Assembly (NCBI RefSeq): GCF_000160695.1
Contig: NZ_GG694007.1
Location: forward strand, 1 to 64,000
DNA: 64,000 nt
From: Centipeda flueggei ATCC 43531
GTDB taxonomy: Bacteria; Bacillota; Negativicutes; Selenomonadales; Selenomonadaceae
Direction of reading: 5' to 3'
The position numbers were made by a program, and so were the translations under genes. Below, one piece after another: positions 1 to 64,000 of this stretch. The notes beneath the pieces are model-generated. The model was not told where the DNA came from and did no database searches. It saw only the letters and a program-made list of their open reading frames with translations. How positions within the stretch are numbered: position 1 is the stretch's first letter; each line of letters opens with the position of its first letter.

Positions 1-44
1 GACACGTTCCGCGTGCCCGCCGCCCTCATCGGCGCGACTGTCAT

Positions 45-73
45 AATATAACATACGTCACGAGTCCCGTCAA
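45..73 (-). promoter_or_regulatory. Strong promoter reading out of the left edge
   Basis: On the minus strand a TTGACG -35 box (73-68) and a TATATT -10 box (50-45) are separated by exactly 17 bases. It points away from bofA towards base 1, so it should drive a gene or RNA lying outside the window. About 40 bases of its GC-rich leader are visible and contain no recognisable gene. Confidence 0.6.
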
Positions 74-139
74 CCCCTTTTTCCTCTTTCTTGCAAAAAA
101 ATGCGTCAAACTGACCATGCGGAGGTCATCCTTGGTTCC

Positions 140-385
140 TTAATGCCCCGCAAGGCGTGCGATAAGAAGAACGACAACGCCTGGGATGCCAAAGAATCCC
201 GCGATCAGTGCGCGCAGAAAGGTAATTTCGATGCCTGCCCCAAAAAGGTTAACCACCCAGAGAATAATCGCGCCGACGACACTGTTCGTAATGAGCTTCC
301 ACACGATGCGGAACGGCAACGAAATCACCTTGCCGAGGACGGCAAAGATCAAAACGGCGACCGCGGTTCCTGCAACGATATCCAA
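140..385 (-). CDS. bofA: BofA-like small membrane protein
   Basis: An 81-residue protein made almost entirely of two or three hydrophobic segments (roughly residues 5-25, 30-50 and 55-78), with a GIPGVVVLL stretch near the C-terminus as in the pro-sigmaK processing inhibitor BofA family. In Bacillus BofA holds the SpoIVF protease inactive; in non-sporulating Negativicutes the role is unknown. The start is a TTG one base after the recR stop, preceded by a purine-rich GGGAG ribosome site inside recR. It is the last gene of the dnaX-ybaB-recR run, the classic Firmicutes order. The family call rests on size, hydrophobicity and position. Confidence 0.75.
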   Translation of the reverse strand: MDIVAGTAVAVLIFAVLGKVISLPFRIVWKLITNSVVGAIILWVVNLFGAGIEITFLRALIAGFFGIPGVVVLLIARLAGH

Positions 386-386
386 A

Positions 387-983
387 TCAAATCTCCCTTC
401 TGTTTTCCATGGCGCGTGATAGCGTCACCTCATCTGCATACTCCAAATCGCCGCCCACGGGCAGCCCGTGGGCGATGCGTGTCACGCGGATTCCCATCGG
501 CTTTAGGAGCTTTGCGATATACATTGCCGTCGCCTCCCCCTCAACATTGGGATTCGTTGCGATAATGACTTCCTGTATGTCCTCCTTGCCCGCGCGCAGG
601 ACGAGCTCGCGGATGCGGATGTCGTTTGGTCCCACTCCCTCAAGTGGAGAGAGGGCTCCGTGCAGGACGTGGTACACGCCGTCATAGTCGTTCATGCGTT
701 CCATCGCCGCAACGTCCTGCGGCTGCTCAACGACACAGATCGTCGTGTGGTCGCGCTTCTCCGCCGTGCAGACGGCACATGGGTCGCTGTCCGTAAGGTT
801 GAAGCAGACGGAACAGAAGCCGATCTTCTCCTTTGCTCCCGTAATGGCAGCGGCAAGACGCCTCGCACGCTCCATATCCATATCCAGAATATGGTAGGCA
901 AGCCGCGTTGCTGTCTTTGCTCCGATGCCGGGGAGCGCGCGCAGCTGCTCGATGAGCTGCGTGAGGGGTGCAACCTGCTGCAT
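387..983 (-). CDS. recR: Recombination mediator RecR
   Basis: A 198-residue RecR, which works with RecF and RecO to load RecA onto gapped DNA. Visible in order are an N-terminal helix-hairpin-helix region ([16 protein letters not shown]), a four-cysteine zinc motif (CSVC ... CAVC, about residues 57-72), and a Toprim domain starting at [10 protein letters not shown] with the typical [11 protein letters not shown] and [16 protein letters not shown] stretches. I chose the ATG at 983, one base after the ybaB stop, because it gives the usual family length; an upstream in-frame start would overlap ybaB. It is probably co-transcribed with ybaB and bofA. Confidence 0.95.
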
Positions 984-984
984 C

Positions 985-1311
985 TTAGAGCAGTCCGGGC
1001 GGAAGGCCGAGCCCACTCGTCAGCTTGCCCATCTCCTGCGCCATCATGTCGTCCACCTTTTTCGTCGCCTCGTTGAACGCCGCCGAGATGAGATCCTGCA
1101 GCATCTCGATGTCCTCAGGGTCAACTGCCGCGGGCGCGATAATGAGGCTCTGCACCTGCTTTTCACCGTCCATGACGACCTTCACTGCGCCGCCGCCCGA
1201 AGAAACCTCGACCGTCTTCTTGCGCAGCTCATCCTGCATTTTTTTCATATCCGCCTGCATCTTCTGGACTTTTTTCATCATGCCGGCCATATTTCCGCCG
1301 CCGTTAAACAT
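985..1311 (-). CDS. ybaB: YbaB/EbfC nucleoid-associated protein
   Basis: A 108-residue YbaB/EbfC family DNA-binding protein. It begins with the typical glycine/methionine-rich head ([19 protein letters not shown]), followed by a basic helix, a beta region with the family signature [18 protein letters not shown], and a C-terminal helix. Members form dimeric tweezers that bind DNA and affect nucleoid organisation. The ATG follows a good GGAGAG ribosome site. It lies between dnaX and recR, the near-universal arrangement, and abuts recR by one base. Confidence 0.95.
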
Positions 1312-1453
1312 AGTATCTCTCCTCCATTATTGGTCCTCTTCCACCGCTCCGCAGTTCCGCCTTCTCCGAGGAAATGGCGGGCGCAGTGAGCTGATAGAGG
1401 CATCCACAAAGCACCCGAAAGTACTCTTAGCCTAGCAAAATCCGTCCGCAACG

Positions 1454-3301
1454 TCAAGCCTGCGCATCAGGCGGAAGCTCATCATCAAACATCTCTGCTT
1501 CCTCATCGGGCGTTGGCTCATACGTCTCGCAGTCATCCTCTTCCGCCTGCTTCTGCTGCGGCGGGGCAGGCTTCTTCTCCGCCGCGCGCGGCGGTGCAGG
1601 TGACGTTACCTCCTCTATGCGTGCCCCATCGCCCGCAACTTCAAGCAGTGCCGCAACAGGCGCGGGATAGTCAGGAGAGGCTTTGATCGGCGGTGCAGGG
1701 ACAGCATCCTCCTCGCCGCCTGTGCAGACAACGGAGAGCGGACGGCCTGCCAGCGCCGTCATCACCTCATCAAACACGGCACGATGACGTTTCGCAATGT
1801 AGTCACGCGCCATATCTGAAGACGGTCGGATGAAAAAATGCGTCTCCGTCATCCCCTCGTATGCTGCCCCCGAAAGAAGCGATGCCGCGAGCCGATTCCG
1901 CTCCTTGAGCCGCACCTGAAAACTCTGCCAGACCTTCATGTCGAGCTGACGTGGTGCACCGTCTGCCGCCACTTTTGCGGCAGACGATGCAGCGGATTTC
2001 GACGCAGTTTTAGGTGCTGTGGTGCTGTCCGCCTTCGCCGTGCGGGGGCGCGGTGTCGGTGCAGGAGGCACTCCCCCCGCGGCGGATATGGGTGCAGATA
2101 CGCTGCCTGCGGCAAGGCGCGCTGCCAGTTCTTCGACCTGCGCTTCAAGCCGCGCGATATGCGCAGCATCCGCGCTGCCTGGATGAGGTGCGGCAGCCCC
2201 CACCGACACAGCCGCTCCATCTGCATGACATAACTCGATCAACAGTGTCTCCGCCGCGATGCGCGGCTGCGGTGAGGTGCGCAGATCCTGCATCGTCTCA
2301 TTGAGTCGGCGCAGAATTGTCATGATCTCATCTTCGGAGAACTGCGCCGCATCCGCACGCAGCTGCTCTGCATCGCCCGCGCAGAGCTCTGCTGCGCTGA
2401 TTGTACCGCCGACCCCTGCAATCATCAAACTGCGGAAGTACTGTGCCAGCTCCACGAGCACCTGCCTCAGCTCGCGCCCATTCTGCAGGAGCTGACTAAG
2501 CTGCGTGATCAGTGCCGCCGCGTCGCGCGCGGCAATCTGCTCTGCCATCTGCCGAATCCATGCACGTCCGACGAGGCCGAGTGCCTCCTGCACGCGCTCC
2601 GCTGTCAATGTCCCCTCTGCAAGAGCCGTACACTGATCGAGAATCGAGAGAGCATCGCGCATTCCGCCGTCCGCCTGAACCGCAATGATGCCGAGTGCAT
2701 CCTCCTCCGCCTCAATTCCCGACTCCTTGCAGACATAAATAAGGCGATCGCAGATCTCCGTCACCGTAATGCGATGAAAGTCGTAGCGCTGACAGCGCGA
2801 CTGGATCGTCGCAGGCACCTTGTGCGGTTCCGTCGTTGCGAGAATAAAGATCACACGCTCGGGCGGCTCCTCAAGCGTCTTAAGGAGGGCATTAAACGCT
2901 TCCGTCGTGAGCATGTGCACTTCGTCAATGATGTAGATTTTATAAAGCCCCTCCGTCGGAGCAAACTTCACCGACTCGCGCAGATCACGGATCTCGTCGA
3001 TGCCGCGGTTGGACGCCGCGTCGATCTCGAAGACATCCATTGACGATCCGTCGCTGATGCTGCGGCAGGAGTCACAATGCCCGCACGGCGTCAGCGTCGG
3101 TCCCTCGGCGCAGTTGAGGGCACGAGCAAGGATCTTCGCCGTGCTCGTCTTCCCTGTGCCGCGCGGGCCCGTAAAGAGGTAGGCATGGCTGATCTGCCCG
3201 CTCGTCACTGCGCGGGAAAGCGTGCGGCTGATGTGCTCCTGTCCCACGAGATCGGCAAAGCGCTCCGGCCGCCACCGCCGATAGAGTGCAACGTACGCCA
3301 C
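1454..3301 (-). CDS. dnaX: DNA polymerase III subunits gamma and tau
   Basis: A 615-residue clamp-loader ATPase of the replicative polymerase. After the family start VAYVALYRRWRPERF come Walker A (GPRGTGKTS, residues 45-53), a cysteine cluster that would bind zinc (C..C..C around 64-80), Walker B (IIDEVHML), and an arginine-finger SRC motif. A long Ala/Pro-rich linker leads to a tau-like C-terminal domain and an acidic tail. The start is a GTG at 3301, not an upstream codon, because AAGGAGGTG sits 4-5 bases before it. I saw no obvious slippery A-run for a gamma frameshift. It is transcribed behind the SRP RNA terminator. Confidence 0.95.
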   Translation of the reverse strand: MAYVALYRRWRPERFADLVGQEHISRTLSRAVTSGQISHAYLFTGPRGTGKTSTAKILARALNCAEGPTLTPCGHCDSCRSISDGSSMDVFEIDAASNRGIDEIRDLRESVKFAPTEGLYKIYIIDEVHMLTTEAFNALLKTLEEPPERVIFILATTEPHKVPATIQSRCQRYDFHRITVTEICDRLIYVCKESGIEAEEDALGIIAVQADGGMRDALSILDQCTALAEGTLTAERVQEALGLVGRAWIRQMAEQIAARDAAALITQLSQLLQNGRELRQVLVELAQYFRSLMIAGVGGTISAAELCAGDAEQLRADAAQFSEDEIMTILRRLNETMQDLRTSPQPRIAAETLLIELCHADGAAVSVGAAAPHPGSADAAHIARLEAQVEELAARLAAGSVSAPISAAGGVPPAPTPRPRTAKADSTTAPKTASKSAASSAAKVAADGAPRQLDMKVWQSFQVRLKERNRLAASLLSGAAYEGMTETHFFIRPSSDMARDYIAKRHRAVFDEVMTALAGRPLSVVCTGGEEDAVPAPPIKASPDYPAPVAALLEVAGDGARIEEVTSPAPPRAAEKKPAPPQQKQAEEDDCETYEPTPDEEAEMFDDELPPDAQA

Positions 3302-3330
3302 GGTGCACCTCCTTTTTGACAAATAAAAAA

Positions 3331-3350
3331 CAGCCCGTCACGGGCTGCAC
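3331..3350 (-). terminator. Terminator of the SRP RNA gene
   Basis: CAGCCCGTCACGGGCTG forms a 7-bp GC-rich stem with a short loop. On the minus strand it is followed by TTTTTTATTT (3321-3330), a typical intrinsic terminator. It lies between the SRP RNA and the dnaX ribosome site, so dnaX translation begins only some 20 bases beyond it; part of the transcription must read through or start nearby. Confidence 0.8.
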
Positions 3351-3367
3351 TGTTCCGATTTCTCCCA

Positions 3368-3494
3368 CGGCAGACCGCAGTTCCCAGGCGCCCTCGCGGC
3401 ACATGAAACGATCCGCTTACCGCTGCTTCCTTCCGGACCTGACGGGGTTCACAGGGCTTCATTGCGCGAGACCAGGGCACTGCAGCCCGCCCTG
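3368..3494 (-). ncRNA. ffs: Signal recognition particle RNA (4.5S type)
   Basis: On the minus strand the universally conserved SRP helix 8 is present: GTCAGGTCCGGAAGGAAGCA followed by GCGGTAAGCGG. The ends pair with each other (GGCGGGCTGCAGTGCCC near the 5' end with GGGAACTGCGGTCTGCC near the 3' end), giving a rod of about 125 nt as in small bacterial SRP RNAs. It binds Ffh and targets nascent membrane proteins. The exact ends are estimated from the pairing. Position directly upstream of dnaX is common in Firmicutes. Confidence 0.9.
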
Positions 3495-3511
3495 AGAAAA
3501 ATCAATAAAAA

Positions 3512-3602
3512 TGGCGGAGAGTGAGAGATTCGAACTCTCGGTACGGTATCACCGCACACACGCTTTCCAGGCGTGCTCCTTCAACCACTCGGACAACTCT
3601 CC
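3512..3602 (-). tRNA. tRNA-Ser (anticodon GGA)
   Basis: A 91-nt class II tRNA with encoded CCA. The acceptor strands GGAGAGT and ACTCTCC pair fully, the anticodon stem CACGC/GCGTG closes the loop CTGGAAA with anticodon GGA, and a long variable arm is followed by a T loop containing GTTCGAATC. The long variable arm and the anticodon identify serine. Confidence 0.95.
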
Positions 3603-3697
3603 ACAGTGCTCTCACATGAGAAGCTATTCATTTATGGGACAACAACATAGGGTAGTCTACATGGTTTATGAATTCTTGTCAAGGGAAAAATGAAGGA

Positions 3698-3719
3698 CTG
3701 CGGCATATCCATACCGCAG
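3698..3719 (-). terminator. Terminator after pfkA
   Basis: On the minus strand CTGCGGTATGGATATGCCGCAG folds into a 6-8 bp stem and is followed by TCCTTCATTTTT. It lies just downstream of the pfkA stop codon. Confidence 0.7.
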
Positions 3720-3734
3720 CCCGCCAAGTCACCA

Positions 3735-4700
3735 TTATGCCAGCACGCGTGAGAGCCGCACAAGCTCCGGATCGAGCGTCTTGCTGTTGTTGACCGCCTC
3801 GAAGAGGTTGACCCCCACAACCTGCCCCTCGTTGAAACTGTAAACCACATCGGTCACACCCGAGATGATCGCAAGTGCCGCCTTCTCACCGAGCATCGAC
3901 GCCTTGATGCGGTCCTCCACCGTCGGCGAACCGCCGCGCTGAATGTGTCCGAGCACCGAGACGCGCGTATCGATCTGCGTCTTCTCTCCGATGATCTTGC
4001 CGATCTCAACGCCCGAGCCCGCGCCCTCTGCGACGACGATGATGCTGTAGCGCTTGCCGCGCTCATACATCTCCTTCAGTTCCAGACTAATCTCCTCAAG
4101 ATCAAACGCCACCTCCGGCACGAGGATGTACTCCGCACCGCCCGCGATTCCTGACATCATCGCCAGCCAGCCTGAGTGACGCCCCATGACCTCGACGATG
4201 ATGATGCGGCGATGTGCCGACGCCGTATCACGCAGCTTGTTGATCGCATCGACGATCGTGTTGCACGCCGTATCGCAGCCAATCGTATAGTCCATGCCCC
4301 AGACATCGTTGTCGATCGTGCCCGGCAGCCCGACGATCGGCATTCCCGTCTCCTTGCTGAGAAGCGAGCCGCCCGTCAGGGAGCCGTCGCCGCCGATGAT
4401 CACGAGCCCCTCGATATTGCGTTTGCGGAGATTCTCATAGGCTGTCTTGCGCCCCTCGGGCGTCATGAACGTCTTGCTGCGCGCCGTGCCGAGGAACGTG
4501 CCGCCGCGCTGGATGAGATCGCTGACGCTGCGCGACGTGAGCGGCTCAATATCGTCGTGCACCATGCCGCTGTAGCCGTTGTGCACACCGTAGACATCGA
4601 CGCCCTCATAGAGTGCCGTACGCACCACAGCACGTGCCGCCGCATTCATGCCGGGGCTGTCTCCCCCCGACGTGACGACCGCGATTGCCTTTTTCAGCAT
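3735..4700 (-). CDS. pfkA: ATP-dependent 6-phosphofructokinase
   Basis: A 321-residue bacterial PfkA that phosphorylates fructose 6-phosphate to the 1,6-bisphosphate, the committed step of glycolysis. Visible are the ATP-binding start TSGGDSPGMN (10-19), GGDGS near residue 103, the catalytic GTIDND motif (Asp about 128), and the MGRHSGW substrate-binding loop. A glycine after the first GGD and the TIDND/GGDGS pair indicate the ATP, not the pyrophosphate, type. Length is standard. It is monocistronic, with a terminator just after the stop. The pyruvate kinase gene lies 1.8 kb away on the opposite strand. Confidence 0.96.
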   Translation of the reverse strand: MLKKAIAVVTSGGDSPGMNAAARAVVRTALYEGVDVYGVHNGYSGMVHDDIEPLTSRSVSDLIQRGGTFLGTARSKTFMTPEGRKTAYENLRKRNIEGLVIIGGDGSLTGGSLLSKETGMPIVGLPGTIDNDVWGMDYTIGCDTACNTIVDAINKLRDTASAHRRIIIVEVMGRHSGWLAMMSGIAGGAEYILVPEVAFDLEEISLELKEMYERGKRYSIIVVAEGAGSGVEIGKIIGEKTQIDTRVSVLGHIQRGGSPTVEDRIKASMLGEKAALAIISGVTDVVYSFNEGQVVGVNLFEAVNNSKTLDPELVRLSRVLA

Positions 4701-4812
4701 AAAACCATCCCCCGTCTCGATCCTGCGCTCACGCGCGTATTGTTCTTGCTCTCTATTCTACGAAAGCGCGCATCAAAAGTAAAGACTTTCACAGAAAAAA
4801 GAAAGAGGAACT

Positions 4813-4841
4813 GCTGCATGAAGCTTTTCGCTTCATGCAGC
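4813..4841 (-). terminator. Terminator after the alanine symporter (shared stem family)
   Basis: A perfect 12-bp stem GCTGCATGAAGC/GCTTCATGCAGC with a 5-base loop. On the minus strand it is followed by AGTTCCTCTTTCTTTTTTC. The stem sequence recurs in two other terminators in this window (19280-19312 and 23716-23754). Confidence 0.75.
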
Positions 4842-4867
4842 GCCCCCCAAACATGATCTTATTTTTC

Positions 4868-6304
4868 TTATTCGTATTTCTGCGCGTGAAACTCATCCTT
4901 GTTCCATGCCATTATGCCGCGCTGATTGGGCAGTATGGCGGGATCAAAAATGGGATTCTTCCCTGCCGTCTTCTGCGCAAAATAGTCGCGGAGCACCATC
5001 CGCGCATAGGGCGCAAGCCGCGTAATCGCGTAGAGATTCGTGAGACAGATCATCGCCATGAAGAGATCCGCGAGGTTCCAGACGAGCTGGAACGCAGCGA
5101 CACAGCCGAAGAACACCATCACGACCACGGCGGCGCGGTAGAGATTGAGCGCCGTCTTTACATTCGCACCGAAAAAGTGAATGTTGATCTCGCCGTAGTA
5201 GTAGTTGCCGACGACCGAGCTGAACGCAAAGAGGAAAATCAGAATCGAGAGGAGCGACGAAGCCCACGTACCGAAGACGCTCGCGAGCGAATCCTGTGCG
5301 AGTGCGATGCCGCTCACGTCGCCGCCGATCGTATACTGCCCCGTGAGAAGCACGATGAACGCCGTCGCCGAGCAGACAACCCACGTATCGACGTAGACGC
5401 CGAACGCCTGCACCAGCCCCTGCTTTACCGGATGGGTCACGCTCGCTGTCGCCGCCGCATTCGGGATCGAGCCTTCGCCCGCCTCATTCGAGAACAGGCC
5501 GCGGCGGATCCCCGTGAGGATCACCGTGCCGATGCCGCCGCCGACCGCCGCCTGCGGGCTGAACGCATCGTGCAGAATGAGGGCAAACATCCCCGGCACG
5601 GCATCGATGTGCATGACGACAATGATGAGCGCGATGAGGAGATACAGCCCCGCCATGATCGGCACGAGGAACGTCGTAAACGTCGCGATGCGGCTGAGCC
5701 CTCCAAAGATCACGAGTGCCGCCAGCACCGAGAGGGCGATGCCCATGATCCACGTCTCCACGCCGAACGCCTTCTCCACCGAGAGCGCAATCGTATTCGC
5801 CTGCACCGAGACGTAGATCAGGCCGAACGTCACGGAGATCAGCACGGCAAAGAGCTTTGCCACGGCGGGCTGACCGAGTGCATTCTGGATGTAGTAGGCA
5901 GGGCCGCCGTGAAAGAGCCCGTGGCCGCGCGGAATCTTATAGATCTGCGCGAGCGTGCTCTCTACGAACCCCGTCGCCGTCCCAACGAAGGCAATCGCCC
6001 ACATCCAGAACACCGCACCGGGGCCGCCCGTCACAATGGCGATGGCAACGCCCGCGATATTGCCGACGCCGACACGCGATGCCGTGCTGACACAGAACGC
6101 CTGGAACGACGAGATCGCCTTGCGCCCGCTCGGGCGGCGTCCGAGATCGCCCGCAAGGAGGCGTACCATCTCGGGCAGCGCACGCAGCTGGACGAGCTTC
6201 GTCGAGAGCGTGAACCACAGTCCGCAGCCGACAAGAACAACGATGATGATATAAGTCCACAAAAAGTCGTTGATCGCCCCCACAGCCGAGTTGAGAAAAT
6301 CCAT
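4868..6304 (-). CDS. Sodium:alanine symporter, AGCS family
   Basis: A 478-residue inner-membrane carrier with about 10-11 hydrophobic helices. The AGCS signatures are present: SSFQAFCVSTASRVGVGNIAG near residues 75-95, GGPGAVFWMW after it, and NEAGEGSIPNAAA in the middle. Such proteins import alanine or glycine with sodium. The ATG at 6304 is chosen because AGGAAAGGGTGA precedes it at the right distance; a longer reading to 6340 lacks a ribosome site. It stands alone, divergent from pyk, and ends in a strong stem-loop terminator. The amino acid specificity is family inference. Confidence 0.92.
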   Translation of the reverse strand: MDFLNSAVGAINDFLWTYIIIVVLVGCGLWFTLSTKLVQLRALPEMVRLLAGDLGRRPSGRKAISSFQAFCVSTASRVGVGNIAGVAIAIVTGGPGAVFWMWAIAFVGTATGFVESTLAQIYKIPRGHGLFHGGPAYYIQNALGQPAVAKLFAVLISVTFGLIYVSVQANTIALSVEKAFGVETWIMGIALSVLAALVIFGGLSRIATFTTFLVPIMAGLYLLIALIIVVMHIDAVPGMFALILHDAFSPQAAVGGGIGTVILTGIRRGLFSNEAGEGSIPNAAATASVTHPVKQGLVQAFGVYVDTWVVCSATAFIVLLTGQYTIGGDVSGIALAQDSLASVFGTWASSLLSILIFLFAFSSVVGNYYYGEINIHFFGANVKTALNLYRAAVVVMVFFGCVAAFQLVWNLADLFMAMICLTNLYAITRLAPYARMVLRDYFAQKTAGKNPIFDPAILPNQRGIMAWNKDEFHAQKYE

Positions 6305-6445
6305 CGTATCACCCTTTCCTATAAAAACAGTCTCCATCATACGCGAAAAAAAAGCCTCTTGTCAAATTGCATCCGTGTATTCTTTCATATTTTGGGAAAT
6401 ACAGAAAATAAATCTGCTGACAGGCTGTATGGTATGCACAGCATC

Positions 6446-6474
6446 TTTACTTCTCTTTCAAAAGAGTGTAAAAT
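6446..6474 (+). promoter_or_regulatory. Candidate pyk promoter
   Basis: TTTACT (6446-6451) and TAAAAT (6469-6474) are separated by 17 bases, with the pyk start 45 bases further on and a GGGGGATATGTC ribosome region before it. The boxes match the sigma-70 consensus partly (4 of 6 and 5 of 6). Confidence 0.5.
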
Positions 6475-6518
6475 GTTGATAGTTGTAAACTCAGGGATAA
6501 AAAGACGGGGGATATGTC

Positions 6519-7934
6519 ATGCTGAAAAAGACAAAAATTATATGCACACAGGGTCCTGCCACGGATCCGGACGGCATCGTCGATGCACTCATCGAGAGCG
6601 GGATGAACTGCGCTCGCTTCAATTTCTCCCATGGCTCGCACGCGGAGCATCTGGAACGCATCAAAAAGGTACGCGCTGCGGCAGAGCGCTCGGGCAAGGT
6701 AATCTCGCTGATCCTCGACACCAAGGGACCGGAGATGCGTCTCGGCGAATTCGCCGCCGGCAAGGTACACCTCGAAAAGGGCAACAAATTCACCCTCACA
6801 TATGACGATGCGCCGGGTGATGAGACACACGTCAGCGTCAACCACAAGAAGCTCTACACTGAGGTCAAGCCGGGCGACAAACTGCTGCTCTCCGACGGGC
6901 TGGTGGAGCTCGTCGTCGATGAGATTCGCGGCAAGGACATCGTGACCACCATCCTGAACAGCGGGGCGATGTCTACGCGTAAGCGCGTCGCAGCGCCCGG
7001 CATTGAGCTGAGTCTGCCCGCTATCTCCGAGCAGGATGAACGCGACATTATCTTCGGGATCGAGAACGATATGGACTTTGTCGCAGCATCGTTCATCCAG
7101 CGCCCTGCGGACGTAGAAGAGATCCGTCACCTGATCGCAAAGCACGGCGGTCACATGGAAATCATCCCGAAGATCGAGAACCTCGCAGGCGTCAACAACT
7201 TCGACGAGATCCTCGCTGTCTCCGACGGAATCATGGTGGCACGCGGCGACCTCGGTGTCGAAGTTCCCGCAGAGGACGTCCCTGTCCTCCAGAAAGAGAT
7301 TATCCGCAAGTGCAACGCGGTCGGCAAGCCCGTCATCGTCGCCACGCAGATGCTCGAATCCATGACGGAGAATCCGCGTCCGACGCGTGCTGAGGTCTCC
7401 GATGTCGGCAATGCCATCTTCGACGGTGCAGACGCGATCATGCTCTCCGGCGAGACAGCAAACGGCAGCTACCCGGTCGAGGCAGTCAGAACGATGAACA
7501 CCATCGCTCTGCGCTGTGAAGCATCGCTTGAGTACGACACACTCATCCGCGCACGTCAGATCCGCGAGCGTTCCTCCACAACGGATGCCGTCTCTCACGC
7601 AACGGTTCAGCTTGCCTACGAGACAAGTGCCACCGCCATTCTCACACCGACCCAGTCCGGCTACACGACGCGCGTCGTGTCGAAATACCGCCCAAAGGCG
7701 ACCATCGTTGCCTACGCGCCGAGCCCAATGGTTGCACGCCACATCAACCTGCGCTGGGGCGTCTACTCCATCCAGGGACGCAAGTGGACGAGCGCCGAGG
7801 ACATGCTCGACTCCTGTACGCAGAGTGCCCTCGAGAACGGCTACGTCGACCACGGCGACAAGATTGTCATGGTCTCCGGCATGACCTACAACGAGGGCGG
7901 TGCCATCGCCGTCCGCGTCACGACGATTCACTAA
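6519..7934 (+). CDS. pyk: Pyruvate kinase
   Basis: A 471-residue pyruvate kinase that makes pyruvate and ATP from phosphoenolpyruvate. The N-terminal barrel starts TKIICTQGPAT (slightly unusual for CTIGPAS) and carries MNCARFNFSHGS, the B-domain, the active-site stretch IIPKIENLAGV with its lysine, VARGDLGVEVP, and ATQMLESM. The C-terminal domain is of normal size, and the extra PEP-utiliser-like extension of Bacillus and clostridial enzymes is absent. The ATG follows GGGGGATATGTC. Together with pfkA it covers the two main control steps of glycolysis. Confidence 0.96.
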   Translation: MLKKTKIICTQGPATDPDGIVDALIESGMNCARFNFSHGSHAEHLERIKKVRAAAERSGKVISLILDTKGPEMRLGEFAAGKVHLEKGNKFTLTYDDAPGDETHVSVNHKKLYTEVKPGDKLLLSDGLVELVVDEIRGKDIVTTILNSGAMSTRKRVAAPGIELSLPAISEQDERDIIFGIENDMDFVAASFIQRPADVEEIRHLIAKHGGHMEIIPKIENLAGVNNFDEILAVSDGIMVARGDLGVEVPAEDVPVLQKEIIRKCNAVGKPVIVATQMLESMTENPRPTRAEVSDVGNAIFDGADAIMLSGETANGSYPVEAVRTMNTIALRCEASLEYDTLIRARQIRERSSTTDAVSHATVQLAYETSATAILTPTQSGYTTRVVSKYRPKATIVAYAPSPMVARHINLRWGVYSIQGRKWTSAEDMLDSCTQSALENGYVDHGDKIVMVSGMTYNEGGAIAVRVTTIH

Positions 7935-8046
7935 ACGGAGCAAATGCCCCCTATACGGCTTACACAGCCCGCTGCATCTGTATATATCCCATACTCCTCC
8001 GCTCGCGGCAGGGGAAAGGGCTCGCAAAGCGGCGGAGGGGAAAATG

Positions 8047-8093
8047 GGAAGGGCTGATGTACGGAACAGAATGCTTCGTACATCAGCCCTTAT
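8047..8093 (+). terminator. Long stem-loop between pyk and ridA
   Basis: GGGCTGATGTACG and CGTACATCAGCCC pair perfectly over 13 bases around a 14-base loop, followed by TTATTGATG just before the ridA ribosome site. There is only a weak U-run, so it may be a pyk terminator or a structured 5' leader of ridA. Confidence 0.5.
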
Positions 8094-8112
8094 TGATGAA
8101 AGGAGCTTTTCT

Positions 8113-8484
8113 ATGGAAATGATTCACAGCGATAGCGCCCCCGCCGCTCTCGGGCCCTACAGCCAGGCGATGCGCGTCGGCAGCCTCGTCTACACCTCGG
8201 GGCAGATCGGCATCGACCCTGCCGTCGGCAAGATCACCGCAACGGACGTGGCAGGACAGGCAGAGCAGGTCTGCAAGAACCTCGCCGCCGTCCTCAGTGC
8301 TGCCGGTACCGACCTCTCGCACACCATCAAGACCACCTGCTTCCTCGCGGACATCGCGGACTTCGCCGCATTCAACGATGTCTATGCCCGCCACTTCACG
8401 GGCAAACCCGCCCGCTCCTGCGTCGCTGCAAAGGCCCTGCCCGCAGGTGCACTCTGCGAGATCGAGGTCATCGCCGAAGTCTAA
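8113..8484 (+). CDS. ridA: RidA family enamine/imine deaminase
   Basis: A 123-residue Rid/YjgF protein that hydrolyses reactive 2-aminoacrylate made by PLP enzymes such as threonine dehydratase. The family landmarks are visible: GPYSQAMRVG near the N-terminus, YTSGQIGIDP, the central KNLAAVLSAAGTDL, and the C-terminal PARSCVAAKALPAGALCEIE stretch, which contains the conserved Arg and Glu of the active site. The ATG at 8113 has AAAGGAG nine bases before it and gives the standard family length; a longer reading from 7900 runs through the stem-loop and is not supported. Confidence 0.95.
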   Translation: MEMIHSDSAPAALGPYSQAMRVGSLVYTSGQIGIDPAVGKITATDVAGQAEQVCKNLAAVLSAAGTDLSHTIKTTCFLADIADFAAFNDVYARHFTGKPARSCVAAKALPAGALCEIEVIAEV

Positions 8485-8507
8485 GACAATATTTTTCACC
8501 GAAGCAC

Positions 8508-8596
8508 AAAAACGGGACGATCTTGACCTGACCCCCAAAAGTTAGATTTGAGGGATCTAACTTTTGGGGGTCACTACATATCGATCGTCCCGTTTT
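8508..8596. terminator. Bidirectional terminator with IS-like inverted repeat nested in its loop
   Basis: Outer arms AAAACGGGACGATC (ending at 8522) and GATCGTCCCGTTTT (8583-8596) form a stem with A and T runs on the outside, which suits the convergent genes ridA and aroF. Inside the loop lies a second perfect palindrome with 19-bp arms, TGACCCCCAAAAGTTAGAT (8529-8547) and its complement (8555-8573), around the 7-base loop TTGAGGG. The inner arms resemble terminal repeats of IS3-family elements. Confidence 0.7.
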
Positions 8597-8610
8597 CTAT
8601 GTCCGTATCG

Positions 8611-9645
8611 TTACTCCATCACCATCGGCTCGATCTGCTCATCCTTCATAAAGCGGCTGAGCTTCTGCACGCTCGCCATGAGATTGCGGTAGTTCTCCGG
8701 CGTCAGCGACTGCGGTCCATCGGAGAGGGCTCGTGCGGGATTCGGGTGCACCTCGATGATGAGCCCATCCGCTCCTGCCGCGATAGAGGCGAGGGACACG
8801 GGCTTAATCATGCGCCACTTTCCCGTACCGTGACTCGGGTCGGCAATGATCGGCAGATGCGAGAGGTGCTTGATCGCGGGAATCGCGCTGACGTCAAACG
8901 TGTTGCGCGTATACGTCTCATACGTGCGGATGCCGCGCTCACAGAGAATGACGTTCGGGTTGCCCTCATTCATGATATACTCAGCAGCGTTCAGCCACTC
9001 GTCGATGGTCGCGGCGAGTCCGCGCTTCAGCATGACGGGCTTGCCCGCACGTCCAACCGCACGCAGAAGGCCGAAGTTCTGCATATTGCGTGCGCCGACC
9101 TGCAGAAGATCGGCGTAGGCGGCGACCGTGTCCACTGCCTCGACCACCGTGACCTCCGTCACAACGGCAAGGCCCGTCTTCTCACGCACCTCGGCGAGGT
9201 ACTTCAGCCCCTCCTCCTCGAGTCCTTGGAACGCGTAGGGCGAGGTACGCGGCTTGTATGCACCGCCGCGGATGAACTGCGCGCCGCCTTCCTTGATGAT
9301 CTCTGCTGTTTCGAGCAGCTGCTCACGCGACTCCACTGCGCAGGGTCCCGCCATGACCACGGGCGTGCCGTCACCGATCTTGACGCCGCGGATATCCACC
9401 ACCGTCGCGGCGGGATGGAACTCGCGGCTCGCGAGCTTATAGCTCTTCGAGATCGCGACTGTCGTCTCAACGCCGTGCATCGCATCCAAGGGCGTTGCGG
9501 CGAGCTTCGTCTTGTCGCCGATCACGCCGACGATCTTCTGATGCGCGCCCTCCATCACCTTTGCTTCGAGACCTTTTTCCTCAATTGCCTGAATGACGCC
9601 CTCAATATCAGCCTGCGTGGCATCCGCATTCATAATAACAACCAT
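8611..9645 (-). CDS. aroF: 3-deoxy-7-phosphoheptulonate (DAHP) synthase
   Basis: A 344-residue type I-beta DAHP synthase, which condenses phosphoenolpyruvate with erythrose 4-phosphate, the first step of the shikimate pathway. An N-terminal ferredoxin-like regulatory domain (residues 1-70, starting [19 protein letters not shown]) is followed by the barrel with [53 protein letters not shown] and DPSHGTGK. The ATG follows AAGGAGTTTTACG. The regulatory domain in this class often senses tyrosine or prephenate-type feedback. Prephenate dehydratase lies next, separated by a repeat element, so the two may not share a transcript. Confidence 0.96.
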
Positions 9646-9661
9646 CGTAAAACTCCTTTAT

Positions 9662-9830
9662 CCCTAAGGAAGCACTGATAAACTCAGCACCGCCGTCTTA
9701 GTACATCTTTTTCGCCCTGTCTGTGCCCTAGAATCCTCCACATAGCTCTTGCTATGCGTCCGGTTTGCTGCCTCAATCGGACAAAAATCTACGCTAATCT
9801 GAGAGCCTGTTTTATCAGCGATTCCCTAAA
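9662..9830 (-). repeat. Dispersed inverted-end element, copy A
   Basis: The left end AAGGAAGCACTGATAAAC and the right end TTTATCAGCGATTCCCTAA are near-inverted copies. The interior (about 130 bases) is nearly the same as at 34446-34613, including the shared stretch CCGCCGTCTTAGTA and the following TCTTTTTCGCCCTGTCTGTG. No protein is encoded. It separates aroF from pheA. Confidence 0.8.
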
Positions 9831-9853
9831 TCCCTAAAAAACAGCGGTGCTCC

Positions 9854-10702
9854 CTATTCATTGTGAGCGAGATGTACCGGAAATCGCCCCAACTCCTTCA
9901 GCCAGATGCTCCGCCGTGCGACGGCGGCGATCGCCTCCTCTGCGGCATCGCTGTGCGCATCGAGATCAAAAAAGAAAAGATACGCGCCCAGCTCCGTCCG
10001 TGCAGGGCGAGACTCAATGCGCGTGAGATTCACCTCGCGGCGGGCAAACTCACCGAGGACATTGTAGAGTGCCCCCGGACGCGAACCGTCGATCTGTGCC
10101 ACCAGCAGCACCGTATCGGGTGCTGCGGGGGGCGATGTTTCCTGCGCACGCACGACCTCAAAGAAACGTGTGCAGTTCGCTCCGCTGTCCTCAATCCTGC
10201 CCGCGATCTCCACCAGACCATTCAACACACCTGCCCGCCGCGTACAGATCGCCGCCGCTCCCGCATCTACAGGCAATGCACCAACCATCTCCGCCGCACG
10301 CGCCGTGCTCGCCGTCTTGATGAGCTCCGCCTGCGGGCAGTACTGCAGGAGAAACGTCCCGCACTGCGCGATGGGCTGTGCATGAGAGTAGATCGTACGG
10401 ATCTCCACATCTGCGCGCCGCGCCATCAGATAGTTGTGGACAGGCCAGATCACCTCACGGTTCACACGCAGAACATCCGTGTGTGCGAGCACATCGAGCG
10501 TCACGGCGATTGCCCCCTCGAGGGAATTCTCCACAGGGACAAACGCCGCATCCACCGCTCCCGTCTCCACCGCATGAAGACACGCCCCGATATCGCCATA
10601 GCAGACAATCTCGCGGTCAAGTTTCTGCCACTCCACGAGATAGCGTGCCGCCGCCTCACTGTGCGTCCCCGCGGGGCCGAGCACCCCCATCGTCTCTTTC
10701 AC
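9854..10702 (-). CDS. pheA: Prephenate dehydratase
   Basis: A prephenate dehydratase that converts prephenate to phenylpyruvate for phenylalanine synthesis. The catalytic domain begins VLGPAGTHSEAAARYL, carries FVPVENSLEGAI, and ends with the conserved TRF of NCTRFFEVV. A C-terminal ACT domain (GALYNVLGEFARREVNLTRIESRP) contains the ESRP motif used for feedback by phenylalanine. No chorismate mutase domain is fused. I favour the GTG at 10702 (282 residues) because GAGGAGG lies 8 bases before it; a TTG at 10723 would sit upstream of that ribosome site. Confidence 0.93.
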   Translation of the reverse strand: MKETMGVLGPAGTHSEAAARYLVEWQKLDREIVCYGDIGACLHAVETGAVDAAFVPVENSLEGAIAVTLDVLAHTDVLRVNREVIWPVHNYLMARRADVEIRTIYSHAQPIAQCGTFLLQYCPQAELIKTASTARAAEMVGALPVDAGAAAICTRRAGVLNGLVEIAGRIEDSGANCTRFFEVVRAQETSPPAAPDTVLLVAQIDGSRPGALYNVLGEFARREVNLTRIESRPARTELGAYLFFFDLDAHSDAAEEAIAAVARRSIWLKELGRFPVHLAHNE

Positions 10703-10856
10703 CAGCACGCCCTCCTCATACAAAAAGACGTATCATATCATACTATATGTACGGCTCGTTGACAAGTCTATTGCGAAACACTTTCATTACTATATCATCT
10801 CCCCCAAGGTTCACCAATATGTTATAATCATTCAAGGAAACAGTAAAGGAGCAGCT

Positions 10857-11435
10857 ATGACCCCAAACGATTATCTGTCCATCCTGCACGTCATCGCAGG
10901 GCTCAAGGAGCGTACGCGCCACGCTTGGATGAAATCCGGACGACAGGAGAGTGTCGCCGAGCACAGTTGGCGCATGGCGCTGATGGTGTATTTTCTGCAC
11001 GACCAGTTCCCCAAAGCCGACCTCACGCGCGTCCTCCTCATGGCGCTCCTGCACGACGTAGGAGAGGTATTTACAGGCGACATCCCAACCTTTGAAAAAA
11101 CAGACGCCGACCGTGCCCGTGAGCACGAGCTCCGCGACAAATGGATCGCCGCACTGCCCACTCCCTACACGGAGGAGATACGTGCCCTTTTTGACGAGAT
11201 GGATATGTGTGAGACCGAGGAAGCCCGCCTCCTCAAGGCACTCGACCGCATGGAGGCAGTCATCACGCACAACGAGTGTGGTCCTGCTGCATGGCTGCCC
11301 CTCGAATACGACCTGCAGCACACCTATGGCGTGAAAGAGTCAGCGTTCTCTCCCGTACTCAAAGGGCTGCGCGCAGAGGTAAACCGTGAGGTCGATGAAG
11401 TGATCGCATCATTGCAAAAGGAAGATGAAAGATGA
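10857..11435 (+). CDS. HD-domain phosphohydrolase, YfbR-like
   Basis: A 192-residue HD-domain protein resembling the 5'-deoxynucleotidase YfbR. The metal-binding pattern is visible: SVAEHSWRMAL supplies the first His, LLHDVGEVFTGDIP the His-Asp pair and following residues, and LLKALDRMEAV the distal Asp. Relatives dephosphorylate deoxynucleoside monophosphates; the exact substrate cannot be read here. The start follows AAAGGAGCAGCT. Its stop overlaps the start of the next gene as ATGA, so the two are translationally coupled. Confidence 0.85.
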   Translation: MTPNDYLSILHVIAGLKERTRHAWMKSGRQESVAEHSWRMALMVYFLHDQFPKADLTRVLLMALLHDVGEVFTGDIPTFEKTDADRAREHELRDKWIAALPTPYTEEIRALFDEMDMCETEEARLLKALDRMEAVITHNECGPAAWLPLEYDLQHTYGVKESAFSPVLKGLRAEVNREVDEVIASLQKEDER

Positions 11436-12208
11436 AAACGAACTATGGCAATTGGATCTCCGCACCGATGATGAAAACTCTCGCATCCATTGCGGGCGGA
11501 CTCTACATGTTCACCGCGCTCTATGCGCTCATTTTCGACCGCGTGACGGCCCCCTTCTTCATCCTTTTCATTCTCTCCTTCGTCGCAACCGTTGTCGTCA
11601 TCTATATGTACTACTGCCGCCGTGTATTCGACTTCGAAGGCGGCGGGCTCATGCGCCGCATTCACAGCTATCTGCTCGATCATCTGCCGTGGGACGGCCG
11701 CGGCAGGGTGCTTGAGGTCGGCTGCGGCTCGGGCGCACTCAGCATTGCCGCAGCGAAACGCTTTCCGCTCGCTGCGGTACAGGGCATCGACTACTGGCCG
11801 CCAATGTGGAACTATGGGCAGGCACAGTGCGAGACAAACGCCGCCGCCGAAGGCGTCGCAGATCGCTGCACATTTCAGCACGGTGACGCAGCGAAACTCG
11901 ACTTCCCCGACAATCATTTCGACGCTGTTGTCAGCAACTTTGTTTTTCACGAAGTACGCACGCAAAAGGACAAATTCATGCTCGTTGAGGAAGCTCTGCG
12001 CGTACTGAAAAAAGGCGGTGCGTTTGCCCTGCATGACACCTATGGGAACAAGGATATGTACGGCAGCATGGATGAATTCGTTGCCTGCCTCAAACAGCAT
12101 GGCATTGCCGACGTATCCTACCTCCCGAATACCGAGCGAAACATCCCCATGCCCGCCCTCCTCCGCTTTATGCTGCGCGGTGTCGGCATGCTTTATGGAA
12201 CAAAGTGA
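11432..12208 (+). CDS. Membrane-anchored SAM-dependent methyltransferase
   Basis: A 258-residue class I methyltransferase with two N-terminal membrane helices (about residues 17-37 and 40-58). The SAM-binding glycine motif VLEVGCGSGALS (about 88-99) and the following acidic GIDYW are intact, and DAVVSNFVFHEV matches motif IV of UbiE-like enzymes. The substrate is unknown; the membrane anchor suggests a lipid, quinone or other envelope substrate (inference). It overlaps the preceding HD gene by four bases. Confidence 0.85.
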   Translation: MKTNYGNWISAPMMKTLASIAGGLYMFTALYALIFDRVTAPFFILFILSFVATVVVIYMYYCRRVFDFEGGGLMRRIHSYLLDHLPWDGRGRVLEVGCGSGALSIAAAKRFPLAAVQGIDYWPPMWNYGQAQCETNAAAEGVADRCTFQHGDAAKLDFPDNHFDAVVSNFVFHEVRTQKDKFMLVEEALRVLKKGGAFALHDTYGNKDMYGSMDEFVACLKQHGIADVSYLPNTERNIPMPALLRFMLRGVGMLYGTK

Positions 12209-12284
12209 CTTGTGCCGTAGACGAACGTTTTACTGTAAATTTCGAAAGGAAACGGTCACCGCATCCATAGAAAGGACGATCACC

Positions 12285-13571
12285 ATGAAACTCTCCACAC
12301 TGCCCGCTGCCCTCGCTGCCGCCGCTCTCCTCTGCGCCCCCCATTCCTTCGCTGTGCCTGCGCCCGCATCAAAGGACAGTGCACCAAGCATCCCGCGGCC
12401 TGCGTTCCCTGCCGAACTCCCGCAGACGAAAGTGATTGACGCGAAACTCGCTGCGAGTCTGCCCTTTGCTCTTCCCGCCCCACATTTCGACATCCTCACC
12501 GTCCCCACACAGCCCCCCGCCGAGGTCACCATCCTCGGTGAGCCCATTGCATCCGAGGAGCAGATGCTCGCCTGCCTCCTCGCCCGCAACCCAAAGCCAA
12601 AGCTCACGGGCTCTCCCAAGGAACTTGTCCACGCCTACTACGAGGAAGCAGAGCGCGAGGGCATCCGCCCCGACGTCGCCCTCGCACAGGCGTACAAAGA
12701 AACGGGCTTCTTCGCCTACGGCGGCGACGTGGACTGGCGGCAGAACAACTTCTGCGGACTCGGCGCAACGGGGAACGGCGCAAAGGGACTCTCCTTCCCC
12801 GACATGCGCACGGGCGCGCGCGCGCACATCCAGCATCTCCTCGCCTACGCAAGCACAACGCCGCCGCACAGCCCTATTGTTGATCCGCGCTATGACCTTC
12901 TCCGCACAAAACGCCCCGACATCTTCGGCAAACTCACGCACTGGGTACAGCTCAACGGCGTCTGGGCCGTCCCCGGCACCACCTACGGACAAGGTATCCT
13001 CGCCATCCGTGACCGCGCTGCTCTCCCTGACGGCTCCGACGCCTCCCTCCATGCCGCCAACGCGCGCATCATGCAGGCGGCCGACGTCGACGGCTACATC
13101 TATCGCGGACTCGTCTACCTCCACCGTGGCAATGCCTCTGCCGCACTCGCTGACTTTAACGCCGCACAAAAACGCAGTACTCGCCGCCCCGAACCATACC
13201 TCGGCATTGCCCTCACACACACGGCGACAGGCAACCGCAAAGAAGCCCGCCGTGCCTACGAGGCATACCTAAGACTTGCTCCCAACGATGCCGGAGCACT
13301 CTACAACTACGGACTCACCCTCTTCACAGAAAACGCTCCTGCACAGGCAGTTCCCATCCTGCGTGATGCCATCCAACATAATGCACAAAATACCGACGCA
13401 TACAGCGCTCTCGCCGTCGCCCTCATCCATACGAAGGATTACGCAGGTGCATGGAAAACCCTCGCAGACGCTGCTGCCATCGCCCCCGCGAATCCTGACA
13501 TCCTCATCAACCAGATTCTCCTGCAGGCATGTCTGAAGGAGACGGACGCCAAGAAGGGGAAGAAGAAATAA
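12285..13571 (+). CDS. Secreted glucosaminidase with TPR repeats
   Basis: A 428-residue exported protein. A signal peptide (about residues 1-23, ending SFAVPA) is followed by a proline-rich linker and a FlgJ/LytD-type glucosaminidase domain (about 110-240). Its landmarks are YYEEAEREGIRPDVALAQAYKETG, with the catalytic Glu in the KETG motif, NNFCGLGATG, and a region of fixed-up aromatic residues. The C-terminal third is at least three TPR-like repeats (ADVDGYIYRGLVYLHRGNAS onward). It should cut N-acetylglucosamine linkages of peptidoglycan in the periplasm, perhaps scaffolded by the TPR part. The ATG follows GAAAGGACGATCACC. Confidence 0.85.
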   Translation: MKLSTLPAALAAAALLCAPHSFAVPAPASKDSAPSIPRPAFPAELPQTKVIDAKLAASLPFALPAPHFDILTVPTQPPAEVTILGEPIASEEQMLACLLARNPKPKLTGSPKELVHAYYEEAEREGIRPDVALAQAYKETGFFAYGGDVDWRQNNFCGLGATGNGAKGLSFPDMRTGARAHIQHLLAYASTTPPHSPIVDPRYDLLRTKRPDIFGKLTHWVQLNGVWAVPGTTYGQGILAIRDRAALPDGSDASLHAANARIMQAADVDGYIYRGLVYLHRGNASAALADFNAAQKRSTRRPEPYLGIALTHTATGNRKEARRAYEAYLRLAPNDAGALYNYGLTLFTENAPAQAVPILRDAIQHNAQNTDAYSALAVALIHTKDYAGAWKTLADAAAIAPANPDILINQILLQACLKETDAKKGKKK

Positions 13572-13606
13572 ATACCTAGCCACTAATGTCAGTCATTTTT
13601 TGAAAA

Positions 13607-13650
13607 AGAACCGTACCGAGGCACGCCCCTCGCATACGGTTCTTTGTTCT
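13607..13650. terminator. Bidirectional terminator
   Basis: AAGAACCGTA...TACGGTTCTT forms a 10-bp stem with an inner CGAGG/CCTCG stem; it is followed by TTGTTCTAT on the plus strand and preceded by an A-rich stretch. It serves the convergent genes ending at 13571 and 13661. Confidence 0.7.
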
Positions 13651-13660
13651 ATATTGGCTT

Positions 13661-14671
13661 TTACTCCGCGAGCCGCAGGAGTCCCGGCTGCTCGATATGC
13701 CACTTTTCATTGCGCTGGGTAAAGAGCGCAGGCATATCAACGGTGATATGATGATATGTCTTTCCTGCCTCATAGCGTGTGGCAAACGTCTCCTTCATGC
13801 CGCCATCGTCGTGCATTTTCTGATCGTAGGGGAACATGGGGCTCGGGATGACGGCAAAGTCGCCCGGCTGTCCCGGAATGTCATACGCCCAAAAGGTAGC
13901 CTCATTGAGGTCCTCGACCGTCTCGAACTTCGGCATCGTCTTGCCATTCTCGACGGCCGCGTGATCGGAGCAGACAAGGAGGTGCAGTCCGTACTTCGTG
14001 ATGAGCGGCACGCACAGCTCCGCGCCCTTCGTGCGGTCAAAGTTCTCGCACAGGGCATGGTAGTCGTCGAGAAGATCCTGCCAGATCGGTTTGCTCTCAA
14101 GGAGGGCGTCGAGGTCAAGATCCTCGTCCTCGTCTTCCTCCTCGTGCTTCTCCGACTCCGATGCCGGTTCTGGTTCAGGTTCCGGCTCAGGCGCTGGCAG
14201 CTCCGGTTCTGGTTCCGGCGCCGGCAGCTCCGGTTCTGGTTCCGGCGCCGGCAGCTCCTGTTCTGGCTCAGGCGCCGACAGCTCCGGCTCTGGAACCTGC
14301 GTCTCCTCTGGCACAGATTCCTTCGCCAATGACGGTGCCGCCGGCCGTCCCCCTCCCTCTGCAAGAGCTGTCTCGAGCTGTGCGATCTTCTCCTTCAATT
14401 GGGTGATCTCACTAGCGGTCATGCTGTCCTTTGCTGCAGCGCTTTTGATCTCATTCGAGAGACGCTCCGCTTCTTTGCGCAGCCACGCGACACTCCCTTC
14501 AAGCGCATCAACTGTTCCGCCTGTCTGCCGCCATGCATAGTAGGCCGCCACGGAGGCGATACCGACACTCGCAATAACGAGGACAAACGACAATATTGTC
14601 ATAACATCCGCCATCACCGGATGAATAAAGCCCGCGGTCTGCACCGCTGCAGACGCCGCTTCTGTTTCCAT
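13661..14671 (-). CDS. Membrane protein with Pro-Glu tandem repeats, function unknown
   Basis: A 336-residue protein I do not recognise. It has one membrane helix (about residues 22-45), a predicted coiled coil (about 55-105, WLRKEAERLSNEI onward), a strongly acidic proline-rich stretch of nine-residue repeats (PEPELPAPE type, about 125-175), an Asp/Glu run, and a folded C-terminal domain (about 195-336) with an ITKYGLHLLVCSDH stretch. The layout suggests an anchored protein whose rigid repeat pushes the C-terminal domain away from the membrane. The start follows AAAGGAAGATGATCT. No enzyme motif is visible. Confidence 0.7.
   Translation of the reverse strand: METEAASAAVQTAGFIHPVMADVMTILSFVLVIASVGIASVAAYYAWRQTGGTVDALEGSVAWLRKEAERLSNEIKSAAAKDSMTASEITQLKEKIAQLETALAEGGGRPAAPSLAKESVPEETQVPEPELSAPEPEQELPAPEPEPELPAPEPEPELPAPEPEPEPEPASESEKHEEEDEDEDLDLDALLESKPIWQDLLDDYHALCENFDRTKGAELCVPLITKYGLHLLVCSDHAAVENGKTMPKFETVEDLNEATFWAYDIPGQPGDFAVIPSPMFPYDQKMHDDGGMKETFATRYEAGKTYHHITVDMPALFTQRNEKWHIEQPGLLRLAE
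14170..14280. repeat. 27-bp tandem repeat coding for PEPELPAPE units
   Basis: A 27-base unit beginning GGCGCCGGCAGCTCC is repeated about three to four times with few changes, inside the gene at 13661-14671. Each unit is nine codons, so copy-number change keeps the frame. Confidence 0.8.
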
Positions 14672-14768
14672 AGATCATCTTCCTTTCCCTTTTTCTCAGT
14701 ATCCCTATGCCATATCTTGTTAAGTTCTCTATAATAGAGTAAAAATCCTGCAATAAATTCACAGAAAA

Positions 14769-14794
14769 AGAGCCGCTCCACGTGAAGCGACTCT
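14769..14794 (-). terminator. Terminator after flavodoxin
   Basis: On the minus strand AGAGTCGCTTC-ACGT-GGAGCGGCTCT folds into an 11-bp stem with two wobble pairs, followed by TTTTCTG. Confidence 0.65.
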
Positions 14795-14825
14795 GCCCGT
14801 CAAAAGAGAATAACAGGTGTGCTGA

Positions 14826-15260
14826 TCAGCACGCACCGGCAATGGCTGCGCCGAGCTTCTTGCTGCCCTCGATGCCCTCATCGTCCGGCTCATTCTCGAC
14901 GATGAAGGTATCGACGAGATTGGCGCCCGCTTCTTTCGTGCGCTCGGACCACGTCTCCATCCATGCGCCTGCACCCCAGCCCCACGAGCCAAAGAGCACG
15001 ACCGGCTTGCCAGAAAGCTTGCCGCTGTCAACCGCAGCTGCGAAGAACGGCTCGTATGAGCCCTCCTCCAGCTCCTCTGCCCCCATCGAGGGGCAGCCGA
15101 GTGCGAGACCGTCAAAGCCGTCGATCTGATCGACGGAGAAGCTGTCCACCTCGAAGCACTCGACGTCGGCACCTGCGCCCTTTGCCCCCTCGACGACAGC
15201 CTCTGCCATCTTCTGCGTATTGCCCGTGCCGGACCAGTACACAACTGCTACCTTTGCCAT
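14826..15260 (-). CDS. Flavodoxin
   Basis: A 144-residue short-chain flavodoxin. The FMN phosphate-binding loop SGTGNTQKMA lies at residues 10-19, the first flavin-covering loop includes GCPSMGAEELEE (about 56-67), and the second includes GSWGWGAG (about 91-98) with an aromatic residue to stack on the flavin. It is a low-potential electron carrier that can replace ferredoxin, for example with the 2-oxoacid oxidoreductases seen at the right edge. A strong promoter (15355-15383) lies upstream and a terminator downstream, so it is monocistronic. Confidence 0.95.
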   Translation of the reverse strand: MAKVAVVYWSGTGNTQKMAEAVVEGAKGAGADVECFEVDSFSVDQIDGFDGLALGCPSMGAEELEEGSYEPFFAAAVDSGKLSGKPVVLFGSWGWGAGAWMETWSERTKEAGANLVDTFIVENEPDDEGIEGSKKLGAAIAGAC

Positions 15261-15354
15261 GTGAAATCCTCCTCATGAAAATATCCCCTCTGCCCTGCAG
15301 CGACAAGAGACTGCCGCTCGATGCATGGTTCTCGGGTGTGATTGTTCTGTTTCT

Positions 15355-15383
15355 ATTATAGCGAAAATTCGCATCACTGACAA
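15355..15383 (-). promoter_or_regulatory. Flavodoxin promoter
   Basis: On the minus strand TTGTCA (15383-15378) and a perfect TATAAT (15360-15355) are 17 bases apart, about 95 bases upstream of the flavodoxin ATG. Confidence 0.7.
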
Positions 15384-15433
15384 CCGAATCTTTTCTATCT
15401 ATAAATAGATAAAATCTTGGAAACATCGCGTCA

Positions 15434-15462
15434 TTGACAAAGCGGCGCGTCTATGCTACGTT
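15434..15462 (+). promoter_or_regulatory. Candidate metNIQ promoter
   Basis: A perfect TTGACA (15434-15439) with, 17 bases later, a weak TACGTT. The metN ATG follows about 30 bases on, so the leader is too short for a SAM riboswitch; any methionine control would act at the DNA level. Confidence 0.5.
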
Positions 15463-15492
15463 TAATCGGTATCAACGAAGAGAGGCTACCAT

Positions 15493-16545
15493 ATGATACA
15501 GCTAAAGAATATCATCAAAACATACGCAGGCGATGTGCATGCCCTGCGCGGCATTGATCTCACGATCGAACGCGGCAGCATCTATGGCATCATTGGGCTG
15601 TCAGGCGCAGGAAAATCGACGCTCATCCGCTGCATCAATATGCTTGAGCGCCCGACGAGCGGCGCTGTCCTCGTGGACGGACGCGATCTCATGCAGGTCT
15701 CGGAGAGCGAGCTGCGCGAGGAGCGGCGGCACATCGGCATGATTTTTCAGCACTTTAATCTGCTGTCCTCTGCGACGGTCTACGACAACGTGGCATTCCC
15801 GCTGCGGCTCGCGGGAAAGTCTGCCGAGGAGATCCGCCCCAAGGTGACGGAACTGCTCACGCTGGTCGGGCTCGGCGATAAGGCAAATTCCTACCCGAGC
15901 CATCTCTCGGGCGGGCAGAAGCAGCGCGTCGGCATCGCGCGCGCACTCGCAGGAGATCCGAAGGTACTGCTCTGTGACGAGGCAACCTCGGCGCTCGACC
16001 CGCAGACAACGAAGTCCATCCTCGCGCTCATCCGCGACATCAACCGCCGCATGGGACTGACCGTCGTCGTCATCACGCATGAAATGCAGGTCATCAAGGA
16101 TATCTGTGAGCGCGTTGCCGTCCTCGACGGCGGCATCATCGCCGAGGAGGGCGATGTGGTGGACGTGTTCACCGCACCGCAGCAGCCGATCACGAAGGAG
16201 TTCATCAGCGTGCTCCTATCGAACGAGCTGCCGACGGCATTTCGCGGAAATTCCATCGAAGAAGCGCCGAGCGAGGGGAGCTATATGCTCCTGCGCCTTA
16301 CATTCCTCGGCGAGCGCGCGGACGATCCCGTGCTCGCGGAGATGATCCGCCGCTTCCCAACCATTGAGGTGACGATGCTCTTCGGTACACTCGACCAGAT
16401 CAAGGAGCTGCCGTTCGGGCGCATGATTATCGGGATGCGCGGTGCACCGGAGGAGATACAGCGCGCCATTGACTATCTCTCGGAACGGCATTTGAAACAG
16501 GAGGTGATCGGCTATGTCCGCCGAAATGATTCCCCTGCTGACTAA
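15493..16545 (+). CDS. metN: Methionine ABC transporter ATPase
   Basis: A 350-residue ABC ATPase energising methionine import. Walker A GLSGAGKST (about 36-44), the Q-loop FQHFNLL, the signature LSGGQKQRVGIARAL, Walker B VLLCDEATSALDP and the H-loop ITHEM are all intact. A C-terminal NIL domain (about 265-345, MLLRLTFLGERADDPVLAEM onward) is the regulatory methionine sensor found in MetN. It heads a metN-metI-metQ operon; metI starts inside its 3' end with a 32-base overlap. Confidence 0.95.
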   Translation: MIQLKNIIKTYAGDVHALRGIDLTIERGSIYGIIGLSGAGKSTLIRCINMLERPTSGAVLVDGRDLMQVSESELREERRHIGMIFQHFNLLSSATVYDNVAFPLRLAGKSAEEIRPKVTELLTLVGLGDKANSYPSHLSGGQKQRVGIARALAGDPKVLLCDEATSALDPQTTKSILALIRDINRRMGLTVVVITHEMQVIKDICERVAVLDGGIIAEEGDVVDVFTAPQQPITKEFISVLLSNELPTAFRGNSIEEAPSEGSYMLLRLTFLGERADDPVLAEMIRRFPTIEVTMLFGTLDQIKELPFGRMIIGMRGAPEEIQRAIDYLSERHLKQEVIGYVRRNDSPAD

Positions 16546-17167
16546 GGCACTCGGAGAGACCGTCTATATGGTCGCGGTCAGTATGGTCATCTCGAGTGCG
16601 CTCGGCATCCCGCTCGGTGTGCTCCTGCACGTGACAGCGCGGGGCGAGATCCTCGATGCGCCGGCGGTGAACCGCTCGATCGGCGCGGTGGTCAACGCGA
16701 TCCGCTCCATCCCGTTCATCATCCTGATGGTGGCAATCATCCCGCTGACCCGTCTCATCGTCGGCTCGGCGATCGGCACGACGGCGGCGATGGTGCCGCT
16801 CGTCATCGCCTCTGTCCCCTTCATCGGGCGGCAGGTGGAGACCTCGCTGCGCGAGGTGCCGCACGGTCTCATCGAAGCGGCGCTCTCCATGGGGGCGACG
16901 CCGCTGCAGATTGTGACGCGCGTGCTCCTGCCGGAGTCCATGCCCGGCATCGTCAGCCAGCTCACGACGGTCGTCATCGCACTCGTCGGCGAGTCCGCCA
17001 TGGCCGGTGCGATCGGCGGCGGCGGTCTTGGTGATCTCGCGATCCGCTACGGCTATCAGCGGTTCCGCCCCGACATCATGCTCGCGACCGTCGTCATTCT
17101 CATCGTTCTCGTCCAGCTCGTGCAGTTTGCAGGCAATACCCTCGCCGCACGGCTGAATAAGAAATAA
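16514..17167 (+). CDS. metI: Methionine ABC transporter permease
   Basis: A 217-residue permease with about five membrane helices. The family start LTKALGETVYMVAVSM and the EAA loop VETSLREVPHGLIEAALSMG (about 113-132), which docks on the ATPase, are visible. It forms the membrane channel with MetN. Its ATG at 16514 follows CAGGAGGTGATCGGCT, a near-ideal ribosome site inside metN, and so the 32-base overlap is real. Confidence 0.95.
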   Translation: MSAEMIPLLTKALGETVYMVAVSMVISSALGIPLGVLLHVTARGEILDAPAVNRSIGAVVNAIRSIPFIILMVAIIPLTRLIVGSAIGTTAAMVPLVIASVPFIGRQVETSLREVPHGLIEAALSMGATPLQIVTRVLLPESMPGIVSQLTTVVIALVGESAMAGAIGGGGLGDLAIRYGYQRFRPDIMLATVVILIVLVQLVQFAGNTLAARLNKK

Positions 17168-17202
17168 ATTCTTAGAGATCAATTTTTCAAAGGAGGTACT
17201 TT

Positions 17203-18021
17203 ATGAAAAAACTGCTCGCTCTTGTGCTTGCCGTCACCGCATTTGCCCTCGCCGGCTGCGGCGGCAGCGCAGACAAGCCCGCCGACAACGCCAAGGCGGA
17301 GAAGGTCGTCAAGGTCGGTGCATCGCCCGTTCCCCACGCGGAGATCCTCGAGGCGATCCGCCCCGAGCTCGAAAAGGAAGGCGTAAAACTCGAGATCGTC
17401 GAATTCAACGACTATGTTCAGCCGAACATCGCCACGAACGATAAGGAGATCGACGCGAACTTCTTCCAGCACGAGCCATACCTGAAGAATTTTGTTGAGG
17501 AGCACCCCGAGCTGAAGCTCGTGAACGTTCTCGGTGTCCACATCGAGCCGATGGGTGTCTACTCGCACAAGATCAAGAAGCTCGACGAGCTGAAGGACGG
17601 CGCATCCGTCTCCATCCCGAGCGATCCGACGAACGGCGGCCGTGCGCTGCTGCTCCTCGCGCGTGCGAACCTCATCAAGCTGAAGGACGGTGCCGGTACG
17701 ACGGCGACGGTGCAGGACATCGTCGACAACCCGAAGTACCTCAAGATCCAGGAGATCGAGGCGCCGCAGCTGCCGCGCACGCTGGATGACGTCGATATCT
17801 CCGTCATCAACACGAACTGGGCAATGCAGGCGGATCTCGTGCCGACGCGCGACGCCCTCATTATGGAGGACAAAACCTCGCCGTACGTCAACATCCTCGT
17901 CGTCCGCCAGGGCGATGAGAACCGCCCCGAGATTCAGGCGCTCATCAAGGCGCTCCACTCTGAGACGGTCAAGAACTTCATCAACGATAAGTACAAGGGC
18001 GCGATTGTTCCCGCGTTCTGA
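17203..18021 (+). CDS. metQ: Methionine-binding lipoprotein
   Basis: A 272-residue NlpA-family substrate-binding lipoprotein. The signal peptide ends in the lipobox LAGC (Cys19). The mature part carries KVVKVGASPVPHAEILE, NDYVQPNIATNDKEIDANFFQHEPYL, IPSDPTNGGRALLLL and VINTNWA, all conserved in MetQ. It captures methionine outside the inner membrane and hands it to MetI. The ATG follows AAAGGAGGTACTTT. The operon ends with a strong terminator. Confidence 0.95.
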   Translation: MKKLLALVLAVTAFALAGCGGSADKPADNAKAEKVVKVGASPVPHAEILEAIRPELEKEGVKLEIVEFNDYVQPNIATNDKEIDANFFQHEPYLKNFVEEHPELKLVNVLGVHIEPMGVYSHKIKKLDELKDGASVSIPSDPTNGGRALLLLARANLIKLKDGAGTTATVQDIVDNPKYLKIQEIEAPQLPRTLDDVDISVINTNWAMQADLVPTRDALIMEDKTSPYVNILVVRQGDENRPEIQALIKALHSETVKNFINDKYKGAIVPAF

Positions 18022-18034
18022 CGACAACGCAAAA

Positions 18035-18073
18035 GAGCGCTGTACGATATTTGATATCGTACAGCGCTTTTTT
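18035..18073 (+). terminator. Terminator of metNIQ
   Basis: AGCGCTGTACGATAT and ATATCGTACAGCGCT form a perfect 15-bp stem around TTTG, followed by six T. Confidence 0.9.
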
Positions 18074-18082
18074 CATCCATTT

Positions 18083-19183
18083 TCACGGTGTCGCGGGCGT
18101 CTCCGCGCTCACCGCACCGCGCCGAATCATGTCACCGACGCGCAGATCATAGGTAAGTGCCATCTTGTGCAGGGTCTCTGCTCGAGCGAAGTCCTCGGTC
18201 GTGCCTCCGTTCAGCCCCTTCACAAAGCTCTCATACGCGCCGATAAACGCCTCGGTCGCCGCCTTGCGCTGTGCAGCAAGATACTGTGCGCCGTGGGGAA
18301 CATCTACGCCGTCCAGCTCCTTCTGATACTTCTTGAGCAGGGGAATCATATCCTCCTGCAGGAGATGTGTCAGCGACTTGCGGTACACCGTCGTATAGGT
18401 ACTGCGTCCCGTCTCGGTCAGATTGCGGAACTCCCGCTGCTTCGAGCGAAATACACCATTATAGCGATCCACAATAGGACGCGTTGCATCGATGTAACGT
18501 CCCAGATTGCTTGCCGCAGCCTTCTGCACGGCCTCGAGATAGGCGCGGTAATTCGTCACGCGTACGACCCGCCAGCCCGTATCGCCGCGCTCCATGCGCA
18601 GCTGGAGGGGAAACTCCAGCGCTGTCCCCTCGTCACGCACGGTGATGTTCGCCGTCGCGGCACTCCCATCCCGCTCTACGCTGTCAATGTGCAGGAGTGT
18701 CGTATCACGCAGGTGACTGTACTCCATGAGATACTCAAAATCGATACCAAGCTGACGCCCCTTCAGAGGATCCACCCCCTCCGGGGACGGCCACGTTCCG
18801 CTCCCGACAGCCGTCTCAATACTGTCCACGATCCCTGCCGCAACACTATCCTTGATCTTCTCGTAGAATTTCCCCGAGGCGCTGCGTTCCTTTGCCTTCA
18901 GATGCGTATCCCCCGAGAAGAGCACATAGGTGAGATCATCATAGCCCGATGCCGTCATCGATGCGATATCGACACGGCGCTGAAAGGCCTGCACATCATG
19001 TGCAGCAAGCGCTGCCGCAGCCTGCTCAAGCGCATAGGAGGGGCGCTGAATATAGTAGCCGAGATACCAACCGAGAATCGTGATCGTCAGAGCGATCACC
19101 CCCGCCGCCACACGAAATTTACGCTGACGCGCTTTGCGCCGGCGTGCCAGACGCACGCGCCACGCAAACTCATCCAGCGCCAT
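18083..19183 (-). CDS. Single-span membrane protein with DUF2939-like region, function unknown
   Basis: A 366-residue protein. A basic N-terminus (RVRLARRRKARQRKFR) precedes one membrane helix (about residues 26-46), so most of the protein lies outside the cytoplasm. The stretch YALEQAAAALAAHDVQAFQRRVDI just after the helix resembles the DUF2939 pattern. The C-terminal half looks helical. I chose the ATG at 19183 because GGGAGGTGCGGCA precedes it; the 45 codons upstream have no ribosome site and overlap a terminator. No enzymatic motif is visible. Confidence 0.75.
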   Translation of the reverse strand: MALDEFAWRVRLARRRKARQRKFRVAAGVIALTITILGWYLGYYIQRPSYALEQAAAALAAHDVQAFQRRVDIASMTASGYDDLTYVLFSGDTHLKAKERSASGKFYEKIKDSVAAGIVDSIETAVGSGTWPSPEGVDPLKGRQLGIDFEYLMEYSHLRDTTLLHIDSVERDGSAATANITVRDEGTALEFPLQLRMERGDTGWRVVRVTNYRAYLEAVQKAAASNLGRYIDATRPIVDRYNGVFRSKQREFRNLTETGRSTYTTVYRKSLTHLLQEDMIPLLKKYQKELDGVDVPHGAQYLAAQRKAATEAFIGAYESFVKGLNGGTTEDFARAETLHKMALTYDLRVGDMIRRGAVSAETPATP

Positions 19184-19279
19184 TGCCGCACCTCCCTTTG
19201 CACGAACTTTAATGCTGTTATTATAGCACGGAATATCCCTCGCGTTCAATCGGCAAAAATAAGTCTCCACGCAAAAGGA

Positions 19280-19312
19280 CTGCTGCATGAATCCAACATC
19301 TTCGTGCAGCAG
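19280..19312 (-). terminator. Terminator after the biotin operon (shared stem family)
   Basis: CTGCTGCATGAA and TTCGTGCAGCAG pair over 12 bases with one wobble around a 9-base loop; the minus strand continues TCCTTTTGC. It lies just after the stop of the last bioA and shares its stem with 4813-4841 and 23716-23754. Confidence 0.65.
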
Positions 19313-19329
19313 CCCCATGTTTCATCCGT

Positions 19330-20679
19330 TCACTGTACTCCCAGCACCTCATCCATCGACGCCTTCATCTGTGCGATGGCGGTGTTGAGATCATCGCGCC
19401 CGATGTTCAGCGGCGGATTGAAGTAAAGCACGTCGCCGAGCGGGCGCAGGAGCAGCCCGTGCCGGAGCGCACGACGATAGATCGCATAGCCAAGGCGGCG
19501 ACTGGGATCAAAGGGACGCTTCGCTTCGCGATCCTCGACCAGCTCAACCGCATGAATCAGCCCAATGTGGCGGATCTCGCCGACGTTCGGATGCGCACCG
19601 AACGTCTCCGTCATGCGTGCAGTCAGCCACGATGCTGTCTCCTCCGCCCGCTCCAGAATATTCTCCTCATCGAGAATGTCGAGCACGGCGAGCGCCGCGC
19701 TGCAGCCGAGCGGATTCCCCGCGTACGTATGACTGTGCATGAACGCCTTGCCCTCGCTCCAGTCGGCATAGAATGCCTCGTAGATCTTCTCCTTGACGAC
19801 GGTGATGGACATGGGCATATAGCCTCCCGTCAGTCCCTTCGAGAGGCACATGAGATCAGGCGTAATCCCCGCACGCTCACACGCAAAGAGCCGTCCCGTG
19901 CGCCCGAACCCCGTCGCAATCTCGTCGGCGATGAGGAGGACATCGTACGCGTCACAGAGGGCGCGCAGCTTCCTGAGATATTCCTCGGGATAGATGCGCA
20001 TCCCCGCACTCCCCTGCAGGAGCGGCTCGACGATCATCGCTGCCGTCTCGTGCCCGTGCGCGGCAAAGGCACGCTCTGCATGCTCAAAACACGCGCAGGA
20101 GCAGGTGCCGCGTGTCTCCCCATAGGGACAGCGGTAGCAGTCGGGCGCCTCGATATGGATGTTGTCCATCATCATCGGCTTGTACATCTCGGCAAAGAGA
20201 TCCATGCTCCCCACCGAGAGCGCGCCGATCGTCTCGCCGTGATAGCTCTCCGAGAGGCACATGAAGCGAATTTTTTTCGTGCGCCCCGTCTGCTGGCAGT
20301 ATTGGAAGGACATCTTGAGCGCCGCCTCGACCGCAGAGGAACCATTGTCGTTGAAGTGGAACTTCGTCAGTCCCTCGGGCACAAGCGCCGTCAGACGCTC
20401 GGCAAGTTCGATCGCGCCGCGGTGCGAGAAATTTGCAAAGATCACATGCTCGAGGCGGTCGAGCTGCGCCTTGATGTGTGCGTTGATCTTCTCGTTGGAA
20501 TGCCCCAGGAGATTTGCCCACCAAGAGCTCACAATATCGAGATAGGACTTGCCGTGCACATCGCAGAGCCATGGACCCTTTGCGTGGTCAATGACCATCG
20601 GCGGCAGCTCCTCATAGTCCTTCATCTGCGCGCACGGATGCCAGATCCGGCGCAGGTCGCGCTCCTCAATTGTCGGCAT
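19330..20679 (-). CDS. bioA: Adenosylmethionine-8-amino-7-oxononanoate aminotransferase, copy 1
   Basis: A 449-residue BioA, the PLP aminotransferase that uses S-adenosylmethionine to make 7,8-diaminopelargonate. Visible are SSWWANLLGH, NDNGSSAVEAALKM (PLP phosphate), ESYHGETIGALSVG with the active-site Tyr, LIADEIATGFGRTG, and the PLP lysine in CLSKGLTGGYMPMS (about residue 277). All expected residues are present, so this copy should be active. RBS AGGAGGGGTC precedes the ATG. It is the last gene of bioY-bioD-bioA-bioA; the upstream neighbour is a close duplicate. Copy 1 keeps the consensus in places where copy 2 does not. Confidence 0.95.
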   Translation of the reverse strand: MPTIEERDLRRIWHPCAQMKDYEELPPMVIDHAKGPWLCDVHGKSYLDIVSSWWANLLGHSNEKINAHIKAQLDRLEHVIFANFSHRGAIELAERLTALVPEGLTKFHFNDNGSSAVEAALKMSFQYCQQTGRTKKIRFMCLSESYHGETIGALSVGSMDLFAEMYKPMMMDNIHIEAPDCYRCPYGETRGTCSCACFEHAERAFAAHGHETAAMIVEPLLQGSAGMRIYPEEYLRKLRALCDAYDVLLIADEIATGFGRTGRLFACERAGITPDLMCLSKGLTGGYMPMSITVVKEKIYEAFYADWSEGKAFMHSHTYAGNPLGCSAALAVLDILDEENILERAEETASWLTARMTETFGAHPNVGEIRHIGLIHAVELVEDREAKRPFDPSRRLGYAIYRRALRHGLLLRPLGDVLYFNPPLNIGRDDLNTAIAQMKASMDEVLGVQ

Positions 20680-20697
20680 AAAAATGACCCCTCCTAC

Positions 20698-20729
20698 GAA
20701 AGCACTGATACACGCGGTGCTTTCCTAAA
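20698..20729. repeat. Collapsed inverted-end element between the two bioA genes
   Basis: GAAAGCACTGATACACGCGGTGCTTTCC is two element ends placed almost head to head. It is followed by CTAAACACACATTAC, the same sequence that follows the fuller element at 22156-22260. Confidence 0.65.
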
Positions 20730-20791
20730 CACACATTACACACAAAGCACGAAGTTTTTCCTTTCGTGCGGCAGCTTCCTCTACAGAGTTC

Positions 20792-22138
20792 CTATGCCCC
20801 CAGCACCTCATCCATCGACGCCTTCATCCATGCGATGGCGGTGCTGAGGTCATCACGCCCGATGTTCAGCGGCGGATTGAAGTAAAGCACGTCGCCGAGC
20901 GGGCGCAGGAGCAGCCCGTGCCGGAGCGCACGGCGATAGATCGCATAGCCAAGGCGGCGTCCTCCGTCAAAAGGACGCTTCGTCTCACGATCCTCGACCA
21001 GCTCAACTGCGTGAATCAACCCGATGCGACGGATCTCGCCGACGTTCGGATGCGCACCGAACGTCTCCGTCATGCGCGCAGTCAGCCACGATGCGGTCTC
21101 CTCCGCGCGCTCCAGAATATTCTCCTCATCGAGAATGTCGAGCACGGCGAGCGCCGCGCTGCAGCCGAGCGGATTGCCCGCATACGTGTGACCTTGCATG
21201 AACGCCTTGCCCTCGCTCCAGTCCGCATAGAACGCGTCGTAGATCTTTTCCTTGACGACGGTGATGGCCGTGGGCATATAGCCGCTTGTCAGCCCCTTTG
21301 AGAGGCACATGAGATCGGGCGTGATGCCCGCACGCTCACACGCAAAGAGCCGTCCCGTGCGCCCGAACCCCGTCGCAATCTCGTCGGCGATGAGCAGGAC
21401 ATCGTATGCGTCGCAGAGGGCGCGCAGCTTCCTGAGATAGTCCTCGGGGTAGATGCGCATCCCCGCGCACCCCTGCAGGAGCGGCTCGACGATCATCGCC
21501 GCCGTCTCGTGTCCGTGTGCAGCAAAGGCACGCTCCGCATGCTCAAAACACGCGCAGGAGCAGCTGTCGCGCGTCTCCCCATAGGGGCAGCGATAGCAGT
21601 CGGGTGCCTCGATATGGATAGTGTCCATCATCATCGTCTTGTACATCTCGGCAAAGAGATCCACGCCCCCCACGGAGAGCGCCCCGATTGTCCCTCCGTG
21701 ATACCCTTCAGAAAGGCACATAAACCGCGTCTTTTTCGTACGCCCTGTCTGCTGACAGTACTGAAACGCCATCTTGAGCGCCGCCTCTACAGCGGACGAG
21801 CCGTTATCGTTGAAATTGAACTTCGTCAGTCCCTCGGGCACGAGCATCGCCAGCCGCTCTGCAAGCTCAATCGCGGGACGATGGGAGAAATTCGCAAAGA
21901 CGACGTGCTCGAGCCGCCTCAGCTGCGCCGTAATCCGCGCATCGATCTTCTCGTTCGTATGTCCGAGGAGATTTGCCCACCACGAACTGATAATATCGAG
22001 ATAGCCCTTGCCGTGCACATCGTAGAGCCATGCCCCCTTTGCGTGATCGATCACCATCGGCGGCAGCTGCTCATAGTCCTTCATCTGCGCGCACGGGTGC
22101 CAGATATGGCGCAGGTCACGCTCCTCAATCGTCGGCAT
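20792..22138 (-). CDS. bioA: BioA-like aminotransferase, copy 2 (diverged duplicate)
   Basis: A 448-residue close duplicate of the gene at 19330-20679, by eye roughly 90 percent identical. The 3' portion is almost identical and the substitutions concentrate in the 5' half. The PLP lysine (CLSKGLT) and the YHG tyrosine are kept. However, the acidic residue after YHG is lost (YHGGT instead of YHGET), the glycine after LT is Ser (LTSGYMPTA instead of LTGGYMPMS), and the QG-S-AG stretch reads QGCAG. These sit near the cofactor, so activity or substrate use may have changed (inference). RBS AGGAGGAGAG precedes the ATG. Confidence 0.92.
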   Translation of the reverse strand: MPTIEERDLRHIWHPCAQMKDYEQLPPMVIDHAKGAWLYDVHGKGYLDIISSWWANLLGHTNEKIDARITAQLRRLEHVVFANFSHRPAIELAERLAMLVPEGLTKFNFNDNGSSAVEAALKMAFQYCQQTGRTKKTRFMCLSEGYHGGTIGALSVGGVDLFAEMYKTMMMDTIHIEAPDCYRCPYGETRDSCSCACFEHAERAFAAHGHETAAMIVEPLLQGCAGMRIYPEDYLRKLRALCDAYDVLLIADEIATGFGRTGRLFACERAGITPDLMCLSKGLTSGYMPTAITVVKEKIYDAFYADWSEGKAFMQGHTYAGNPLGCSAALAVLDILDEENILERAEETASWLTARMTETFGAHPNVGEIRRIGLIHAVELVEDRETKRPFDGGRRLGYAIYRRALRHGLLLRPLGDVLYFNPPLNIGRDDLSTAIAWMKASMDEVLGA

Positions 22139-22155
22139 AAAAGCTCTCCTCCTGC

Positions 22156-22260
22156 GGAATCACGGATAAAACAGTCCCCAGGATTGGCGTAGATTTTCCG
22201 CCGAAGTGCGGGAAAATAGGCGTCAAGAGCCGCGGGCTGAATTGATCAGTGCTTCCCTAA
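22156..22260 (+). repeat. Dispersed inverted-end element, copy C
   Basis: Starts GGAATCACGGATAAAACAG, carries the shared core GATTGGCGTAGATTTTCCGC and AAGTGCGGGAAAATAGGCGT, and ends TGATCAGTGCTTCCCTAA. It lies between bioD and bioA copy 2. Confidence 0.8.
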
Positions 22261-22267
22261 ACACACA

Positions 22268-22948
22268 TTACTCATACAGCGCGGCAAGCGCATCCGCCCT
22301 CATCGGCAGTTCCGCCGCGCCGTGCGGCACACACGCCAAGACACGCGCTCCCGTGATCTCCTCGACCATCCGCACATTGTCCTCCTGCATCAGACCGCCC
22401 TGCCAATTGTTGAAGATAAAGCCCCGCAGGGGAATGCCGCGCGCACGCAGATGCTCTGCCGTCAGCACAGCGGCATTGATCGTTCCGAGCCCTGCATCGG
22501 CAACAACGAGCGCAGCGAGCCCCAGCCGCACGGCAAGATCGTCAAGGACGACGTGCTCATCGCCGTCCCAGCGCAGCGGGCAGATAATGCCGCCGCTCCC
22601 CTCCACCGTCAGATAGTCCGTGCGCTCCTTCGCGCGGCGGTAGTCCTGCGCCACCTTTGCAAAATCCATCGGGCGGTGCTCGATCTGCGCCGCGAGATGC
22701 GGTGAGACCGCATCTCGATAGACATAGGAGACAGTGACATCCGCCGCATCGAGCTCCGCGACACGCGCCACATGGAGCGCATCACCCGGCAGGAGCGTAC
22801 CGTCCGCGGCGACCTCCGCGCCCGAGAGTGCCGCCTTATAGTAGCCCGCCGCAACCCCCGCGTCACGGAGACATTTCACAATCAGCCCCGTGACATACGT
22901 CTTGCCGATGTCCGTCCCCGTTCCCGTGACAAATAACGCCTTACCCAC
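22268..22948 (-). CDS. bioD: Dethiobiotin synthetase
   Basis: A 226-residue BioD, which closes the ureido ring of dethiobiotin from diaminopelargonate, CO2 and ATP. The P-loop GTGTDIGKT lies at residues 9-17, and the conserved VEGSGGIICPL segment is near the middle. It starts with GTG at 22948 after ACAGGAGGCGCATCATAC. It lies between bioY and the bioA pair in one transcript. bioF and bioB are not in this window, so the organism may complete the pathway elsewhere. Confidence 0.95.
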   Translation of the reverse strand: MGKALFVTGTGTDIGKTYVTGLIVKCLRDAGVAAGYYKAALSGAEVAADGTLLPGDALHVARVAELDAADVTVSYVYRDAVSPHLAAQIEHRPMDFAKVAQDYRRAKERTDYLTVEGSGGIICPLRWDGDEHVVLDDLAVRLGLAALVVADAGLGTINAAVLTAEHLRARGIPLRGFIFNNWQGGLMQEDNVRMVEEITGARVLACVPHGAAELPMRADALAALYE

Positions 22949-22965
22949 GTATGATGCGCCTCCTG

Positions 22966-23580
22966 TCAGACATCCATGCGATTCGCATGCACCGCTGCCC
23001 CCTGCACGGGAGCAGTGCTCCGCGGCTGCGTCTCCTGCGTCTCACGAATCCAGAGCCCCGCCTTGTAGAGGCGAATCCCGGCGTACGCCGCCGCGACGCA
23101 GAGCAGGAAGTCCGGCAGAACCTGCAGCACGCCGCAGTACCAGACCGCCACCCAGAAACCGATCGGCGCGTCGATAATGTAGTTCGATATGAAGTAGAAA
23201 TACGGGATGCCGAGGGCATAGAGCACCACCATGCCTGCTGCACACGCGGCAAGTGCACGCCGGAACGTCGGCACGCCGCGGCGCGCCAGCGCGCCCGTCA
23301 CCCAGCCCTGCAGGATGAAGCCGACGAGATAGCCGAACGTCGGCTGAAGCACATAGGCAGGGCCGCCGCCCGAGGCGAACACGGGAATCCCCACGAGCCC
23401 CATGAGTACATACGTGCCGATGGCGAGCGCACCAAGCCGCGCACCGAGCATCAGCCCCGCGAGCAGGGTAAAGAGGAACTGCAGCGTGTAGACATCCGTA
23501 CCCACAGGGATGCGCACGAACGTCCCGACCGTAATGAGCGCGATAAACAGCCCGCATAGGATTACTTCACGTAACTTCAT
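22966..23580 (-). CDS. bioY: Biotin transporter BioY
   Basis: A 204-residue S-component of the biotin ECF transporter with about six membrane helices. The GTFVRIPVGTDVYTLQFLFTLL segment near the start and the GLVGIPVFASGGGPAYVLQPTFGYLVGF segment around residues 60-90 match the BioY family. It imports biotin, alone or with the general EcfAT module. It is the first gene of the biotin operon and its promoter overlaps a BirA-like operator, so import and synthesis are presumably shut down together when biotin is plentiful. Confidence 0.95.
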   Translation of the reverse strand: MKLREVILCGLFIALITVGTFVRIPVGTDVYTLQFLFTLLAGLMLGARLGALAIGTYVLMGLVGIPVFASGGGPAYVLQPTFGYLVGFILQGWVTGALARRGVPTFRRALAACAAGMVVLYALGIPYFYFISNYIIDAPIGFWVAVWYCGVLQVLPDFLLCVAAAYAGIRLYKAGLWIRETQETQPRSTAPVQGAAVHANRMDV

Positions 23581-23628
23581 AATCTTCAGATACCTCCATA
23601 AAAACTGACAGACCCATAGACTTGCTTT

Positions 23629-23657
23629 ATCTTACTCGCTATTTTATTTATTGTCAA
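23629..23657 (-). promoter_or_regulatory. Promoter of the biotin operon
   Basis: On the minus strand a perfect TTGACA (23657-23652) and TAAGAT (23634-23629) are separated by 17 bases. The bioY ATG is about 50 bases downstream. Confidence 0.8.
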
Positions 23658-23683
23658 CCAGAATATTCTATGTAGGTTTACTA
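23651..23683. promoter_or_regulatory. BirA-type biotin operator
   Basis: TTGTCAACC (23651-23659), 15 bases, then GGTTTACTA (23675-23683): an imperfect palindrome matching the known BirA operator form TTGTAAACC-N14-16-GGTTTACAA with one mismatch in each half. It covers the -35 box of the bioY promoter, as expected for a repressor site. Confidence 0.8.
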
Positions 23684-23715
23684 AAGTTGTATATCGATTG
23701 CATATAAAAAAGACG

Positions 23716-23754
23716 GGACTGCTGCACGAAGCCGAAGCTTTGTGCAGCAGTTCC
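23716..23754 (-). terminator. Terminator after the phosphoesterase gene (shared stem family)
   Basis: GGACTGCTGCACGAAGC and GCTTTGTGCAGCAGTTCC form a 17-bp stem around CGAA; the minus strand continues CGTCTTTTTT. The stem recurs at 4813-4841 and 19280-19312. Confidence 0.8.
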
Positions 23755-23788
23755 ATCGAGTCACTTTGCACACGAGCGGACGATCCCC

Positions 23789-25099
23789 TTACCGTTTCGT
23801 CACCTTCACACGATCCATCTCCGTGCCGTCGGACAGGAAACACGCGATCTCAAGCCGATCATCCCGGACCTCCATCGTGAGATAGTTATCCGTCTCCGGC
23901 TGCGGAAGCGTCACCTCATCAAAAGCATGGTCAACCCAAAGATTCGGATAGCGAACATTCCCCGCAACACCCGTGAGGATATAGAGCGGTCCCTTGCGGT
24001 TCTGCGTTTTCTCAAAACCGTAGATATGCCCACGATTGCGGTATGTATGCAGATGTGCCGTAAAGACAACATCAATGCTGAGTTCGTCAAAGACGGGCAT
24101 CCATACGCGTCCGATCTCCTCATCAATGCCCTCACTGCGCTCGGGGCGTCCATGAATACGGTATCGCAGCACGTCCTTGTGCATGAGAACGATATTCCAC
24201 TTACGCCGATGTGCCTTCAAGTCGCGGCGGATCCATGCCAGCTGTTCCTCGGTCAGACCGTCCTGAAAATCCCCGATTTCCTTTTGCTGAGTACAGAGGA
24301 CGATATAGTGCACATTACCGTAATCAAAGGAATAGTAGTACCGCTCGAATTGTCTGCTCCCGTTGCGCGGCGTCTTAAAGTAGTTCAGGTATGCCGTCGG
24401 CAGACGCGTCTCCCATTGGCGGTCATAGGTCTCATGATTCCCCATGACGGGAGCTATCGGAATCACGCGCTCCATCTCATCCAGCCCGGTGAAGAACGCT
24501 GTCCACTGCGCACGATCCTCGCCGTTGTCCACGAGGTCGCCAAGGCAGGCAAAAAACGCGGCATCTGTGTTGCGTGCCCACGCAAGATGTGCAAGCTGCT
24601 GCCAATCCGCATAGTCGCTCGACTGGCTGTCGGGAAAAAGAAGCATCTTATACGGTGCATCAGCAGCAGGGGTATAGAGTTCCTGCCAGCCCGTCGCCCC
24701 GTCATTCGCCTCAATGCGATAGCGATACTTCGTCCCCGGTACCAGCCTGTCGATCTCCGCCGTATACTGATACACCGTCACACCATCATCGGAAAACGCT
24801 GCATCGTTCACAGGGATGCGCCGGATTTCCTCCGAGTTCTCCGCCCGTATCTCGACCATCTGATCCATCCCGTCTGCATCGGTCTCCCACATGAGGACAC
24901 GGCTGCTCCCGGGATCCGAGGTGATGATCTGCCGCAGGCGTTCGATATAGAGAGTATTGGGAAAGGGATGCAGCCCCTTCCTGCGCAGCCACTCCATACC
25001 GGCAAGCTTCCAGAGCGCCGCACCGCCTGCAGCGGCTGTCCCCGCCGCTATCGCCGCCTTGATAAACATACGGCGCGTAAACGTCTTTTTCCTTTCCAT
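23789..25099 (-). CDS. Tat-exported metallophosphoesterase, purple acid phosphatase-like
   Basis: A 436-residue exported phosphoesterase. The N-terminus has a twin-arginine motif (FTRRMFIKAA) followed by a hydrophobic stretch. An N-terminal fibronectin-like domain (about 50-150, with SSRVLMWET and GTKYRYRIEA) precedes a calcineurin-like domain with FPDSQ, CLGDLVDNGED, MGNHETYD, LMHKD and FTAHLHTYRNRG, which supply the two-metal site. This layout is that of purple acid phosphatases, which release phosphate from esters outside the cytoplasm. The ATG at 25099 follows GAGAGGAAGAAATTG. Tat export implies cofactor loading before transport. Confidence 0.88.
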   Translation of the reverse strand: MERKKTFTRRMFIKAAIAAGTAAAGGAALWKLAGMEWLRRKGLHPFPNTLYIERLRQIITSDPGSSRVLMWETDADGMDQMVEIRAENSEEIRRIPVNDAAFSDDGVTVYQYTAEIDRLVPGTKYRYRIEANDGATGWQELYTPAADAPYKMLLFPDSQSSDYADWQQLAHLAWARNTDAAFFACLGDLVDNGEDRAQWTAFFTGLDEMERVIPIAPVMGNHETYDRQWETRLPTAYLNYFKTPRNGSRQFERYYYSFDYGNVHYIVLCTQQKEIGDFQDGLTEEQLAWIRRDLKAHRRKWNIVLMHKDVLRYRIHGRPERSEGIDEEIGRVWMPVFDELSIDVVFTAHLHTYRNRGHIYGFEKTQNRKGPLYILTGVAGNVRYPNLWVDHAFDEVTLPQPETDNYLTMEVRDDRLEIACFLSDGTEMDRVKVTKR

Positions 25100-25121
25100 C
25101 AATTTCTTCCTCTCTCCTATA

Positions 25122-25152
25122 TAAAGGAATCACTGATACATCTAAGGAATCA
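25122..25152. repeat. Partial element ends between two phosphoesterase genes
   Basis: AAAGGAATCACTGATACATC followed by TAAGGAATCAC: fragments of the dispersed element end, with no interior left. Confidence 0.45.
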
Positions 25153-25160
25153 CACGAGCC

Positions 25161-25898
25161 TTACCCGCGCTCCGCCTGCATATAGCAGGATGCGCGTTCT
25201 CCCGCCGTGAGCGCATGTCCGCCCGCTCGCAGGCGCAGATAGTGCGCCGTGTCCACACAGCTGATGCGTCCGCCGGGCAGATACGCGCCCGTGTCGCAGG
25301 CGATGATATTGTTCGGCAGAAAGAGCGGCACCGCTGCGCCGCCGCGCCGCAGCATCTGCGTCGGCGTATGTCCGACAACAACCAACGTGCTGCCGTGATA
25401 CCCCGCGAAAAACTTCTCACGAATCCAAAGCATATCCTCCCGGCAGTCCTCCGCCGCAGGATTCACACCCGCATGAACGAAGAGAATGTCCTCACCGGCA
25501 TGCAATGTGCGGAAGGAAATCGGGCGTGACCGAACGAATGCCGTCAGCGATTCCGCCTCCGCCTTTGGCAGAGCGGCAAGCTGCTTCCTCGTGATCCTGC
25601 CGCCGTTCGCCAGCCAGAGATCGAAGTGCCCCATGATCGTACGCCCCAGTCCATACGCATCAATATAGCTGAGCATCATCGCCTCGTGGTTGCCCATGAG
25701 TGCGTGGACATTGCGGTACTTCTCCACCTGCCGCTGCACGAACTGCAGGGCACGGACAGGCGCGGCGCCGCGGTCAATATAGTCGCCGAGAAAGACGAGC
25801 AGATCCCGCTCATCGTCAAACGCAATCTTCTTCCAGAGACGCTCGAGGCCGTCTGCCTCCCCGTGCACATCGCCGACAGCAAGAATCCGGCGAAACAT
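25161..25898 (-). CDS. Serine/threonine phosphatase-like metallophosphoesterase
   Basis: A 245-residue cytoplasmic calcineurin-like phosphoesterase of the PP2A/ApaH type. The motifs GDVHGE (residues 9-14), FLGDYIDRG (about 36-44), MGNHEAM (about 66-72), a distal FVHAG and VVGHTPTQ are all present. Relatives dephosphorylate Ser/Thr in proteins or cleave diadenosine tetraphosphate; which applies here is open. The ATG at 25898 has GGAGGGGGGCGATCGG before it. It is followed, after an element fragment, by the exported phosphoesterase on the same strand. Confidence 0.85.
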   Translation of the reverse strand: MFRRILAVGDVHGEADGLERLWKKIAFDDERDLLVFLGDYIDRGAAPVRALQFVQRQVEKYRNVHALMGNHEAMMLSYIDAYGLGRTIMGHFDLWLANGGRITRKQLAALPKAEAESLTAFVRSRPISFRTLHAGEDILFVHAGVNPAAEDCREDMLWIREKFFAGYHGSTLVVVGHTPTQMLRRGGAAVPLFLPNNIIACDTGAYLPGGRISCVDTAHYLRLRAGGHALTAGERASCYMQAERG

Positions 25899-25998
25899 CC
25901 GATCGCCCCCCTCCGCAATAAACATTTCTATTATATCGTAAGAACCCTGAAATCCGCATGAGAATATCCCGTATACAAAACGCTGTCTCCGCATAACA

Positions 25999-26027
25999 TT
26001 GACAATCGTCCCATGGAGATATATGAT
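25999..26027 (+). promoter_or_regulatory. purBA promoter
   Basis: A perfect TTGACA (25999-26004), 17-base spacer and TATGAT (26022-26027). The leader of about 40 bases is too short for a purine riboswitch. Confidence 0.8.
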
Positions 26028-26069
26028 AGTGCAGGATAAATTTGTTTATTTTCAGGCAGGAGGACGCAC

Positions 26070-27362
26070 ATGATAGAACGCTATACGCGGCCGGAAATGG
26101 GGCATCTCTGGTCAATTCAGAACGAGTGGCAGACCATTCTGAACGTCGAGATCGCTGCGTGTGAGGCAATGGCGGAACTGGGCGAGATCCCCGCCGCCGC
26201 CGTAGAGAACATCAAGGCAAAGGCAAAGTTTGACGTCGCGCGCATCAACGAGATCGAAAAGACCACCGACCACGACATCATTGCCTTTCTCACGAACCTC
26301 GAGGAGAATATCGGAGAGGACTCGAAATACATCCACAAGGGACTCACCTCGAGCGACGTGAAGGACACGGCATACTGCGTCATGATGCGCGACGCCGCCG
26401 CCATCATCCTCGACGATCTGCAGGAATTCCGCACCGTGCTCCGCCGCCGCGCGAACGAGTTCCGTCATACGCCGTGCATTGGACGTACACACGGCATCCA
26501 CGCGGAGCCGATGACCTTTGGGCTGAAGCTTCTGCTCTGGAGTGCAGAGATCGAGCGCGACATCGAGCGTCTTACGCATGCCAAGAAAATCGTCTCCGTC
26601 GGCAAGCTCTCGGGCGCCGTCGGCACCTACTCCAACATCAACCCGCGCATCGAGGAACTGACGTGCAAAAAACTGGGGCTGACGCCCGTCCGTCTGGCGA
26701 CACAGGTCATCCAGCGTGACCGCCACGCCGAGTTCGTCACGACACTCGCCATCATCGCGAGCACCTTGGAAAAAATCGCCACCGAGATCCGCAACCTCCA
26801 GCGCACGGACATCCGTGAGGCAGAGGAGTTCTTCAAGGCGGGACAGAAGGGCTCGTCGGCGATGCCGCACAAGCGCAATCCGATCAACTGCGAGCGCGTC
26901 TCGGGCATGGCACGACTCGTGCGCGGCAACGCCGTCGCGGCGATGGAGGACATCACCCTCTGGCATGAACGCGACATCTCGCATTCCTCCGTCGAGCGCG
27001 TCATCCTGCCCGACAGCACGATCAATGTGGACTACTGTCTGCACAAGCTGACCGGCATCGTGGACAAGCTCCTCGTCTACCCAGACGCCATGCTGCACAA
27101 CATGAACCGCACGGGTGGTCTCATCTACAGTCAGCGCATCCTCACGGCACTCGTCAACAAGGGCATCCTGCGTCAGACTGCCTACGTCTGGGTGCAGCGC
27201 AACGCCATGAAGCGCTGGCTCGACAAGGAGGACTTCCGCACGAACGTCGAGAAGGACGCCGACATCTCCGCCCACCTCACGAAGGAGGAAATCGACGCGT
27301 GCTTTGACTACCAGTACTTCCTGCGCAACGTCGACGACATCTTTGCACGATTTGATCTCTAA
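26070..27362 (+). CDS. purB: Adenylosuccinate lyase
   Basis: A 430-residue PurB that releases fumarate in two purine steps: SAICAR to AICAR, and adenylosuccinate to AMP. It starts IERYTRPEMGHLWS and carries TTDHDIIAF, the catalytic loop GSSAMPHKRNPINCE (about 262-276) and the RTHGIHAEPMTFG active-site His. Length is standard. The ATG follows CAGGAGGACGCAC and a consensus promoter lies just upstream. It is 25 bases from purA, and so both enzymes that make AMP from IMP are co-expressed. Confidence 0.97.
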   Translation: MIERYTRPEMGHLWSIQNEWQTILNVEIAACEAMAELGEIPAAAVENIKAKAKFDVARINEIEKTTDHDIIAFLTNLEENIGEDSKYIHKGLTSSDVKDTAYCVMMRDAAAIILDDLQEFRTVLRRRANEFRHTPCIGRTHGIHAEPMTFGLKLLLWSAEIERDIERLTHAKKIVSVGKLSGAVGTYSNINPRIEELTCKKLGLTPVRLATQVIQRDRHAEFVTTLAIIASTLEKIATEIRNLQRTDIREAEEFFKAGQKGSSAMPHKRNPINCERVSGMARLVRGNAVAAMEDITLWHERDISHSSVERVILPDSTINVDYCLHKLTGIVDKLLVYPDAMLHNMNRTGGLIYSQRILTALVNKGILRQTAYVWVQRNAMKRWLDKEDFRTNVEKDADISAHLTKEEIDACFDYQYFLRNVDDIFARFDL

Positions 27363-27387
27363 GGAGAAGAAATAAGGGGGACTCATT

Positions 27388-28674
27388 ATGTCAACCATCG
27401 TTATTACGGGTACGCAGTGGGGCGACGAGGGCAAAGGGAAAATCGTCGACTACCTCGCGAGCAAGGCAGACACCGTCGTCCGCTATCAGGGCGGCTGCAA
27501 TGCGGGACACACCGTCGTCGCGGCAGGCGAAGAGTATAAACTCCGCCTCCTGCCCTCAGGCATCCTCTACAAGGGCACGCACAACATCATCGCGAACGGC
27601 GTCGCCTTTGACCCCGAGGTCTGTCTGCAGGAGATGGACGCCATGGCGGCGCGCGGCATCGACACATCGAACATTCGCATCTCCGACCGTGCGCACGTCG
27701 TCATGCCCTACCACCGACTGATGGACGGCATCGGCGACGCCCAGCGCGGCGCAGACAAGATCGGCACCACGGGACGCGGCATCGGCCCCTGCTACATGGA
27801 TCGTGACGACCGCATTGGCATCCGCGTCTGTGACCTCATTGACGGCGCAGAGTTTGCCAAAAAGCTCAAGAAGAACCTCGACAACAAGAACGCAGAGCTC
27901 GCCGCCGTCTACCACCATGAGCCTCTTGACTATGACGAGGTGCTGAAGGAGTACCAGGGCTACGCAGAACGTCTGCGTCCGCTCGTCACCGACACCATTC
28001 CCCTCATCAACGAGGAGATCGCCGCGGGGCGCAAAATTCTCTTCGAGGGCGCACAGGCGACCATGCTGGACATCGACTACGGCACCTACCCCTACGTCAC
28101 CGCCTCACACCCCATCTCGGGCGGCGTCACCATCGGCGCGGGGGTTGCGCCGAAGAAGATCGACAAGGTCGTCGGTGTTGTCAAGGCATACTGCACACGC
28201 GTCGGCGAGGGTCCCTTCCCCACAGAGCAGCTGAATCCCATCGGAGAGAAACTGCGCGAGGCGGGGCATGAGTTCGGCACCGTCACGGGGCGTCCGCGCC
28301 GCACCGGATGGCTCGATGCCGTCGTCGTCCGCCATGCGGGGATGCTCTCGGGCATCGACTACATGGCGGTCACACGTCTCGACATCCTTGACGGCTTTGA
28401 CGAGATCAAGATCTGCACGGGCTACAAGTACAGGGGAGAGCTCCTCAAGGGCGTTCCCGCAAGCCTCAACGTCCTCGCCGAGGTCGAGCCGGTCTATGAA
28501 ACCTTCCCGGGCTGGAAGACGGACATCTCCGGCATCCGCAGCTACGGCGACCTCCCCGAAAAGGCACGCAAATACCTCGAGCGCATGGCAGAGATCACGG
28601 GCATCGCCCTCGGCGTCATCTCCGTCGGACCCTCACGCGAGCAGACCATCGTCCTTGCAAACGACTTGTTCTAA
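27388..28674 (+). CDS. purA: Adenylosuccinate synthetase
   Basis: A 428-residue PurA that joins IMP and aspartate using GTP. The signature GTQWGDEGKGKIVDYL sits at residues 7-22, followed by GGCNAGHTVV, TTGRGIGPCYMDR, FEGAQATMLDIDYGTYPYVT and the GRPRRTGWLDAV stretch. The product is passed to PurB. RBS AGGGGG precedes the ATG. The operon ends at a stem-loop terminator. Confidence 0.97.
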   Translation: MSTIVITGTQWGDEGKGKIVDYLASKADTVVRYQGGCNAGHTVVAAGEEYKLRLLPSGILYKGTHNIIANGVAFDPEVCLQEMDAMAARGIDTSNIRISDRAHVVMPYHRLMDGIGDAQRGADKIGTTGRGIGPCYMDRDDRIGIRVCDLIDGAEFAKKLKKNLDNKNAELAAVYHHEPLDYDEVLKEYQGYAERLRPLVTDTIPLINEEIAAGRKILFEGAQATMLDIDYGTYPYVTASHPISGGVTIGAGVAPKKIDKVVGVVKAYCTRVGEGPFPTEQLNPIGEKLREAGHEFGTVTGRPRRTGWLDAVVVRHAGMLSGIDYMAVTRLDILDGFDEIKICTGYKYRGELLKGVPASLNVLAEVEPVYETFPGWKTDISGIRSYGDLPEKARKYLERMAEITGIALGVISVGPSREQTIVLANDLF

Positions 28675-28684
28675 GAGAATACAA

Positions 28685-28722
28685 AAACGGCACGGTATGA
28701 ATCATCTCACATCGTGCCGTTT
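28685..28722 (+). terminator. Terminator of purBA
   Basis: AAACGGCACG and CGTGCCGTTT form a 10-bp stem around an 18-base loop with short A and T runs on the flanks. Confidence 0.65.
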
Positions 28723-28757
28723 GACTTATTCAGATGTCCACTGGGGGATACACACAG

Positions 28758-28945
28758 ATGATAAATACTCAACCATCAGCAGCATCATCAACTAATGCCA
28801 AAGAAATCCCCGCAGAAGAGCGAAATCATCTCACCCGTATATCGATATCGCAATTACAGAAGCCGAGCAGGAATACCTCACGAACGGAATCCTGATGGAT
28901 GCATCTTAGGCACTTCTCTCGCTGCGAAACAAACATTTTGGATAA
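28758..28945 (+). pseudogene. Decayed Phd/YefM-type antitoxin remnant
   Basis: An ATG at 28758 opens MINTQPSAASSTNAKEIP, which resembles the N-terminus of Phd/YefM antitoxins (MxNxxPSAAIRxNYNEIS). In another frame downstream, HPYIDIAITEAEQEYLTNG, then a TAG at 28907-28909, then ALLSLRNKHFG and TAA resembles an antitoxin C-terminus. The middle is missing and the frame changes, so the gene is broken. No partner toxin is visible nearby. The match is from memory of family style, not a search. The region 28723-28983 holds nothing else that I can see. Confidence 0.4.
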
Positions 28946-28983
28946 GCTGTTTTTCTCATCTCTTGACGGAATAGGTACTTCTT

Positions 28984-29472
28984 TTACTGTGCCGACTCCA
29001 CCTTATCCAGTTTCATGGAGTATCCCATGATATCCCCGACTTCCTTTATCGTCCCATATACCGTGACATTCTGCCCCTTTTTCAATGCCAGAACAGCATC
29101 TTTTAGTTCCTTATTCTTAGCATCTACATCACAATGAATGTGAATCATCGTGTACTTTGCTGCTGTGCCATCAATGGTAATATACTTCACATCCGAATCA
29201 ATATTACCGATATGTCCACCAATGATCTTTACTGCCTTTCCCTTATAATTCTGATTCGCAGAGGCAGCATTATCCTTTGCTTCACTGAGCAGCACATTGA
29301 TATCCGCCTCTGCGTATTCCTTCTGTTTTTCTTGCTGCTGTGTGGTAGTGGTTGAATTCCCCTTGTTCGCATTGTCTGACTTATCCTTTCCACCGCCACC
29401 ACAAGAACCAACCAAGCTGACGACAACCACAATACCGACCAGCCCTAAGAGCGCCTTCTTAAACTTGCCCAT
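28984..29472 (-). CDS. OB-fold (tRNA_anti-like) lipoprotein, function unknown
   Basis: A 162-residue lipoprotein. The signal peptide ends SLVGSC (Cys about 24), followed by a Gly/Ser/Thr/Gln-rich linker (about 25-52) and a compact domain (about 55-160) resembling the tRNA_anti-like OB-fold: YKGKAVKIIGGHIGNI, then a beta strand with VKYITIDGT, and a KKGQNVTVYGTIKEVG strand. Such domains are frequent in small exported proteins of Firmicutes; the ligand is unknown. The ATG at 29472 is chosen because AAAGGAG lies at good spacing; the ATG nine bases upstream touches the ribosome site. The gene is AT-richer than its neighbours. Confidence 0.75.
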   Translation of the reverse strand: MGKFKKALLGLVGIVVVVSLVGSCGGGGKDKSDNANKGNSTTTTQQQEKQKEYAEADINVLLSEAKDNAASANQNYKGKAVKIIGGHIGNIDSDVKYITIDGTAAKYTMIHIHCDVDAKNKELKDAVLALKKGQNVTVYGTIKEVGDIMGYSMKLDKVESAQ

Positions 29473-29588
29473 AACAAACATCTCCTTTGTAACTTAAAGC
29501 GCAGTGCTTCTCATCTACATCTATTAATTCTACCCCCCCTCATATCCCTGCTTAATTTTAAAATATTTTTGAAGTTTTTCTACGAAAA

Positions 29589-29630
29589 ACAGGTCAACGG
29601 CATGAAACGCAGCCGTTGACCTGTCTTTTA
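29589..29630. terminator. Bidirectional-looking terminator
   Basis: ACAGGTCAACGGC and GCCGTTGACCTGT form a perfect 13-bp stem around a 10-base loop, with AAAA before and CTTTTATTTTT after. On the minus strand it ends the operon whose last gene stops at 29640. Confidence 0.8.
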
Positions 29631-29639
29631 TTTTTCGTT

Positions 29640-30284
29640 CTACTCCGCCACCGTGAACCCCGCCATGCGGAAAAACTGCCGATACGCCTCCGCCTTCTTC
29701 TCAAGCTTCATCGGATAGGCACGCGAAGTGGACGGCAGACGCGTGACGAGGAGATCGCGCACGCCGCAGCGAGCAGGAACGGTCTCGCCCGTCTTGACAT
29801 CCTTGCCCTTCTTCTCCGCCGTGAGCAGATCAAAAAGGATCTCCGTCGCCTTTCCGCCCGTCGTGCAGATGCGGCGGCACTGTGGAATCTGGGCCAGAAT
29901 CTCAGGCAGCTCCACCGTCTCCACGACCTTCAGATAGGCGTCGGACGCATTGCCGTGCGTGCGGATGGCGCGCCGCACGCCGGGACACGAGCCGATGCCG
30001 CGCTCCGTGAGAAATGCCTTGATGCGCTCCGCATCAAAAGCCTTCTCCCCCGGCACCTGAAAATGTGCTGCATCACCGAAGAACACGAGCCCATAGACGC
30101 GCCACATATCGTTCTGAAAGTTCGGGTAGTGGAATGCCATCGCCCGTTTTTCCTTTGCCGGCGGAAAGCTCCCCATCATCAGCACTGTCGCCTGCGGCGG
30201 CAGAAACGGCGGGAACGGCCGCAGCTCGACGTCCTGTTCATCCGCTGCGGCATTTTCTTGATTCGTTGTCTTTTTATTCCCCAT
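29640..30284 (-). CDS. Uracil-DNA glycosylase family protein
   Basis: A 214-residue protein of the UDG superfamily. After a charged 30-residue head come PPQATVLMMGSFPPAKEK, which carries the motif I-like GSFPP, AFHYPNFQNDMWRV, ICTTGGKATEILF in the middle, and LPSTSRAYPMKLEKK, which matches motif II of this branch. It should remove deaminated bases such as uracil or hypoxanthine from DNA; the exact base is not certain. It is the last gene of a three-gene operon with an ArsC-like protein and a YeiH exporter, nine bases after YeiH. Confidence 0.82.
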   Translation of the reverse strand: MGNKKTTNQENAAADEQDVELRPFPPFLPPQATVLMMGSFPPAKEKRAMAFHYPNFQNDMWRVYGLVFFGDAAHFQVPGEKAFDAERIKAFLTERGIGSCPGVRRAIRTHGNASDAYLKVVETVELPEILAQIPQCRRICTTGGKATEILFDLLTAEKKGKDVKTGETVPARCGVRDLLVTRLPSTSRAYPMKLEKKAEAYRQFFRMAGFTVAE

Positions 30285-30293
30285 TGTCCCCTC

Positions 30294-31277
30294 TTACAGC
30301 AGCCCCAATGCGTGCTGGACGACGAGCGACGTCACCGCCACTGCCGCCCAGCACACCATCCCGAGGGCAAGCGGCCGCGCCCCATTCTTTACGAGCGACG
30401 GGAGATCCGTGTTCAGCCCGATCGCACTCATCGCGAGCACAATCGCGAACTTTCCGAGCATCCCCAGCCCATGCGAGAGCTCTGCGGGGAGAATGCCCGT
30501 CGTATTCACAATGCACGCGACGATGAAGTAGAGCACGAACATCGGAAAGATGCGCCGAAGAGAGAACCCTGCGCCGCTCTTTTTCGCCCCGCGCATCACG
30601 AGCAGCGCGAAGAAGAGGCAGACCGGCACGATCATCAGCGTACGCGTCAGCTTCACAATCGTCGCATACGCGCCCGCATCGTGACTGTACGCATAGCCTG
30701 CCGCAACCACGGACGACGTATCGTTGATCGCCGTGCCTGCCCACATGCCGAAGCCCTGATCGGACATCCCCATCGTGTGCCCGAGGAACGGAAAGAGAAA
30801 GACCGCAATCACGTTAAAGAAGAAAATCGTCGCAATCGAGATCACCACATCCCGATCCTTTGCCCCGATCACAGGGGCAACCGCCGCAATCGCCGAGCCG
30901 CCGCAGATCGCCGTTCCCGCACCAACGAGCGCCGTCATGTCGCGATCAAGCCCCATCAAACGTCCCACGACAAGCGCCGCAAGGAACGCTGCCGCAAGCG
31001 TAAAGACCATCACATAGAGGGACTGCTCTCCCACCTCCACAACGTGAAAGAGATTCATCTCAAAGCCGAGCAGGATGATCGCATACTGGAGAATCTTCTT
31101 GCCCGTAAAGCGGATGCCGCTCTCCGTCTTCTCCGGACGCCGCTTTTTCGCGAACAGCATCCCGAGCAGAATGCCGAACACGGGTCCGCCCACGATGGGG
31201 AAATACAGCCCCAGCACGTAGGCCGGCACGGCAAACAGCATCGCATAGAGGATGCCGTCCATGTACTCTCGTTTCAT
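30294..31277 (-). CDS. YeiH family (UPF0324) membrane transporter
   Basis: A 327-residue integral membrane protein with about nine to ten helices. Hallmarks of the YeiH/UPF0324 family are FGILLGMLFAKK near the start, GAGTAICGGSAIAAVAPVIGA in the middle and GLNTDLPSLVKNGARPL near the end. Members are annotated as putative sulfate exporters on limited evidence. I use the ATG at 31277, which has AAAGAAGGATTTCG before it. It lies between the ArsC-like gene (40 bases upstream) and the UDG gene. Confidence 0.88.
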   Translation of the reverse strand: MKREYMDGILYAMLFAVPAYVLGLYFPIVGGPVFGILLGMLFAKKRRPEKTESGIRFTGKKILQYAIILLGFEMNLFHVVEVGEQSLYVMVFTLAAAFLAALVVGRLMGLDRDMTALVGAGTAICGGSAIAAVAPVIGAKDRDVVISIATIFFFNVIAVFLFPFLGHTMGMSDQGFGMWAGTAINDTSSVVAAGYAYSHDAGAYATIVKLTRTLMIVPVCLFFALLVMRGAKKSGAGFSLRRIFPMFVLYFIVACIVNTTGILPAELSHGLGMLGKFAIVLAMSAIGLNTDLPSLVKNGARPLALGMVCWAAVAVTSLVVQHALGLL

Positions 31278-31316
31278 CGAAATCCTTCTTTCAAAACGCG
31301 CCTGCGGGATCATCCC

Positions 31317-31682
31317 CTACGCAAACAGCTCTGCCCACTCCGCCTCGCGAAAGCCCACCAAGACACGGTCCTTCGTGATGAGGAGCGGCCGCTTCACGAG
31401 CATCCCGTCCGAGGCGAGCGCGGCGTACTGCTGCTCCTCCGACATCTCCGGCAGCGTATCCTTCAGCCCGCGGTCGCGGTAGATCATCCCGCTCGTATTG
31501 AAGAACCGCTTCAGCGGCAGTCCGCTCTTCTTGTGCCACGTACGCAGCTCCTCTACCGTCGGGTTCTGTGTCTTAATGTCGCGCATCGGTGCCGCACAGC
31601 CATGCGCACGCAGGAATTTCTCCGCCTTTTGACACGTCGAACACTTCGGGTAGCCGATAAAAAGAACTTCCATATCTGCCAT
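31317..31682 (-). CDS. ArsC/Spx-family thioredoxin-fold protein
   Basis: A 121-residue member of the ArsC/Spx/YffB family. The CSTCQKAEKFL motif (Cys14 and Cys17 by my count) sits after the first strand, and KRFFNTSGMIYRDRG, LLVKRPLL-type MLVKRPLLITKDRVLVGFRE follow. A CxxC pair as in Spx, plus the RPLL motif of reductase-type members, leaves open whether it is a redox regulator or a glutathione/thioredoxin-dependent reductase. RBS GGAGGAAACAAT precedes the ATG. It is first in an operon with yeiH and UDG, with a good promoter that is divergent from hsp20. Confidence 0.85.
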   Translation of the reverse strand: MADMEVLFIGYPKCSTCQKAEKFLRAHGCAAPMRDIKTQNPTVEELRTWHKKSGLPLKRFFNTSGMIYRDRGLKDTLPEMSEEQQYAALASDGMLVKRPLLITKDRVLVGFREAEWAELFA

Positions 31683-31728
31683 ATTGTTTCCTCCGCTTCC
31701 ATTCACGAAATAACATATATCTTTATTT

Positions 31729-31756
31729 ATTATATCGCCGTGCAAAAATTTTTCAA
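31729..31756 (-). promoter_or_regulatory. Promoter of the ArsC-like/yeiH/UDG operon
   Basis: On the minus strand TTGAAA (31756-31751), a 16-base spacer and a perfect TATAAT (31734-31729), about 47 bases upstream of the ATG. Confidence 0.7.
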
Positions 31757-31774
31757 TTTTTTCTTTTTGACCTA

Positions 31775-31802
31775 TTGACTTTTTGACTTTTAGCAGTATA
31801 AT
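31775..31802 (+). promoter_or_regulatory. hsp20 promoter
   Basis: TTGACT (31775-31780), 16 bases, then a perfect TATAAT (31797-31802). A second TTGAC lies just after the first. There is no CIRCE (TTAGCACTC-N9-GAGTGCTAA) element. The roughly 100-base leader contains small stem-loops (AAGGTG/CACCTT and GGCTGA/TCAGCC), so heat control may lie in the RNA. Confidence 0.65.
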
Positions 31803-31910
31803 AACAATCGAAAGGTGATTGAAGCACCTTCCCAATAAAGATATTCACATGGCTGAGGCGGATACCAAACAGCGCATCAGCCAACAAAAAGATCTAAGGA
31901 GTTGATCATC

Positions 31911-32369
31911 ATGTTTGGACTTGTACCTTTTGGCGGACATCGCGGGCTTACCTCACGTGAGCATAATACCCCGTTTGATCTCTTCGACGCCATGCGCGAT
32001 TCCTTCTTCGACAGCAGCTTCCCCGCAGCGAACTGGGGGGCATCCTCATTCAAGGTTGATGTGAAGGACAGCGGCGACCACTACGAGCTGAGCGCCGACT
32101 TGCCGGGCATGGCGAAGGAAGACATCAGTCTCCGCTACGAGAATGGCTACCTCACCATCGCTGCGACGCGCAACGAGTCAAAGGATGAAAAGGACGACAA
32201 CGGAAACTACATCCGCCGCGAGCGTCATACGGGCGAAGTCAGCCGCTCGTTCTACATCGACGGCATCGACGACGCGAACATCCGCGCCGAGTTCAAGGAC
32301 GGCGTCCTGCAGGTGAACCTGCCGAAATCGGCATCTGCCCCTGAGCGCAAGCAGATCGAAATTCACTGA
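31911..32369 (+). CDS. Small heat-shock protein, Hsp20 family
   Basis: A 152-residue Hsp20/alpha-crystallin chaperone that holds unfolding proteins. The crystallin domain runs from about residue 43 (FKVDVKDSGDHYELSADLPG) to about 140 and ends with GVLQVNLPK, which contains the GVL motif; the IEIH tail is the usual IxI-type C-terminal contact. The ATG at 31911 is favoured over the TTG nine bases upstream because AAGGAG then has normal spacing. It is monocistronic with its own promoter and terminator. Confidence 0.94.
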   Translation: MFGLVPFGGHRGLTSREHNTPFDLFDAMRDSFFDSSFPAANWGASSFKVDVKDSGDHYELSADLPGMAKEDISLRYENGYLTIAATRNESKDEKDDNGNYIRRERHTGEVSRSFYIDGIDDANIRAEFKDGVLQVNLPKSASAPERKQIEIH

Positions 32370-32391
32370 TCCCACATGCCAAACAGACACC

Positions 32392-32437
32392 AAAGGGACC
32401 GCATGGAAGAAATAAATCTTCCATGCGGTCCCTTTTT
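32392..32437 (+). terminator. Terminator of hsp20
   Basis: AAAGGGACCGCATGGAAGA and TCTTCCATGCGGTCCCTTT form a 19-bp stem around AATAAA, followed by TT. It also reads with an A/T flank on the minus strand, so it may serve the VWA gene too. Confidence 0.85.
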
Positions 32438-32470
32438 GACGTTGTATGAAGGTCACACACCTTTACGTCA

Positions 32471-33136
32471 TCAATCGCGTCGGCGTTTTCCTCTGCGGCG
32501 CCGCACATCCGCATCGATGCGGTCTTTCCACGCGCTCGTCAGCGGAGCGGCACAAGTCCGCACATGATGTATGGCTTCCTGCATGACCTCGTAGTTGAGC
32601 GCCGTCCCCTGTTGGTCACTTTGGTAAGTGACCGCACGATCCGCGCAGATGCCGATGGCCCCCGCCGCCTCAATGGCGTCTATGTTCGCCCCGAGGAAGA
32701 GGAATTCCCAGCCGTATTTTGCCTTTTGCCGCCCGATCATCTGCTTCACCTTGTCATAGGTATAACGGCGGCTGGCGTTCTCCATGCCGTCCGTGGTGAT
32801 GATAAAGAGCGTCTTCTCCGGCCGGTCCTCATCACGGGCGTATTTGTGGATGTTGCCGATGTGATGGATCGCACCGCCCACGGCATCGAGGAGCGCCGTA
32901 CAGCCCTTGACAAAGTAGGTGTCCGCAGTCAGTTCCTCCACCTGCTCCATCGGCACGCGGTCATGGAGCACCTCGCACACATCGTCGAACAGCACTGTGG
33001 AGACAAGAGCCTCCCCGCTCTCCTTGCGCTGCTTTTTGATGAGCCCGTTGAACCCGCCGATGGTGTCCGCCTCCAAGCCGGCCATCGAACCGCTCCGATC
33101 CAGAATGAACACGATCTCCGTTAAGCCTTTCTTCAT
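32471..33136 (-). CDS. VWA-domain protein
   Basis: A 221-residue von Willebrand factor A domain protein. The MIDAS metal site is intact: DRSGSMAG (residues 13-20), a middle Thr within GCTALLDA, and TTDGMENAS (about 115-123). After about residue 180 comes a short extension ending in an Arg/Lys run (RRRRGKRRRD), which could contact nucleic acid or membrane (inference). It has no signal peptide, so it is cytoplasmic. Such proteins often work with ATPases, kinases or ADP-ribose-binding partners in stress responses. It follows the macro-domain gene on the same strand, 110 bases downstream. RBS AAGGAGGCACTTATC precedes the ATG. Confidence 0.85.
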   Translation of the reverse strand: MKKGLTEIVFILDRSGSMAGLEADTIGGFNGLIKKQRKESGEALVSTVLFDDVCEVLHDRVPMEQVEELTADTYFVKGCTALLDAVGGAIHHIGNIHKYARDEDRPEKTLFIITTDGMENASRRYTYDKVKQMIGRQKAKYGWEFLFLGANIDAIEAAGAIGICADRAVTYQSDQQGTALNYEVMQEAIHHVRTCAAPLTSAWKDRIDADVRRRRGKRRRD

Positions 33137-33245
33137 GATAAGTGCCTCCTTCCTTAGCTGACTTCATTCTAGCAAAAATGCAGAGGCGCAGGGTCGCCTG
33201 TCAGGCGACATCGAAAGAATCGCTATATTTATCCGCATGCATCCC

Positions 33246-34286
33246 TCAGCAGCCAAGCAAGGGCTGCTGGAACGCAAAGAGTGTCTCGTTGATGGTGAAG
33301 ATATCGTACTCCTTCCGCTCAATAAAATACTCCACAATGACATCCATCTTGGAGCTGCGGGAGAGCGCATATCCCGCGCGTCCGATAAAATCACGCGTTT
33401 CCTCGAGATCGAGTTCCAACGCCACAGCGAGGGTCAGGGCTGTATTCTTGCTGGGCTGGTAGGCGGGATTATTGCGGATCTTCGAGAAATGCCTGCGATC
33501 CACATTCGCCCGTTTATATATCTCCGGATCACTCTTTCCCTTGAGGTCAATGAGCCGAAGAAGTGTCTCAGAGAATGTATCGTCGATTTCGTCCAGTAAA
33601 TTCTCCAACGAGCCGGCGCCCGCATCAGCATCCTCCGCCGCAGGCGTCGGCGCAGCTTCTCTCACGCAGGCCTCCGCAGCATCCAAATATGCCGTCTCGT
33701 GACAGACCGTGATCCGACGGTCGCGATCATCGCCGCGATATTCCTCATCCAGCAGTTCCGCGACATATCTTTCGTCGAGATAGCTCTGCACGTCGTCAAA
33801 GAGCGTGTCTGAGATCTTAAAGCTCTTTCGGTCGAACACCACCAGATAGACGTCCATGTCATGTTCCTGCAGGAAATCACGAATGGCCTGCACTGCTGCA
33901 GCAATCGCGATCTCAGAAGGACAGCCGAACACGCCCGCGGACAGGAGAGGGAAAGCAATGGAGGAGCAGTCGCGTTCTGCCGCCAGCCGAAGGGAGTTTT
34001 GATACGCACGGCTGAGAAGTTCGCGTTCCCCATGACTGCCGTCCTGCCAGACCGGCCCCACCGTATGGATGACATAACGGGCATGGAGGCGGTACGCAGG
34101 CGTAACAGCAGCCGTACCCGCGGCAATATTGCCGATCTTCCTGCGCGCGGTTAGGAGTTCCGCTCCCGCCGCCTGATGGATGGCCCGATCCACACCGCCG
34201 CCCACAATGGCGCGGGGGTTCGCAGAATTGACAATGGCGTCCACCTGCATCTTTGTGATATCGTTGCGTACAATCGCAAATGGCAT
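33246..34286 (-). CDS. Macro-domain protein with C-terminal helical domain
   Basis: A 346-residue two-part protein. Residues 1-160 form a macro domain (ADP-ribose binding or deacylation): VDAIVNSANPRAIVGGGVD with its NSAN and GGGVD loops, HTVGPVW, and FPLLSAGVFGCP with the GVFG loop. A variable acidic Ala-rich linker (about 215-235) leads to a helical domain (about 236-346). That domain starts LENLLDEIDDTFSETLLRLI and contains GKSDPEIYKRANVDRRHFSK, which looks like a helix-turn-helix of the XRE type. It may read or remove ADP-ribose and bind nucleic acid or a partner through the C-terminus (inference). RBS AGGAGG precedes the ATG. The VWA gene follows. Confidence 0.85.
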   Translation of the reverse strand: MPFAIVRNDITKMQVDAIVNSANPRAIVGGGVDRAIHQAAGAELLTARRKIGNIAAGTAAVTPAYRLHARYVIHTVGPVWQDGSHGERELLSRAYQNSLRLAAERDCSSIAFPLLSAGVFGCPSEIAIAAAVQAIRDFLQEHDMDVYLVVFDRKSFKISDTLFDDVQSYLDERYVAELLDEEYRGDDRDRRITVCHETAYLDAAEACVREAAPTPAAEDADAGAGSLENLLDEIDDTFSETLLRLIDLKGKSDPEIYKRANVDRRHFSKIRNNPAYQPSKNTALTLAVALELDLEETRDFIGRAGYALSRSSKMDVIVEYFIERKEYDIFTINETLFAFQQPLLGC

Positions 34287-34301
34287 GATATCGAACCTCC
34301 T

Positions 34302-34447
34302 AAAAGGAAGCGCTGCTCTTCCTTACGTCTTTTTTGACAATTCGACATAAACGGTCTCGCTCCTGCTGTATGGTTGATGTTATCCATGGCAGAAGGGACG
34401 TAAATCGTATGCGCCAATCGGGCGTCGAATGGATCGGTGCTTCCTAG
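34302..34447. repeat. Degenerate inverted-end element upstream of the macro gene
   Basis: AAAAGGAAGCGCTG at the left and GATCGGTGCTTCCTA at the right look like degraded ends of the dispersed element. It directly abuts copy B. With copy B it fills most of the 435-base gap before aspA. Confidence 0.45.
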
Positions 34448-34613
34448 GGAAGTACTGATAAACTCAGCACCGCCGTCTTAGTAGATCTTTTTCGCCCTGT
34501 CTGTGCCCTAGAATCCTCCACATAGCCTCTGCTGTGCGTCCGGTTTGTCTCCTTGACAGAACAAAAAATCTGCACCAATTCGACGGACTTCATTTTATCA
34601 GTATTTCTCTAAA
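34446..34613 (-). repeat. Dispersed inverted-end element, copy B
   Basis: AGGGAAGTACTGATAAACTC at the left and TTTTATCAGTATTTCTCTAA at the right. The interior is nearly the same as copy A (9662-9830), including ACTCAGCACCGCCGTCTTAG and CTAGAATCCTCCACATAGC, and drifts in the middle. Confidence 0.8.
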
Positions 34614-34663
34614 GTATAGGATAATTTTATTTTCCTGCACCTCTATCTATTTTTCTTTTTTGT

Positions 34664-34677
34664 GGTATACTGTATAC
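34664..34677. promoter_or_regulatory. Palindrome over the aspA -10 region
   Basis: GTATACTGTATAC (34665-34677) is a perfect odd palindrome. Its left half contains the likely -10 box TATACT (34666-34671). No good -35 box lies 16-18 bases upstream. The form recalls GntR-family operators, but the regulator is unknown. Confidence 0.45.
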
Positions 34678-34721
34678 AATTGTTGATAATCTGTGTGCGG
34701 ATGTAAAAAGGAGAGATCACG

Positions 34722-36110
34722 ATGCGAAAAGAACACGATTTTCTCGGCGAGCTGGAGGTACCGGACGAGGTCTACTACGGCGTACAGACGATGCGTGCCG
34801 TGGAGAACTTCAACATCACGGGGCAGAAGCTCGACCCCGATTTCATCATTGCTCTTGCGAAGGTGAAAAAGGCGGCGGCTCTCGCGAATATGGATACGGG
34901 ACGTCTGCCGTGCGAGATCGGCGATGTGCTCGTGCAGGCGGCAGATGAGATCATCGCAGGCGGACTGATCGACCAGTTCCCCGTTGACCCGATTCAGGGC
35001 GGTGCGGGCACATCGATCAACATGAACATGAATGAGGTGCTCTGCAACCGTGCGCTTGAACTGCGCGGTGAGCCCAAGGGACGCTACGACATCATCTCGC
35101 CGAACAACCATGCGAACATGGCGCAGTCGACAAACGATTCCTTCCCTACAGGCATCAAGGTTTGTCTCTCAAAGAAGGGGGACGATTTCCTCGCCGCGCT
35201 CGACCGTCTTGCGGCCGAACTGGAAAAGAAGGCTGTCGCCTATCGCGGTATCCTCAAGATGGGGCGTACGCATCTGCAGGATGCTGTCCCCATCACGCTC
35301 GGGCAAGAGATGGGTGCCTATGCCTCCGCTGTGCGCCGCTGCATGAAGCGCACGCGCATTGTCCAGCGCGCGATCCACACGATCAACATGGGCGGCACCG
35401 CCGTCGGCACGGGGCTGAACGCGGAACCCGCGTACATCAAGGCGGTCGCCAAGCGTCTCTCGGAGATCACGGGGGAGACATACCGTACGTCGCAGAACAT
35501 CATCGATGCGACAAACAACACAGATGCGTTCGCCGATTTCTCCTCGGCGCTCAAGAATGCCGCGCTCGTCCTCATCAAGATGGCGAACGACTTCCGTCTC
35601 ATGGCATCGGGACCACGCTGCGGGCTGAACGAGCTGCATCTGCCGATGCGCCAGCCCGGCTCCTCGATCATGCCCGGCAAGGTCAACCCCGTCATTGCCG
35701 AGGTTCTCGATCAGGCGTGCTATCAGGTCATCGCAGGCGATCTCGCCGTGACGTTCGGTGTAGAGAACGGCCAGTTCGAGCTGAACGTGATGGAGCCGGT
35801 CATGGCGTTCAATATGTTCAACTCGCTGAACTACATCACGCGTGCCGTCAATACGTTTGTCGACAAGCTCCTCATCGGCCTCGAGCCGAACGTCGAGCAG
35901 TGCCAGAAATGGCTCGACAACAGCGTCGGCATCGTCACCGCGCTCCTGCCGCACATCGGCTATGAGAAATCCGCTGAGCTCGCGAAGGAGGCGTATACGA
36001 CAGGAAAGCCCATCCGCGAGATCATCCTCGACCGCGGCATCCTCACGAAGAAGGAGCTGTCGCACATCCTCTCGCCGCGCCAGATGACACGCCCCGGCAT
36101 CGCCGAGTAA
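34722..36110 (+). CDS. aspA: Aspartate ammonia-lyase
   Basis: A 462-residue aspartase of the fumarase/aspartase superfamily, converting aspartate to fumarate and ammonia. It begins RKEHDFLGELEVPDEVYYGVQTMRA as AspA does, and carries QGGAGTSINMNMNEV, SPNNHANMAQSTNDSFPT, GRTHLQDAVPITLGQE and the catalytic loop GSSIMPGKVNPV (about 318-329). Fumarase C shares the fold, but the N-terminus and the NxNMNEV stretch favour aspartase. AAAAGGAGAGATCACG precedes the ATG. Fumarate would feed fumarate respiration, which is typical of these organisms, and the neighbouring DcuC-type carrier fits that use. Confidence 0.92.
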   Translation: MRKEHDFLGELEVPDEVYYGVQTMRAVENFNITGQKLDPDFIIALAKVKKAAALANMDTGRLPCEIGDVLVQAADEIIAGGLIDQFPVDPIQGGAGTSINMNMNEVLCNRALELRGEPKGRYDIISPNNHANMAQSTNDSFPTGIKVCLSKKGDDFLAALDRLAAELEKKAVAYRGILKMGRTHLQDAVPITLGQEMGAYASAVRRCMKRTRIVQRAIHTINMGGTAVGTGLNAEPAYIKAVAKRLSEITGETYRTSQNIIDATNNTDAFADFSSALKNAALVLIKMANDFRLMASGPRCGLNELHLPMRQPGSSIMPGKVNPVIAEVLDQACYQVIAGDLAVTFGVENGQFELNVMEPVMAFNMFNSLNYITRAVNTFVDKLLIGLEPNVEQCQKWLDNSVGIVTALLPHIGYEKSAELAKEAYTTGKPIREIILDRGILTKKELSHILSPRQMTRPGIAE

Positions 36111-36134
36111 GGCGTTCATGCCGGCTGGGTCATT

Positions 36135-36195
36135 TTTAGGGAATCACGGATAAAGCATCTGCTCGGATCGGCATAGATTTTTTCGTCCAAATAAG
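36135..36195 (+). repeat. Dispersed element, truncated copy E
   Basis: TTTAGGGAATCACGGATAAAG followed by the shared core GATCGGCATAGATTTTTTCG; the right end is missing, with the aspA terminator taking its place. Confidence 0.65.
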
Positions 36196-36203
36196 ACGGA
36201 AGA

Positions 36204-36240
36204 CCTCCACAGCGCATGGTGCTCTGTGGAGGATTTTTTT
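36204..36240 (+). terminator. Terminator of aspA
   Basis: CCTCCACAG...CTGTGGAGG forms a 9-11 bp stem around a loop of GC-rich bases, followed by ATTTTTTT. Confidence 0.85.
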
Positions 36241-36329
36241 ATCACACGTCGAATCAATACAGGCAGCCATCTCTTTGGCAGCTTTGGCAGCGGCTGTCTC
36301 GCTGTTTTACTTCTAAGGAGGTTTTTTCA

Positions 36330-37604
36330 TTGGCTATTGCGGGAGGAATTATCGTTGTCCTCGCATTTGTCGCGATCATCAAAAAATATGAGACGCGTAT
36401 GGTACTCTTCGGTGCCGGACTTCTCATGTGCATCATCGGCGGTGTCGCCGACAGCGCCATTACGACGTTCAGCAAGACCATGGTGCACACCACACTCGTT
36501 CCCGTCATCTGTACGGTCATGGGCTTCTCCTACGTCATGAAGCTGACGGGCTGCGACCGTCACCTCGTCGCATCGATCTCGGGCGTCATTACGCGGACGA
36601 AATTCGTCCTGATCCCGCTCGCAATGCTGCTCACCTGGTGGATCAATATCGCCATCCCGAGCGCGGCAGGCTGCGCGGCAGCAGTGGGCAGCATCCTCAT
36701 TCCCGCCCTCATCGCGGCGGGCGTGCATCCCGCCATGGCAGGCGCCGCCGTTCTCGCAGGGACATGGGGCAGTGCGATCAGCCCCGGCACATCGCACAAC
36801 CCGTTCGTCGCCGATCTTGCGGGCACAGACATCATGTCAGTCATCATGAATGAGGCACCGTCCGCCATCGCTGCATCCATTGTCTGTGCCGTCACGCTCG
36901 CCGCGATTGCGATCATCCGCAGCGAAGGGCCAAACGAGGAACGCCGCGCCGCCTATCTCGAGGAACTTGCGGAGGAGGAGCGGGATGAAAATTTCCACAT
37001 CAATCCGCTCTACGCCATCGTCCCCCTCGTGCCGCTCATTCTGCTCGTCCTCGGCAGCAAGCAGGTCGCCGTCCTGCCGCTGGTGAGCGTCCCAACCGCC
37101 ATGATTACGGGCTGCATCCTCTCCCTGATCGTCACACGCACAAGCCCGCAGGAGGTCACAAAGAAGTTCTTCGACGGCATGGGCAGTGCTTACGGCAGTG
37201 TCATGGGACTCATCGTCGCCGCTGCTGTCTTTACCGCCGGCATGACCGCCATGGGGCTGACGGGCGCACTCATCGAGACAATGAAGGGCTCCGAGTCCAT
37301 CGCGCGTATCGCGGGAGCATTTGGTCCATTTGTCATCGCGATCATCTCCGGCTCAGGCGACGCCGCGGCACTCGCGTTTAATGGTGCAATTACCCCGCAC
37401 GCCGAGGCCTTCGGCATGACCATCGTCGATCTCGGCTCACTCGCCCAGATGGCAGGTGCGATCGGCCGCTCCATGTCCCCTGTCGCCGGTGCCGCCATCG
37501 TCTGTGCAGGTCTTGCCAAGGTCAGCCCGATGGAGATGACGAAGCGCAACGCACTCCCGATGCTCCTCACAACCATCACGTTTATGATTGTGCTCTTCCT
37601 CTGA
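36330..37604 (+). CDS. DcuC-family anaerobic C4-dicarboxylate carrier
   Basis: A 424-residue membrane carrier with about 12 helices. The C-terminal SPVAGAAIVCAGLAKVSPMEMTKRNALPML matches the DcuC signature, and PLYAIVPLVPLILLVLG is conserved in the middle of the family. DcuC exchangers move fumarate, succinate and aspartate. The start is a TTG at 36330 with AAGGAGG eight bases before it; longer readings cross the terminator. It heads a three-gene run with two M20 peptidases, so the true substrate could instead be a peptide or acyl-amino acid (inference). Confidence 0.8.
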   Translation: MAIAGGIIVVLAFVAIIKKYETRMVLFGAGLLMCIIGGVADSAITTFSKTMVHTTLVPVICTVMGFSYVMKLTGCDRHLVASISGVITRTKFVLIPLAMLLTWWINIAIPSAAGCAAAVGSILIPALIAAGVHPAMAGAAVLAGTWGSAISPGTSHNPFVADLAGTDIMSVIMNEAPSAIAASIVCAVTLAAIAIIRSEGPNEERRAAYLEELAEEERDENFHINPLYAIVPLVPLILLVLGSKQVAVLPLVSVPTAMITGCILSLIVTRTSPQEVTKKFFDGMGSAYGSVMGLIVAAAVFTAGMTAMGLTGALIETMKGSESIARIAGAFGPFVIAIISGSGDAAALAFNGAITPHAEAFGMTIVDLGSLAQMAGAIGRSMSPVAGAAIVCAGLAKVSPMEMTKRNALPMLLTTITFMIVLFL

Positions 37605-37617
37605 AAGGAGGTATCTC

Positions 37618-38742
37618 ATGATCAATCAAAAAAGAGTCCTGGATGAGTTCCTGGAGCTCGTCTCCATCCGCTGCTCGACGCTTGATGAGCGCGAAATCGG
37701 CGATCTCCTCACAGCACGTCTGAAGGAACTCGGCGCAGCAGAGATCCACGAGGATGCTGCGGGAAAGTTTCTCGGCGGAAACTGCGGCAATATCGTCGCA
37801 AATTTTAAAGGGACGGCGGCAGGCGCGCCGACCGTAATGCTCACAGCACACATGGACTGTGTGGAGCCATGTGCAAATATCCAGCCGATCGTCAAGGACG
37901 GCGTGATCCGCTCCGACGGCACGACCATCCTTGGTGCGGACGACAAGGCAGGCGTCGCTGCCATTCTCGAGACCCTGCGCTGTCTGAAGGAACAGAATCT
38001 GCCGTACGGCGACCTGCAAGTTGTCTTTACCGTTGCCGAGGAGGGCGGGGTCAACGGGTCACGCTGTCTCGATATATCGCTGCTCCACGCGGATTTCGGC
38101 TATACGCTCGATACGCACGGGCACGCAGGGACAGCGGCGTTTAAGGCACCGGGCAAGAATCAGCTGGCGGTGCGCATCATCGGCAAGGCGGCGCACGCAG
38201 GCATCGACCCCGAGGCCGGGCGGAACGCGATCATAGCGGCGGGGCGGGTGCTCACGACTGTCCCACAAGGGCGCATCGATGCGGAGACGACCTGCAACGT
38301 CGGCAGGATCGCGGGCGGCACAGCGACGAATGTCGTCGCAGAGTTCTGCACGCTGAATTTCGAGACGCGCAGCCGCGACAAGGGGAAGCTCGACGCCCTC
38401 ACACAGCGCATGGTGGACGCCGTCCACGGCGCGCTTGAGGGGACGGGATGCCGTGCCGAGATCGAGATCAAGAAGGACTATGATCCGTACGAGCTGCCTG
38501 CCGATGCATTGCCCATCCGCTACCTGCGGCGCGCGGCGGAGAAGTGCAATTTTCCCGTTGTGCTCGAGGAGGAGGGCGGCGGCTCGGATGCGAACCATTT
38601 CAATGCCTACGGAGTGCCGACCACTGTCCTTGCCGTCGGCATGACGGACTGCCACACAAAGGAGGAGAGCATCCTTGTGCAGGATCTCTATGATGCGGCA
38701 GAGCTGACGCTCACACTCGTACAGGAAGTCGCCAAGGGATAA
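37618..38742 (+). CDS. M20-family peptidase, peptidase T-like
   Basis: A 374-residue zinc peptidase of the PepT-like M20 branch. Metal-binding elements are visible: TAHMDCVEP, ILGADDKAGVAAI, the catalytic Glu pair in VFTVAEEGGVNGS, and a distal GGGSDANHFN. Residues about 180-290 form the dimerisation lid (KAAHAGIDPEAG). It should cut short peptides in the cytoplasm. The ATG at 37618 lies 13 bases after the carrier stop with a GAAAGGAGGTATCTC site, so it is co-transcribed with the carrier. Confidence 0.88.
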   Translation: MINQKRVLDEFLELVSIRCSTLDEREIGDLLTARLKELGAAEIHEDAAGKFLGGNCGNIVANFKGTAAGAPTVMLTAHMDCVEPCANIQPIVKDGVIRSDGTTILGADDKAGVAAILETLRCLKEQNLPYGDLQVVFTVAEEGGVNGSRCLDISLLHADFGYTLDTHGHAGTAAFKAPGKNQLAVRIIGKAAHAGIDPEAGRNAIIAAGRVLTTVPQGRIDAETTCNVGRIAGGTATNVVAEFCTLNFETRSRDKGKLDALTQRMVDAVHGALEGTGCRAEIEIKKDYDPYELPADALPIRYLRRAAEKCNFPVVLEEEGGGSDANHFNAYGVPTTVLAVGMTDCHTKEESILVQDLYDAAELTLTLVQEVAKG

Positions 38743-38803
38743 GGAACAGCAGATCGAATGACTGACGTCATTTCGCCTGCGGAACAACAAGGGAGGAAAT
38801 ATC

Positions 38804-40114
38804 ATGGAACTGGATGCAGAGATCATGCGCCTTGCCGATGGAATGCAGGAGGAACTGACGCGTCAGCGGCGCGACCTCCATCAGCACCCGGAGCCGGGCT
38901 GGACCGAGTTCCGCACGGCATCGATTGTGGCAAAGACGCTCACGGAGCTCGGCTGGGAGGTGCACACAGGACGCGAGGTCATGGAGGAAAATGCCCGCAT
39001 GGGCGTGCCCTCGCCCGACGTTCTCGCACGTGAGAAGGAGCGTGCCGCCCGTGAGGGGGCAGACCCGCAGTGGCTCGATAAAATGGACGGCGGCTTTACA
39101 GGTGTCGTCGGCGTGCTGCACTGCGGAGCGGGCCCCGTCGTCGGTCTTCGTTTCGACATGGACAGCAACGATGTAACTGAGACGGATGCACCGGAACATT
39201 TCCCGAACCGCGAAGGATTCGCCTCCTGTCACCCCGGTGCGATGCACGCGTGCGGCCACGATGGACACACGACCGTCGGACTCGGTGTCGCGCGCATTTT
39301 CTCGGCACTAAAGGACAGACTCAGGGGGACGATCAAACTCGTTTTTCAGCCTGCTGAGGAGGGCGTGCGCGGCGCGCGTGCCATGGCGGAGAAGGGCGTC
39401 GTGGACGATGTAGACTATATGCTCGGCGCACACTTTGGTTTTAAGGCAAAGAGTACGGGCAGCATCGCCTGCAGTGTTGTCGGCTTCCTTGCAACGAGCA
39501 AATATGACGCCCGCTTCGTCGGCGTCCCTGCCCACGCCGGTGCCGCGCCTGAGGCAGGCAAGAACGCCGTCCTCGCCACCGCCTGTGCCACACTCAACCT
39601 CCACGCCATCGCGCGCCACTCGGGCGGCGCATCGCGCATCAACGTCGGCCGCATGGAGGCGGGCAGCGGGCGCAACGTCATCGGCGACAAAGGCCTGATC
39701 ACCCTCGAGACGCGCGGCGCAACGAGCGCCATCAATCACTATATGGAAACCGAGGCAGAGCGCATCATCAAGGCGGCGGCGCAGATGTACGACGTGCAGG
39801 TCAGCATCGAGAAAACGGGCGGTGCCGCCGGCGGCAGCAATACGCCGGAGCTCGCCGCATATCTCGAACACCGCGCACGGGAGCTGGGACTGTTCAAGGA
39901 CATCATGTCCGAGACCAACTTCGGCGCGAGTGAGGACTTCTCCTATTTCATGGAGCGAGTGCAGCAGAGAGGCGGACAGGCGGCATACATGATGATCGGT
40001 GCCGATCTCGCCGCGGGGCATCACGACTCGCACTTCAACTTCGATGAGCGCGCTCTCGTCTATGCATTAAAGATGCTTGCCGCCTGTGCCGCATCACTGC
40101 TGATGGAGAAATAA
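38804..40114 (+). CDS. M20-family amidohydrolase, AbgA-like
   Basis: A 436-residue amidohydrolase. The core carries LRFDMDSNDV, HACGHDGHTTVGLG with the metal His/Asp, FQPAEEGVRGARAM with the catalytic Glu, and a distal NFGASEDFSYFME. The extra stretch after HPEPGWTEF (residues about 60-95) is typical of AbgA, which with AbgB splits p-aminobenzoyl-glutamate. No AbgB or AbgT gene is here, so another acyl-amino acid or dipeptide may be the substrate. RBS GGGAGGAAATATC precedes the ATG. It is the third gene of the carrier-peptidase run. Confidence 0.85.
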   Translation: MELDAEIMRLADGMQEELTRQRRDLHQHPEPGWTEFRTASIVAKTLTELGWEVHTGREVMEENARMGVPSPDVLAREKERAAREGADPQWLDKMDGGFTGVVGVLHCGAGPVVGLRFDMDSNDVTETDAPEHFPNREGFASCHPGAMHACGHDGHTTVGLGVARIFSALKDRLRGTIKLVFQPAEEGVRGARAMAEKGVVDDVDYMLGAHFGFKAKSTGSIACSVVGFLATSKYDARFVGVPAHAGAAPEAGKNAVLATACATLNLHAIARHSGGASRINVGRMEAGSGRNVIGDKGLITLETRGATSAINHYMETEAERIIKAAAQMYDVQVSIEKTGGAAGGSNTPELAAYLEHRARELGLFKDIMSETNFGASEDFSYFMERVQQRGGQAAYMMIGADLAAGHHDSHFNFDERALVYALKMLAACAASLLMEK

Positions 40115-40136
40115 TTTCATCGCAGTGAACCATAAT

Positions 40137-40160
40137 GCTGAATTTATCAGTGTTTCCCTT
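40137..40160 (-). repeat. Solo element end
   Basis: TGAATTTATCAGTGTTTCCCTTA is a single right end of the dispersed element, lying directly before a terminator. Confidence 0.5.
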
Positions 40161-40166
40161 ATACAA

Positions 40167-40196
40167 ACAGGGAGTGCCGTTGGCACTCCCTGTTTT
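40167..40196 (+). terminator. Terminator of the carrier-peptidase operon
   Basis: ACAGGGAGTGCC and GGCACTCCCTGT form a 12-bp stem around GTT, followed by TTTA. Confidence 0.85.
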
Positions 40197-40268
40197 ATCA
40201 CCTGTTGCTAAGCCCCCCTCTTCATGCTATAATTTCCTCAATAAAAGAAGACGAAAGCGGGTGATTCT

Positions 40269-41366
40269 TTGACGGCAAATGAACCCTATCGCAGCGGAGG
40301 ATCGCAGGAGATGGGCGTTCCCGCCCGACGCGGGGAAAATGCGCCCACAGCTGTGCGCCGCATGGATGCGCCGTCGCTCAGTGTGCGGCAGGACGCCATT
40401 ACGCCGGAGTACTTTATCGCACATTTCTACGAGTACCTCCCGCGCTACATCGCGGGCGGTGCGCCGACGGCAGACACACGCGACACCTACGAGCTTGCCA
40501 TCCGCCTCTTTCTCCACTGGTGCATGGAGCAGGGACTTCATCCGCTGAACGACGTGCATGACTACCAAATTCGCGTCTATATGGAGGAGATGCGGACGCG
40601 CGGCTACAGTGCCGCCACCCTCATGATCAAGGGTGCCGCGATTCGGGCCTTTTACAAGGTCGCCCAGCGCCTCTCCTTCATCGCAGAGAACCCCTGCGCT
40701 GACCTGCAGCTACGCAACCCGCAGCACCTCGACGAAGACTATAAATACCTCACCGTCGATCAGATCAAGGAGATCTGCGAGGGGCTTGCCGCTGACAAGA
40801 ACGAACTGCGCCGTCTGCGCAACCTCCTCATCGTCTACCTCATGGGCGTCGAGGGGCTGCGCGTCGTCGAGGTCATGCGTCTCTCCGACGAGGACATCGA
40901 CTGGCAGCGCGGACGCATCGAGATCCGCGGCAAGGGACACGCGGGCATCATCTACCCCTGTGAGGAGACATTCGGCATTCTGCGTGCATACATCGAGAAG
41001 CGCGGTGCTGTTCCGCCCGAGAGCCGTCTCACGCCGACCATCATCTCCTGCGCGAACAACAATCCCAAGGGGCGCATCTCACGCGTCGGCATCCGCTACG
41101 TTATCAACAAGGCGCTCACCGAGGCGGGGCTTAAGCAGCCCGGCTATGCATGCCACCTCTTCCGCCACAGCTGCGGTACGAACCTCTATCAGGAGACCAA
41201 AGACCTGCGTGTCGTACAGGAAACCCTGCGCCAGCGCAGCCCCAAGGTCACGGCGAAATACGCCCACGTCCACGACCGCATGGAACGCCGCTACACACGC
41301 GGCATTACACCGGGACTGAATGTGGAGAGCGTGCAGAGCACACCGCCTGCAACGAGTGAAAAATAA
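40269..41366 (+). CDS. Tyrosine recombinase/integrase
   Basis: A 365-residue phage-integrase-fold protein. An N-terminal SAM-like core-binding domain (about 40-140) is followed by the catalytic domain with Arg in VEGLRVVEVMRL, Lys in IRGKGHAG, HLFRHS as the HxxR box, and the likely nucleophile Tyr in VTAKYAHVHDRM. The usual LGH before it reads LRQ, so the third box residue (His/Trp) is replaced by Gln. The start is a TTG at 40269; the ribosome site is weak. Xer proteins are similar, but no dif-like partner site is seen. It is flanked by terminators, alone on its transcript. Confidence 0.8.
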   Translation: MTANEPYRSGGSQEMGVPARRGENAPTAVRRMDAPSLSVRQDAITPEYFIAHFYEYLPRYIAGGAPTADTRDTYELAIRLFLHWCMEQGLHPLNDVHDYQIRVYMEEMRTRGYSAATLMIKGAAIRAFYKVAQRLSFIAENPCADLQLRNPQHLDEDYKYLTVDQIKEICEGLAADKNELRRLRNLLIVYLMGVEGLRVVEVMRLSDEDIDWQRGRIEIRGKGHAGIIYPCEETFGILRAYIEKRGAVPPESRLTPTIISCANNNPKGRISRVGIRYVINKALTEAGLKQPGYACHLFRHSCGTNLYQETKDLRVVQETLRQRSPKVTAKYAHVHDRMERRYTRGITPGLNVESVQSTPPATSEK

Positions 41367-41376
41367 GCTGTACACA

Positions 41377-41420
41377 AACACCCGACCACAAGAGCAATGC
41401 GCTCTTATGGTCGGGTGTTT
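41377..41420 (+). terminator. Terminator of the recombinase gene
   Basis: AAACACCCGACCACAAGAGC and GCTCTTATGGTCGGGTGTTT pair over about 20 bases with one mismatch, around AATG, followed by TT. Confidence 0.9.
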
Positions 41421-41570
41421 TAAGAAATCGCTGATAAAACAGCCCCTCAGATTGACGTAGATCTTTTCCAGAACAAGGTGCAGAACCGTTATGCAGAGAG
41501 GGGGGCTCTGCACTAAATTTTCCGCCAAAGTGCAGGCAAAAAAGATGTACTGCGGATGACAGGTATTGCG
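41420..41570 (+). repeat. Dispersed element, copy D
   Basis: TTAAGAAATCGCTGATAAAAC at the left, shared core CAGATTGACGTAGATCTTTTCC, and an insertion before TTCCGCCAAAGTGCAGGCAA, which matches the AAGTGCGGGCAAAAAAGATG core of copy F. The right end is eroded. It separates the recombinase from the LPS operon. Confidence 0.65.
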
Positions 41571-41596
41571 TTGGTCCGTACGTCGTTTATCCTCTA

Positions 41597-42376
41597 TTAT
41601 GAGAAATCGCCGACATGATTATTTGTTTTATCGATGTAGTAGAGTTTCACATACTTCTCCATTGTATAGAAAAAGTGAAAAGAAGCAAGGATAAAACCGA
41701 TACGTCCATCCAGGAAGCCCCCTCGTAAGAAATACATACGAAAACTCGCCCAAATCGGTCGCAGGATAATATCGAACATATGTGCACGATATCCCTCCTG
41801 ATAGCGCTTTTTCGCTGCAAGGGTCGTATAAAAATTCAGTTTGTTCAAATGATGCTCCCAATCACGATAGGGATAGTGAACAAGATATGCATCCGAGGGA
41901 AATTTTCGAATCTTATAAGAGTGACAGATTGTCGGATGGACAAAGCCCGTTACACTTGTTCCTTTTTTCGGAGCTAAATGTAAGCCGTAACCTGGAAACC
42001 AGCCACCATGACGAAGCGGCTGTTCCCAAAAATAGTTGAGACGTCCATTGAAATATACATATCGGCGATCATCTTCCGTAACAACTTTTCGAATACACTC
42101 TGCAAGTTTCGGAGATATTCGCTCATCCGCATCCAGGAAATATACCCAATCGCACTGCGCCTGTTCAATCGCATAAGTCTGCTGTGCTCCCCAGTTTCCA
42201 TCCAGTGCCCGTGTTAAAACACGTGCACCAAGGCTTCTGGCCAATTCTGCCGTCCGATCTGTGCTGAAATCATCAATAACAAGAACTTCTCCTGCAAAGG
42301 AGGCACTGCGAATACAGGCCTCTATATTCTTCTCCTCATTTTTTGCGAGAATAAGTACCGATACATTCAGACTCAT
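41597..42376 (-). CDS. Family 2 glycosyltransferase, LPS core type
   Basis: A 259-residue GT2 enzyme resembling WaaE/KdtX-type core glucosyltransferases. The N-terminus NVSVLILAKNEEKNIEACI, VIDDFSTDRTAELA, and the DADERISP metal-binding motif (DxD, about residues 86-93) are visible, followed by RHGGWFPGYGLHLAPKK and a hydrophobic C-terminal segment. It would add a sugar to the LPS core at the inner membrane. The ATG at 42376 follows AAAAGGAAGGTCTT. It is the last gene of the LPS operon, and is AT-richer than the heptose genes. Confidence 0.88.
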   Translation of the reverse strand: MSLNVSVLILAKNEEKNIEACIRSASFAGEVLVIDDFSTDRTAELARSLGARVLTRALDGNWGAQQTYAIEQAQCDWVYFLDADERISPKLAECIRKVVTEDDRRYVYFNGRLNYFWEQPLRHGGWFPGYGLHLAPKKGTSVTGFVHPTICHSYKIRKFPSDAYLVHYPYRDWEHHLNKLNFYTTLAAKKRYQEGYRAHMFDIILRPIWASFRMYFLRGGFLDGRIGFILASFHFFYTMEKYVKLYYIDKTNNHVGDFS

Positions 42377-42408
42377 AAGACCTTCCTTTTCCTCTGGCTG
42401 TGTCATTT

Positions 42409-43554
42409 TTACAAAGCTCCTTCTATAACCGCAACGATGCTTTGCGCAAAGCGCACAGGAGAATATTCGCTTTCTGCATGCACAAGAGCATCATGCCACT
42501 GCGGTGCACGACAGTCATACTCATTGATAAACGTTTCCAAAGCTCTGCCAAGCGCATGATCGTCACCGCTCGGAAAGGTAACACCTATAGGAAATCGCGT
42601 CAGCACTTCAGGATTCATGTCATCGCTGACCAAGACAGGTTTTTGAAACCCAATCGCTGTAAAGAGCATGGCACTGCACTGATAGCGATATCGCGCCGCC
42701 GAATATGGTAAAAGCAAGGCATCGACACTCGCGATAGCGCGCTGCCACTCTGCCCCGATTAATCCACGGTGCAGAAACTCGATACCATTTCCTGCATATG
42801 CAGATATGATGCGTTCAAATTCCTTCGCGTCCTCCTCATGCATTGTTGCTCCCTGGACAAACAAGCGGACGGGACGCGTATAGTTCCCTGCAAGATAAAC
42901 TTTCAGCAAATCCTCAAGTCGCTTTTCCCGGCGAAACTGCCCAAAAAAGCCAATGACAATCGGTTCATCTGCTTTCACAGGAGGACGTAAAGCAGTCTCT
43001 ATATCACGAGGAATATAAGTTGGTGGAGTAATGTAATGAAGGTTCGTTAGTCGTTCATGAAATATTTTTTCCCCAAATGTAATCACCGTAGGGCGAATAT
43101 TTGGATAAGGCAATAAATACTTGACGGCATCGAAAAAAGCTGATGCATCACGCGGTGTAATCCCATGATGAAAGAACAAAACCGGAATCGGTGAACAACG
43201 CAGGACACTATGTCTTAGCGTGCGCAAATAACGATATGTAGCTGTCGGTACAATGAGTGCATCGAATGCTCTCTCTGTTGCTGCATGGTAAAGCTGACGG
43301 TACCAAGAAAAGCGCCGCCGCATACGACGCAATGAAACCATCAGCTTGCCGAAGCCGCGTGCCGTCGTATAAGGAGCTACCTTGCCCTTGAGATAATTCA
43401 CGGGAACATGATAGTCCATGCTAAATTGAAATCCTTCTGGGACATAAAAACAGACTTCATGACCAAGAGTTTTTAACTCCTCCACAAGGATACGATCAAA
43501 ATCGACCTCATGTCCCCCTGGTGTCATGATATTCTCAAAGATAGCGATTTTCAT
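42409..43554 (-). CDS. Family 4-like glycosyltransferase
   Basis: A 381-residue GT-B fold transferase. The N-terminal domain starts MKIAIFENIMTPGGHEVDFD, with the GGHE sequence of GT4 donor loops. The C-terminal half contains IVIGFFGQFRREKRLEDLLK (about 195-214), the classic GT4 strand, and LLLPYSAARYRYQCSAMLFTAIGFQKPVLVSD in place of the EGFGLxxxEAMA motif. The acceptor sugar cannot be read from sequence. It lies between the O-antigen ligase-like gene and the GT2 gene, 43 bases after the former, and is clearly AT-richer than genes further upstream. Confidence 0.85.
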   Translation of the reverse strand: MKIAIFENIMTPGGHEVDFDRILVEELKTLGHEVCFYVPEGFQFSMDYHVPVNYLKGKVAPYTTARGFGKLMVSLRRMRRRFSWYRQLYHAATERAFDALIVPTATYRYLRTLRHSVLRCSPIPVLFFHHGITPRDASAFFDAVKYLLPYPNIRPTVITFGEKIFHERLTNLHYITPPTYIPRDIETALRPPVKADEPIVIGFFGQFRREKRLEDLLKVYLAGNYTRPVRLFVQGATMHEEDAKEFERIISAYAGNGIEFLHRGLIGAEWQRAIASVDALLLPYSAARYRYQCSAMLFTAIGFQKPVLVSDDMNPEVLTRFPIGVTFPSGDDHALGRALETFINEYDCRAPQWHDALVHAESEYSPVRFAQSIVAVIEGAL

Positions 43555-43597
43555 ATATTCTCTCCACTCTAAGACGACAAAAGCAGCTCGATCAAAA

Positions 43598-44803
43598 TTA
43601 TCTCACAGCATCCGCTCTCAGCCAGGAGAAGCAAAGCCCCAACAAAAGCCAATGCAGTTTCATCACCATGGAAGTCCCCATATTATAGTTCGTCAGCCCC
43701 TGCAAAATCAATCCGAGCAAGACAGCAGAAAGGATCAGCGCGGCGATGTTGTGCGTTGCCAGCCACGTACGGAATCCATAGGTAATCAGCACACACCAGA
43801 AAAAAAGCAACGCGCCAAGACCAATGGCACCGCATTCAGCAAGCGTATTCATGACATTGCTGTGTGCATGGAACAACTGAGGTTCCTTCGCGCCGGGCAG
43901 GATATATGTTTCCTGATATTGTCTCTCAAAACATCCAAAACCAACCCCAAACATCGGATGATCCTGGAACATGTGGCAGGCGCTCTTCCAAAGGAGGATA
44001 CGCTCCCAATTGGTCTGGACGTTTATATCCGTAATTGAAACAAGCCGTGCCGAGAGCGTGGGGGACAGGGCAAATGCCGCGGAGAACACAGCCAGTATCA
44101 GAACCGCCCCGGCAAATAGCTTTTTCTTCTGCCGAATCATAAAAACTGCACAGACAAACGAAACAATTGGCACAGCAACCCATGCCCCCCGCGTACCGTT
44201 ATAGAGAAGAGCCGCACCGCTGAGAATAAGCACCGCCGACACGGCGGCGCGCCAGCGTCTGTCGGAATATTTCTCATGCAAAAATATCAGCAATACGGGG
44301 ATGAACATTGACAGAGTCGCTCCTGCAACCATGCTGAAAGCAAAACCGCCTGCCCGGAAGTTTCCCTGAATTCCCTGGAAGACAATTGCGCAATCATTGA
44401 TAATAAACGAGACGGCAATACATATACCGATCCACAACAATCTGCGTTTTTCACGTACCATCAGCAGAACAGCATACAGACCAATCATACGATATCCATA
44501 GTACTCGACAAACCTTCGCAGGCTGAGGATAACATCTGTTGAAAAGACCGCAGAAAGCAGCACCGCCCCCATCAGAGCCAAAAAGGCCGTGCGGATCCGT
44601 CCGCTCGGCAATACATCCTTCCAATCATCATGTTTCAGCAAAAGACGGCACAGAAAAACAATGGTAAGCATCCCCAGAAATACATTGCTGGCACCAATTG
44701 ATATGCTGCTGAAAAGACCAAACCCGCAGAGCAAATAAAATGCGCACGTGTGAAGCCGCACCACAGGCGTTCTTTTTAGGTCGCTCAGCGTTTCAATGGT
44801 CAT
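43598..44803 (-). CDS. O-antigen ligase-like membrane protein
   Basis: A 401-residue polytopic protein with about 11-12 hydrophobic segments. A long outer loop between late helices carries LLWKSACHMFQDHPMFGVGF and AHSNVMNTLAECGAIG, which match the Wzy_C/WaaL signature (H.N/H..L). It would join O-antigen to lipid A-core on the outer face of the inner membrane, or polymerise sugars. The ATG at 44803 is preceded by GGGGGAAGGAT and lies 11 bases inside gmhB. Codons upstream would run through gmhB and are not supported. Confidence 0.85.
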   Translation of the reverse strand: MTIETLSDLKRTPVVRLHTCAFYLLCGFGLFSSISIGASNVFLGMLTIVFLCRLLLKHDDWKDVLPSGRIRTAFLALMGAVLLSAVFSTDVILSLRRFVEYYGYRMIGLYAVLLMVREKRRLLWIGICIAVSFIINDCAIVFQGIQGNFRAGGFAFSMVAGATLSMFIPVLLIFLHEKYSDRRWRAAVSAVLILSGAALLYNGTRGAWVAVPIVSFVCAVFMIRQKKKLFAGAVLILAVFSAAFALSPTLSARLVSITDINVQTNWERILLWKSACHMFQDHPMFGVGFGCFERQYQETYILPGAKEPQLFHAHSNVMNTLAECGAIGLGALLFFWCVLITYGFRTWLATHNIAALILSAVLLGLILQGLTNYNMGTSMVMKLHWLLLGLCFSWLRADAVR

Positions 44804-45320
44804 ATCCTTCCCCCAGCAGCGACTTTGCCGCACATTGCACCGTTGCCAAAAGGTTTCCTCCTTCGTAGAGCATTCCCCGCACGCCTGCCTTCTCTGCCGC
44901 TGCCATATCACGCGGCGCATCGCCGATCATCAGCGATGCGGCGGGGTCAATATCATGCTCCGTGATCGCACGCAGGAGCATCCCGGGCGCAGGCTTGCGG
45001 CAGTCACACGTACATGTATAGGCAGGGACACGTCCCGCCGGATGATGCGGGCAATAGTAGAACGCATCAATATGCGCACCATGCTGTGCAAGCTCAGCAT
45101 TCATCCAGTCATGCAGGCGGCGGACAGAGTCCTCACCGTAATAGCCGCGCGCAATACCGCTCTGGTTCGTGACAACAATGACAAGAAAGCCGTGTGCGTT
45201 CGCCCAGCGGATCGCCTCGACCGCCCCCTCCGTCCACGCGAATTCCGCAGGATCGTGGAGGTAGTGCACATCGACATTGAGCGTCCCGTCGCGGTCGAAG
45301 AAGATGGCCTTATTCGGCAT
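44793..45320 (-). CDS. gmhB: Heptose 1,7-bisphosphate 7-phosphatase
   Basis: A 175-residue HAD-family phosphatase that removes the 7-phosphate from D-glycero-beta-D-manno-heptose 1,7-bisphosphate. Motif I is FFDRDGTLNVD (residues 7-17) with both Asp, motif II VVTNQSG, the zinc loop CPHHPAG...CTCDCRKPAPGM, and motif III GDAPRDMAAAEKAG. The product goes to RfaE2. It overlaps hldD by 11 bases and the ligase-like gene by 11, as part of the operon. Confidence 0.96.
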   Translation of the reverse strand: MPNKAIFFDRDGTLNVDVHYLHDPAEFAWTEGAVEAIRWANAHGFLVIVVTNQSGIARGYYGEDSVRRLHDWMNAELAQHGAHIDAFYYCPHHPAGRVPAYTCTCDCRKPAPGMLLRAITEHDIDPAASLMIGDAPRDMAAAEKAGVRGMLYEGGNLLATVQCAAKSLLGEGYDH

Positions 45321-46281
45321 AGGAGAAGTAGCCCCCCGCGTTCAGGAAGTCGCAGTATTCCTTCACCGCCTGCTCCATTGGGGTAAAGCCGCCCGTATAG
45401 CCCGCTGCGAGGAGTGCTCGTGTGTCCGCCTGTGTGTAGTTCTGATACTTGCCGCGCAGCACTTCGGGGAAATCGCGGTAGACGATCTGCCCCTTGCCGA
45501 GTGCGGCGATCACGGCATGTGCCGCCTCGTTATATGTATGTGCCGTACCTGTGCCGCAGTTGTAAACGCCGCTCTCCCCGCCATTTTCAAAGAAATGCAG
45601 GTTGACGCGCACGACGTCGCCGACATAGACAAAGTCGCGCCGCTGCTCGCCGTCCGCGATGCCGTCCGTCCCGCGGAAGAGACGCGCCTCGCCCACATCG
45701 AGAATCTGATGATAGAGCTGATAGAAGATCGACGCCATCTTGCCCTTGTGATGCTCCTGGGGACCATAGACGTTGAAGTAGCGAAGGCCGACGATCGGGC
45801 TGCGTGCCTCGGGAATGACCTGCCGCACATAGCGGTCGAACGCGAGCTTCGAGAACGCATAGGGATTGAGGGCGTCCTCACACGCATCGCCCTCGGTAAA
45901 GCCATTTGCCCCGCCGCCGTAAGTGGAGGCGGAGGAGGCATAGAAGAACGGGATGCGCGCGCCCATCGCAAAGTGCAGGAGTGCCTTGGAGTAGGCGTAA
46001 TTGACCTTCATCATATAGTTGACGTCATACTCCATCGTATCCGAGCACGCGCCCTCATGGAAGATCGCATCGATGTCCGTCCCGTCAAAGTCGCCTTCCT
46101 CGACGAGGTGGAGGAAATCGTCCTTGTGCTGATAGTCGATGAAATGGAGACCGCGCAGATTCTTGTAGTTCTCGCCGTCCTCCAGATCGTCGACGATGAG
46201 GATGTCGCGATAGCCGCGTGCATTCAGCGCATGGACGATATTGCTGCCGATAAAGCCGGCACCGCCGGTAACGATAATCAT
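45310..46281 (-). CDS. hldD: ADP-glyceromanno-heptose 6-epimerase
   Basis: A 323-residue extended SDR enzyme that converts ADP-D-glycero to ADP-L-glycero-D-manno-heptose, the activated core sugar. The NAD(P)-binding GGAGFIGSNIVHALN lies at residues 6-20, the catalytic segment has ASSASTYGGG with Tyr (about 138) and a YAFSKLAFD Lys, and GLRYFNVYGPQEHHKGKM follows. The start overlaps the kinase stop by four bases (ATGA type), and the end overlaps gmhB. Confidence 0.97.
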   Translation of the reverse strand: MIIVTGGAGFIGSNIVHALNARGYRDILIVDDLEDGENYKNLRGLHFIDYQHKDDFLHLVEEGDFDGTDIDAIFHEGACSDTMEYDVNYMMKVNYAYSKALLHFAMGARIPFFYASSASTYGGGANGFTEGDACEDALNPYAFSKLAFDRYVRQVIPEARSPIVGLRYFNVYGPQEHHKGKMASIFYQLYHQILDVGEARLFRGTDGIADGEQRRDFVYVGDVVRVNLHFFENGGESGVYNCGTGTAHTYNEAAHAVIAALGKGQIVYRDFPEVLRGKYQNYTQADTRALLAAGYTGGFTPMEQAVKEYCDFLNAGGYFSYAE

Positions 46282-47276
46282 AGATCTGCCCCTTCCTGCC
46301 GATCGAGCACGCGGAGCAGTTCTTCACGGCTCACGGCATACGTTCCGAGTTTCGAGACGACGACGCTCGCCGCGAGGTTCGCGAGTGCCGCGCCGTCTGC
46401 GGGTTTCAGTCCCCCCGCAAGAGCCAGTCCAAAGACGGCAATCACCGTATCGCCCGCACCCGAGACATCGAACACCTCCTGTGCCCGCGTCGGGATGTGG
46501 ACGGCCTCCTGTCCATGGATGAGCGAGATGCCCTTTGCCGAGCGCGTCAGGATGACGTTCTTCACGCCGAACTTGCGTATGGCATAGTGTGCCGCGCGCT
46601 CCGCCGCGCCGTTCTCGTTGGCGATCGGCTCCAGGAGAACCTCGTTGATCTCCTTCAGGTTCGGCGTCACATAGTCCGCCCCCTTGTACTTTGCCCACTG
46701 CGGGCCCTTCGGATCGACGATGACGGGCACGCCGTGATCGTGCGCGGCATGGATGATGTGCTGACAGGCGTACTCTGTGCATGCACCCTTGCCATAGTCC
46801 GAGATGATGACACAGTCCATGCTCTCGCTCAGCTTTTGCTCGATGTAGGCGAGGTACTGTTCCGCATCTGCGCCGTCGATGGGCTTTACATCCTCAAAGT
46901 CGAGCCGCAGCATCTGCTGATGCCCGCCGATGATGCGGATCTTCGTCGTCGTCGGGCGCTCCGTATGGATGAGCCCCGCATAGTCGATGCCGCGCGCCTG
47001 AAACTTCCCCAGCAGGCTGTCACAGTGCGCATCCCTGCCGACGTAGCCCGCGATGCTGACGTTCGTCCCAAGGAGCGCAAGGTTGTGTGCGACGTTTGCC
47101 GCCCCGCCGAGCGTTTCGCGCGTCCCCGTCACGTGGGTGATCGGCACCGGTGCTTCGGGCGAGATGCGCGTCACCTCGCCCGTATAGTACTTGTCGAGCA
47201 TGACATCGCCAACGACGAGGATGTTGCTGCGCGTGCTTTTTTCGGCAACGACACGGCGGATTTTTTCCATATCCAT
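46278..47276 (-). CDS. rfaE1: Heptose 7-phosphate kinase (canonical RfaE1)
   Basis: A 332-residue PfkB-family kinase that phosphorylates C1 of D-glycero-beta-D-manno-heptose 7-phosphate. It matches the N-terminal half of HldE throughout: ILVVGDVMLDKYYTGEV, ISPEAPVP, GGAANVAHNLALLG, QQMLRLDFED, IVDPKGPQWAKYKGADY, VTPNLKE, and the catalytic VSGAGDTVIAV. The adenylyltransferase half is separate (50572-51039). The ATG at 47276 follows TAGGAGTATTTTC. Confidence 0.95.
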   Translation of the reverse strand: MDMEKIRRVVAEKSTRSNILVVGDVMLDKYYTGEVTRISPEAPVPITHVTGTRETLGGAANVAHNLALLGTNVSIAGYVGRDAHCDSLLGKFQARGIDYAGLIHTERPTTTKIRIIGGHQQMLRLDFEDVKPIDGADAEQYLAYIEQKLSESMDCVIISDYGKGACTEYACQHIIHAAHDHGVPVIVDPKGPQWAKYKGADYVTPNLKEINEVLLEPIANENGAAERAAHYAIRKFGVKNVILTRSAKGISLIHGQEAVHIPTRAQEVFDVSGAGDTVIAVFGLALAGGLKPADGAALANLAASVVVSKLGTYAVSREELLRVLDRQEGADL

Positions 47277-47286
47277 GAAAATACTC

Positions 47287-48477
47287 CTATCTGCTCTGCG
47301 GTAAACTCGAACGGACGACCCGCCCTGCTGCTCCCTTGGGCGCAAGGACAAATCCCCCGTCCGCCATCTCCACGACCCGCGTCTCGTGGTCCGTCGGCGC
47401 GGGCAGGTCACAGGCGGGACGCTCCTCCTGCTCATGCAGGATCTGATCGGCATACTGCAAGATGAGGTCAGGCGGCATCCGTTTCATGCACATCATGTGC
47501 TCCTCGCCTCCGAGCGGACACTCGTGGATGCGGCAGGGGTGGCACGGGACGGGCGCACGGACGGAGATGCTCCGCGCATCGTAGGGGTAGAACCCGGGAA
47601 TGGGCGATGCGCCAAACATGCAGATCACGGGAACGTGCATCGCGACGCCGACGTGCATCGGCCCCGAGTCCGTCGTGATGAAGAGGATGCAGCGGGAGAG
47701 GAGTCCCGCAAGTACGCCGAGGCTGACCTGCCCCGTAAAGACATGCAGATGAGGATTCCCGCGCTCCTGCATGTGTGCACGGCAGGCCTCCACCATCGCT
47801 ATATCCATCGGCCCGCCCATGACGGCGATGTGATAGCCGCGGCGGAGGTAGGTGTCGGCGACGCGGGCAAAGTAGTCATCGATCCATCGCTTGGTCGCCC
47901 AGCTCGCACCGATATTGAGTGCGATCACCTTGTCGGCCGGGGCGAAGTGCTCCGTCCAGAGCCGCTCTGCCTCCTCTGCCGCGGCAGGCGGAATCCACAT
48001 CTCGAGCCCCGCCGTCCCGTCCGCAGCGAGCACGCCCGCCGCCCGCAGTGCCGCATAGTGTGACTGCACTTCGTGCATCACCTGATTCTGACTTGGGCTG
48101 ACATGGTCAAAGGCGAGGGAGAAGCCGGGCTTTGCGTAGCCGACGATGCGCCGTCCGCCGCTGAGCGCGGCGAGTGCTGAAGCGCGCTCGTTGCGGTGGA
48201 GATTGATGACGAGATCGTAGTGCCGCTTCCGCAGGCGCATCGCACAGCGCAGGATACCGCGAATGCCGCCGTCCGCGCCCTTTTTGTCAATCAGAAGGCA
48301 TTCGTCGAGATGCTCGTTTGCGGCGACGACATCTGCGAGCTTCTTGTCCGCGAGGAGGGTGATGCGCGCCGCAGGATACTGCTGACGCAGGGCGGCGAGC
48401 ACGGGCGTACCGAGCATGAGATCCCCGAGGTGCATGAGGTGGATGACAAGAATGTTGCGGTAGATCTGCGAAGCCAT
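47287..48477 (-). CDS. Family 9 glycosyltransferase (heptosyltransferase-like), third
   Basis: A 396-residue GT9 enzyme adding heptose or a similar sugar to the LPS inner core from an ADP-sugar. The N-terminal ILVIHLMHLGDLMLGTPVL is the usual GD motif segment, and the C-terminal ITTDSGPMHVGVAMHVPVICMFG is the donor-binding DSGPMH motif; IGASWATKRW precedes it. A C-terminal extension of about 50 residues after the cysteine cluster (CHPCRIHECPLGG) is present. The ATG follows AGAGGTGAGCA. It is three bases after the preceding GT9 gene. Confidence 0.9.
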   Translation of the reverse strand: MASQIYRNILVIHLMHLGDLMLGTPVLAALRQQYPAARITLLADKKLADVVAANEHLDECLLIDKKGADGGIRGILRCAMRLRKRHYDLVINLHRNERASALAALSGGRRIVGYAKPGFSLAFDHVSPSQNQVMHEVQSHYAALRAAGVLAADGTAGLEMWIPPAAAEEAERLWTEHFAPADKVIALNIGASWATKRWIDDYFARVADTYLRRGYHIAVMGGPMDIAMVEACRAHMQERGNPHLHVFTGQVSLGVLAGLLSRCILFITTDSGPMHVGVAMHVPVICMFGASPIPGFYPYDARSISVRAPVPCHPCRIHECPLGGEEHMMCMKRMPPDLILQYADQILHEQEERPACDLPAPTDHETRVVEMADGGFVLAPKGAAGRVVRSSLPQSR

Positions 48478-48480
48478 TGC

Positions 48481-49509
48481 TCACCTCTTTTTTTCATGTG
48501 CCGTCTTTCGCAGGATATCCTGGACGGCAGTGAGAATGCGTTCTTCCGCAATGCTCTCGATACATTCTGTCGCGGGCAATGCCCCCGTCGCAGGATCGCG
48601 CGGCTCGACGAGAACGACATCATGTGCTCCCCGCGGGCCCCAGATACGCGGGTCGCCGGTACTGAAGATCTCCACGACGGGACAATGCACTGCCTGGGCG
48701 ATATGCGCAGGTCCCGTATCCACCGAGACAAGGACATCTGCATCGCGCAGCAGAACCGCAATCTCCGGAAGGGAGAAGGTCCCCGCCAGAACATGGTGTT
48801 CATCCAGTGCGGCCCGCTGCGCAATCTGCATGAGAAAGCTCCGATCCTGCGCGCTGCCGATCAGATAGACCGGCCGTGCTCCCTCCGTCTTGGAAAAGTC
48901 ATGAATCAAGGCGGCTGTTGTCTCCGCGCCGAGACTGCGCCGCCGGACTCTGCCGCAGGGACACAGGACAAGACAGCCCCGGTCAGCGAGCCCCAGGGGC
49001 TTACTCTTTTCGCGAAATGAATGCTCAATCTGCGCCGGTATATGGAGCGCCAGGCTGGCATCGCACGTGGTGATGTCAAATGTCCGCAGAAAGTCCAGCT
49101 GGTTTTGCACCTCATGCTTTGGCTGGGAGCGGTCTGCCGGTGCTGTCTTCGTCAAGAAGAAGCCTCCATGCTGTGCATCGTAACCAAATCGGCTTGGAAT
49201 CCGCGCAAGCCATGCGACGGCTGCACCACGCGGCGCAAAATTCATACAAACGGCAAGATCAAAGCGGCGTTCCCGAAGGCGGCGTGCCATGTGCAGCATC
49301 CCGAGTATTCCCTTGTCACGGCCTTTTTTATCATAGATGAGCACATCGTCAAGATAGGGGTTCATCCGTGCAATGCTTTCTGTCAACGGTACCGTCAGCA
49401 TCGTGATACGGGCGTCCGGAAAAGTTTCATGCAAAGCTCGTACAGCAGGTACGGCGAGGACGATATCTCCAATGAACGCAAGGTTAATGACCAGTATATT
49501 CTTATACAA
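48481..49509 (-). CDS. Family 9 glycosyltransferase (heptosyltransferase-like), second
   Basis: A 342-residue GT9 enzyme. The start is a TTG at 49509 after AGGGAGGAGCACC, giving LYKNILVINLAFIGDIVLAV, which aligns with the other two GT9 proteins; the 63 codons upstream are out of context. The donor motif VSVDTGPAHIAQAVHCPVVEIFS is intact. It overlaps the preceding gene by eight bases. Three GT9 genes in a row suggest an inner core with at least two or three heptose-type residues. Confidence 0.9.
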   Translation of the reverse strand: MYKNILVINLAFIGDIVLAVPAVRALHETFPDARITMLTVPLTESIARMNPYLDDVLIYDKKGRDKGILGMLHMARRLRERRFDLAVCMNFAPRGAAVAWLARIPSRFGYDAQHGGFFLTKTAPADRSQPKHEVQNQLDFLRTFDITTCDASLALHIPAQIEHSFREKSKPLGLADRGCLVLCPCGRVRRRSLGAETTAALIHDFSKTEGARPVYLIGSAQDRSFLMQIAQRAALDEHHVLAGTFSLPEIAVLLRDADVLVSVDTGPAHIAQAVHCPVVEIFSTGDPRIWGPRGAHDVVLVEPRDPATGALPATECIESIAEERILTAVQDILRKTAHEKKR

Positions 49510-50557
49510 GGTGCTCCTCCCTATGCGGCTGCTTCGCATGACGAAGTGCTGCCCCGATCCTTTCTGCCGCCTCATCCACCGTGATCGCCGCAAGGCAGTC
49601 CAGCCCCTTCGGGCAGGCGCGTTTCCAGCAGCCGCGGCAGGATCGGTCAGCCTCGATGGCGTTCCCTTTCTGCCCGTATGGCCCGTTGCGGTTCGCATCC
49701 GTCGGCCCCATCAGCATGACGGTCGGCCGCCCGAGTCCCGCTGCGAGATGCACAGGTCCCGTATCACCGCCCAGAACAAGTGCGGCATGCGTAAAGATCT
49801 GCGCGAGCTGCTTCAGGTTCGTCCGTCCGACGAGATTCACGGGCGGAATTTCCGCCGCTGCCATGATATCGGCGGCGATTGTCTCATCCAGATGTCCCCC
49901 GCCGACGAGCACAGGCACGATATGCTGCCCATAGAGGCGGTCACCGAGCGCGGCAAAGGATTCCGCCGGCCAGCGCTTATTCGGCCAGTTCGCGCCGACA
50001 GCAAAGGCGACAAACGTCCGCTCGTCCGGCACGCCCTCACGGCGCAGCAGGGTCTCCGCCGCCATACGGTCACGATCCGAGACGGCGATGGGAAAGCGCA
50101 CCGCATCCACGCGGCAGCCGATGGCACGCGCCACATCCAGATAGCGTTCAACGATGTGTCCATGTGCGTGTGCACCGCGCACGGGGCGGCTCACATGATC
50201 CGCCCCCTCACGCATGTTCGCCGTACCAACGCGCTCCGCTGCCCCTGCCGTATAGACGATCGCCGCCGACTTAAAGAGCCCCTGCAGGTCGAGCGAAACA
50301 TCATAGCGGCGTGCACGCAGGCGGCGGCGCAATGGCGGATATTCACGGAAGAATCCGCCGACGCTGCGGAATTTCGCCTTGTCAAAGAGAATGATGTCGT
50401 CGATGCAGGGATTCCCCTCAAGCAGGGGATAGGCGGGCGGCTCGACCACCCACGTCAGATGTACATCGGGATAGGTCTCCTTGACGGCATAGGAAACGGG
50501 CAGCGCATGAATCACATCGCCGATCGCACTCAGTTTGACGACCAAGATATTCTTCAT
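49502..50557 (-). CDS. Family 9 glycosyltransferase, heptosyltransferase I/II type, first
   Basis: A 351-residue GT9 enzyme. It begins MKNILVVKLSAIGDVIHALPV as in WaaC/WaaF proteins, with the catalytic Asp in IGD, VGANWPNKRWP in the middle, and LGGDTGPVHLAAGLGRPTVMLMG as the ADP-heptose binding motif. A C-terminal cysteine cluster (CRGCWKRACPKGLDC) may bind a metal. As the first GT9 in the operon and the closest to WaaC style, it could transfer the first heptose to Kdo. The ATG at 50557 has AAAGGAGGGCAGTTC before it. Confidence 0.92.
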   Translation of the reverse strand: MKNILVVKLSAIGDVIHALPVSYAVKETYPDVHLTWVVEPPAYPLLEGNPCIDDIILFDKAKFRSVGGFFREYPPLRRRLRARRYDVSLDLQGLFKSAAIVYTAGAAERVGTANMREGADHVSRPVRGAHAHGHIVERYLDVARAIGCRVDAVRFPIAVSDRDRMAAETLLRREGVPDERTFVAFAVGANWPNKRWPAESFAALGDRLYGQHIVPVLVGGGHLDETIAADIMAAAEIPPVNLVGRTNLKQLAQIFTHAALVLGGDTGPVHLAAGLGRPTVMLMGPTDANRNGPYGQKGNAIEADRSCRGCWKRACPKGLDCLAAITVDEAAERIGAALRHAKQPHREEHLV

Positions 50558-50571
50558 GAACTGCCCTCCTT

Positions 50572-51039
50572 TCACGATTTTCTCCCTGCCTTTTCGATGA
50601 TGTTCGTCGTGGATTTCCCCGCGACGAGCGGGACCAAGACAACCTCGCCGCCGTACGCCTCGACGATGCGCGCCTCGGGCAGCGTCTCACGCGTATAGTC
50701 GCCGCCCTTTACGTAGACCGCAGGGCGCACCTTCGCGATCAGTGTCTCCGCCGTATCCTCGCCGAAGATCACCACCGCATCGACGGCGGAAAGTGCTCCG
50801 ACGACTTCCGCGCGATCCTGCTCGCTGTTGACGGGGCGTGTCTCCCCCTTGAGCCGCCGTACAGAGGCATCGCTGTTCAGCCCAAGGATGAGCAGGTCCC
50901 CCTGCGCACGGGCCGCCGTGAGATAACGTATATGTCCCGCATGAAGGATGTCAAAGCAGCCGTTCGTAAAGACGACACGTACCCCTGCCGCACGCAGTGC
51001 CGCCGCATACGCCTCGATGTGTTCGTCAGGTATGAGCAT
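50572..51039 (-). CDS. rfaE2: Heptose 1-phosphate adenylyltransferase (RfaE2)
   Basis: A 155-residue nucleotidyltransferase that makes ADP-heptose, matching the C-terminal half of HldE. The HxGH-type motif is in [18 protein letters not shown] (residues about 23-40), followed by [22 protein letters not shown] and [12 protein letters not shown] at the end with the KMSKS-like KST. The ATG at 51039 lies 14 bases inside the upstream kinase gene after GGAAGGGGACGGTC. Confidence 0.95.
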
Positions 51040-52027
51040 GACCGTCCCCTTCCGCCGTGAGCGCCGCATGCAGCTCCGCCCATGCTACCGTCGCCGTCCC
51101 GCGTTTCCGCACAGCAATGCCGGACGCCGTGTTGCTGAGGCGTGCCGCTGTCACGGGATCAACGCCCACAGCAAGGGCGAGTGCCATCACGGCGACGCAC
51201 GTATCCCCCGCTCCCGAGACGTCGAAGATCTCGCTGTGATCGCTCACGGGAATATCCGTCGCCGACCCGTCCGCGAGGAAGAGTGTCATGCCGTCAGCAC
51301 CGCGCGTGATGAGCACGCCGACCGCCGAAAGCCGCGTCAGGAGTTCACGGCCTGCCGCATGAATATCCGCCGCCGAACGCAGCTCGCGCCCGAGCGCCGC
51401 CGCCAGTTCCGCATCGTTCTGCTTGACGTAGCCGATGCCCCCATAGCTGAGGATGTCATAGCGGGCATCCACGATGCTCGGAATCCTCCGCTGCCGTGAT
51501 TCTGCGATCACCGTGCGGCGCACGCGCTCCGTCACCGTGCCCGATCCGTAGTCCGAGAGCACAACCGCGTGCACCTGTGGGAGGAGGCGCGTGATCTCTG
51601 CCAAAAGGTGCTCCTCTGCCTCCGCTGCAAGCGGTGTATGCCACTCGCGGTCAACGCGCACAATCTGCTGACTGACCGTCGCCCGTCCGCCCGCGATAAT
51701 GCGCGTCTTCGTGATGGTCGGATGCGCCGCATCACGGACAAAGCCCGTCGTATCGACTCCATTCTCCCCAAGGACGGAGCAGAGGGCATCGCCTCCTGCA
51801 TCCGTGCCGCAAACCCCCGCAGCATACGAGCGCCCGCCGAGTGTCGCCGCATTGTTTGCCACATTTGCCGCACCGCCCGCCACGACGCGCTCCGTGCGCT
51901 GCTCGAGGACGAGCACGGGTGCCTCGCGCGAGATGCGCGAGATTGTTCCGTCGAGGTAGACATCCGCCACCATGTCCCCAACGACAAGTACGGCGGCATC
52001 CTTTAGGCGTGCAAGAGCATTTACCAT
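51026..52027 (-). CDS. Second RfaE1-like PfkB kinase
   Basis: A 333-residue PfkB-family kinase paralogous to the one at 46278-47276. It has [46 protein letters not shown] and the catalytic [16 protein letters not shown]. The sugar-site stretch differs: where the canonical copy has DPKGPQW and TPN, this one has DARYDIL and KQN. So it may act on another sugar phosphate, or serve as the partner of the adjacent rfaE2 (inference). The ATG at 52027 follows TGGGAGTTTACGCC and overlaps lptD by seven bases. Confidence 0.88.
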
Positions 52028-53547
52028 GGCGTAAACTCCCATTTAATCCGCCACGTATTCTGCTTTGAACGATAGCGCAGAATGATCTGTGAGCAGTGCA
52101 GATCGTGGAACCAATAGTAATCGACATCCGTCCATCGGTGCGGCTCCATGGCGTATTTCGTGCCGACCGCAATGCGGTCACGCTCACCGATGCGGTAACT
52201 CAGCCCGCTCATAAGCACGCGGGAGTAGTCCTCCTGATCGTAGGAGAAAAGGGCGTTCTCCTTGGAGCTCTTCGTGTATACACCGCCGACATAGGCAGCA
52301 AAGCGGTCATTGAATGCCTTTGCAAGAAAAGCGCTGACGTTCATGCCCTGCACGCGTGAATGGTCGTGACTCTCACGTGTAATGGAATATCCTGCCGCGA
52401 GATCCAATCGAAAGCCGTGGAAGGGGATGGTATCATGCACGAGCGACACGCCGTACTGCCAATGATTGCTGTGGATTCCGCTGCCGTACCAGCGTCCGTA
52501 TTCCGAGAAGAGACGATAGGTGATCGGCGATCGGCCAAGCCGATGGCTGTAGTCCGTGAGAAGGGACGGCATCTTCTTGACCCACTCGCTGTTGCCGTCC
52601 TCGAAGATGCCGTAGGTGACCATGGCTCGGGCACCGGCATTTGCCCACCCGAGATCATAGGAACTGCGCCAGCCGCGCTTGGCTGTCACGCGAATATGCT
52701 CGGCTGCTGTTACACGCGGCGCAACATTCTGCTCAAAGGTCTGCTCCACCCATGCACCGTCATTGCTGTCATAGCCTGCGCGCGGGAAATTACGCTGCAT
52801 CGGGTGCGCAACATCAACCTCATGTTCTTTCTTCGTATAGATGACTTTGTTCTTCAGCCAAAACTTTACGTTGTGCAGAACGAGGTGATCTCCGGGGTAG
52901 AGTTCCGCCCTCTCCGCGCTGAGGTGATAGTCCGGATTCTTTGCCCCGCACTTCGTCTGTGTACCGTCATAGACAACGATCTTGTCGGGATAGAATTCAA
53001 AGCGTTTGCCCGTCATATAGTAGGCACCGGCCTTGCCGTCCGCCTTCTCCATCGACCCCGTGTGCTTTTGATAGTTATAGTTGATGCGATAGCCGTCGAG
53101 CGTAACACGCGGCATTCCCTGCGTCAGCTGAAGCACATGTGCACGATCGGGAACGGAGACATCCCCCGTCTGTGTATTGCCCTCGACATAGTCTCCTTGA
53201 AAGCGCCGCGCCTCAAGCTGAACAATATCCACATGTCCCTTTGCGGTAAACTCGCCCGTGCTCTCATCATAGGTCAGATCGTCGCCCTCAAACGCAATGG
53301 GCGAGGGCTGATCTGCGGCAACGGGATGGCGCAGGTGTTTCTTCAGGGCTGCTGCATCGGCGAGCAGCTTCTCCTGCTCCGGCGAGAGGCGATTTGCACG
53401 TGCTTCACGACGTTCATTCTCGACGAAATCCAAATGCTGAAATCCCGTGTCCGAGTCCCCATTGTACGATGCGTGTGCAGCACCCGGAAGAACCGCACAT
53501 GCGGCGGTCAGTGCGAGCAAAATACGCGTAGTAAGGGCTGTGGTCAT
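52021..53547 (-). CDS. lptD: LPS-assembly outer membrane protein LptD (short type)
   Basis: A 508-residue LptD, much shorter than the roughly 780 residues of enterobacteria. A signal peptide (about 1-26, ending AAHA) precedes an OstA/LptA-like domain (about 83-200: FEGDDLTYDESTGEFTAKG, GDYVEGNTQTGD) and a C-terminal beta-barrel ending in an aromatic residue (FTPW). The conserved cysteines are TKCGAKNPDYHLSAERAE and DLHCSQIILRY. It inserts LPS into the outer leaflet and so indicates a diderm cell. It is the first gene of the LPS operon. The ATG follows GGAGAACGCGCCG. Confidence 0.88.
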   Translation of the reverse strand: MTTALTTRILLALTAACAVLPGAAHASYNGDSDTGFQHLDFVENERREARANRLSPEQEKLLADAAALKKHLRHPVAADQPSPIAFEGDDLTYDESTGEFTAKGHVDIVQLEARRFQGDYVEGNTQTGDVSVPDRAHVLQLTQGMPRVTLDGYRINYNYQKHTGSMEKADGKAGAYYMTGKRFEFYPDKIVVYDGTQTKCGAKNPDYHLSAERAELYPGDHLVLHNVKFWLKNKVIYTKKEHEVDVAHPMQRNFPRAGYDSNDGAWVEQTFEQNVAPRVTAAEHIRVTAKRGWRSSYDLGWANAGARAMVTYGIFEDGNSEWVKKMPSLLTDYSHRLGRSPITYRLFSEYGRWYGSGIHSNHWQYGVSLVHDTIPFHGFRLDLAAGYSITRESHDHSRVQGMNVSAFLAKAFNDRFAAYVGGVYTKSSKENALFSYDQEDYSRVLMSGLSYRIGERDRIAVGTKYAMEPHRWTDVDYYWFHDLHCSQIILRYRSKQNTWRIKWEFTPW

Positions 53548-53599
53548 CGGCGCGTTCTCCTGTCTTTTCGATGTCTTTTAAAAGTGATTTGACGCTCTT

Positions 53600-53628
53600 A
53601 TACTACATCATAAACGGAATTTTCGCAA
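53600..53628 (-). promoter_or_regulatory. Candidate LPS operon promoter
   Basis: On the minus strand TTGCGA (53628-53623), a 17-base spacer and TAGTAT (53605-53600), about 50 bases before the lptD ATG. Each box matches four of six consensus bases. Confidence 0.5.
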
Positions 53629-53682
53629 CTGAAAAGAGCGCTGTGACTCCCGCTCCATCCGCGGAAGCGGGGCAGATTACAT

Positions 53683-53711
53683 TTGACGCATCAAAAAAAT
53701 TCCTCTATAAT
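53683..53711 (+). promoter_or_regulatory. Promoter of the secreted-protein pair
   Basis: TTGACG (53683-53688), 17 bases, and a perfect TATAAT (53706-53711), about 40 bases before the ATG at 53753 and divergent from the LPS operon. Confidence 0.75.
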
Positions 53712-53752
53712 AGATCGGAATCAGAGAGAAAGCAAAGGAGGCGATTCCCCAC

Positions 53753-54157
53753 ATGCAGCATTTTTCGATTGGCGGGCTGCTCGTTGCCCTCGTTTTATGC
53801 CTCAGTCTCAGTACCTGCGAGGCGGCAGAAGATATGCGCTTTGCCGACGCGAACGGAGATACAGGCTACTACGTGGATGCCGCGAGCATTGTCCCCCTCT
53901 CGGATGCAGAGCGGGAGGCCACCGTCGCCGTCATCAAGGCTGCGGAGAATCGCCGTTACCTCTATCGGATGCGCTTCAATCGGCAGGTGTGTACCTATCA
54001 GATTCTGTCCATACAGGTCTGTGTCTATGACACCAAGGAGGTGCTGCGTACCTCACAGGCAGCGGAGGCACCGCGGCCTTACTCCATCACCTCGCCGATG
54101 CAGAGCATCGAGGATTTTATCGAAGAGCTGCTGGCAAAGCAGCCAAAGGCAACATAG
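53753..54157 (+). CDS. Small secreted protein, function unknown
   Basis: A 134-residue protein with a signal peptide (about 1-24, ending CEAAED) and a compact mature part. MRFADANGDTGYYVDAASIVPLSD resembles the repeated beta-type surface-adhesin domain seen in Negativicutes secreted proteins, where the residue change is tied to a two-strand motif. I do not recognise a function. The ATG follows CAAAGGAGGCGATTCCCCAC. It is 12 bases before the next exported protein, and both are transcribed away from lptD. Confidence 0.7.
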   Translation: MQHFSIGGLLVALVLCLSLSTCEAAEDMRFADANGDTGYYVDAASIVPLSDAEREATVAVIKAAENRRYLYRMRFNRQVCTYQILSIQVCVYDTKEVLRTSQAAEAPRPYSITSPMQSIEDFIEELLAKQPKAT

Positions 54158-54169
54158 GAGGATGAATCC

Positions 54170-55180
54170 ATGCGACAGAAAATCTGCGCCCTTGTGCTGG
54201 CCCTCGTCATGGCACTCACGTCCGCTGGTCCGGCGTTTGCCGCTGAGCCGCCGAATGCCGTCCAGTCAAAACTCTCCCTCATCGAGCAGGACACTTACGG
54301 ACGCGAGCAGACGGGTGCGCTCATCGACCGCATCAACCGCCTGGAGCGCGACTACGACGGAAAACATCGCGGCGGCAGCCTCATGGCGCGCATCGATGCG
54401 ATCTACGAGGAGGTCTATACGAACAGCGCATCGCCGTCCGTTCTAATGGATCTCAACGCCATCGAGTGGAACATCAACCACGAGACGAGCATGCGCTCCG
54501 TGCAGGAGCGCGTCGGCGAACTCGAGACGGCACTCCTCGGCAAGACTTCCGAGGGTACGTTCAAAAAGCGCATTGCCGCCCTCTCGACCGCATCCTTTGG
54601 ACGTGCAGAGATCCCCGTCATGCCCGTCTCCGTCCCAGCAAACACACTCATCAAGATTGCCCTTGTCACCCCGGTCAACGCGAAGAATCTCAAAGTGGGC
54701 GACACCATTGAGTACCAGATCGCGGATGATGTCTTCGTCAACGACGTACTCGTCTTCACGAAGGGCTCGCGCGGTGAGGGCACTGTCACGAAGGTGCGGC
54801 AGGCACGCAACTTCGGCCGCAATGCAGAGGTACAGATCGACTTCAAGGAGACGAAAGCACTCGACGGGACATACGTGACGACCTATATCGGCGAAGAAGC
54901 GAAGAAAGAAATGGAGCACCTCGCCATGGCTGCGGGCGCATCCCTCGCGGGCATCGTTGTCCTCGGTCCCATCGGCGTTGTCGCGGGCGCGTTCGTCCAC
55001 GGCAAGAACGTCGATCTCCCCGCAGGTACGGAGCTCTACATCCAAACAAAGAGTGATACGACGCTCTTCGGTGTACAGACCACCTACGACAGCGCAGCAC
55101 CGTTCCAGCGCGATGCAGCCCCCATCCCGATCAAGGCCGACAGCACAAATGACCAGAGCGTCTATAACGACGCGGCTTAA
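54170..55180 (+). CDS. Exported protein of unknown function
   Basis: A 336-residue exported protein. A signal peptide (about 1-24, ending AFAAEP) is followed by two related helical repeats (LSLIEQDTYGREQTGALIDR about 35-54, and LETALLGKTSEGTFKKRIAA about 122-141). A beta-rich region (about 165-240) starts IPVMPVSVPANTLIKIAL, and a glycine-rich hydrophobic segment (about 250-275, SLAGIVVLGPIGVVAGAF) could enter a membrane. It resembles no enzyme I know. The ATG follows TAGGAGGATGAATCC. Position next to lptD hints at an envelope role (inference only). Confidence 0.7.
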   Translation: MRQKICALVLALVMALTSAGPAFAAEPPNAVQSKLSLIEQDTYGREQTGALIDRINRLERDYDGKHRGGSLMARIDAIYEEVYTNSASPSVLMDLNAIEWNINHETSMRSVQERVGELETALLGKTSEGTFKKRIAALSTASFGRAEIPVMPVSVPANTLIKIALVTPVNAKNLKVGDTIEYQIADDVFVNDVLVFTKGSRGEGTVTKVRQARNFGRNAEVQIDFKETKALDGTYVTTYIGEEAKKEMEHLAMAAGASLAGIVVLGPIGVVAGAFVHGKNVDLPAGTELYIQTKSDTTLFGVQTTYDSAAPFQRDAAPIPIKADSTNDQSVYNDAA

Positions 55181-55192
55181 ACATCATCGTGT

Positions 55193-55235
55193 CCGCATCT
55201 GCCCCCGCTTTGGCGCGGCAGATGCGGCATTTTTA
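55193..55235 (+). terminator. Terminator of the secreted-protein pair
   Basis: CCGCATCTGCC and GGCAGATGCGG form an 11-bp stem around a GC-rich loop, followed by CATTTTTATT. Confidence 0.85.
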
Positions 55236-55256
55236 TTATTCGGGGCGACCATGCAA

Positions 55257-55289
55257 AGAGCGCACACGGCGTTTGCCATGTGCGCTCTT
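55257..55289 (-). terminator. Terminator after the DUF3887-like gene
   Basis: AGAGCGCACA and TGTGCGCTCT form a 10-bp stem around CGGCGTTTGCCA; on the minus strand it ends in CTCTTTGCAT. Confidence 0.6.
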
Positions 55290-55303
55290 TCGCAGGTAAT
55301 GGC

Positions 55304-55750
55304 TCAGCGGACGTAGAATCCTGCGAGCTGCATATTCGCATCGTAGCTGAGACGATAGACGACAGCCGTGGACTGATAGCCGACGGCGATCTCGCAGACA
55401 ACGAACCAGGCATTGTTCTCCTGTCCCGCTGTCATATACGTCTTGCCGACAGAGACACGCGTCCCCCAGTTCGGTGCGAACTGCCCCTTGGCCTCATTGA
55501 TTTGATCTAACGTCAGATGATCACGCAGATCCTTCGTTGCCTCAGCCTGAAGGCCTGCGATGTCGCCCTTTTCAAAGCGCTCAATCGTCGCCATCATGTG
55601 CTGCTGGACAACATCGCCCTGGAACGGAGCCTGCTCCTCCTGCGCCTGTGCGGCAGGTGCATCCGCCGCATAGACCGCAGGCGCGGCAATGAACGCGCTG
55701 CCGGCGACAAAAGCGGCAGCAAGGAAACGGGAAAGGGTACAAGACTTCAT
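55304..55750 (-). CDS. Secreted DUF3887-like protein
   Basis: A 148-residue exported protein. A signal peptide (about 1-29, ending VYAADA) precedes an Ala/Gln/Glu-rich linker (about 30-43) and a folded domain (about 48-148) of the NTF2-like DUF3887 style: MMATIERFEKGDIAGLQAE, then LDQINEAKGQFAPNWG, then AVVYRLSYDANMQLAGFYVR. Such domains usually bind small ligands. RBS AGGAGGATATTCT precedes the ATG. The family call is by pattern only. Confidence 0.7.
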   Translation of the reverse strand: MKSCTLSRFLAAAFVAGSAFIAAPAVYAADAPAAQAQEEQAPFQGDVVQQHMMATIERFEKGDIAGLQAEATKDLRDHLTLDQINEAKGQFAPNWGTRVSVGKTYMTAGQENNAWFVVCEIAVGYQSTAVVYRLSYDANMQLAGFYVR

Positions 55751-55783
55751 AGAATATCCTCCTTCACTTGAGTAGGCATCCCC

Positions 55784-56476
55784 CTACTTCACACAGGAAA
55801 AACAGGCGAGTGACTCCACGCACTCTACGGAAACCTCGCGATAGAGGGCCTTCAGCCGCTCTGTCAGGCTCTCCTTTGTGTCATACGGAGGGGTAAAGAA
55901 TCCCATGCGCGTGTAGAGCTGTGTCACCACGAATTCCGTCCGCGCATTCTCCCCCAGGACAAACACCGACCCCGTCAGGCGTCCGCCGGGACGCAGCACG
56001 CGGTGCACCTCGCTCCATGCCGCCTCCTTGTCGGGAAAGGCATGAAACCCATTGATCGAAACTGCCGCGTCAAAGGCAGCATCGTCGAACATCAAATGCC
56101 CGACGTCCCCCTCCGTAAAGGTAACGTTCTGAATGCCGAGCGCCGCCGCACGGGCGCGCGCCGCTGCGAGCATCGCAGGCGAGTAGTCGAGGCAGGTGAT
56201 CTCCGCATGGGGCAGTTCCGCATAGATGGGCAGCGAGAGACACCCCGTCCCCACGGGTACCTCGAGCAGCCGCCCCGCGAACCCCTCGTGTGCCGCACGG
56301 AGCGCCAGCGTCACATAGCGCTGCACACCGCTGCGGTCCAATCCCCACACGAGCCGCGAGACGAACTTGCCCGACAGCGTCGAATACGTCATCATCCCGT
56401 CATAGAGACTCGCAAGCCGCCCCACCGACCGGTATGCGCCACGTATCTTCTCATAGCGCCGCAGTTCCTCGTCCAT
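55784..56476 (-). CDS. SAM-dependent methyltransferase, UbiE-like
   Basis: A 230-residue class I methyltransferase. Motif I reads LLEVPVGTGCLSLPI (about residues 71-85), which replaces the usual Gly-Cys-Gly by Pro-Val-Gly, but keeps GTG. CLDYSPAMLAAARARA supplies the acidic residue, TFTEGDVGHLMFDDAAFDA motif II, and HRVLRPGGRLTGSVF motif III. The substrate is unknown. RBS AAAGGATGCCAGG precedes the ATG. It follows the same strand as the secreted DUF3887-like gene, 33 bases upstream of it. Confidence 0.85.
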   Translation of the reverse strand: MDEELRRYEKIRGAYRSVGRLASLYDGMMTYSTLSGKFVSRLVWGLDRSGVQRYVTLALRAAHEGFAGRLLEVPVGTGCLSLPIYAELPHAEITCLDYSPAMLAAARARAAALGIQNVTFTEGDVGHLMFDDAAFDAAVSINGFHAFPDKEAAWSEVHRVLRPGGRLTGSVFVLGENARTEFVVTQLYTRMGFFTPPYDTKESLTERLKALYREVSVECVESLACFSCVK

Positions 56477-56559
56477 CCTGGCATCCTTTCTCCAATTCGA
56501 TCAGCATTTATTCTAGCACAAAATATGTGTGGATTCAATTCCGGAAATGGAAGCGAAAA

Positions 56560-56585
56560 AACTGCCGCTCACAGCAGTTCTTTTT
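56560..56585. terminator. Stem-loop of unclear role upstream of the methyltransferase
   Basis: AAAACTGCCGCTCACAGCAGTT forms a 6-bp stem with A and T runs on both sides, like a bidirectional terminator, but no gene ends nearby. A 17-codon ATG frame with a GGAGTATTTACGGGGA site on the minus strand runs through it. Confidence 0.4.
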
Positions 56586-56654
56586 CATTTCCCCGTAAAT
56601 ACTCCTGCTGTCACTTATAGACACAATGCTTATTCAATGGTAAAATTTATGCTG

Positions 56655-56764
56655 TTAAGGGTGCACTGATACCTTCAGCATCATCTTGACGCATCTTTTT
56701 TGCCCGCACTTCGGCAGAGAATCTGCGTCAATCGGATGGACTTCACTTTTCATGATTCCTTAAA
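56655..56764 (-). repeat. Dispersed inverted-end element, copy F
   Basis: TTAAGGGTGCACTGATACC at the left and TTTTCATGATTCCTTAAA at the right. On the minus strand it carries GATTGACGCAGATTCTCTGC and AAGTGCGGGCAAAAAAGATG, the same core as copies C and D. It lies just upstream of the RND operon; the rest of the gap 56477-56785 holds only the stem-loop above. Confidence 0.75.
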
Positions 56765-56785
56765 AACAACGAAAGGGAGATCGTC

Positions 56786-57835
56786 ATGCAGAAGCAATAT
56801 ACCGCCCTCGTGTTCGCGGCATCACTTATGCTGCTCACCGGCTGCGGCAGCGATACAGCCAAAGAGCCGCCGCCCCCCGTCGTGCGCACGATGGCGCTCA
56901 GCGCAGCAGGTGCATCGGAGGCAGACTACAGCGGGATCGTCCGCGCACGCTATGAGACGAAGCTCGCCTTTCAGGTCGGCGGGCAGATCCTCTCGCGCAA
57001 TGTGAGCTTGGGTGCGCACGTCCATGCAGGCGACGTGCTCATGGTTATCAACGCACGCGACATACAGCAGCAGGCGAATGCGGCAGGTGCAGGCGTCGCC
57101 TCCGCGCGCGCACAGCTTGATCTCGCCCGCGCCAACCGTGCGCGCTATGAGGAGCTCTATGCCGCACAGGCAATCTCGGAGGCGATGCTCGATCAGTACC
57201 GTACAAACGAACGCGCCGCCGAGGCCGCCTACCGTCAGGCACTCGCACAGAACACACAGAGCAGCAACGCGCTCGGCTATACGAATCTCATTGCAGGCGC
57301 GGACGGCGTGATCTCGGGCATCGCCGCCGAGGAGGGACAGGTCGTCGCTGCAGGGCAGACCGTCATGACTCTCACACAGGATGGAGAACGTGAAATCGAG
57401 ATCGCCGTCCCCGAGAGCCGCCTCGCCGAGGTCTCCATCGGCATGCCCGCCGCCGTCTCCCTCTGGGCAAACCACGCGGCACTCACGGGCACGGTACGTG
57501 AGATCGCGCCCGTCGCTGATGCCGCAGGCGGTACATACGCTGTACGCATTGCCCTCGCGGATGCCCCCGCCGACCTCCCGCTCGGCATGACGGCACACGT
57601 GCGTCTCGGTGCATCGGACGAGGCCGGTGTTGTCCTCCCGCTCTCCGCCATCTATCAGACGGGTGACACGGCAGAGGTTTTTGTCGTGGAGGACGGCATC
57701 GTACACCTGCGCCCTGTCACCGTGACTGCATTCCGCGACAACGACGTCGTCGCCGCAGGACTTCCGCAGGATGCCGTCGTTGTGACGGCAGGCATCCACC
57801 GTCTCCATGACGGAGAGGCGGTGCGCACAAAATGA
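56786..57835 (+). CDS. RND efflux periplasmic adaptor lipoprotein
   Basis: A 349-residue membrane-fusion protein. The signal peptide ends in a lipobox (LLTGC, Cys19). Beta-barrel and lipoyl-type segments are clear: YETKLAFQVGGQILSRNVSLGAHVHAGDVLM, a helical hairpin (about 95-150), and TNLIAGADGVISGIAAEEGQVVAAGQ, the second half of the lipoyl fold. It bridges the inner-membrane pump to an outer-membrane channel. RBS AAAGGGAGATCGTC precedes the ATG. Its stop overlaps the pump start (ATGA). No TolC-type channel gene is present here. Confidence 0.93.
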   Translation: MQKQYTALVFAASLMLLTGCGSDTAKEPPPPVVRTMALSAAGASEADYSGIVRARYETKLAFQVGGQILSRNVSLGAHVHAGDVLMVINARDIQQQANAAGAGVASARAQLDLARANRARYEELYAAQAISEAMLDQYRTNERAAEAAYRQALAQNTQSSNALGYTNLIAGADGVISGIAAEEGQVVAAGQTVMTLTQDGEREIEIAVPESRLAEVSIGMPAAVSLWANHAALTGTVREIAPVADAAGGTYAVRIALADAPADLPLGMTAHVRLGASDEAGVVLPLSAIYQTGDTAEVFVVEDGIVHLRPVTVTAFRDNDVVAAGLPQDAVVVTAGIHRLHDGEAVRTK

Positions 57836-60800
57836 GAAACCTCACCGAACTCTCCCTGCGCCACCGCACCCTTGTCTGGTACTTTATCATCGTCTTTGCC
57901 GTCGGCGGCATCTTTGCCTATACGTCCCTCGGCCGCATGGAGGATCCTGCCTTTACCATCCGCCAGATGGTTGTCTCCGCCGCATGGCCGGGCGCGACGG
58001 CAGAGGAGATGCAGGATCAGGTCACGGATAAACTTGAGCGGCGTTTTCAGGACACGCCGGGACTCAAGGAGATCACAAGCGAGACGCGCGCAGGTCAGAC
58101 CATCATCTACGTCAGACTGCGCGACGACGTAGATACGGACCTCATCCGCCCGACATGGCGCGACGTCCGCAACTTCGGCGAGGACGTCAAGGGAGATCTG
58201 CCGAACGGCGTTCTCGGTCCATTCTACAACGATCGCTTTGACGACGTATTCGGCTCGATCTATGCCGTTACAGGCGAGGATTACTCCTATGAGGAGCTGC
58301 GTGCCATCGCGGAGGACGTGCGCCGCCGCATCCTCACCGTGCCAAGCGTGCAAAAAGTCGAACTGATCGGCGTCCAGCGCGAACGCGTCTACGTCGAGAT
58401 CAGCCGCGACCGCCTCGCCTCCCTCGGCATCGCCCCGACAGCGATCGCAGACGCCCTGCGCACGCAGGACACCGTCCTCCCCGGCGGTTCGATCGAGACG
58501 GCGGACGGGACGCTCAACCTGCGCGTCTCAGGTGTCTTTGACAACCTCGACGACATCCGTGCCCTCCCCATCCCCGCAGAGGGCAGAGTCCTCCGCCTTG
58601 GCGACATCGCGGACATCACGCGCCGCCCGATCGACCCGGCCGATCCCAAAATGATGTATAACGGCGCACCTGCCATCGGCATCGCCGTCTCCATGGAGAA
58701 TGGCGGCAACATCCTCGCCCTCGGCAAAGACCTCGATGCGCTCACCGCGCAGATTCGGCAGGATCTCCCGCTCGGCACGGAGCTGAGCGAGGTGTCGAAC
58801 CAACCTGCCGTCGTTCAGCACTCCATCCATGACTTTGTGGAGACGCTCGCCATCGCCATCGTCATTGTCCTCGCGGTCAGCTTCCTCTCGCTCGGTCTGC
58901 GCACCGGACTTGTTGTTGCATGCTGCATCCCGCTCGTCCTCGCAGGCACATTCGTCTGTATGTACGCCCTTGGCATCGACCTGCACAAAGTCTCTCTCGG
59001 CGCACTCATCATTGCACTCGGGCTTCTCGTCGACGATGCCATCATCGCCGTTGAGATGATGAGCGTCCAGCTTGAGCGCGGCAAGGATCGCTTCGACGCC
59101 GCGTGCTACGCTTTTACCCAGACGGCAAAGCCCATGCTCACAGGCACGCTCATCACCTGCGCGGGCTTTATTCCTGTTGCCTTCTCCAAAGGCATGGCGA
59201 GCGAGTTCTGCTCCGCCCTCTTCCCCGTGATCGGCATTGCCCTCCTCCTCAGCTGGATCGTCTCTGTCATGGTCGCACCGCTCTTTGGCTGCCATCTGAT
59301 CCGCGTCAAGCAGAGGGCGGACGGTGCACTGCACGATCCGTACGCAACACCCTTCTACCGTCTCTTTCGCCGCGTGCTCACCCTCTTCCTTGCGCACCGC
59401 GCCATCGTCCTCATCGGCACCGTACTCCTTTTCGCCATGAGCCTTGTCGCCTTCCCGCACATCAAGCAAACCTTCTTTCCGCCCTCCCTGCGCCCTGAGC
59501 TGCTCGTCCGCCTCACCCTGCCGCAGGGGGCATCCTTGAAGGCGACGCAGACAGAGGCGGATCGCCTCACGGCCATCCTTGACGCGAACAGCGAGAAGGT
59601 ATCCAACTACGCCGCCTATATCGGGCGGTCCACGCCGCGCTTCGTCCTCACCGTTGAGCCGAAGGCGGACGCCGCGAACGAAGCACAGTTCGTCATCACG
59701 GCAAAGGATACAGAGCAGCGCGAGGCGCTCGCCGCCATCATCCGCAGTGCCGCCAACGACGAGCTCTCGGGCGCGCGCGTCACGACGCAGTACATTCAGA
59801 CGGGGCCGCCTGCGAGCCACCCCGTCATGCTGCGCGTCTCTGCACCGACAACCGATGCCGTGCGCCGCGTCGCCGAGCAGGTCGCCGCCATCGCCGCCGC
59901 CGACCCTGTGACCGACAACGTCCATCTCGACTGGACGGAAAAAGCAAAAGGCATCCGCATCGACCTCGACAAGGACAAACTGAAACGTTATGGACTCAGT
60001 GCCAAGGATGTAAAGCAGATGCTCTACACCGAAATCTCAGGCGCACAGGCGGCGGAGTTCTACACGGGCGACCGCACCCTCGGCATCGTCCTGCGTCTCA
60101 CGGAAGAGGACCGCACGAACCTCGGGCAGCTCGGCGCTCTCCCCATCCCTACGCGCGGCGGCACGATCCCGCTGGATCAGATTGCCCGTCTCTCCTACGA
60201 GGCGGAGGACGGCCTGATCAAGCGGCATAACCTCCTCCCATCCATCATGGTCGAGGCGGATATCAAGGACGGCGAGGGCAACGATGCTGCTCTGCGCATC
60301 TACGACGCGACGAAGGAGCTGCGTGAAAACCTCCCCGCCGGCACCACCATTGTCCCGTCGGGCGCACTTGAGAACGCGGACGACTCCATGGGCTTTCTCG
60401 TAAAGCCCGTCCCCGCAATGATCTTCATCATCATGACGCTGCTCATGTTCCAGGTCGGCACCATGGGCAAGATGGCGCTCACCATCCTCGTCGCACCGCT
60501 CGGGCTCATCGGCGTCGTCCTTGCCATGCTCCTCACGGACTCTGCCATGGGCTTCGTCGCCTACCTCGGCGTACTCGCCCTCTTCGGCATGATCATCCGC
60601 AACTCCGTCATCCTCATCGACCAGATCAAGAAACATGAGGAGGCAGGCGAGAAGCCCATGGACGCTATCATCGACTCCGCCGTTCTGCGCTTTCGCCCCA
60701 TCATGCTCACCGCGGCTGCTGCTATCCTCGGCATGCTCCCCCTCATGCGCAGCATCTTCTGGGGGCCCATGGCCGTCGCCATCGCAGGCGGACTGATTGT

Positions 60801-60864
60801 GGCAACGGTGCTGACACTGCTCGTCCTGCCCGTCATGTATGCAGTCGCATATCGGGTGAAGTAA
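57832..60864 (+). CDS. RND multidrug efflux pump, inner-membrane subunit
   Basis: A 1010-residue RND pump with 12 membrane helices and two large periplasmic loops. It starts NLTELSLRHRTLVWYFIIVF. The proton relay in helix 4 is present as LGLLVDDAIIAVEMM with the paired Asp, and helix 10 has FGMIIRNSVILIDQI. The periplasmic stretch QPAVVQHSIHDFVETLAIAI leads into helix 2. By length and layout it belongs to the AcrB-like HAE-1 or the related HME/other RND branch; the drug range cannot be deduced. It is coupled to the adaptor by a four-base overlap. Confidence 0.93.
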   Translation: MRNLTELSLRHRTLVWYFIIVFAVGGIFAYTSLGRMEDPAFTIRQMVVSAAWPGATAEEMQDQVTDKLERRFQDTPGLKEITSETRAGQTIIYVRLRDDVDTDLIRPTWRDVRNFGEDVKGDLPNGVLGPFYNDRFDDVFGSIYAVTGEDYSYEELRAIAEDVRRRILTVPSVQKVELIGVQRERVYVEISRDRLASLGIAPTAIADALRTQDTVLPGGSIETADGTLNLRVSGVFDNLDDIRALPIPAEGRVLRLGDIADITRRPIDPADPKMMYNGAPAIGIAVSMENGGNILALGKDLDALTAQIRQDLPLGTELSEVSNQPAVVQHSIHDFVETLAIAIVIVLAVSFLSLGLRTGLVVACCIPLVLAGTFVCMYALGIDLHKVSLGALIIALGLLVDDAIIAVEMMSVQLERGKDRFDAACYAFTQTAKPMLTGTLITCAGFIPVAFSKGMASEFCSALFPVIGIALLLSWIVSVMVAPLFGCHLIRVKQRADGALHDPYATPFYRLFRRVLTLFLAHRAIVLIGTVLLFAMSLVAFPHIKQTFFPPSLRPELLVRLTLPQGASLKATQTEADRLTAILDANSEKVSNYAAYIGRSTPRFVLTVEPKADAANEAQFVITAKDTEQREALAAIIRSAANDELSGARVTTQYIQTGPPASHPVMLRVSAPTTDAVRRVAEQVAAIAAADPVTDNVHLDWTEKAKGIRIDLDKDKLKRYGLSAKDVKQMLYTEISGAQAAEFYTGDRTLGIVLRLTEEDRTNLGQLGALPIPTRGGTIPLDQIARLSYEAEDGLIKRHNLLPSIMVEADIKDGEGNDAALRIYDATKELRENLPAGTTIVPSGALENADDSMGFLVKPVPAMIFIIMTLLMFQVGTMGKMALTILVAPLGLIGVVLAMLLTDSAMGFVAYLGVLALFGMIIRNSVILIDQIKKHEEAGEKPMDAIIDSAVLRFRPIMLTAAAAILGMLPLMRSIFWGPMAVAIAGGLIVATVLTLLVLPVMYAVAYRVK

Positions 60865-60896
60865 AAGAATCTCTGATAAATTCAGCGATTCCTAAA
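60865..60896 (+). repeat. Collapsed inverted-end element
   Basis: AAGAATCTCTGATAAATTCAGCGATTCCTAAA is essentially two element ends (GAATCTCTGA and TCAGCGATTC) with no interior, directly after the RND pump stop. Confidence 0.65.
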
Positions 60897-60913
60897 TATG
60901 GAGGTACATTCAA

Positions 60914-61438
60914 GTGTGCGATAACGATTTTGACAAATACATCGCAGCAGAGGCAGACGGTTCTCAAGCATACTATCGAAGAGAATTGGCGAAACTTGAT
61001 GCCAAAAATAAACAGGAACTAAAATGCCTCGTTGAAAAAATGAATAACGCCGGATGTCCTGCGTCATTTTCATGGGCATTCAGCGAGGTAACCGAAGGCA
61101 TCCCACAGTTCGCACGCTACCTCATTCTCAAAGAACTGCATCGCAGCATCACAGATGTCGAGGAAGGGCTTAGCTGCGCAGAGGACTTCACCGAGGACAT
61201 CGAGTCGCTCTATCAAACCGCCGCGGGAGCTGTCGGCGAAGATCACATAAAGCGTCTGCTGACCGCCTATGCAAAGGGCATCGTTGGAACATTGATCAGT
61301 CTCATCGATGATGGAAATTTGGACCGTGACCGCGACGGCATCAGCTGGTCACTCATCCAGACGGATGCAGAAGGAACTCCCACAGGACAGATCATCGAGG
61401 GACTGCATGAAGATTTCGCGGAGTTTGACAAAATGTAA
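60914..61438 (+). CDS. Hypothetical cytoplasmic protein
   Basis: A 174-residue helical protein that I do not recognise. There is no signal peptide or membrane segment. It has three cysteines and a stretch LKELHRSITDVEEGLSCAED in the middle; the C-terminus is acidic (EGLHEDFAEFDKM). It starts with GTG after TGGAGGTACATTCAA, just downstream of the collapsed element, and may be read from the RND transcript. Base composition is closer to even than its GC-rich neighbours, which suggests a later arrival (inference). Confidence 0.65.
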   Translation: MCDNDFDKYIAAEADGSQAYYRRELAKLDAKNKQELKCLVEKMNNAGCPASFSWAFSEVTEGIPQFARYLILKELHRSITDVEEGLSCAEDFTEDIESLYQTAAGAVGEDHIKRLLTAYAKGIVGTLISLIDDGNLDRDRDGISWSLIQTDAEGTPTGQIIEGLHEDFAEFDKM

Positions 61439-61460
61439 GCCAAACCAAAATTGACGGGAC

Positions 61461-61502
61461 AAAAAACTCTCCAGACCATTTTTAGGTTTGGAGAGTTTTT
61501 TG
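61461..61502. terminator. Bidirectional terminator
   Basis: AAAAAACTCTCCAGACC and GGTTTGGAGAGTTTTTT form a 15-16 bp stem around ATTTTTA, with A and T runs on both sides; it serves the convergent genes ending at 61438 and 61511. Confidence 0.9.
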
Positions 61503-61510
61503 TCCTTCGC

Positions 61511-62146
61511 TCACTTCTTCTCATACGGATGAATAATCAGCGCACCGTCCTGATACTCGCCGACGTAGACGTCCTTTAGCTCATAGCCCGCTTCGCGCAG
61601 GACGGCATTCAGCCACACGTGGTCTTTTTCGATGAGCTCGAGGATATCCTCTTCGACCTGCCCATCGAGGATGAGCGGATAGCGCGCATTTTCCTCACCA
61701 TACTGGATGATGGTGAGCTGTCCGTTCGGCTCGAGCACGGCACGCTTGACATCCTTGATGTAGTAGACGCCCGCCAGACGCAGTTTCAGCGTGAGATCAT
61801 GCGCGAGGAGCCCCTGCCGCATGCACTCGTCCATGAGGATTTTGCCGCGCTCGATGAGGATGGCAGGTGTGCCGTCAACGATCTCCTTGACGCGGCGGTT
61901 GTTCGCCTTGATAAATTTCAGCAGGAGCACGAGGAGCGTCCACGCGACGAGCACGAGGAGGAAGTCAATCACAGAGATGGCACTGCTGTAGATAACACCG
62001 CCGATGATGCCGCCGAGCACGTAGTTCTGCACCTGATCGGTCGCGGACGTGGGGGCGAGGTTGCCCTTGCCGAGGAGGTTGATCTGCACGATGAGACAGA
62101 GCAGACCGAGAGCGAGTTTTGCGAGTACCAGTAAGTAGACGATCAT
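61511..62146 (-). CDS. DUF421 membrane protein, YetF-like
   Basis: A 211-residue DUF421 protein with three membrane helices (about residues 4-22, 43-62 and 65-84) and a cytoplasmic C-terminal domain (about 90-205). The GVIYSSAISVIDFLLVLVAW segment, VDGTPAILIERGKI and LRLAGVYYIKDVKRAVLEPNG match the YetF/DUF421 pattern. The function of the family is not settled. RBS AAGGAGGACTGAG precedes the ATG. It begins one base after the DUF3290 stop, so the two are coupled. Confidence 0.9.
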   Translation of the reverse strand: MIVYLLVLAKLALGLLCLIVQINLLGKGNLAPTSATDQVQNYVLGGIIGGVIYSSAISVIDFLLVLVAWTLLVLLLKFIKANNRRVKEIVDGTPAILIERGKILMDECMRQGLLAHDLTLKLRLAGVYYIKDVKRAVLEPNGQLTIIQYGEENARYPLILDGQVEEDILELIEKDHVWLNAVLREAGYELKDVYVGEYQDGALIIHPYEKK

Positions 62147-62147
62147 C

Positions 62148-62600
62148 TCAGTCCTCCTTATCTACGATCTGTATATCCCGCCGCAGGAGGTGCGTGCGTT
62201 CATACTGAAACGACGTGTAGTCCGCATTGAAATGAATCACGTAGAACGTGCCCTCTACATCGACGAGCATCCCCTGCTTCAGATTGGTCGAGTTCACCTT
62301 GATATCGCCGGCAGGGACATCGAGATCCTTCCCGAGGCTCTGCACGAACTGTGCCATGCGTGAGGTCTGCTCGCGGTCGCTCTTCATGCGGTTGTAGTCG
62401 CCGTACTGTATGCCCCCGAGAAAGATCACCGCCAGAAACAGCAGGACGACGAGATCGCGGTAACGCGAGGAAAAGCTGCTGCGCAGATACTTGATGCTCA
62501 CGACAAGCAGTGCAGCGAGCGCGAGGAACGAAATGACGTACCACGCCGTGTGGCTCGCCTGTCCAACCTGCTCAATATAGCTGTAGGTATAAAATGACAA
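62148..62600 (-). CDS. DUF3290 membrane protein
   Basis: A 150-residue protein with two membrane helices (about 20-40 and 50-70) followed by a beta-rich soluble part (about 90-150, LKQGMLVDVEGTFYVIHF). This is the DUF3290 layout, and DUF3290 genes are regularly found next to DUF421 genes. It starts with TTG at 62600 after GGGGGGGCATTTCG. It is first in the two-gene unit and may form a membrane complex with the DUF421 protein (inference). Confidence 0.85.
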   Translation of the reverse strand: MSFYTYSYIEQVGQASHTAWYVISFLALAALLVVSIKYLRSSFSSRYRDLVVLLFLAVIFLGGIQYGDYNRMKSDREQTSRMAQFVQSLGKDLDVPAGDIKVNSTNLKQGMLVDVEGTFYVIHFNADYTSFQYERTHLLRRDIQIVDKED

Positions 62601-62710
62601 CGAAATGCCCCCCCTTCCCGTGTTTTCCTAGACTACTACAGGAAAATGCATCCGTCAATCACTTTTACCATCTGCATCTGCAATTGTATTCACGTGTACT
62701 CACTTATGGA

Positions 62711-62740
62711 TTGTATTTTTTCTGTATTTTCTGTTATAAT
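62711..62740 (+). promoter_or_regulatory. Promoter of the 2-oxoacid oxidoreductase operon
   Basis: TTGTAT (62711-62716), 18 bases, then an extended -10 TGTTATAAT (62732-62740) with a perfect TATAAT. The leader of about 80 bases contains a small stem-loop (GGATGTG/CGCATCC). Confidence 0.7.
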
Positions 62741-62824
62741 GATAAAATCGTTTTTATAGAAATGATAGGATGAGCTTTGTGTATGTGAGGATGTGTTTCC
62801 GCATCCCAGCGGGAGAGAAGTGCC

Positions 62825-63019
62825 ATGAAAGGTGAGCTGTATATCAAGGAAAAGCGGTGCAAGGGCTGCGGAATCTGCGCGGCATTCTGCCCGAAGAAGG
62901 TGCTCGAGGTGAGTCTGCTCGGCAAGATTGTGCCCGTGCGCCCCGAGGACTGCATCGCGTGCGGGCAGTGCGAGATGCGCTGTCCCGATTTTGCGATTTT
63001 CGTGGAGAGGAGGGCGTAG
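62825..63019 (+). CDS. 2-oxoacid:acceptor oxidoreductase, ferredoxin-like delta subunit
   Basis: A 64-residue ferredoxin with two 4Fe-4S motifs, CKGCGICAAFCP (residues 14-25) and CIACGQCEMRCP (about 44-55). This size and its position immediately before the alpha subunit identify the delta subunit of a KorABC/VorABC-type oxidoreductase, which passes electrons from 2-oxoacid oxidation to ferredoxin. The ATG follows CGGGAGAGAAGTGCC; the next gene starts two bases after the stop. Confidence 0.92.
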   Translation: MKGELYIKEKRCKGCGICAAFCPKKVLEVSLLGKIVPVRPEDCIACGQCEMRCPDFAIFVERRA

Positions 63020-63020
63020 G

Positions 63021-64000
63021 ATGGAAGGCACAAGACTGATGCAGGGCAACGAGGCAGTCGCCGAGGGTGCGATTGCCGCCGGGGTCACGTTCTTCGCAGG
63101 CTACCCCATTACGCCCTCGACGGAGATCGCCGAGCAGATGGCAAAGCTGCTGCCGAAGATCGGCGGCACATTCCTCCAGATGGAGGACGAGATCGGCGCG
63201 ATGGGCGCGATTCTCGGCGCATCGCTCGCAGGGGCAAAGGTCATGGACGCGACGAGCGGCCCGGGCTTCTCACTGAAGCAGGAGCTGATCGGCTATGCCG
63301 CGTGCGCGGAGATCCCCTGCGTGGTGGCGAACGTCCAGCGCGTCGGCCCCTCGACAGGACAGCCGACTGCGCCCTCGCAGGGCGATGTGATGCAGGCGCG
63401 CTGGGGCACACACGGCGATCATCCGATCATCGCGCTCTCCCCGTGGAGCGTGCGCGAGTCATTCGACATGGCGGTCATGGCAGTGAACTTTGCGGAGCGT
63501 TTCCGCACCCCCGTCATTTTGCTGACGGACGAGATCATCGGGCATCTGCGCGAGAATGTGACACTGCCCTCCCCTGAGGAAATCGAAATCTACCCGCGCC
63601 GCCTGCCGAAAGCAACGCGTGCCGAGGGCTATCAGCCCTATGCCGTGGGCGAGGATCTCGTACCCGATGCGGCGCGTTTCGGCGACGGATATCACATCCA
63701 CGTCACGGGACTGCTCCACGATGAGACGGGGTTTCCCTCAGGCAGTCCTGCCGTGACGGAGCATCTCATCCGCCGTCTCCACGAGAAGATCAGCCGCGTG
63801 GGTGAGGAGATTATCCACACAGAGGAATCCTTTATGGAGGATGCGGAGTACGCCGTCGTCAGCTACGGCGGCACGGCGCGTACGGCATACGAAGCGGTGC
63901 GCACGGCACGCGCCGAGGGAATCAAGGTCGGCTTCCTGCGGCTCCAGACGATCTGGCCGTTCGCGGATGCGGCAGTCGCACGGCTCGCGGCACGTGTCAA
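63021..64000 (+). CDS. 2-oxoacid:acceptor oxidoreductase alpha subunit (cut by window edge)
   Basis: The first 326 codons of the alpha subunit; the gene continues beyond base 64000. It begins MEGTRLMQGNEAVAEGAIAA and carries FFAGYPITPSTEIAEQM, QMEDEIGAMGAILGASLAGA and TSGPGFSLKQELIGYA, the conserved pyruvate/2-ketoisovalerate/2-oxoglutarate:ferredoxin oxidoreductase pattern. It binds the thiamine cofactor together with the beta subunit, which should follow outside the window. Which 2-oxoacid is used is not clear. The ATG follows GAGGGCGTAGG. Confidence 0.93.
   Translation, partial: MEGTRLMQGNEAVAEGAIAAGVTFFAGYPITPSTEIAEQMAKLLPKIGGTFLQMEDEIGAMGAILGASLAGAKVMDATSGPGFSLKQELIGYAACAEIPCVVANVQRVGPSTGQPTAPSQGDVMQARWGTHGDHPIIALSPWSVRESFDMAVMAVNFAERFRTPVILLTDEIIGHLRENVTLPSPEEIEIYPRRLPKATRAEGYQPYAVGEDLVPDAARFGDGYHIHVTGLLHDETGFPSGSPAVTEHLIRRLHEKISRVGEEIIHTEESFMEDAEYAVVSYGGTARTAYEAVRTARAEGIKVGFLRLQTIWPFADAAVARLAARV

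Follow-up and report, generated by a model that had tools for sequence, protein, structure and literature searches.

A tandem bioA pair in the Selenomonas noxia group, with a remodelled active site in the upstream copy

The biotin gene cluster and its two bioA copies

The DNA analysed here is a 64,000-nucleotide stretch of Centipeda flueggei ATCC 43531 (hereafter the window), and on its minus strand a biotin gene cluster is found in the order bioY-bioD-bioA(A1)-bioA(A2), with the bioA pair as the cluster's end. The first gene encodes the biotin transporter component BioY (22966..23580), which matches PF02632 with 120 bits (cut-off 25) and gave no match in the NCBIfam search. It is followed by bioD for dethiobiotin synthase (22268..22948; TIGR00347 126 bits, cut-off 83). 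The upstream bioA copy, A1 (20792..22138), encodes a BioA homologue of 448 residues with a remodelled active site, and the downstream copy, A2 (19330..20679), a protein of 449 residues with consensus active-site residues and a mosaic origin. Both frames are open, adjacent and intact, and they lie where a sequence-only reading of the locus had placed them; that reading was right in outline, but several of its details are corrected below. The gene downstream of A2 (18083-19318) has a weak match to DUF2939 only (25.8 bits, cut-off 24.8), and its product is 87% identical between the window and Selenomonas felix, which is below the conservation of its neighbours.

Upstream of bioY lies the inverted repeat TAAACC-N15-GGTTGAC (23653..23680, minus strand), which we take to resemble a BirA operator. 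It is overlapped by a promoter-like sequence, TTGACA-17-TAAGAT (23657-23629). The form AAACC-N12-17-GGTT is present upstream of bioY in three of eight related loci (L009, L010 and L016), and the remaining loci have by eye a degenerate BirA-like box, the left half of which is absent in L011. We infer putative BirA control of the bio cluster, with the repeat as a candidate operator only, as well as putative co-expression of A1 with the biotin genes.

Spacers and the duplicated unit

The bioD-A1 spacer (22139..22267, minus strand) holds a repeat that belongs to an interspersed family, and the A1-A2 spacer (20680..20791, minus strand) consists of a terminator-like hairpin, a copy of a string from the bioD-bioA spacer, a short hairpin and the ribosome-binding region of A2. 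The string, CTAAACACACATTAC, occurs at exactly two places in the 2.16 Mb genome (20725 and 22257), one before each bioA copy, and a whole-genome search with two mismatches allowed returned the same two places and no more. The sequence-only reading was thus correct in seeing the same string before both copies, but not in taking it for the end of an element: before A1, CTAAACACACATTAC contains the stop codon of bioD (22268-22270) and opens the bioD-bioA spacer. The spacer before A1 also contains the interspersed repeat, which has 54 matching stretches across the genome when its own is counted, some of them belonging to one and the same copy; before A2 just the short hairpin is found.

From CTAAACACACATTAC onward the A1-A2 spacer is similar to the spacer between bioD and bioA in Mitsuokella sp. 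oral taxon 131 (48/66 alignment columns; for S. noxia, 51/66), so that bioA was probably duplicated together with the bioD-bioA spacer. Of the proposed duplication of "element plus bioA", the tandem duplication is retained, with the bioD-bioA spacer carried along, and the element is not.

Some minor features of the spacers were also recorded. The interspersed repeat (22139-22262 and elsewhere in the genome) has an end like AGGAAGCACTGATNAATTC; such ends, with three mismatches or fewer, occur five times within the window (9667, 22239, 34427, 34447 and 40140) against 0.01 expected. The hairpin after A1 (20747-20769) has a poor T tail, like a worn-down terminator, and is absent from the list of the terminator scan; it may limit read-through into A2. 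A stable RNA in the A1-A2 spacer was considered and rejected, the fold being no more stable than shuffled sequences (z -0.13).

Distribution of the pair

Presence of the array in other Selenomonas genomes, the check proposed along with the sequence-only reading, was examined in 14 genomes of the genus. The pair was found in three of them, i.e. the window genome, S. felix (L009) and S. noxia (L010), which are related oral bacteria, and the order bioY-bioD-A1-A2 in the latter two is the same as in the window. All three A1 genes are full length and without stops. In the family, a bioA match at E <= 1e-120 was obtained in 73 of 189 genomes (76 genes), many of the genomes being incomplete; a second copy is confined to the same three genomes, the other 70 having one match each. 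Among the open-licence papers listed by literature searches, no title or abstract opening mentions a bioA duplication in Selenomonas.

Mosaic history of A2

The A1 and A2 proteins are 91% identical and align without internal gaps. At the DNA level, the window copies differ at 84 of 480 nucleotides in codons 1-160 (82.5% identical) and at 67 of 864 in codons 161-448 (92.2% identical). The 3' halves had been described as identical; a greater likeness of the 3' part is indeed present, but it falls short of identity and is not general, as A1 and A2 of S. noxia are only 79.6% identical in codons 161-448. Expressed as divergence within each genome, codons 1-160 of the two copies differ by about 18% in each of the three species, but codons 161-448 by 8% in the window and S. 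felix versus 20% in S. noxia.

A2 is a mosaic: in codons 161-448 a monophyletic A2 is rejected (p-AU 0.005). The mosaic structure agrees in part with the earlier proposal of a recent gene conversion in the 3' half, but A1 does not qualify as a simple donor. The absence of a low-divergence 3' part from S. noxia is at odds with a simple and recent A1-to-A2 conversion, and present-day A1 was rejected as donor since A2 of the window and S. felix keeps the consensus pocket residues G285, M290, S291, H315 and S316, all of which are lost from A1 in the three species. The 3' flank of the window A2 agrees with the flank of the single bioA of Mitsuokella sp. oral taxon 131 in 69 of 75 columns, as compared to 51 of 79 for S. 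felix and 34 of 81 for S. noxia, the last of which is partly N. Because the 3' part of A2 keeps the pocket consensus and the window flank matches Mitsuokella, recombination with a Mitsuokella-like allele appears the likelier event and fits these sequences better than conversion by A1.

The age of the duplication relative to the Mitsuokella gene was addressed with topology tests. In codons 1-160, AU rejects a group of A1 and A2 that excludes the Mitsuokella gene (p 0.003), whereas KH and SH do not (p 0.06); AU alone speaks against a duplication younger than the divergence from that gene. With the Mitsuokella gene included, the group is not rejected for codons 1-160 (0.43) and is borderline for codons 161-448 (0.049). 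As a separate observation, BioD of Mitsuokella sp. oral taxon 131 (L011) is 95% identical to that of the S. noxia group although the genome is assigned to another genus of the family, and upstream of bioY the similarity ends, by eye, inside the BirA-like box; the bio cluster of L011 looks as if it had been transferred with a breakpoint in that box.

Residue changes in A1

The copies were compared with two sets of BioA sequences. The family set comprised 65 of the 70 genomes without the pair; G171, G128, G120, G086 and G138 were omitted (G120 and G086 have one in-frame stop each, and G138 is partial), and L080 (G016), flagged with one TGA, was taken to its first stop at 448 residues. The wider set consisted of E. 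coli BioA and 39 loci from a scan of genome contigs, which gave 48 loci; L017-L056 minus L052 were used, and L009-L016 are family set or pair-bearing loci. Four members of the wider set of 40 overlap with the 65, which leaves 101 distinct sequences.

Among the 65 family sequences 134 sites are invariant. A1 of all three species is altered at five of these sites (I80V, E149G, P168T, M290T and H315Q), and A1 of S. noxia carries an additional P27T, whereas A2 is unchanged at all 134 sites; each of the 65 family sequences deviates at four otherwise invariant sites at most. Site 149 is Gly in all three A1 and Glu in all three A2 as well as in 65 of 65 family genes. In the wider set site 149 is Glu in 38 and Asp in two sequences, site 315 is His in all 40, and sites 80 and 168 vary. 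All 101 distinct other BioA accordingly have an acid at site 149 and His at site 315. The changes G285S, S316G, S291A, S158G and S224C are also found in some other BioA, and since the rest recur or vary, the unprecedented pocket changes reduce to sites 149, 290 and 315. The motif differences pointed out in the sequence-only reading (YHGGT for YHGET, LTSGYMPTA for LTGGYMPMS and QGCAG for QGSAG) are all present, and H315Q is an unprecedented pocket change that was missing from its list.

Sites 149 and 315 align with Asp147 and His306 of E. coli BioA. A crystal structure of the E. coli D147N mutant, with Asn at 147, is available (PDB 1S08), and the mutant, described by Sandmark et al. in Biochemistry in 2004, is reportedly inactive in both half reactions. 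The same aligned position is thus altered in 1S08 and in A1, but 1S08 is a single laboratory mutant, whereas A1 is natural, has Gly at this position and carries many accompanying changes. In inhibitor-bound M. tuberculosis BioA, Asp160, which by offset aligns with E. coli 147, helps to hold an ordered water according to an excerpt of PMC12485673. Both copies keep SKGLT (280-284, with the PLP lysine at 281), YHG (146-148) and the substrate Arg, R412, and A1 also keeps GFGRTG. These conserved motifs suggest that A1 can still bind PLP, and the loss of the acid and the His suggests that its chemistry would be changed.

Clustering of the changes in the active site

Active-site ranges, with their own-chain and partner-chain parts, are given for M. 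tuberculosis BioA in text from PMC9311641, and the ranges of that one paper, transferred to the present alignment by motif, comprise 69 of the 448 sites. Six of the 14 residues private to A1 fall into these ranges, as compared to seven of 108 private residues in 12 single-copy genes and none of five in A2 (Fisher p 0.0008 for clustering in A1). One of the six, S224C, is weak, and QGCAG is not diagnostic of A1, since the Cys also occurs in A2 of S. noxia and in five of the 65 other family sequences. When the ranges are extended by sites 279-292 around the PLP lysine the count becomes nine of 14 versus seven of 108 (p 1e-6), but this extension was chosen post hoc and is not primary evidence.

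BioA is a dimer, in which both chains contribute active-site residues. A1 might accordingly be a BioA of little or no catalytic activity that is retained in a partner or regulatory role, for instance in A1:A2 mixed dimers, a reading that we rank second and consider unlikely. It is favoured by the alignment of the lost acid with E. coli D147, by the adjacency and close similarity of the copies, and by the location of the changes in own-chain (149) as well as partner-chain parts (80, 315 and 316) of the site in the ranges from PMC9311641. On the other hand, A1 retains the PLP lysine, YHG, GFGRTG and the substrate Arg, and its private residues are concentrated at the active site more strongly than mere loss predicts.

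Selection on the two copies

Selection was assessed with own-written codon models of the GY94 type (F3x4) on 11 of the 20 tree-set sequences, and the main model covered codons 1-330 with A2 left out. On the stem of A1 dN/dS was 0.11, which is raised over the background of 0.041 (p 0.008) and far below 1 (p 4e-5). In the A1 crown, a sample of three genes only that share a common ancestry, dN/dS was 0.06, which is similar to background (p 0.31) and very different from 1 (p about 2e-18). A first codon-model run agrees with these results. For codons 1-160 alone the A1 values were 0.135 for the stem and 0.086 for the crown (p 0.067) with a background of 0.029, and the A2 values were 0.079 for the stem (mildly raised, p 0.037) and 0.021 for the crown with a background of 0.028.

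A changed selection on the upstream copy, as the sequence-only reading had suggested, is borne out by the raised stem value and by the concentration of private residues in the active site, but a relaxed selection at present is not supported by the crown. The values for A1 point to a burst of change that gave way to ordinary constraint, and not to decay, with perhaps a slight relaxation within codons 1-160, where the crown value may exceed background. Since the stem dN/dS is well below 1 in the codon model, no positive selection on the A1 stem is demonstrated; the same pattern would result if constraint had been partly relaxed on the stem and later restored. With regard to the interpretation in the sequence-only reading as a whole, duplication and changed selection are upheld, relaxation is not, and conversion is upheld in part.

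That A1 is a redundant copy drifting to loss under relaxed selection is the explanation that we rank last and regard as very improbable. Although the raised stem value, the changes at invariant sites and the crown value for codons 1-160 would be expected from drift, the crown over codons 1-330 is constrained, neither of the signs of a pseudogene (a disrupted frame or a dN/dS near 1) is seen in the three full-length A1 genes, and the identity between the window and S. noxia is higher for A1 (97%) than for A2 (91%).

Family membership of A1

Both copies pass the BioA model TIGR00508 (A1 551.2 and A2 559 bits, cut-off 405) and contain the class III aminotransferase domain PF00202 (338.5 and 339.7 bits). 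Of the features that define a DAPA (7,8-diaminopelargonate) synthase, the PLP lysine, YHG and the substrate Arg are found in both copies, but the acid after YHG is absent from A1. A1 thus shares with BioA (TIGR00508; E. coli 1DTY and 1QJ3; 3DOD) the family score, fold domain, catalytic motifs and the bioY/bioD cluster, and differs from BioA proper in having neither the acid of YHG(E/D) nor His at site 315.

On TIGR00508, A1 scores 15 to 24 bits below four single-copy genes. A loss specific to BioA models was rejected because A1 also drops by about 15-30 bits on the generic PRK08117 and PRK05769, while its scores on PRK07036 and PRK07480 are kept. A shift towards omega-aminotransferases was likewise rejected, since the apparent gain of up to 18 bits over A2 on PRK07036 reflects a drop in A2: the four single-copy controls score 321-327 bits on this model, and A1 324-330 bits. 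The profile scores give no direction towards another family for A1. Class III omega-aminotransferases (6S54 and 5LH9) have, like A1, no acid after YHG (L or V in its place), and they have Ser or Ala at the place of Ser285 in A1. Unlike these enzymes, A1 scores best with BioA models, and on omega-aminotransferase models it is not clearly above single-copy BioA.

We rank third, and hold to be still less probable than the partner role, that A1 still functions as a DAPA synthase, either through compensating changes or by means of another amino donor, in which case the pair would provide dosage or donor flexibility. A1 has lost two residues, the acid of site 149 and the His of site 315, that all other BioA compared retain, and PDB 3DOD, which we take to be the lysine-using BioA of B. 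subtilis, also reads YHGDT. The family score and the shared gene cluster would nevertheless agree with this reading, as would the replacement of SAM by lysine in some bacterial BioA, mentioned in an excerpt of a review (PMC9309667) that describes DAPA aminotransferase as unique among known aminotransferases in taking its amino group from SAM.

Proposed explanation and its biological context

In the genus, bioA and bioB (over cut-off) are present in 14 of 14 genomes, no genome has bioF over cut-off (best 32 bits), and bioW gave no match in the 14 genomes. Since neither bioF nor bioW was found in the genus, KAPA (7-keto-8-aminopelargonate) would have to be salvaged. An excerpt of PMC6593275, in which Selenomonas is not named, explains this BioA-BioD-BioB type of pathway by salvage of KAPA, DAPA or dethiobiotin.

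The explanation ranked first, to which we give slightly less than even confidence, is an old tandem duplication of bioA in the bio cluster of the S. noxia group, after which A1 would have gone through a burst of amino-acid change centred on the active site and then come under purifying selection in the three species, with a changed chemistry as the outcome. It would account for the observed gene structure, distribution, residue changes and selection pattern. A1 has lost the YHG(E/D) acid and the pocket His and has changed beside the PLP lysine, and it would remain a protein of the PLP aminotransferase fold that is made together with the biotin genes. Instead of ordinary DAPA-synthase activity, it would use a changed substrate or amino donor. 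A2, which keeps the consensus residues, is probably the working BioA and would make DAPA from KAPA.

Because two active-site residues are lost and the gene is yet preserved, A1 probably does something other than ordinary biotin synthesis. A narrower and more doubtful proposal is that A1 is a neofunctionalised aminotransferase, which arose from bioA within the biotin-salvage cluster of oral Selenomonas and gave up the otherwise constant YHG(E/D) acid for a different acceptor or amino donor. If true, a DAPA synthase would here have been turned, by a natural route, into the catalyst of a new transamination linked to biotin precursors that are salvaged from neighbours. BioA is studied as an antibiotic target, as stated in the excerpt of PMC12485673. 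A1, conserved beside an unchanged sister, offers a ready-made test of the role of the active-site acid, and also of the way in which an enzyme of vitamin synthesis can acquire a new function. As both copies pass the TIGR00508 cut-off, automatic annotation would label A1 and A2 alike as BioA.
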